From a virus, in IMG/VR virus record IMGVR_UViG_3300046012_000235, positions 1-22,045 of that record: a stretch of 22,045 bases of DNA; one strand, given 5' to 3'. Numbering within the stretch: the stretch's first letter is position 1; every line of letters begins with the position of its first letter. The translations under genes were made by a program, and so were the position numbers. This document shows, piece after piece, positions 1-22,045 of this stretch. The notes beneath the pieces are model-generated. The model saw only the letters and a list, made by a program, of their open reading frames with translations, made no database searches and had not been told where the DNA came from.

Positions 1-2
1 GT

Positions 3-377
3 TACATCAACCAGATTTGGCTGAACAACTCACTCCAACTAGCATTGATGGTGTTGCTTGGTTCGGTTTACTCAATTCCATACAACACCCAGGGCTATGC
101 ACAGATTGAAGCGGCTTGTCTCGATCCGATCAACGCGGCTGTGAACTTCGGCGCGATCCGCGCTGGCGTCACACTGTCGGCTTCGCAAGCCGCGCAGGTC
201 AATGCCAGTTCAGGCCTAGACATTGCTGACACCATTCAATCGAGAGGGTGGTATTTGCAAGTCAGTGATGCTCAGCCGCAGGTTCGAGCCGCTCGCGCTT
301 CGCCGCCATGCACTTTGTGGTACACCGATGGACAGAGCGTCCAGGCGATCAACTTGGCCAGCATTGAAGTTCAATAA
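3..377 (+). CDS. DUF3383-type tail sheath-like protein, C-terminal part (5' end outside window)
   Basis: The frame is open from base 3 with no stop upstream, so the ATG at 45 is probably an internal Met and the gene begins before the window. About 124 residues are visible. The ending (WYLQV, then [16 protein letters not shown], then INLASIEVQ) is what I recognise as the conserved end of DUF3383 proteins, which take the place of the tail sheath in many contractile-tailed phages. The sheath surrounds the tail tube and contracts on infection. The tail tube candidate follows after a 35-base gap, the expected sheath-tube order. Family assignment is from recall of the C-terminal signature; the contractile role is inferred from family and context. 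Confidence 0.8.
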
Positions 378-412
378 ACACGCGGCTCTGTTGAGCGGCA
401 CAGGAGGTAATA

Positions 413-844
413 ATGGCTTCGATAACTTCTGCTAACGCTGTCGTGATGATTGCAGTGCCGGGGGTGTTTTCCAGCCCTCAGCCACTGCAACAGTTCGCAG
501 CGGAAGACATCTTCACCAATGACCCGGTGCAAGCCGCTGAAGTGGCGATGGGAGTTGACGGTTTTCTCGCCGCTGGCTTCGTCTTCTCTCCGGTATCTTG
601 GTCCGTCTCGCTGATGGCTGACTCGCCATCCAACAACTTTTTTGACCAGTGGTATCAGGCCAACGTCAAGGCTGTGGACACTTTCCGCTGCAACGGTTCA
701 ATCTGGTTGCCCAGTCTCGCCAAGAAGTTCGACATGCAAAACGGTGCATTGACGACTTATCGCAACATGCCGGATGCCGCCAAGACGCTGCGTTCGCGTG
801 CGTTCGTCATTACGTGGCAACGTGTATCACCTGCGGTGCTGTAA
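413..844 (+). CDS. Tail tube protein (putative)
   Basis: This 143-residue protein has a textbook ribosome binding site, AGGAGG, seven bases before the ATG. It sits between the sheath-like protein and the tail chaperone, where the major tail tube subunit is encoded in contractile phages. It is beta-rich, with features such as FVFSPVSWSVSLMADSPS and a C-terminal FVITWQRVSPAVL strand, and has no signal peptide or membrane segment. Tube subunits of this type (DUF3277-like, around 140 residues) stack into hexameric rings that form the inner tail channel. The assignment rests mainly on length, position and strong translation signal, which suits an abundant structural protein; sequence motifs alone do not prove it. 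Confidence 0.7.
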   Translation: MASITSANAVVMIAVPGVFSSPQPLQQFAAEDIFTNDPVQAAEVAMGVDGFLAAGFVFSPVSWSVSLMADSPSNNFFDQWYQANVKAVDTFRCNGSIWLPSLAKKFDMQNGALTTYRNMPDAAKTLRSRAFVITWQRVSPAVL

Positions 845-1257
845 TGCGTAATACCGATTTGTTCGTTATCAGTACACCTGGACGCGATCAAAACAAACGT
901 TTCATCATCACCGAGATGTCGGCACTCAAGGCTGAACGGTGGGCAATGCGCGCGTTGCTCGCGTTGTCTCACGCTGGAGTTGACATACCGGATGACGCCA
1001 GGGCGGCTGGGATGGCCGGATTAGCGAAAGCTGGTCTCAGGGCATTGCACGATCTAAACTTTGAGGAGGCTAGACCGTTGCTGGACGAAATGCTGTCCTG
1101 CGTCACCATCATGCCGGACGCGAAGAACCCGACGTTCACTCGCCCGTTGGTGATGAATGAAATGGAAGGCGACGACATCGAAGAGATCGCTACGCTGTGG
1201 GAATTGCGAGAGCGCATTTTCAGATTGCACGCCGCTTTTTTTCTGAAAGGGAAGTGA
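844..1257 (+). CDS. Tail assembly chaperone, short (in-frame) product
   Basis: The ATG overlaps the preceding TAA by one base (TAATG), which couples translation to the tube gene. An upstream ATG at 649 is in frame but lies inside the tube gene and was not chosen. The 137-residue product is mostly helical and acidic-to-mixed in charge (for example LSALKAERWAMRALLAL-type helices) and ends FFLKGK. Its position directly between tube and tape measure matches the lambda gpG / T5 pb-type chaperones that hold the tape measure protein during tail assembly. Just before its stop lies a T TTT TTT slip site. The frame then continues in -1 as described in the next entry. No catalytic motif is seen. Confidence 0.72.
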   Translation: MRNTDLFVISTPGRDQNKRFIITEMSALKAERWAMRALLALSHAGVDIPDDARAAGMAGLAKAGLRALHDLNFEEARPLLDEMLSCVTIMPDAKNPTFTRPLVMNEMEGDDIEEIATLWELRERIFRLHAAFFLKGK

Positions 1258-1484
1258 TCGAAGAAGATCTGCGTCTTGGGTTTGACGACGACATTCCTGG
1301 CATGCTTGAGTACAGGAACCTTCCCCGAATGATCGGTGCCGTGATTTCAGCCAACAAAGCGACACTGAATGAATGTGAGACAATATACTCAGTGGAGGAC
1401 ATCTACTTGATGCTCGAAGTTATTTCAATCGACGTTCATAATCGCCGCGCGGCAGAAGCGTGGGCGTCGCGCAAAGATAGGTAG
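844..1484 (+). CDS. Tail assembly chaperone, extended product by -1 frameshift (gpGT-like)
   Basis: If ribosomes slip back one base on the heptamer at 1236-1242, residues 1-133 of the chaperone join a second reading frame that stays open to the TAG at 1482-1484. This gives a product of about 213 residues. The -1 segment (FFSEREVIEEDLRLG, then MLEYRNLPRM, ending EAWASRKDR) looks like a real helical protein. It has no good start of its own: the ATG at 1197 lies inside the first gene and has no clear binding site. The tape measure gene starts 2 bases after this stop. G and GT-type chaperone pairs just upstream of the tape measure are a conserved device in tailed phages. The slip itself is inferred. 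Confidence 0.7.
1236..1242 (+). promoter_or_regulatory. -1 programmed ribosomal frameshift slip site
   Basis: Seven T residues read as T TTT TTT in the zero frame of the tail chaperone gene, a perfect X XXY YYZ heptamer. Slipping both tRNAs back keeps full Phe pairing. It sits 12 bases before the zero-frame TGA (1255-1257) and inside the overlap with the -1 frame. I see only a weak possible stem downstream, so any stimulatory structure is unproven. Confidence 0.68.
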
Positions 1485-1486
1485 CA

Positions 1487-3316
1487 ATGCCGACCATCAT
1501 TGACTCTTTAGTCGTCGAATTAGGTTTAGACAATACCAAGTTCGACAAAGGTCAAAAGGATGCCGTCAATTCATTGCGGCAACTGGAGAACAGTGCGCAG
1601 AAACACGTCAAGGGCGTCACCACCGAAACCGAAAAATTAGTTCAGTCATTCACGGCGGTGCAAGGTAGATTGCTGGCCATCGGCGCATTGCTCGCTGCTG
1701 GTCTCGGGTTTGAAAGTTTCACTGCCAAAGTCGCTAGATTGAATGCTGAGACCGGGTTCCTTGCACAATCGCTCGGTGTCTCTACTCAGGAATTGCAAAA
1801 ATGGGAAGGTGCTGGCGCAACTGTCGGCGCTCAGGCCAATGAAATCGCCGCAGGCTTCGCCCGCATCAAAGACAGTATGTCTGATCTGCAACTTGGCAGT
1901 GGCGCATTTCTCAGTGAATTTTCACGCACCACCCATATGCGTGGTCAAGGTCCTGCAGTTGAATTGTTTGACTCAAATCACCAGAAAAGAAGTCCGACTG
2001 ACATTCTGGTAGACATTTCTAAGTGGTATGCCGCTCAGCCAGACAAAGCGGTCGCCACTAGGTTGATGTCGAAGATTGGCTTAGGCCAAGGCATGACCAA
2101 CTTGATTGGTCTCGGTCCTGACGAATTGCAAAAACGACTAAAGCGTGCAGAACAGTTCGCACCGAATGATGATCAAATCAAGAAATTTCAGGAATTAGGC
2201 AAGGCGTTCGGTGAATTGACGCAAGTCGCCGATGCATTGGAGCGTCTCATCGCTTCCAAATTGGCCCCTGTGTTGACCGGCGTTCTCAAGATGCTGACAG
2301 AGTGGCTCGATGGCGTCGCAGGTAAAGGCCAGAACCCTGCCGAAGCTGCTGGCTCTGGTTTGGGCAAAATGGGCTATTCAGAGTTAGACCCCACCGGTAA
2401 AAAGCCATCATTGATGTCGCGTGGTTGGAACTACTTGTTCGGCGGCAAGGGCGGAGCGTCAGCGCCAGAAGGAAGTGGCACCCCATCTGCACCGGGGGCC
2501 GTCGGCGGTGGCGCACAATCCAATTTCTTGCAACAGCAGCGTCAAGGCTTCGCCAATGAATTGAAAGATCCGGCAGTGCGTCGCGCGGTCGCCGGGATGG
2601 CAATGCTCGAAGGCAGCAAAGACCCAGTGCCGGTGGTTGAAGCGTTGGCCAATCGGTATGGCTATGTCAATGAGGAACGTGCCAAACGTGGCATGCCGCC
2701 AATGTCTGTGCGAGAGATGCTTGGCGGCGGATTTTATGGTCCGATCAATCGGGGTCAATTGCCGGGTGCTGTGGCTCAACTAGAACGCAACGCCAAATTA
2801 TCGGGGCGAATGAACTCAGCAATTGATACAGTCATCGGTGGCAGTAACACATTGCGTGGTTTCACCGACCAAGGCCTGCCCAGTGATCCTAATGGTGGAC
2901 GCCTTCCGCATGTGGCGCGTGGAGGAAATGTCTTTCCGGATTGGAATGGCGGTCCTGGAGGCTTCCGAGCTGCCGCAGCTTATCGCGAACGGTTGATGGC
3001 CGGTGTTGCCGCTGAGGCTTCGATATCGCAAGACAATAAAAAATCGGCAATAAACGTTCATCCAATTTTGCCTTCCGCAAGTTCATCCGCCGGTCGCTCA
3101 TTCGAGAACTGGCGCAATCTCGGTCTCGGATCTCGCGGTGCTCTGATGCGCGGCGGTGACTCCACTACCAACAACTCCAACTCATCGAGTACTCACATTG
3201 GCAGCATGAATGTGTCTGTGCCACCAGGTGCTGACCCAGCTGGATACGCTGCTGGCATTCGACAAGAATTGCAACACTTCGACAATGTGCAGAACTCAAA
3301 CACGGGATTGCAATAA
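1487..3316 (+). CDS. Tape measure protein
   Basis: This 609-residue protein is the largest in the late block and directly follows the chaperone frames, the standard place for the tape measure. The start MPTIIDSLVVELGLDNTKF, followed by a coiled-coil-like stretch (about residues 20-55) and a hydrophobic segment near residues 60-77 (LLAIGALLAAGLGFESF), fits the family. The middle is helical, then Gly/Ala/Ser-rich. The C-terminus (THIGSMNVSVPPGADPAGYAAGIRQEL-type) resembles the usual end of these proteins. The tape measure sets tail length and is ejected through the tube. At 609 residues the tail should be short, perhaps 90 nm by the usual rule of thumb. Residues about 343-510 form a separate globular-looking region discussed under findings. 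Confidence 0.85.
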   Translation: MPTIIDSLVVELGLDNTKFDKGQKDAVNSLRQLENSAQKHVKGVTTETEKLVQSFTAVQGRLLAIGALLAAGLGFESFTAKVARLNAETGFLAQSLGVSTQELQKWEGAGATVGAQANEIAAGFARIKDSMSDLQLGSGAFLSEFSRTTHMRGQGPAVELFDSNHQKRSPTDILVDISKWYAAQPDKAVATRLMSKIGLGQGMTNLIGLGPDELQKRLKRAEQFAPNDDQIKKFQELGKAFGELTQVADALERLIASKLAPVLTGVLKMLTEWLDGVAGKGQNPAEAAGSGLGKMGYSELDPTGKKPSLMSRGWNYLFGGKGGASAPEGSGTPSAPGAVGGGAQSNFLQQQRQGFANELKDPAVRRAVAGMAMLEGSKDPVPVVEALANRYGYVNEERAKRGMPPMSVREMLGGGFYGPINRGQLPGAVAQLERNAKLSGRMNSAIDTVIGGSNTLRGFTDQGLPSDPNGGRLPHVARGGNVFPDWNGGPGGFRAAAAYRERLMAGVAAEASISQDNKKSAINVHPILPSASSSAGRSFENWRNLGLGSRGALMRGGDSTTNNSNSSSTHIGSMNVSVPPGADPAGYAAGIRQELQHFDNVQNSNTGLQ

Positions 3317-3910
3317 GTGGCATTGCCTTCCGGCGTTCCCAACTTGCTCGGCGATGCGACTGGATTATTCCTCGGTCCGGATGCATTGCTGTCTGGTGAC
3401 ACGGTGTTTGGTTACGGCGCGGGTTCACCGCCGCAATGGGGCATCTTTTTCAACGGCCAGCCTGTGGTGCTCGCTGACACCGTTACGACATTCAGTTATA
3501 AGCAGGATTGGGCGATATCAGATTATCCGGTTGAACGCGGCGGGTTTGAAAGCTACGACAAAGTCAACACGCCTTTCGGTATTCAAATTCAATTCGTCTC
3601 GGGTGGCAGCGAAGCGAAGCGTCAGGCGTTGCTTGATTCTATCGCCGCTATCGGTGATCCATTGACACTTTATGACGTGTTAACACCAGAGGCTGTCTAC
3701 GTCGGTGTCAACGTTGACCGTTATGACTATCGACGCACTTCCAACAATGGTTTGGGATTGATGATCGTTGACGTTCACTTGATCGAAATTCGCGAAGATG
3801 GTGTGACCGACTTCAAGAACACAAAATCTCCCAGCGGATTTCAAGCCTCTCCGACTGGAAACATTCAATCGCCTGAAGTGTCTGCGACGCCTCCGACAGG
3901 AGTGCAGTGA
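3317..3910 (+). CDS. Dit-like baseplate / distal tail protein
   Basis: The gene starts with GTG immediately after the tape measure TAA, so it is translationally coupled. The 197-residue product contains the block FSYKQDWAISDYPVERGGFESYDKV (about residues 58-82, shown here in part) and, later, LYDVLTPEAVYVGVNVDRYDYRR. I recognise these as the Dit_like phage baseplate family. Such proteins form the ring that joins the tube end to the hub. The last 35 residues are Ser/Pro/Thr-rich and probably flexible (SATPPTGVQ end). It opens a run of six baseplate genes in the order seen in minimal Mu/Pam3-like baseplates. Family recognition is from memory. Confidence 0.75.
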   Translation: MALPSGVPNLLGDATGLFLGPDALLSGDTVFGYGAGSPPQWGIFFNGQPVVLADTVTTFSYKQDWAISDYPVERGGFESYDKVNTPFGIQIQFVSGGSEAKRQALLDSIAAIGDPLTLYDVLTPEAVYVGVNVDRYDYRRTSNNGLGLMIVDVHLIEIREDGVTDFKNTKSPSGFQASPTGNIQSPEVSATPPTGVQ

Positions 3911-4243
3911 ATGCAAAACGTTCCATTGCAAGCTGTGCCGTACCAGAAGATCAAGACAACATTGGACAGCCAGATCGTGGAGATCGACATTCGCCAATTG
4001 CGCTACGGCATGTTCATATATATCACAGTCAATTCTGTGCTGGAAATTGGTGCAGTGGTTTGTCAGAACCTCAATCGAATTATTCGCAGCGTCTATCTCA
4101 ATGATGGCGTCGGGTTCGCTGGTGATTTTGTTTTCAATGACACGCAAGGCTCTAGCGATCCAGTCTACATCGGTCTCGGTTCGCGTTTTCAATTGCTCTA
4201 CCTGACGCAAGACGAGCTGACAGTGTTGGGACTTGCCGGATGA
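3911..4243 (+). CDS. Baseplate plug protein (Pam3 gp18-like)
   Basis: The ATG lies directly after the TGA of the previous gene. The 110-residue product is a compact beta protein with MQNVPLQAVPYQKIKTTLD at the start, a middle LNRIIRSVYLNDGVGF stretch and the block FNDTQGSSDPVYIGLGSRFQLLYL. The DTQGSxDPxYxGLGSRxxLxYL pattern matches what I recall of the plug protein of cyanophage Pam3 and its relatives. In those phages the plug sits in the baseplate centre and closes the tube before infection. Its placement between the Dit-like and hub genes supports this. No membrane segment or signal peptide is seen. Confidence 0.72.
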   Translation: MQNVPLQAVPYQKIKTTLDSQIVEIDIRQLRYGMFIYITVNSVLEIGAVVCQNLNRIIRSVYLNDGVGFAGDFVFNDTQGSSDPVYIGLGSRFQLLYLTQDELTVLGLAG

Positions 4244-5097
4244 CTTACGCTCGTCGTTTCATCGACGTGACATTTTCTGGTCCCGCTACAGTGACATTCA
4301 ACGCTCGCGGAAAATATGCATTGCGCACTTCAGCACGCATTCTCAAGGCGGGTGGGTTCAACCTCGGTTCGCTGCAATTGGAAATTCGTGGTCTTTCCCT
4401 TGAACACATCAAACAACTTTCAACTTATGGCACTCGGTTCCACCCCAACTATAATTATTCGGTCGTGGTGAATGCTGGTGACGACATCAATGGCATGTCC
4501 ACAGTGTTTGAAGGCAATATCCAGCAGGCTTGGGGCGACATGAAATCGATGCCGGATTGTCCATTCCACGTCATTGCAATCTCTGGCGGTGGCGCGTCAA
4601 CGATGCGCGCTCCGCCTTCGAGTTATCAAGGACCGACCGACGCCACCACGATCTTGCAGAAATTGGCTGGCGAAGCCGGGTTGGCATTTGAGAACAATGG
4701 CGTCAATCAAAAAATTGCGGACCCTTATTTTTGGGGTTCACCTTGGAAACAAATGAAAGAAGTGATTGACGCAGTTGGCATCGAAGGCTTCATTGACAAT
4801 GGCACGTTAGCTGTGTGGCCTAAGCAAGGCGCGCGACCCGGCACTCTTTTCATCTCGCCACAGACTGGCTTGCGCGACTATCCCTCATTCACTGAATATG
4901 GCGTTCAGGTGCGCACCGAGTTCAAGCGCGCCATTGATTATGGCTCAACCATGACAATCCAGAGTGACATTACTCCCGCGTGCGGCGAATGGCGGATCAT
5001 TCGTATTGACTATGACTTGCAAGCCAATACCCCGCATGGCAGTTGGTACGCCATTCTAGATGGTGCCTCGATGGGCTCCCCGGTGACGTTGCAATGA
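4240..5097 (+). CDS. Baseplate hub protein (gp27 / Mu gp44-like)
   Basis: The ATG overlaps the preceding TGA (ATGA). The 285-residue protein lies between the plug and the spike, as hub proteins do. Its architecture fits the T4 gp27 / Mu gp44 hub fold: an N-terminal beta domain (residues about 1-105), a central segment with TDATTILQKLAGEAGLAFE (about 128-146) and WKQMKEVIDAVG (about 169-180), and a C-terminal domain ending in WRIIRIDYDLQANTP. Such proteins form a trimer that links tube and spike. No lysozyme motif is visible, so the hub seems to lack a peptidoglycan-cutting domain. The assignment is by context plus fold-like pattern, without a diagnostic motif. Confidence 0.68.
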   Translation: MTYARRFIDVTFSGPATVTFNARGKYALRTSARILKAGGFNLGSLQLEIRGLSLEHIKQLSTYGTRFHPNYNYSVVVNAGDDINGMSTVFEGNIQQAWGDMKSMPDCPFHVIAISGGGASTMRAPPSSYQGPTDATTILQKLAGEAGLAFENNGVNQKIADPYFWGSPWKQMKEVIDAVGIEGFIDNGTLAVWPKQGARPGTLFISPQTGLRDYPSFTEYGVQVRTEFKRAIDYGSTMTIQSDITPACGEWRIIRIDYDLQANTPHGSWYAILDGASMGSPVTLQ

Positions 5098-5768
5098 GTG
5101 ACACCAAAGACCCATCATATGCGCATAATCAGGTCACGTCCCCAACTTCGAAGCACAATGCTTTACGGTTCGCCATGGAAATGGCAAAGACCGCCATGAT
5201 GACGTGCACCATCGTTCAGGTCAAGAAAGTTACAACCAAAGGTGAAGTCGCGGCAATCGGACGAGTTGATGTGTTGCCACTGGTCCAAATGATTGATGGC
5301 ATCCAACGCACTGTGGATCACGTCACCGTTTTCAATTTGCCCTATGTCCGGTTACTTGGCGGTAAGAACGCAATCATCCTTGATCCGAAGGTGGATGACA
5401 TCGGCTTGGTGGTGTCTGCCGACCGAGACATTTCCGGCGTCAAGAAATCAAAGAAGGTTTCCCCGCCCGGTTCTCAGCGTCGCTATAACATCGCTGACGG
5501 TATGTTCATTGGTTCGGTGTTGGCGGACAAACCTGAAAGTTACGTTCAATTTATGGACGACGGCACTATCTTGATCTCGCCGGACAAGAGTCAGACTTAC
5601 GTGCAGGTCAAAAAGGATGAGATCTCGCTCAAGCACGTGCCGAGCGCCATTGCAGTCTATATCACCCCCAACCGCATTGACCTCGGCAAAAAGAATGCGC
5701 CGCACGCCGTTGTCACGGTGGACGGGCCTTCCCAAAAAGTGTTTGCTGTCATCAGTGAAAGTGATTAA
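5094..5768 (+). CDS. Baseplate spike, Gp138 N-terminal domain (membrane-piercing protein)
   Basis: The best start is the ATG at 5094, which overlaps the hub stop as ATGA; an in-frame ATG at 5043 lies within the hub gene. The 224-residue protein begins with an OB-fold-like region (about residues 25-115; TCTIVQVKK, then VAAIGRVDVLPLV and GLVVSADRDIS) that I recognise as the Gp138 N-terminal domain. It continues into repetitive beta strands (YVQFMDDGTILISPD, ISLKHVPSAIAVYITP) suggestive of an intertwined trimeric spike. Gp138/Mu gp45-type spikes pierce the outer membrane when the tail contracts. No His-x-His metal-binding tip is seen at the very C-terminus (VFAVISESD). Confidence 0.78.
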   Translation: MSDTKDPSYAHNQVTSPTSKHNALRFAMEMAKTAMMTCTIVQVKKVTTKGEVAAIGRVDVLPLVQMIDGIQRTVDHVTVFNLPYVRLLGGKNAIILDPKVDDIGLVVSADRDISGVKKSKKVSPPGSQRRYNIADGMFIGSVLADKPESYVQFMDDGTILISPDKSQTYVQVKKDEISLKHVPSAIAVYITPNRIDLGKKNAPHAVVTVDGPSQKVFAVISESD

Positions 5769-6122
5769 ATGCCATCAACCTTGCTGCTCAACCCACAGTC
5801 TTGGGACTTGATGATCAATGCGTCGCGCAACATTGCTGTGGCGGCCAAGCCTTATGCGTTGGCACAGGATGCGGCCAGCGCCATCAAGCTGTTCAAAGGC
5901 GAAGATTATTATGACATCACTCGCGGCGTGCCTTACTGGGAAGAAATTCTTGGCCACTGGCCTCCCGTGTCAATCATGAAGGCGCATTTTGTTGCCGCCG
6001 CCAAAACGGTGCCAGAAGTCGTGGACGCTCAATCCTTCATCTCTTCAATCGAAGACCGCAGGCCCAAAGGTCAAGTTCAAATTACGGACACGACCGGGGC
6101 GCTAGCGACAGTGGGGTTCTGA
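5769..6122 (+). CDS. Baseplate wedge protein, gp25/Mu gp46-like
   Basis: The ATG abuts the previous TAA. The product has 117 residues, a usual length for gp25/W-like wedge proteins, and lies directly before the Baseplate_J gene as in Mu, P2 and T4-like baseplates. The central part (YYDITRGVPYWEEILGHWPP, about residues 52-71) matches the DxxxGxPYxxxILG pattern typical of the family, followed by a helix that would carry the conserved acidic core. Gp25-like proteins join the wedge to the hub and start sheath polymerisation. The assignment is firm by position and moderately firm by motif. Confidence 0.78.
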   Translation: MPSTLLLNPQSWDLMINASRNIAVAAKPYALAQDAASAIKLFKGEDYYDITRGVPYWEEILGHWPPVSIMKAHFVAAAKTVPEVVDAQSFISSIEDRRPKGQVQITDTTGALATVGF

Positions 6123-6123
6123 G

Positions 6124-7527
6124 ATGACTGTTCCGACGCCCTCATTTGGTCCCAACGGTTTCATCACTCCGGCTGAGCCAGATATTCTGGCAGCAGTCAA
6201 AGATGAGATCAATGCCGCATTCGGCAACGAACTCAACATGGCCGATGAGACACCGCAAGGTCAATTGGCTGTTAGCCAGACAGCAGCAATCGGCAATGCC
6301 AACGACGCATTTGTATTTTTGTCACAGCAGATGGACCCTGCCTACAACATTGGGCGTTATCAAGACGCCATCGCGCGCATTTATTTCATAGAACGCATTC
6401 CTTCCACATCGACTGTCGTCACCATCACTTGTCTCGGTCTTGAAGGCGTTGTCATTCCGCAATTTGCTTTGATGCTCTCTGATGATGGCGTGCAATATGC
6501 CGCGATTGACGGCGGAACAATCCCGGCCTCAGGAACCATCGATCTGCAATTCCAGTGCATAGTGCCAGGGCCAATTCCAGCGCCAGCCGGTTCAATTACC
6601 ACCATCTACCAATCAGTCAATGGTTGGGATGAGGCCATCAACAACTCAGACGGCGTCATCGGTCGTGATACCGAAACCCGTGAAGAATTTGAACAACGCA
6701 GAGCGCTTTCGGTTGCGCACAACTCGCAAGGCTCTTTGCCTTCTGTGTTGGGGGCAGTACTCACCACTGATGGCGTGCTCGACGCTTTCGTGACTGAGAA
6801 TGTCAATCAGACGCCGCAGAATATCAAAGGGTTCACGCTTGAGCCAAATTCAATTTATGTCGCTGCTGTGGGCGGTACTGACGCTGATGTCGCTTATGCG
6901 CTGTGGACTAAGAAGTCTCCAGGCTGTGGTTACAATGGCAACACCACTGTGATCGTTGAGGACACTCAGTCTGGCTACACCCCGCCATATCCTTCTTATG
7001 AAGTCAAATTCGAGCGACCGGATTTAGTAACCGTCATTTTCTCGGTCACACTCGCAAACAACCAATCGGTGCCGGCCAATGTGGTTGATCTAGTGCAAGC
7101 GGCTATCGTTGCGGCATTCGCGGGTGAAGACGGCGGACAACGTGCTCGGATCGGCTCTAACTTGTTCGCGTCGCGGTTCTACAACGCGGTGTCAATGCTC
7201 GGATCTTGGTCGCAGATTTTCACCATCAAGCTGGGATGCTCTAACGCGCCAGCCGCGACGTTCACAGGGTCAATCGCGTCCTCGACATTGAGTGTTTCAG
7301 CGTTGACATCTGGAATCATCGGTGTCGGACAACAAATTACTGGCAACGGTGTCATTCCTGGAACGATCATCACTTCTGGTTTCGGGACGACGTGGACACT
7401 CAACAATGTCCAGACGGTTTCGAGTGGCGTCATGAATTCCGTGGTCGCCAGCAGCGATGAGTTGTCAATCGACATCGATCAAAGTCCCGTCACCGCACCT
7501 GGCAATACCACGGTGGTGTTGATCTGA
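6124..7527 (+). CDS. Baseplate_J family wedge protein (Mu gp47 / P2 gpJ-like)
   Basis: The 467-residue protein starts one base after the previous stop. It carries the typical Baseplate_J pattern: LAVSQTAAIGNANDAFVFL near residues 46-62, a beta domain with ASGTIDLQFQCIVPGP, the conserved GRDTETREEFEQRR (about 180-193), and VAAVGGTDADVAYALW. Members build the wedge arms around the hub. Toward the C-terminus, about residues 377-440, there is an inserted beta-rich module (SGIIGVGQQITGNGVIPGT) resembling a small repeat domain found in many phage surface proteins; the normal J ending (SIDIDQSPVTAPGNTTVVLI) resumes after it. The stop overlaps the next ATG (TGATG). Confidence 0.85.
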   Translation: MTVPTPSFGPNGFITPAEPDILAAVKDEINAAFGNELNMADETPQGQLAVSQTAAIGNANDAFVFLSQQMDPAYNIGRYQDAIARIYFIERIPSTSTVVTITCLGLEGVVIPQFALMLSDDGVQYAAIDGGTIPASGTIDLQFQCIVPGPIPAPAGSITTIYQSVNGWDEAINNSDGVIGRDTETREEFEQRRALSVAHNSQGSLPSVLGAVLTTDGVLDAFVTENVNQTPQNIKGFTLEPNSIYVAAVGGTDADVAYALWTKKSPGCGYNGNTTVIVEDTQSGYTPPYPSYEVKFERPDLVTVIFSVTLANNQSVPANVVDLVQAAIVAAFAGEDGGQRARIGSNLFASRFYNAVSMLGSWSQIFTIKLGCSNAPAATFTGSIASSTLSVSALTSGIIGVGQQITGNGVIPGTIITSGFGTTWTLNNVQTVSSGVMNSVVASSDELSIDIDQSPVTAPGNTTVVLI

Positions 7528-8270
7528 TGACTGGCCCGATCTACCCAGCACCCGATCCGCTCTCCAATGCAATTGGGCGGTTCACGATTGGCGTCAGTCC
7601 AATTGGCTCGCAGCCGCTGTTTGACATTTGGGAAACGGTTCAGAGCCAATACGCTAACAGTCCAATCCTGACGGCACTGATCGAAAATTTTGCAGCCTTC
7701 ATCGATCAGACGCAAAATTTTGACGCTTTCTTTGACCTGATCATGAACATCGACACGGCAGCCAGTTATGGATTGGACGTGTGGGGCCGCATTGTGGGCG
7801 TCAATCGGATCATCAAGATTGTCACCATTGACCCTTACTTCGGCTTTGAAGAATCGGATGAAGCGGTTGGTTTCAATCAAGCGCCATTTTATTCGGGCCA
7901 GATCACCACAACGAATTTTATTCTTAACGATCAATCCTATCGTACCTTGATTTTGACTAAGGCGTTCGCCAACATTTCGCAATGCTCGATCCCGATGCTC
8001 AACAAGATGTTGCTGACGTTGTTCCCTCATCGCGGCAATGCTTATGTTACCGAAGGCGGAATTTTTGGTCCTTGGTTCGGGTTCAAGGAAGCGACAGACA
8101 GCGTAGGTTTCAATCAAGCGCCATTTTATTCTGGTCAAAGTTTTCCGCGCATGCTGATGACCTACACTTTTGAATTTCAACTTTCTCCGCTGGAACTGGC
8201 CATTGTGCAAAACTCGGGGGTCCTCCCGAAACCGACCGGCGTCAAGGCGTCTGTCGTCGTCAACGCTTAA
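7527..8270 (+). CDS. DUF2612 tail/baseplate protein (gpI / Mu gp48-like)
   Basis: The ATG shares one base with the preceding TGA. The 247-residue protein follows Baseplate_J as gpI-like proteins do. The segment ASYGLDVWGRIVGVNR (about residues 78-93) matches the GxxLDxxGxxxGxxR core of this family, and the overall pattern fits DUF2612. Such proteins attach fibres to the baseplate. Two copies of a block FGFxExxxxVGFNQAPFYSGQ occur, 79 residues apart, with a 26-base exact DNA repeat inside (7869-7894 and 8106-8131). This block is likely a structural repeat. The fibre genes begin 12 bases downstream. Confidence 0.78.
   Translation: MTGPIYPAPDPLSNAIGRFTIGVSPIGSQPLFDIWETVQSQYANSPILTALIENFAAFIDQTQNFDAFFDLIMNIDTAASYGLDVWGRIVGVNRIIKIVTIDPYFGFEESDEAVGFNQAPFYSGQITTTNFILNDQSYRTLILTKAFANISQCSIPMLNKMLLTLFPHRGNAYVTEGGIFGPWFGFKEATDSVGFNQAPFYSGQSFPRMLMTYTFEFQLSPLELAIVQNSGVLPKPTGVKASVVVNA
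7869..7894 (+). repeat. Direct repeat copy 1 within the DUF2612 gene
   Basis: This 26-base segment, starting ggtttcaatcaagcg, is identical to 8106-8131 and in the same frame. It encodes most of the protein motif VGFNQAPFYSG. The copies are 237 bases (79 codons) apart. Confidence 0.9.
8106..8131 (+). repeat. Direct repeat copy 2 within the DUF2612 gene
   Basis: This is the second exact copy of the 26-base segment at 7869-7894. Flanking codons differ although the protein motif continues for a few residues on each side, which suggests a duplicated structural element under protein-level selection or a recent local conversion. Confidence 0.9.
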
Positions 8271-8282
8271 AGGTAGAACCCA

Positions 8283-9458
8283 ATGCAACTCACAGACATT
8301 CCCGCAAAATTCAATATCCCATTCGCTGATTCGGCTGGTGCGGGTTTCAAGCGAACGATCCCGCAAACACCGACTGGTTCCCCTGGGCAAGCCAGCCTGA
8401 CAACGGGATTTCCGCCAGAAAATTTTGAGCCCGTTGCTGCTGGCGGTGTGCCGCCATTTGGCTCTGATTTCAACGGCGTGCTCAACCAATCGACCGCGTG
8501 GGATCGCTGGCAGTCAGCCGGTGTTGCATTTCCGCCTTATGACGCAACCTTTCAGACCGCCATCGGTGGCTATCCTAAGAGCGCCATTGTCCAGTCGCTA
8601 GTCGAACTTGGGTTACTATACTTTTGTCTGGTGGACAATAACGTTACCAATCCAGACAATGGCGGAGCAGGCTGGCTGATCTGGTTTCGCAAGCTCACTG
8701 TCAACACCACCATCTACGTCAATGGTGCTAGTGGCAATGACGCCAACAATGGCCTGTCTCCAGCAACGGCGCTCGCGACGCTTCAAGCTGCCGCCACTCT
8801 TGCTTGGACCTGGCCGCCAAGTCAATTCAATATCACCATCAGTATTGCTGCGGGCACCTACGCAGGGTTCAGGACGCCGTCTTTCGCAGGCCCAAATCTC
8901 ATAGTCGATGGTGGTTCCGCTGCCTCGGTCATCATCAGTGCCGGGTCGTCTGATTATGCTGCGCTAGTCATCGGCCCCAACACGATGACAGTTAAGAACG
9001 TCACCGCACAGAATACCGTACCTACCGGCACCTTCCCATTGTTTGGGGCGGCAACAGGTGCCACTCTCACTACCGACAATACCATCTCGAATGCCTGTGG
9101 TGGTGCAATCTGGGAAGCATTGCCGGGTGGCTCCGTGTTGATGGGCACTCACACGGTGAAGGGAAATTGCTACGCGTTCTTCTACACCAATGGCGGTGGC
9201 TCACTCACGCTGGTGCAAGGCAAGAACATCACTATCGCCAACGCGATCACCGTAGCCTTGGCCACAGCTTTCTCAACGGCTGCTGGTTCCATCTTGGTGC
9301 CGAGTTCATCGCCGCCATCTTTCATCAATCCTGGTAACGTCACCGGATCGCGCTATTTGTGCAATCTCAACGGCGTCATTGCAATCAGCGGCAACGGCAT
9401 CAATTACTTCCCCGGTACAATCGCTGGTACCACGGCGAGCGGCGGTCAATACGCCTAA
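8283..9458 (+). CDS. Tail fibre/spike protein with beta-helix (pectin-lyase-like) domain
   Basis: AAAGG lies about nine bases before the ATG. The 391-residue protein has an N-terminal attachment region (about 1-130) with RTIPQTPTGSPGQASLTTGFPP and FGSDFNGVLNQSTAWDRWQ-type sequence, a signature I recognise from tail fibre N-termini that bind the baseplate. From about residue 143 (IYVNGASGNDANNGLSPATALATLQAA) it has the DUF1565-like start of a right-handed beta-helix, followed by strand-turn repeats rich in Gly, Thr and Ala. The end (SGNGINYFPGTIAGTTASGGQYA) is typical of this fibre type. It probably binds host surface glycan; enzymatic activity cannot be judged from the sequence. Confidence 0.8.
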   Translation: MQLTDIPAKFNIPFADSAGAGFKRTIPQTPTGSPGQASLTTGFPPENFEPVAAGGVPPFGSDFNGVLNQSTAWDRWQSAGVAFPPYDATFQTAIGGYPKSAIVQSLVELGLLYFCLVDNNVTNPDNGGAGWLIWFRKLTVNTTIYVNGASGNDANNGLSPATALATLQAAATLAWTWPPSQFNITISIAAGTYAGFRTPSFAGPNLIVDGGSAASVIISAGSSDYAALVIGPNTMTVKNVTAQNTVPTGTFPLFGAATGATLTTDNTISNACGGAIWEALPGGSVLMGTHTVKGNCYAFFYTNGGGSLTLVQGKNITIANAITVALATAFSTAAGSILVPSSSPPSFINPGNVTGSRYLCNLNGVIAISGNGINYFPGTIAGTTASGGQYA

Positions 9459-9472
9459 AAGGATAACTTCAG

Positions 9473-10615
9473 ATGTTGAAGAAAATTTTTGTGACTGCAC
9501 TTCTGCTGGGACTGATGTCCATGTCTGCACAGGCGCAGTCCGTCTGTACTCAGATTGTGCAAGGAGCGGTTCTAACAGCGGGACAGTGGAACAATTGTTT
9601 TGCGCAAAAACAAGATGTGCTCGGTTACGTGCCTGTGAACAGAACGGGCGACGTTATGAGTGGTCGTCTGGTGACCACTGCCTCAACCACAACTCGTGCC
9701 GGTTTTGCACTTGCACCGGGCATTGCCCCGACAGGACCGACAGATGGCGACTTGTGGTCGACGACATCGGGTGTGTTCGCTCGCGTCAATGGCGCAACTG
9801 TCGGCCCATTCAGCGCGACTGGCAGTACAGTGCCTTCAGTCATTCAAGGCGACTTGCTCTATGGCTCTGCACCGGCAACAATCTTAGCGCTGCCGAAGAA
9901 TACCAATGCAACGCGGTATCTCTCAAACACCGGCACCACCAACAATCCCGCCTGGGCACAAGTTAACCTTGCCAATGGTGTCACAGGCGCTTTGCCTTTC
10001 GCAAATTTTGTGACCGGCACTCCCGATACTGTATTAGGTTATTTCTCCTCGACCACGACTTCGGCAGCAACACTAACCAATTGCACCACTGCGGTGACTT
10101 ACAGCACTTCGACTCACACATTTGGTTGCAATGGTTCGACCGGGTCAGGAACCGTCACCAGCGTCGGGCTGACAAATACCTATGGCCTGAGTGTTTCCGG
10201 TTCGCCAGTCACCACGTCTGGCTCCATCTCGTCGGGTGTTTCTCTGTTGTCGCTGACGAACTCACTCGGGGCAGATGTGTTACTCAACAATACTGCGAAT
10301 TATTTCCAAGGGCCGATCATCGCTCAAGGCACCACCGGAACATGGTGGGCCGCAGGCACTGTGACATTGGTAGACACTTCAGCCGCTGCTCGAATCAATT
10401 GCAAACTGTGGGACGGTACCACCATATTCGCTTCTGCACAAGTCAACACTCCAGGAGCAAATAGTACTGCAACTTTGTCGCTTTCGGGTGTAATAACGTC
10501 TCCGGCAGCGAGTATCCGAATTAGTTGCAGTGACATCACGTCCACCAGTGGCAAAATTCTTTTCAATCAGGGCAATTCATTTGATTCCACCGTTTCAGGA
10601 ATGCGCATTCAATGA
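9473..10615 (+). CDS. Tail-fibre-like protein with an N-terminal signal peptide
   Basis: AAGGAT precedes the ATG. The first 22 residues (MLKKIFVTALLLGLMSMSAQAQ) form a clear signal peptide with a likely cut after AQA. Then follow QSVCTQIVQGAVLTAGQWNNCFAQKQDVLGY and a Thr/Ser/Gly-rich fibre-like body. Recognisable fibre elements are NRTGDVMSGRL (about residues 57-67), PTGPTDGDLWSTTSGVFAR, and the GTVTSVGLTNTYGLSVSGSP block (about 225-244). A beta-sandwich-like C-terminal domain ends in VSGMRIQ. This is fibre architecture, yet structural virion proteins normally lack export signals. Its stop overlaps the start of an SGNH esterase gene that also has an export-like N-terminus. Function could be a fibre, or an exported protein made during infection. 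Confidence 0.72.
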   Translation: MLKKIFVTALLLGLMSMSAQAQSVCTQIVQGAVLTAGQWNNCFAQKQDVLGYVPVNRTGDVMSGRLVTTASTTTRAGFALAPGIAPTGPTDGDLWSTTSGVFARVNGATVGPFSATGSTVPSVIQGDLLYGSAPATILALPKNTNATRYLSNTGTTNNPAWAQVNLANGVTGALPFANFVTGTPDTVLGYFSSTTTSAATLTNCTTAVTYSTSTHTFGCNGSTGSGTVTSVGLTNTYGLSVSGSPVTTSGSISSGVSLLSLTNSLGADVLLNNTANYFQGPIIAQGTTGTWWAAGTVTLVDTSAAARINCKLWDGTTIFASAQVNTPGANSTATLSLSGVITSPAASIRISCSDITSTSGKILFNQGNSFDSTVSGMRIQ

Positions 10616-11661
10616 ACCGTAGAAATTTCACTCTCGCAACATTTGCGTCAGCATTTATGCCGAAAGTTAGGGCGATGGGCTTCGGGGCAAAATTTCCCGC
10701 TGGTCTCGGCGTGCTCGCATTCGGCGACAGTTTCACACTTGGCGTGGGGGCGAGCGATCAAGCGCATTGGTACATCTCTCGGTTCGCCGCTTACGTCGGC
10801 GGCTCGGTCAATAACAAGGCTATCAGCGGCACCGGTACCAGCGCGTCTGCCAAAGCACTATTGTCGAATTCGCCGCTATTGCGTAAACAGGGAACGACGA
10901 TCCTTTCTGGTTTCAATGATATCGGCGCGACCGGGATGGCTTCAATCGAGAAAATCAAGTCAAATCACCGTGCCATGTTGGCCGCGTCATTCCTGCGTGA
11001 TGCTGTGCCAGCCTCATTGGCACCACGTTCGTCAGGTGTGTGGAATACGTTGGGCAGTTCAGCCGGAGGCAAATCATTCGCACTCGGCGGCACTCCGATG
11101 TTCAGCGATGACGTAGGAGCTTATTTAGAATTCGATTTTTATGGCGAAACGTTAGTGGTCGGGGCTTATACCCAAATATCGACGGGCTTCTACAATGACC
11201 TCAATGTCTCGATTGATGATGGTGCTCCGACAATCTATCTTTCACTCGGTGAAAGTGATGACCCTTACCCGGCAGTCGGATACAACGCTAATGTCTATCG
11301 CAATCTTGGGGCCGGCAAGCACACAGTGCGTCTGTCGGGCGTCAGCACTGGCAAGCATTGCGTGATTGATTACATCGGTACATTGATCGATCCTGCGGAC
11401 GCCGCTGGCGTATTAGTCGGCGGTGTGCCCACTCGCACCAACTGGACTCACGGCGAATTCACGACGGATCAAGCGACCACGGACGCAGCGAGTTACGCGA
11501 TTGCCGGAGTGGTCGCTGAATTTCCGGATTACCCGGTGCAATACATTCCAATCGCGGATTTCTATTCCGCCGCTGACGTTTGGACTGACGGTTATCATCC
11601 GTCAGATCTCGGACATCAACTCATTGCTCAGGCGTTCCGATCACGCGTCAACCTCTGGTGA
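10612..11661 (+). CDS. SGNH/GDSL-type esterase, probably exported
   Basis: The ATG overlaps the previous TGA (ATGA). The 349-residue protein shows SGNH landmarks: GDSFTLG with Ser40 (block I), AISGTGTS near 71-77 (block II Gly), SGFNDIG with Asn102 (block III) and DGYHPSDLGH with Asp326 and His329 (block V). SGNH esterases remove acyl groups from glycans or lipids. The N-terminus MNRRNFTLATFASAFMPKVRA has paired arginines followed by Phe and a hydrophobic run ending VRA, like a twin-arginine signal. Residues about 155-275 interrupt the hydrolase fold with a beta-rich, carbohydrate-binding-like insert. A role in deacetylating host surface polysaccharide is likely but inferred. Confidence 0.82.
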   Translation: MNRRNFTLATFASAFMPKVRAMGFGAKFPAGLGVLAFGDSFTLGVGASDQAHWYISRFAAYVGGSVNNKAISGTGTSASAKALLSNSPLLRKQGTTILSGFNDIGATGMASIEKIKSNHRAMLAASFLRDAVPASLAPRSSGVWNTLGSSAGGKSFALGGTPMFSDDVGAYLEFDFYGETLVVGAYTQISTGFYNDLNVSIDDGAPTIYLSLGESDDPYPAVGYNANVYRNLGAGKHTVRLSGVSTGKHCVIDYIGTLIDPADAAGVLVGGVPTRTNWTHGEFTTDQATTDAASYAIAGVVAEFPDYPVQYIPIADFYSAADVWTDGYHPSDLGHQLIAQAFRSRVNLW

Positions 11662-11666
11662 GATGA

Positions 11667-12170
11667 ATGATCACTCCTCCATGGCTAATCGCCGCACGCA
11701 AGGAAATCGGTTTTCGCGAGATCGGCGACAATCATGGGCTGGAACGCTATATCGCGATGGCGAAGTGCGGCGCTGAGGGACAGCCGTGGTGCGCGATTTT
11801 TGTTAATGCCATGCTTGAGAGTACCGGCTTTAAAGGAACGCGCTCTCCCGGTTCTCAGACGTTCCGCAATAATCCTTCATTCGCCAAATTAACCGGGCCT
11901 GCGTTGGGAGCCATCGTAGTTTACTGGCGCATTGCGAAAACTTCCGGACTGGGACACGTCGGGTTTTACGATGGCGAAGACGCGCACGGTTTTATCTTGA
12001 CACTTGGTGGCAATGAGTCAGACATGGTACGCGATGAATTATTGAACCCTAATGGGCGAACATTTGGCTTGGTAGGATATTATTGGCCCAAGGCTTATCC
12101 ACTTCCTGTGATTGGCAAGGTTCCATTGCAATCCGCCGTTGTGTCACTGGGAACCGGTAAAGTAGTTTAA
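11667..12170 (+). CDS. Endolysin, NlpC/P60-like (TIGR02594-type) peptidoglycan hydrolase
   Basis: The 167-residue protein fits the TIGR02594 endolysin-like family: PPWLIAARKEIGFREI at the start, QPWCAIFVNAML with catalytic Cys42, GLGHVGFYDGE with His97, and TLGGNESD with Asn116 as third polar residue, ending in GLVGYYWPKAYP. Such enzymes cut peptide bonds in peptidoglycan to release progeny. There is no signal peptide, so it would depend on the holin encoded next. Of two close ATGs (11663 and 11667) only the second opens this frame; a GGTGAG stretch upstream can serve as binding site. About 25 residues follow the catalytic domain without recognisable features. Confidence 0.85.
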   Translation: MITPPWLIAARKEIGFREIGDNHGLERYIAMAKCGAEGQPWCAIFVNAMLESTGFKGTRSPGSQTFRNNPSFAKLTGPALGAIVVYWRIAKTSGLGHVGFYDGEDAHGFILTLGGNESDMVRDELLNPNGRTFGLVGYYWPKAYPLPVIGKVPLQSAVVSLGTGKVV

Positions 12171-12186
12171 ACAGAAAGGCATCACT

Positions 12187-12633
12187 ATGGCTGCAGACAC
12201 AGGCAATAAAGTCAATACCGCAATTCGATACATCGGCTCCAATGTCTCAGGCGGCTTGGCCATCTTCGTCGTGCTCGGCGCAATGAGTCCAGAACAATCC
12301 GCAATCGTGCTGGCCAAAATGCATGTGATGTATTCAGCCACGCAAGATTTCGTTGGTGCATTCGCTTCGATCTGGTACATCATTTTTCCGATTGCATCTG
12401 CCTACCTGCTCAAATTGGGCGTCAATTCATCCGGCTTCGGAAACATGATGGACAAGATTTTCAAAGCCGCACAATCCGGCAATGAGTCTGCAAAATTGCA
12501 GATCGTCAACGCTGCGGCTTCGCCAGACATTGGCACTCAGGCGATCATCAATCCTGTGATGGCCGCCAACCCAGCAACACCCTCGACCGTGGTGGCGAAC
12601 GCTGCTGCGTTACCCGAACAAGCGAAAGGCTGA
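12187..12633 (+). CDS. Holin candidate (two membrane segments)
   Basis: GAAAGG precedes the ATG. The 148-residue protein has two hydrophobic stretches, about residues 21-33 (SGGLAIFVVLGAM) and 59-78 (ASIWYIIFPIASAYLLKLGV), then an Ala/Asn/Pro-rich soluble tail with VVANAAALPEQAKG at the end. It directly follows the endolysin, the usual holin position. A holin would open the inner membrane to let the signal-less endolysin out. The long hydrophilic tail is unusual for a small holin, and the first hydrophobic segment is short. Assigned by position and topology, not by motif. Confidence 0.55.
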   Translation: MAADTGNKVNTAIRYIGSNVSGGLAIFVVLGAMSPEQSAIVLAKMHVMYSATQDFVGAFASIWYIIFPIASAYLLKLGVNSSGFGNMMDKIFKAAQSGNESAKLQIVNAAASPDIGTQAIINPVMAANPATPSTVVANAAALPEQAKG

Positions 12634-12640
12634 GGACAAC

Positions 12641-13036
12641 ATGAAACGTATTTTGATAGCTCTCACATTATCAATCGCCCTCGCGGGCTGTGCAAACAAT
12701 CCGTTTACAAAGCTTCAGCAGATATATACTGTCGCGACTACCGCCACTGTTCCGGCTGAGTTGGTGCGTCCGGCGGCCAATTCATTCGACATATTGAAAG
12801 GCACAGCCGCCAATTTCGCCAGTTTTTGCATCAAGAACAACTTCGCTCCTGCGGTATGCGACGTAGATACGCGGCGCAAAATATCTACTTTTGTCAAGCA
12901 AGGCACCACAGCTCGTGTTGCGCTCCGTGCTTCGCTCGCTACTGGGCAACCGGCCCTATCGACCGTTTACAACCTGCTGGTTGGAGCGGTGAACGGCTTG
13001 CAGGGAACACCTGCCGCCACATTCACAGGAGGTTAA
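12641..13036 (+). CDS. Small lipoprotein next to lysis genes
   Basis: GAGGA lies close before the ATG. The 131-residue protein begins MKRILIALTLSIALAGC, a lipoprotein signal with lipobox LAGC and lipidated Cys17. The rest is Ala/Thr-rich with two further Cys residues (FCIKNNFAPAVCD) and ends GTPAATFTGG. Its place after the holin candidate makes an outer-membrane spanin subunit possible, but it is longer than typical o-spanins and not Pro-rich, so the function stays open. The next gene begins one base after its TAA. Confidence 0.7.
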   Translation: MKRILIALTLSIALAGCANNPFTKLQQIYTVATTATVPAELVRPAANSFDILKGTAANFASFCIKNNFAPAVCDVDTRRKISTFVKQGTTARVALRASLATGQPALSTVYNLLVGAVNGLQGTPAATFTGG

Positions 13037-13037
13037 C

Positions 13038-13400
13038 TTGAACGCAACAGCTATTGCCGGGATCATCTTGTCGTCGTTGACGGCGATCCAAAGTCTTCTT
13101 CCATTACTCGGTGTTGCGGGAGCGAGCAGTGCTGCCGTCGTCAACATCATCAACGCGCTGACAAAAATCATTCCTATGCTGGCGCAGTTGGCCCCATTGG
13201 TCGGTGACGAGATCACTTTGATTTATCAGGGCATCAAGAACATCATTGCGAACCTGCGTGGCACCGACATAGAAACAACAGAGCAGCAGGACGCCGATCT
13301 CGATGCACTGGACGCGCGGGTTGATGCTTCTTGGAATGCAGTCGCTGCGCAGTTTGATCCTGATGCGTCGACCCCAGTAGTGCCGCCAACCGCTCCATGA
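13038..13400 (+). CDS. Small hydrophobic protein of unknown function (TTG start)
   Basis: AGGAGG at 13027-13032 sits five bases before a TTG codon at 13038, which decides the start despite the rare initiator. The 120-residue product has a hydrophobic N-terminal part (IAGIILSSLTAIQSLLPLLGVAG, then AAVVNIINALTKIIPMLAQLAPLVG; about residues 5-57) that could form one or two membrane helices. A helical acidic region follows (EQQDADLDALDARVDASW) with a Pro-rich end. The stop overlaps the next ATG (ATGA). It may be a second holin-like or membrane accessory lysis protein, but no family was recognised. Confidence 0.6.
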   Translation: MNATAIAGIILSSLTAIQSLLPLLGVAGASSAAVVNIINALTKIIPMLAQLAPLVGDEITLIYQGIKNIIANLRGTDIETTEQQDADLDALDARVDASWNAVAAQFDPDASTPVVPPTAP

Positions 13401-13609
13401 CTCTTCCGGAATTACTGGAATGGGTCAAAAGTCTAGGCACTGCAGCAGGGCCAATTTTCGCCCTGCTGTGGTGGCTGGAACGTGGGGAGCGCAAAGATGC
13501 ACACGGCGAACTGCGAGATATCGCGAAAGATTCAACGACTGCGATAGCAAAAGCCGAAAGTGCCATTGGACAGCTGATAACAATATTCAAGCCAGGGAAT
13601 GGCAAATGA
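13397..13609 (+). CDS. Small single-pass membrane protein with coiled-coil tail
   Basis: The start overlaps the previous TGA. The 70-residue protein has one hydrophobic segment (about residues 13-27, GTAAGPIFALLWWLE) followed by charged and helical sequence (RGERKDAHGELRDIAKDSTTAIAKAESAIGQL). One helix with a charged helical tail is compatible with an inner-membrane spanin or an XhlA-like lysis accessory, but size and order alone are weak support. Its 5' part contains a strong RNA hairpin (13443-13468). The stop overlaps the next start (ATGA). Confidence 0.6.
   Translation: MTLPELLEWVKSLGTAAGPIFALLWWLERGERKDAHGELRDIAKDSTTAIAKAESAIGQLITIFKPGNGK
13443..13468 (+). other. Strong intragenic hairpin
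   Basis: The arm cagcagggc (13443-13451) pairs perfectly with gccctgctg (13460-13468) around an 8-base loop caattttc. This gives a 9-bp GC-rich stem within the coding region for the membrane segment of the small membrane protein. No T-run follows on the plus strand, so it is not a standard terminator. Confidence 0.55.
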
Positions 13610-13833
13610 ATTTGACCAGAGTCTGGGAGTTGATTACTGGGTCACCCCATCACCATGTTAATGCCGCGATGGTCAGTGCTGCCACGCATTCATTGGCACA
13701 ACGTACCGAGGAACTTGCACACGTCATTAAACCTTATAAAGATTCGGAGGACCCGTTGATGATGTTTTTAACCGATGTCTTCAATCGACGTGAAATGAGG
13801 CCTCGAAATGGATCGTCTAAATTTTACTCTTGA
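13606..13833 (+). CDS. Small hypothetical protein
   Basis: The chosen ATG at 13606 overlaps the previous TGA (ATGA), although the frame extends further upstream to 13420 inside the preceding gene. The 75-residue product has a His-rich patch (SPHHHVNAAMVSAATHSLAQRTEELAHVI) and no membrane segment or signal peptide. It overlaps the next gene by 26 bases. I do not recognise a family. Coupled starts on both sides support it as a real gene of the accessory cluster. Confidence 0.5.
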   Translation: MNLTRVWELITGSPHHHVNAAMVSAATHSLAQRTEELAHVIKPYKDSEDPLMMFLTDVFNRREMRPRNGSSKFYS

Positions 13834-14230
13834 GGTTATCAACGGTTCTATATCCATTCTAACTTTTTTTCTGTTATTTTTTCTTTCAGTATACCTTGCC
13901 TCTCACATTCGCCGCGAGGGATTTACTTGGAAATCTTTTTTCTGGATGTCCACCGCCGCCAGTCTTGTGGTAACTCTCTTCATCGAAAAAACGGGGACAC
14001 TTGCCACAAGAACTGTGACATGGATATGGAGATCACGAGGCGGCAATCTACCATTTACTTCAATCGAGAATTTTTTCTTGGTTATCGGTGCCGTCTTAAC
14101 GGTTATCGGGTTGATTATGATGATTCGCGTGTTATCAAGACCGAGGTTCGGAAATTGGCCTTGGATGGTTTCGACAATTGTGGCGTTAGGCTACGTCGGC
14201 GTCGAATCGTTCACACACCTCATGAGGTAA
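13808..14230 (+). CDS. Four-helix integral membrane protein of unknown function
   Basis: GAGG stands seven bases before the ATG. The 140-residue protein shows about four hydrophobic segments: 13-32 (GSISILTFFLLFFLSVYLAS), 42-60 (SFFWMSTAASLVVTLFIEK), 88-107 (FFLVIGAVLTVIGLIMMIRV) and 118-134 (PWMVSTIVALGYVGVES). The 5' part of this gene is visibly more AT-rich than the surrounding structural genes, hinting at separate acquisition. It lies among small membrane and exported proteins after the lysis genes. An alternative holin or a superinfection-exclusion protein are both possible; no motif decides. Confidence 0.62.
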   Translation: MDRLNFTLEVINGSISILTFFLLFFLSVYLASHIRREGFTWKSFFWMSTAASLVVTLFIEKTGTLATRTVTWIWRSRGGNLPFTSIENFFLVIGAVLTVIGLIMMIRVLSRPRFGNWPWMVSTIVALGYVGVESFTHLMR

Positions 14231-14231
14231 C

Positions 14232-14774
14232 ATGAAGACTCTCGCAGCCATTATTACCCTCGTTGCGATATCGACCCCCACGCAGGCGGCACGTCACGCG
14301 CCCGGGTGCAACGTGACCATGCCATGTGACTTCACCTATGAGCTGACGACCCGGCGCGCTGTACGTGTCAGTGAGCGTCATTGGCACCCTTTTAATCGAC
14401 ATAAGACACCTCATCAGGATCGATTAGGAGCTCACAGGCGCGTTCGTGTCATCTCCCGGGTATATACCGTCAGTGAGCGCGTTGTCGCGCACCCGGCGGG
14501 CTGCCCAGCACGAGCGTTTTGTGGGTGCGGCGCAGCAATGAGGGTATTTGGTCTCCCCATTCGTAAATTATGGCTTGCGGCGAACTGGTTCAAGTTTCCT
14601 CGCACAATACCGAATTCCGGCATGGTGGCGGTGAGGCGACACCATGTTTTTGTTCTTGAACGACCGCTCGGCGGTAGTCGATGGGTAGTATATGATGCCA
14701 ACTCAGGCGGACATGCCACCCGAATTCATTCGCGGTCAATCGATGGTTATACTATTGTGAATCCGAGAGGATGA
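14232..14774 (+). CDS. Exported cysteine-hydrolase-like protein (putative second peptidoglycan hydrolase)
   Basis: GAGG precedes the ATG, which begins one base after the previous stop. The 180-residue protein starts with a signal peptide (MKTLAAIITLVAISTPTQAA, likely cut near residue 19-20), then a very basic Arg/His-rich linker (about 21-85). The C-terminal part has FCGCGAAMRVFG (Cys97/Cys99), RRHHVFVLERP (His137/His138) and VYDANSGGHATRIH (Asn157 or Asp155), ending DGYTIVNP. This Cys...His...Asn layout resembles the CHAP/NlpC-P60-like hydrolases often seen in Rhizobiales proteins. It may act in the periplasm on peptidoglycan, separate from the cytoplasmic endolysin. Family assignment is tentative. 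Confidence 0.6.
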   Translation: MKTLAAIITLVAISTPTQAARHAPGCNVTMPCDFTYELTTRRAVRVSERHWHPFNRHKTPHQDRLGAHRRVRVISRVYTVSERVVAHPAGCPARAFCGCGAAMRVFGLPIRKLWLAANWFKFPRTIPNSGMVAVRRHHVFVLERPLGGSRWVVYDANSGGHATRIHSRSIDGYTIVNPRG

Positions 14775-14986
14775 AATTTCTTATTGCCATATTTGTTTTG
14801 ATATCGACCAATGCGTCAGCAACCACCGAATTTTCATGCGCTGAAGTAAAGGCGTTGGTGATTCTTGCGGGTGGCGAGGCAAATGCCGAGAGTATCGCAC
14901 GATCCCAAGGTTTATCGGAAGAAATAATCAAGAGGGCAAAAGATTGCCTCAAAGAAAAGCATCCCGGCGATAAACCGGGACGCTAA
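14771..14986 (+). CDS. Small exported protein
   Basis: The ATG overlaps the previous TGA (ATGA) with AGAGG just before it. The 71-residue protein has a signal peptide (MKFLIAIFVLISTNASA, cut after ASA) and a mature part of about 54 residues, TTEFSCAEVKALVILAGGEANAESIARSQG..., containing two Cys residues (23 and 58) that could form a disulfide. The end is basic (KEKHPGDKPGR). Nothing here identifies a function. It is the last gene of the late block and its 3' end contains a hairpin that probably serves the opposite strand. Confidence 0.6.
   Translation: MKFLIAIFVLISTNASATTEFSCAEVKALVILAGGEANAESIARSQGLSEEIIKRAKDCLKEKHPGDKPGR
14951..14980 (-). terminator. Probable intrinsic terminator for the minus-strand block
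   Basis: The minus strand reads tcccgg, a 7-base loop tttatcg, ccggga (plus 14962-14980), followed by the T-rich tail TGCTTTTCTTT. It lies just beyond the stop of the minus-strand gene at 14990. The stem is only 6 bp but GC-rich. On the plus strand no T-run follows. Confidence 0.45.
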
Positions 14987-14989
14987 CGG

Positions 14990-15379
14990 TCACTTCATGG
15001 CCGGGTCTAACATCATCCACACCTGCCCGACGATCAAGGGTGCATAGCCCTTGCCGATCAATTTCTTGATCAGAGACAATTCTTCGGCAGTCAGGTTGAC
15101 GTCTTTTCCCCCATTGACCTTGTTGGCCAGTTTCCAGCGTGCGAACTTATCCTCAGGAGTGATGGTCTCCTTGCCGGAGGCAGCGTCACGCTCGTCAGCG
15201 TATTGTGCTAGTAATGCGCCTTCGCAAATCGAGCCAAGCGTAGGAGGCTTTTCCAGCGGCTTGCCATCGCTGCCGGTGATTGGTTGACCATCGAGTTGAG
15301 TGAGTGGACGAGTGAAGTCGATGGCATAGGCATTTCCCATAAATGCGAGTGATGCGACAGCGACTAACAGTTTCTTCAT
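14990..15379 (-). CDS. Conserved small phage protein with signal peptide
   Basis: The start at 15379 is preferred over an in-frame TTG at 15394 because GGAGA lies nine bases before it and because the product then begins with a clean signal peptide, MKKLLVAVASLAFMGNAYA, cut after AYA (residue 19). The mature part (about 110 residues) contains LGSICEGALLAQY, EDKFARWKLANKV and LTAEELSLIKKLIGKGYAPLIVGQVWMMLD. I recall this helical pattern from small uncharacterised proteins in other phages, often without a signal sequence. It lies alone after a strong terminator at the end of the minus block, converging with the late genes. Function unknown; export to the periplasm is inferred. Confidence 0.65.
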   Translation of the reverse strand: MKKLLVAVASLAFMGNAYAIDFTRPLTQLDGQPITGSDGKPLEKPPTLGSICEGALLAQYADERDAASGKETITPEDKFARWKLANKVNGGKDVNLTAEELSLIKKLIGKGYAPLIVGQVWMMLDPAMK

Positions 15380-15390
15380 GGCTGATTTCT

Positions 15391-15430
15391 CCAAAAAATA
15401 ATGGGGGTCATCGATCCAGCGACAACCCCC
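15391..15430 (-). terminator. Intrinsic terminator downstream of the helicase/H1-like gene
   Basis: On the minus strand gggggttgtc pairs with gatgaccccc (10 bp including two G-U pairs; plus 15403-15430) around an 8-base loop, followed by ATTATTTTTT. This is a strong rho-independent terminator placed 11 bases after the helicase stop and before the next minus-strand gene. The tail of the T-run lies next to that gene's ribosome binding site. Confidence 0.8.
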
Positions 15431-15440
15431 GAGAAAAACG

Positions 15441-15686
15441 TTACGCGGCTTTCTTGGTCAGCTTGGAGACGACCTTGTCTGCCTCAGCCTTCGTATCCCA
15501 ACCATAGCTCTTGCCAGTCTTGGGGATGTTGTTGTCACGCAGTTTGTTGCGTGCCGCACTTGCAGACAGGTCCAGTGCGTCGGCGACATAACTGATACCG
15601 ACAGCCTTCTTTGCTGGTGCATCTTTCGCCTTCTTTGCCGGTGCAGTCTTCTTCGCCGCCTTCTTGGCGGGTTTCTTGTCGGCCAT
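15441..15686 (-). CDS. Nested in-frame gene: H1-like basic DNA-binding protein (81 residues)
   Basis: Inside the helicase frame, AAGGAG stands six bases before an ATG at 15686, an ideal translation start. The product begins MADKKPAKKAAKKTAPAKKA, a histone-H1-like repeat tail (about residues 1-28). It continues into a compact domain (about 29-81) with VADALDLSASAARNKLRDNNIPKTG and YGWDTKAEADKVVSKL, resembling a small winged or helix-turn-helix DNA-binding unit that I recall from standalone phage proteins. Expected role: non-specific DNA binding or compaction. It could be made on its own, as the helicase C-terminus, or both. The strong binding site is the main evidence for independent synthesis. 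Confidence 0.65.
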   Translation of the reverse strand: MADKKPAKKAAKKTAPAKKAKDAPAKKAVGISYVADALDLSASAARNKLRDNNIPKTGKSYGWDTKAEADKVVSKLTKKAA

Positions 15687-17141
15687 TGAATTCTCCTTAA
15701 TGTGTTTCATGATCGGATTGACGGTCTCACTCTTGGTGATTACCCGTCTTAACGGTTCTTCGTCAATAGTATTTCTGGCAATAAGAAGAAAAACTCTTAC
15801 TCGTTTCTCTTGACCATACCGTCGGAAGCGAGCGATGATCTGCTGAAAATCAATATAGCTGTAACCCATTGAATAAAATACGAGTTCATTGGTCGCGGTA
15901 AACTCGATACTCACACCACCTGTGCGAGCTTGTACTGCCAACGCGCCAATTTTCTTGGCCTGAAAATCCTCAAGCAGTCGGGTTCGGGCCTTATCCTTCT
16001 TCTTATCTTTGACGGCACCACTCAACGTCTGAACGTTGTCGAACTTTGTGTCGAGAATTTGTTTCACGTCTGCCAGTTCTGTGAGAAATCGACAGAACAC
16101 CACGGGTCGGGTCAACTGGTTTATCAACCATGAGAGTCTTCGCTGTTTTGCTTTGCCTACGATTTGCGTGGTGCCATCATCCATCGCAAGACTGCCGCCG
16201 ACGATTTGAAAACACCGAAGATCTCGCACAGGCTTGAGACCCGCTTTTGCTTTTTTACCCTCGATTTTTACGATGCCATGATCAGCCATCTGTTCGTAGA
16301 CGCGACGTTGCGATCCGAGCAATTCGGTGTAGACGGGAATGAATTCCGGTTCTTCCATGTCGTTAGTCAGACGACACAGGTATGGCGAGACGCGAGCCAA
16401 AAACTCTGGCAGTCTTTCAGGAATGAATGCGCGCTCATATCCCATAAATCCGCATGGACGGCAAAAATCTTCCTCGAAATATGGGCCGATGTACTTGCTG
16501 CGATTGCGCGGCGGTGCCCAGACATCACCCAATGCCTCGGGCGCAATGAACCTCATCTGTGCCCACATATCAATCGGCGACTCATCGATAGGGGTACCGC
16601 TCAGGATCAGACGCTTAGGTATGCGCAGGCGAAGACGACGTATGGCGCGCGATTGATTGCTACCTCGATGCTTGAGTCCCTGCGATTCATCGACCAGGCA
16701 CATATCGAAACCATGCTTCTCGGCGAACTTGACAATTTTCTTGATGTTCTGCCGGAAATGCTCGAAGCCAACGAGTAGCACGCCTTCCTCATATTCGTGG
16801 ATGCTGTTGGCTATGTTGTCGTAGATTGTGCGCAAGCGTTTAGCCCAAGTGACCTCGAGCGATGTCAGAGGCGCGACAATGAGTAAACGTTTGGGCATGA
16901 AGTATTCGATGACAGCCATCGAGACCAGCGTTTTACCAGTGCCCGGGTCACTGAGCAATCCCGCACCTTTGTGGCACGACAAGTTCTCGATGATGAAATC
17001 AGCGCAACTTGCCTGATCGTCGTAGAGTTTTCCGTACCAGTCGTACGGCGTCTTCTGGTTCGACGATGACGGCGCTGACGCCCCCTGCGGCGATGACTTC
17101 CTCGATTTCATCCTGCTGGAGCTGACTACCGTCGGGCTCAT
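15441..17141 (-). CDS. SNF2/DEAD-like helicase fused to a C-terminal H1-like basic domain
   Basis: The product (566 residues from the ATG at 17141, which has AAGGA about 11 bases upstream; the alternatives are 17111 and 17207) carries superfamily 2 helicase motifs. Walker A is DPGTGKT (about 65-71), motif II is DESQ (151-154), motif III is SGTP (181-184), and later come VVFCRF, VQARTGGVSIEFT and QIIARFRRYGQ (434-444, motifs V/VI). It likely remodels or unwinds phage DNA. The last 81 residues are a Lys/Ala/Pro-rich H1-like tail plus a small globular domain, with an internal start (see next entry). There is no stop between the parts. The N-terminal Ser-rich region overlaps the VRR-NUC gene in another frame. 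Confidence 0.82.
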   Translation of the reverse strand: MSPTVVSSSRMKSRKSSPQGASAPSSSNQKTPYDWYGKLYDDQASCADFIIENLSCHKGAGLLSDPGTGKTLVSMAVIEYFMPKRLLIVAPLTSLEVTWAKRLRTIYDNIANSIHEYEEGVLLVGFEHFRQNIKKIVKFAEKHGFDMCLVDESQGLKHRGSNQSRAIRRLRLRIPKRLILSGTPIDESPIDMWAQMRFIAPEALGDVWAPPRNRSKYIGPYFEEDFCRPCGFMGYERAFIPERLPEFLARVSPYLCRLTNDMEEPEFIPVYTELLGSQRRVYEQMADHGIVKIEGKKAKAGLKPVRDLRCFQIVGGSLAMDDGTTQIVGKAKQRRLSWLINQLTRPVVFCRFLTELADVKQILDTKFDNVQTLSGAVKDKKKDKARTRLLEDFQAKKIGALAVQARTGGVSIEFTATNELVFYSMGYSYIDFQQIIARFRRYGQEKRVRVFLLIARNTIDEEPLRRVITKSETVNPIMKHIKENSMADKKPAKKAAKKTAPAKKAKDAPAKKAVGISYVADALDLSASAARNKLRDNNIPKTGKSYGWDTKAEADKVVSKLTKKAA

Positions 17142-17319
17142 CACTATCAGGTTCCTTAATTTCAAGTGCAAAGAAAAGTCCCTCGCAGCAACCGAGTATA
17201 TCTGCAATACCCGCCTGCTGAAAGGGACCCCCCCAGATCTTGCGCCAGTACCCGCCGACTTCGCGTTCGAGTAATTCTCTCGTCCGTTGCTGTCGGCGGG
17301 TTTCGCGTTTTTTAGTCAT
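16999..17319 (-). CDS. VRR-NUC nuclease
   Basis: The 106-residue protein has the VRR-NUC form of the PD-(D/E)XK nuclease fold: a basic N-terminus with TRELLEREVGGYWRKIWGGP, then QAGIADILGCCEGLFFALEIK, supplying the catalytic Asp (about residue 40) and the E-x-K pair (about 53-55), followed by QLQQDEIEEVIAAGGVSAVIV with the usual Gln. Small standalone VRR-NUC proteins are common in phages and act as structure-specific endonucleases or resolvase-like enzymes. The start overlaps the upstream gene by 8 bases. The 3' part overlaps the helicase gene by at least 113 bases in a different frame. Confidence 0.85.
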   Translation of the reverse strand: MTKKRETRRQQRTRELLEREVGGYWRKIWGGPFQQAGIADILGCCEGLFFALEIKEPDSDEPDGSQLQQDEIEEVIAAGGVSAVIVEPEDAVRLVRKTLRRSGKLR

Positions 17320-18010
17320 CAGTCGACAGGAGTTCTTTTTCCTCGAGTGCTGCGACGATGGCGGACGCCTTGCGTCGAGGAGTCTTGTGCTCCTTCAGGT
17401 CAACATCGAGATCATACTTCTCGATCAGGTCGGCCATTTCGTCGTCGTCCATTGCCTTGACTTCCTCGGCACTGACGGTTTCGAGTTCTTTCTTGCGACC
17501 TTTCTTGCCTTTTTTGCCGGTGTCTTCGCCATCATCTTCCTCGTCTTTCTTGCCTTTCTTCTTGTCTTTCTTGGGTTCATCCTCGTCCTTGTCGCCGTCG
17601 ACCGACGAAAAATCCTGGAGTTTGGACGTGACCTTGTTCTGGTATTCCTCGTCACCGACTGAACCGATGATTTCGAGATCGGTCATTTCGTCGAGATCGA
17701 GGTCGAGCGGACCATCGGGAACTTCGACGCCGAGGGCTTCGAGCAACGAACGCAATTTCCACAGACTGTCCGGCGGATCATAGACGGTGTAGAGATAGAA
17801 CTTCTTGCCTTTGGCCTTTCCTTCCTGGCCCTCGAATGTCCACTTGAACATCGAATTGCCGGCGTCGGACTCGGTATCCTCGACCTTTGCGACGGCCATG
17901 CGATAATCGCCTTCGGGAATTTTGAACCCACCGCCGCCACTTTCGACATCGGTAAAGTCGAGACTGACTGTGCGGTCTTTCGCCTTACGGCGTGCAGATG
18001 AACGTGCCAC
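17312..18010 (-). CDS. DUF669-like ssDNA-binding protein candidate with charged linker
   Basis: Translation starts at GTG with AAAGGA eight bases upstream. The 232-residue protein has an N-terminal beta domain (about 18-140) with GGFKIPEGDYRMAVAKVED, FKWTFEGQEGKAKGKKFYLY and LWKLRSLLEALGVEVPDG, the pattern of DUF669-type proteins, thought to bind single-stranded DNA. It continues with a Lys/Asp/Glu-rich linker (about 138-175) and a small helical C-terminal domain (SAEEVKAMDDDEMADLIEKYDLDV..., about 178-226) like SAP or Rho-N units. It sits between the Sak4-like ATPase and the nuclease and helicase, as an ssDNA-binding protein would in a recombination module. Confidence 0.68.
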   Translation of the reverse strand: MARSSARRKAKDRTVSLDFTDVESGGGGFKIPEGDYRMAVAKVEDTESDAGNSMFKWTFEGQEGKAKGKKFYLYTVYDPPDSLWKLRSLLEALGVEVPDGPLDLDLDEMTDLEIIGSVGDEEYQNKVTSKLQDFSSVDGDKDEDEPKKDKKKGKKDEEDDGEDTGKKGKKGRKKELETVSAEEVKAMDDDEMADLIEKYDLDVDLKEHKTPRRKASAIVAALEEKELLSTDD

Positions 18011-18012
18011 TT

Positions 18013-18840
18013 TTATATTCCTTTCTGAATATCTTCGATATCATCGTAGGTGGGGTTTGGGATACTTCTTGGGAGTTCGGCCGATTTAGGCTTTCTAAAT
18101 TTTCTTACGTAGATAGGGGAAGGGCCAGTGCCCAGTTGGTAAAGTGGTTCTTCCTTGTATGATTTTTTATTGCCTTTGACAATACTGCTTCTCTTCATAC
18201 TTATGAATGTATTGGCAATGACGTTGACAGCTGCGTTGAGCGTTGTAGCAATGCTCGGCATAACTGCCGGGCCTACCTCTGGTGTAAGCTGATTATCATC
18301 TCCTTCTTCATCTTCGTCTACATTTTTGACTCGCTCCTGTGCTAAAAACACTATCTTTATGTCGAGATCGCGAAAATCGGCAATCCACTTGTTCATGATC
18401 CCGGCGACATCACCCCAGTCACGTTTCGCCATCGAGCCCCAATCGCCGATGCGACTCTCATCGACTTTCTTGTTTTTGTTTTTGCCGAGGACGACTGACT
18501 TCATTACCAGCTTCTGCATCTCAGTCAATGTGTCAAAAACGACGGTCTTATAATTGTGTTTGTCGTCTCTCAAGTAGTAATAGATTTCCTCGATGTCGTC
18601 GAGATTTTCCACTTCGAGAACACGCACTCCTTTGACATCGATGATGCTGCCAGTCCCTTTATCACGGATATCGAGCAACAGAAGCGGCTTGGGAAAACTC
18701 GCGGCTAATGTCGTTTTGCCGGTACCTGATCGACCATAAAAAAGATAACTTGAAGTGCCTGACACATCAGCTACGTCTTGAATGCGATCTTCGATCCCGC
18801 CCGTCTTACTCTTCGACCGGTTCTTCGGCTTCATACTCAT
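18013..18840 (-). CDS. Sak4-like RecA-fold ATPase
   Basis: The frame opens upstream at 18927, but the region beyond 18840 overlaps the nuclease gene. The ATG at 18840 is preferred because GAGAGAGGG precedes it, although the spacing of about 11 bases is long; the ATG at 18834 is also possible. The 275-residue product has Walker A GRSGTGKT (about 36-43), a Walker B-like VVFDT (Asp about 103), and VFLAQERVK with a polar sensor residue. This fits the phage AAA_24/Sak4 family of single-strand annealing or RecA-like recombination ATPases. Neighbouring ssDNA-binding and nuclease genes support a recombination or replication role. It overlaps the nuclease gene by 35 bases. Confidence 0.78.
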   Translation of the reverse strand: MSMKPKNRSKSKTGGIEDRIQDVADVSGTSSYLFYGRSGTGKTTLAASFPKPLLLLDIRDKGTGSIIDVKGVRVLEVENLDDIEEIYYYLRDDKHNYKTVVFDTLTEMQKLVMKSVVLGKNKNKKVDESRIGDWGSMAKRDWGDVAGIMNKWIADFRDLDIKIVFLAQERVKNVDEDEEGDDNQLTPEVGPAVMPSIATTLNAAVNVIANTFISMKRSSIVKGNKKSYKEEPLYQLGTGPSPIYVRKFRKPKSAELPRSIPNPTYDDIEDIQKGI

Positions 18841-19816
18841 TTTCTTCAAACCCTCTCTCTTTGATGAAATCAACGTCATGGCCTTGCAACTCGGCGGCGC
18901 AAAGTTCCCTATATCCGCACCACTCACAATGACGCCCGAATGTCTTGGTCTTCGATTTGCCGTGCAGTTCAGACATCTCGCGCGAGGTATCGATCAAGTC
19001 GTCCATCACAGGCTGAATGATGTCCTTGCTCACCGGCGTGAACACTCGTTGAAACCACGTCGCTTGATTTTCTTCCTGCTGCTTGATCACCTCGGCATAA
19101 TTCGCCGACTTCAATTTGTTCTGCTTGAGCACGTCCATCACCACACCAGGCAATGAGTCCAACGCAGCGCGCGACATTTCTCCTGACTTGAGGATCGCCG
19201 GGCGCGTCGGCGGCTTAGAGCGAATGTAGTCCCAGCAGGTGCCGTCGAGTTTGCCCCATCCCATCATCTCGACGATGCGGATATAGAACACCGACTGCAG
19301 GTTACGCCACCGGTTCTCAGGCTTCGGGAATGCCTTGTGCGATTTATGCTCGACTAACCACTTCAATTTCTTGGCTTTGCCTATCGCGTCAATGCGTCCT
19401 TTCGCCAAGATACCATCGGCGATCTCGACTTCAAACGGATGTTCGCACTTGAGTTTGCCGATTGACAGATATTCGATAGACTCCGGTCGATTATCCCAGT
19501 AGTCGAAGTAGTGCGTCATGATGTAGCCGACGTCTTTGACAATTTCGCCGTACATCTCGCGCTCGGCGTCGAAGAGTTTCTCGTTGGTCTTGGCGATATT
19601 CGCCAACGCCTTGAATGGGTTCTTGCCGTTGATGTCAGTTTCGACCAGTTCATGGACGATGCTACCGAATTTCAGCGGTCGAGCTTTTTTCTTGGGCGCG
19701 ATTTTCTCGACATGGGCGTAGTGATACGCCTGACGACATTGCCGCCATTTGCTCACTTTGCTTTGTGAGATTTTGAACAGACCACTATCCGATGGCTTCT
19801 TTTTAGAATTCGACAT
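18806..19816 (-). CDS. Cas4/RecB-like PD-(D/E)XK nuclease with Fe-S cluster
   Basis: The 336-residue protein has the order of motifs seen in Cas4/AddB-like nucleases: SQSKVSKWRQCRQAYHY with Cys27, GSIVHELVE with His55, GRIDAIG with Asp143, LVEHKSH with Glu156 and Lys158, and NLQSVFY with Gln174. Near the end, RHCEWCGYRELC gives Cys297, Cys300 and Cys306. Cys27 plus this trio forms the typical four-cysteine 4Fe-4S site. Such enzymes resect DNA ends, often with a partner recombinase; here a Sak4-like ATPase follows directly. The acidic tail (GFEENEYEAEEPVEE) may contact partners. The start overlaps the polymerase stop by 14 bases. No cas1 or cas2 is present, so this is not a CRISPR gene. Confidence 0.85.
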   Translation of the reverse strand: MSNSKKKPSDSGLFKISQSKVSKWRQCRQAYHYAHVEKIAPKKKARPLKFGSIVHELVETDINGKNPFKALANIAKTNEKLFDAEREMYGEIVKDVGYIMTHYFDYWDNRPESIEYLSIGKLKCEHPFEVEIADGILAKGRIDAIGKAKKLKWLVEHKSHKAFPKPENRWRNLQSVFYIRIVEMMGWGKLDGTCWDYIRSKPPTRPAILKSGEMSRAALDSLPGVVMDVLKQNKLKSANYAEVIKQQEENQATWFQRVFTPVSKDIIQPVMDDLIDTSREMSELHGKSKTKTFGRHCEWCGYRELCAAELQGHDVDFIKERGFEENEYEAEEPVEE

Positions 19817-22045
19817 TTTTACCCTCGCTCCATGCGCCGACTTTGACTTCGCCCTCTATGGGTAATGATATCTCGACGCCGAACACCTTGAGAAGATCGG
19901 GGCCTCGCATAATTTCAGTAAGGCGTTTCGCCACAATCTTCATGTGAGAATCTGAGACGTCTACCAATATCGCGTCATGGATCGTTCCGTTAATGAATAA
20001 CTCTTTGCCCGGGAACTCTTTCCTTAACTGAAGTGCAGCCATTATGTTCAGGTCGCTGGCGAATGATTGCACAGGACTATTGACGGCCTGACGCTCGGCC
20101 TCACGTCGTTCGGGCGTATCATGCGACATCGTGGCGGCGGGCAGTCGTCGCTTGCGTCCTATCGGGTTGATCACGTAACCATTCATGCGAGCATAACGTT
20201 TTTGCTTATCATGCCAATCCGGGAAGTCAGGCCAACTCTCAAAGAAATTGAGGCGAGACTCCTGTGCCTCTTCGTCGGTGACGATAACGCCGTAGTTGTC
20301 GCGAGCGTATATCTTGAATTTTTTCCACCACATTCCGTAAAGATACCCGAAGTTCACCGCCTTCGCTTTCTTGCGCAGTTCCTTCCATACCTTGTCAATC
20401 TCGACCGCGGCGTCGGCGCCAGCTTTCAATAGCACTTTGATGGCTTCAGCATATCGTATTTTGAGGTCTTTGCTGATGGCCTTGGCCGTACGCAAAATAA
20501 GTTCGGCTTCAGCACCACCGCGCGCCAACTCATTGAGGGCAGTCATCCAATGCGGATCACCCCCTTGCTGGAACACCTTGATCATGTTCTGCTCATCAGC
20601 AAGCCACGCCGCGATACGCAACTCAATCTGTGACAAGTCCGCGTCGAGCAGGTGGCGACCCGGCGGCGCGCATATCAACGAACGGATGCGAGGATCACGT
20701 GGGACCTGCTGCAAGTTTGGATTTTCACAGGAAGGTCGACCGGTGACGGTACCGTGTAACTTGAACGACGGGTGCAGGCGTGAGTTGATGATGTAGGGTT
20801 TCCAGCCCTCGATAAAAAATGACAGTTGCTGTGCGGCCCCACGATACTTGAGTAATGACGCGACGCATGGATGATCGATCTGGTTGAGTGTGCTTTCCGA
20901 TGTCGACCGACCGCCTTTCGGTGTCAGCTGCGGACATTTGATCTTGAGTTTGTCATAGAGCAATTCGCCGATCTGTTTGGGAGACGCCATGTTGACGCCT
21001 TTGCCCCACTTATTCCATTCCTTCTCAGCCTTGGCGATTTCCTCGCGCAAATACTTTTCAGCATCGGCCATCTTCGCTTCGTTGATGTAGACACCGTGAT
21101 ACTCGATCTCACAGAACAGGTTAGTCGTCGGCATCGTCAGATGATCGAACAATCGTTTGGTGCGACTTTCTTTCTTGAGGTCCTGCATCAGTCTGAAGCG
21201 AAGCTTGCGGGTATAGTAGCCATCGGTCGCACCATATTGACAATGCCGCTCGAGCGAACCGAAGCCGTGTTTCTCGTGCACCGGAATGTCGTAGTTCTTG
21301 GCCCCGAAGTACAACGCCGACAAATGCTCGAGGTCATGCAGTGAATTTTCATCGAGATTGTAGTGTGCGAGCATGGTGTCAAAGCTGATGGTCAACCGGT
21401 GACCAGTTTTCACCCATGTCCATATCACGTCGAACTTCATGTTCTGTCCGACGAGTTCGCACTCGTCCAGCACCGGCAGCAACCGATCCCACAGGTCCTG
21501 TTGTGCGTTCTCGTTCTTCAACGCCAGGCGTCCCATCCACTCATATTTGTCGAGTAAGTTTGCCGGCATGTCGGTCGGACATTTCCACCCCTGCGGCCCA
21601 AGAACACATTCGCTATGATTGAGCGGAATGACAAATTGCTCACCTTGAACGCCGAGAATGATGCTGGTGATCCACGTCTTCTGACGTTTGTTTGTCTCGA
21701 GACTCTTTAACCCCCAAGGATATAGACCGCTTGTCTCGAGGTCATACGCGACGACGCCGCTGAGTTTCTCGAGCATTGCGTCGAATTTTTTGTCCGAGTC
21801 AATGATGCTGTAATTGACGCCTCGCTCATACGGGATATCGCCGAAATCTACGATGTCTCGAAACGATTGAATATCCTTTTCGATTACAGCGCGTTGCCTT
21901 GGGTCTCTCAGTGCAAACGACGGATGAAACGTCGGTAGTATTATCATCCCGTCCTTCTTGACCGGCTTGCCTCTTAATTTCTTGACGCCACTCACGCCAA
22001 GCAACGAGTAAAGCGGGACGTTGCCCAAGGTCAGAATGAACTTCC
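19803..22045 (-). CDS. Uracil-DNA glycosylase / family A DNA polymerase fusion (5' end outside window)
   Basis: The frame is open to the window edge. Numbering here starts from the TTG (Leu) codon at 22028; KFILT is read before it. The visible N-terminus (LGNVPLYSLLGV, then LPTFHPSFALRDP) is the C-terminal end of a family 4/5-like uracil-DNA glycosylase. Next comes a 3'-5' exonuclease: DLETSG (97-101), NMKFD (196-200) and YGATDGYY (265-272). The polymerase follows: motif A ADLSQIELR (463-471), motif B RKKAKAVNFGYLYG (552-565), motif C IHDAILVD (683-690). It should replicate phage DNA with proofreading. About 39 extra residues lie between DPH (491) and motif B compared with E. coli Pol I. Motif C reads HDA in place of HDE. 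There is no 5'-3' exonuclease domain in the visible part. Confidence 0.9.
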   Translation of the reverse strand, partial: KFILTLGNVPLYSLLGVSGVKKLRGKPVKKDGMIILPTFHPSFALRDPRQRAVIEKDIQSFRDIVDFGDIPYERGVNYSIIDSDKKFDAMLEKLSGVVAYDLETSGLYPWGLKSLETNKRQKTWITSIILGVQGEQFVIPLNHSECVLGPQGWKCPTDMPANLLDKYEWMGRLALKNENAQQDLWDRLLPVLDECELVGQNMKFDVIWTWVKTGHRLTISFDTMLAHYNLDENSLHDLEHLSALYFGAKNYDIPVHEKHGFGSLERHCQYGATDGYYTRKLRFRLMQDLKKESRTKRLFDHLTMPTTNLFCEIEYHGVYINEAKMADAEKYLREEIAKAEKEWNKWGKGVNMASPKQIGELLYDKLKIKCPQLTPKGGRSTSESTLNQIDHPCVASLLKYRGAAQQLSFFIEGWKPYIINSRLHPSFKLHGTVTGRPSCENPNLQQVPRDPRIRSLICAPPGRHLLDADLSQIELRIAAWLADEQNMIKVFQQGGDPHWMTALNELARGGAEAELILRTAKAISKDLKIRYAEAIKVLLKAGADAAVEIDKVWKELRKKAKAVNFGYLYGMWWKKFKIYARDNYGVIVTDEEAQESRLNFFESWPDFPDWHDKQKRYARMNGYVINPIGRKRRLPAATMSHDTPERREAERQAVNSPVQSFASDLNIMAALQLRKEFPGKELFINGTIHDAILVDVSDSHMKIVAKRLTEIMRGPDLLKVFGVEISLPIEGEVKVGAWSEGKNVEF

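Follow-up and report, generated by a model that had tools for sequence, protein, structure and literature searches.

A phage SNF2-type helicase gene with an internal in-frame start predicted to yield a free DNA-binding partner

The window, that is, the whole stretch of 22,045 nt of viral DNA analysed here, carries on its minus strand an operon for a DNA polymerase, an exonuclease, an ATPase, an SSB-like protein and an endonuclease, of which the gene under study is the last (Table 1). The name VRR-NUC-like given to the endonuclease is our own reading, because Pfam contained no match for it. The first part of the last gene matches Pfam PF00176 (2e-14) and PHROG 62 (3.6e-78) and displays the hallmarks of SNF2 and SF2 proteins: a Walker A motif (GTGKT), a DE-x-Q motif and a C-terminal helicase domain. 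By these features it is an SNF2-type SF2 helicase, a predicted translocase on double-stranded DNA, and the content of the operon suggests a role in recombination-linked replication rather than that of a replicative fork helicase. The start of the helicase sits 143 nt within the VRR-NUC-like gene in another frame (16999..17141), and the first ~31 residues, coded in this overlap, are disordered in the structural model. The C-terminal half of the DUF669/SSB-like protein is long and rich in Lys, Asp and Glu, and represents a second charged low-complexity tail within the operon.

The minus-strand open reading frame 15441..17207 contains zero internal stops. The original prediction that the helicase frame stays open through AAGGAG, 6 nt and the ATG at 15686 into an 81-residue tail was confirmed, with coordinates that match exactly: the junction (15698..15684) reads AAGGAG-AATTCA-ATG, and from the internal ATG 81 residues follow up to the TAA at 15443..15441. 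A Shine-Dalgarno (SD) sequence and a start codon are therefore found inside a longer open reading frame, as in a same-frame gene-within-gene. The strong terminator that had been proposed to follow the stop codon is likewise present.

Table 1. Features of the fused gene and its operon in the window
Feature	Position	Strand	Description and basis
Whole fused ORF	15441..17141	-	566 aa: SNF2 helicase, linker, winged-helix domain
Likely start ATG	17141	-	First well-placed start; AAGGAA upstream; preceded by AAGGAACCTGATAGTG
SNF2-type helicase part	15687..17141	-	485 aa (residues 1-485)
Internal SD AAGGAG	15693..15698	-	Within helicase codons K-E
Internal in-frame ATG	15684..15686	-	Predicted start of free tail protein; 6 nt after AAGGAG
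Lys/Ala/Pro-rich flexible linker	15603..15683	-	Tail residues 2-28; composition and low-confidence model
Winged-helix/HTH domain (predicted)	15444..15602	-	Tail residues 29-81
Intrinsic terminator ending the operon	15403..15430	-	11 pairs, 7 GC, then ATTATTTTTT
VRR-NUC-like endonuclease	16999..17319	-	PHROG 93 endonuclease 7e-13; no Pfam match
DUF669/SSB-like protein	17312..18010	-	Pfam/PHROG searches
Sak4-like recombinase/annealing ATPase	18013..18927	-	PHROG 124 3e-35
PD-(D/E)XK exonuclease	18806..19816	-	Pfam/PHROG searches
Family A DNA polymerase	19803..22043	-	Runs off the window; Pfam/PHROG searches

The description of the tail as a Lys/Ala/Pro-rich stretch followed by a small DNA-binding-like domain was also borne out. 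The tail is strongly basic (21 Lys and Arg against 8 Asp and Glu), and its model shows a winged helix at residues 31-80 (block pLDDT 83-91) preceded by a disordered Lys/Ala/Pro stretch. Conserved residues of the domain are R46, L49, R50, K56, G58, Y61 and W63. The nearest structures retrieved by Foldseek were the DNA-binding domains of RacA and pSK1 Par (probability 0.96-0.97, none with E<0.001), and the top matches, which include RacA, pSK1 Par, MerR and Xis, reached a best E of 0.09 and a TM score of up to 0.59; the MerR/RacA type of winged helix, with its strand-helix-helix-hairpin-helix fold, is a candidate for the domain. DNA binding by the tail is inferred from this predicted fold and from the charge. 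The term 'H1-like' applied by the original prediction holds for composition only; a comparison of the tail with the Pfam and PHROG models gave zero matches to histone-H1-like families, and homology to histone H1 was rejected, the folded part being a predicted winged helix. The model of the fused protein has high confidence for the helicase core (residues 35-470) and for the winged helix, whereas pLDDT is below 50 over residues 473-510, so that the modelled protein is a translocase with a flexibly tethered, predicted DNA-binding domain.

Relatives were collected by a DNA polymerase search, which gave 41 IMG/VR loci, and by helicase alignments, which added more; single-sequence scans with the helicase alone or the tail alone gave zero matches, and an alignment of tails (A3) proved too diverse for scanning. 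The collection comprised 110 unique loci with the helicase, and an invariant Lys near the helicase end served as the anchor for 62 loci that have a tail. The partner gene lies directly 3′ of the helicase in all 62, and the tail starts 41-70 nt past the invariant Lys in 61 of them and 99 nt past it in one. In alignment, the internal ATG of the window falls where the separate tail genes of relatives begin. A search with the tail only retrieved 36 loci, and in each of the 35 with sufficient upstream sequence the helicase was found directly upstream. Because helicase and tail adjoin in 62/62 and 35/35 loci, the tail is, from gene order, a dedicated partner of this helicase and no stray histone. 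The more distant helicases among the search results have no tail. Among named phages, the Brevundimonas phages Strzyga and Polewnik (ON529867, ON529863) share with the window the helicase, the partner gene and the operon order, and differ from it in that the two genes are separate, 2 nt apart and out of frame; Desulfofustis phage LS06-2018-MD02 also carries helicase and tail as separate or overlapping genes.

Inspection of the junctions in these relatives demonstrated that the position of the helicase stop varies. Instead of being separate genes throughout, which would have spoken against the original prediction, the two parts are separate in 27 of the 62 loci, overlap by at most 4 nt in 4, overlap by more and out of frame in 22, and are fused in frame in 9, namely the window, L030, L053, L056 grouped with L173, and L059 grouped with L126, L181 and L128. 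An SD-like site is retained in every fused gene examined, as is a start codon, which in L181 is GTG. Loci L032 and L063, initially taken as fused, were rejected, as the BLAST segments had run past a stop. Locus L003 (14320..14616) was excluded from the counts. Its tail ATG shares the frame of the helicase, but the conserved tail domain occupies another one, the frame changing inside the Lys/Ala-rich linker through mutation, error or frameshifting; a Phenylobacterium MAG (NMUI01000013.1) contains the L003 contig as well.

On helicase trees, which were quick searches with several long-branch entries, the fused state requires five changes among the IMG/VR entries and six when cultivated isolates are included, of which at least four are forced by well-supported branches, although parsimony alone cannot separate gains from losses of the fusion. 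A single fused clade was rejected (p-AU 4e-5) for a group that had been named after the first tree. The sister of the window (L046/L055; 45% identity, SH-aLRT 99) has an ATGA start/stop overlap. Its helicase ends in ...MKHIEEKST, whereas the window reads ...MKHIKENS-MADKK, and the SD-to-ATG spacer measures 8 nt in the sister and 6 nt in the window. This 2-nt difference brings the ATG of the window into the helicase frame and thereby removes the stop. Thus, the proposed loss of a stop codon between two adjacent genes has to be modified for the window, where a changed spacer length and not a point mutation of a stop codon accounts for the fusion; it does appear to describe L030. The tail of L046/L055 (4452..4691) is divergent and HTH-like and lacks the Lys-rich linker, and the short 'tail' of L055 is a divergent match, which scores 14 bits with a profile from which it had been excluded. 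In L146, the next relative, a tail is lacking altogether. A closer relative of the window was sought and none was found.

The arrangement also exists in cultivated phages, which were reached through a structure match to the helicase of PMBT14 and a protein search. Nine isolates, whose helicases form another clade, are fused: the Pseudomonas phages PMBT14, Almagne, Lebethron and STP12, Stutzerimonas phage STP9, Yersinia phage P744 and the Serratia phages Serbin, Opt-155 and Tlacuache. All nine encode in one frame the helicase, a Met-Ala-x start (MATK, MAKK or MAKP), a basic linker and the tail domain, which the tail profile finds at E 3e-9 to 3e-12 in the four isolates tested. PMBT14 (Knuthellervirus; AUM59753.1), Serbin (QBQ72953.1) and P744 (XAO54164.1) resemble the window in having an SNF2 helicase, a Lys-rich linker and the tail in frame, with an internal SD and ATG, but they belong to a distant helicase clade, carry an extra C-terminal Lys/Ala-rich stretch and are annotated as a single helicase. 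One protein is listed at this place in all 7 annotated isolate records.

The strength of the internal SD was then considered. The duplex energy at the internal start of the window is -9.2; of the 91 internal ATGs examined within fused helicases, 3% match this value. Mean energies were -8.5 for fused genes, -6.5 for separate tail genes and -3.0 for other internal ATGs. Since such an energy is rare among internal ATGs and the tail is conserved in about 60 relatives, the fusion with its internal start goes beyond chance. The seven codons preceding the internal start were then resampled synonymously in 14 fused genes. The starts of the isolates had been chosen by peptide motif and the others partly by their SD, although the chosen codon is the only start codon in the stretch where the tails of relatives begin. 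The SD proved stronger than the encoded peptide calls for (Fisher p 8e-5 for the 14 genes; 0.003 with one gene per lineage, 0.010 for cultivated phages only and 0.069 for the window alone), values that are optimistic because several of the genes are related. A set of 154 control Met codons went in the opposite direction. Codon choice before the internal start therefore favours the SD beyond what the protein sequence demands.

The reading frame itself gives a further indication. Separate genes showed 18 changes of junction length accompanied by 11 changes of frame, and overlapping genes 9 and 5. Within fused clades there were 3 length changes and 0 frame changes, with one more length change between the Serratia/Yersinia and the Pseudomonas isolates, and the fused junctions vary by whole codons (8, 9 or 10 in the L059 clade, 12 or 8 in the L056 clade, a difference of 5 between isolates). 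With about four events, frame preservation within fused clades is suggestive, not strong. For the off-frame overlaps, no selection for openness was detected, their lengths being no longer than synonymous resampling predicts, so these overlaps look like by-products. Most of them give the helicase a strongly basic C-terminus, because Lys and Ala codons read out of frame yield Arg, Pro and Ser. In L010, L045, L089 and their relatives, the helicase frame runs 76-229 nt through the partner gene out of frame, with Arg/Pro/Ser-rich C-termini of net charge +9 to +21 and chance-like lengths.

Taken together, these results make it likely that the locus is a gene-within-gene, in which one gene would provide both a flexibly tethered helicase and a free DNA-binding protein. 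Translation of the full length from 17141 would give the SNF2 translocase with its Lys-rich tether and winged-helix domain, and initiation at the internal SD and ATG 15686 would give the free 81-residue DNA-binding protein, probably in excess. The free tail would be the usual partner of the helicase, binding DNA as in relatives with separate genes, and the fusion would fix one copy permanently on the translocase. This fused copy may hold the translocase nearby, and on branched intermediates of recombination the tether may make the helicase more processive or raise its local concentration. Of the two origins first proposed, an evolved gene with two predicted products is thus favoured by the recurrence of the fusion in six lineages, its retention in three clades through in-frame length changes and the SD beyond peptide need. 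Counting against a two-product gene, the window has no fused close relative and its sister shows the ATGA overlap with a divergent tail; moreover, arbitrary extensions of the C-terminus are evidently tolerated by the helicase, as 22 relatives have off-frame overlaps.

This tolerance leads to another explanation, which we regard as unlikely, namely that insertions and deletions in the spacer set the downstream frame at random, so that the fusion protein would arise as a neutral by-product, the helicase core and the free tail being all that matters. The helicase stop is absent before or at the tail start in 31 of the 62 loci, with frames 0, 1 and 2 all represented, the off-frame overlap lengths match synonymous resampling, and the window is separated from its ATGA sister by a 2-nt change. 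However, three clades have kept the fusion while its junction changed in length several times by whole codons, and cultivated phages of four host genera carry it; random frame setting is probably correct for the origin of the fusion and not for its maintenance. Less probable still is a single product, a helicase with a C-terminal DNA-binding domain whose internal start is an unused relic: the annotated records of the cultivated fused phages each list one protein, but the internal SD exceeds the requirement of the peptide, the reverse of what control Met codons show, and all fused genes examined retain a start codon together with an SD-like site. An assembly or sequencing error that removed a stop or shifted the frame is very improbable. 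Although the window is one uncultivated contig, both parts remain intact as far as the junction, which is free of homopolymers, and the arrangement is shared by nine isolate genomes and a further eight metagenomic loci. For the family as a whole, we lean slightly towards an obligate pair of helicase and DNA-binding protein in which the reading frame at the junction sets the stoichiometry and lineages switch repeatedly among separate, off-frame and in-frame states.

Same-frame internal starts are a known kind of gene organisation. The short form of the product of phage T7 gene 4 arises from an in-frame internal start. As predicted for the window, two helicase-related isoforms come from one phage gene, the 63 and 56 kDa forms of the primase-helicase (PMC9198812); in contrast, both T7 forms hold the helicase, a RecA-fold hexamer, whereas the window encodes an SNF2 helicase and its short product would consist of the DNA-binding tail only. 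In cas8b, the C-terminal domain is also made separately from an internal in-frame ATG and, as Cas11b, forms a free small subunit (PMC11899642); other Cas11 proteins likewise come from internal starts. As in the window, one gene would supply a large protein and a free C-terminal part that works with it, with a possible SD inside the reading frame, but the large protein there is part of a CRISPR effector and not a helicase, and both products were shown by tagging and mutation, whereas those of the window are predicted. In the rpn genes, the C-terminal domain (RpnS) of a DNA-acting enzyme (RpnL) is also separately translated from within the gene (PMC10327210); RpnS, however, inhibits a toxic nuclease, and nothing seen in the present gene points to a toxin or an inhibitor. 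Because these three systems were already known, the claim of a new arrangement for a phage helicase was too strong. What appears new is the SNF2 version with a nested partner and the switching of the junction: in a literature search, whose silence is weak evidence, we did not find an SNF2 helicase with a nested DNA-binding partner or recurrent junction switching described.

The consequences reach beyond the window. Standard annotation hides the predicted second product, and an unannotated DNA-binding protein of ~9-13 kDa is predicted in the nine cultivated phages. To our knowledge, most genes-within-genes described so far are isolated cases. The partner pair studied here occurs across dozens of phages as separate genes, with a 4-nt overlap, with a long off-frame overlap and nested in frame and, since all intermediate states are present, it allows one to follow and test how a two-product gene arises and is maintained. 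In conclusion, if the interpretation is true, this family of phage helicases would provide a natural experiment on the birth and retention of a gene-within-gene.
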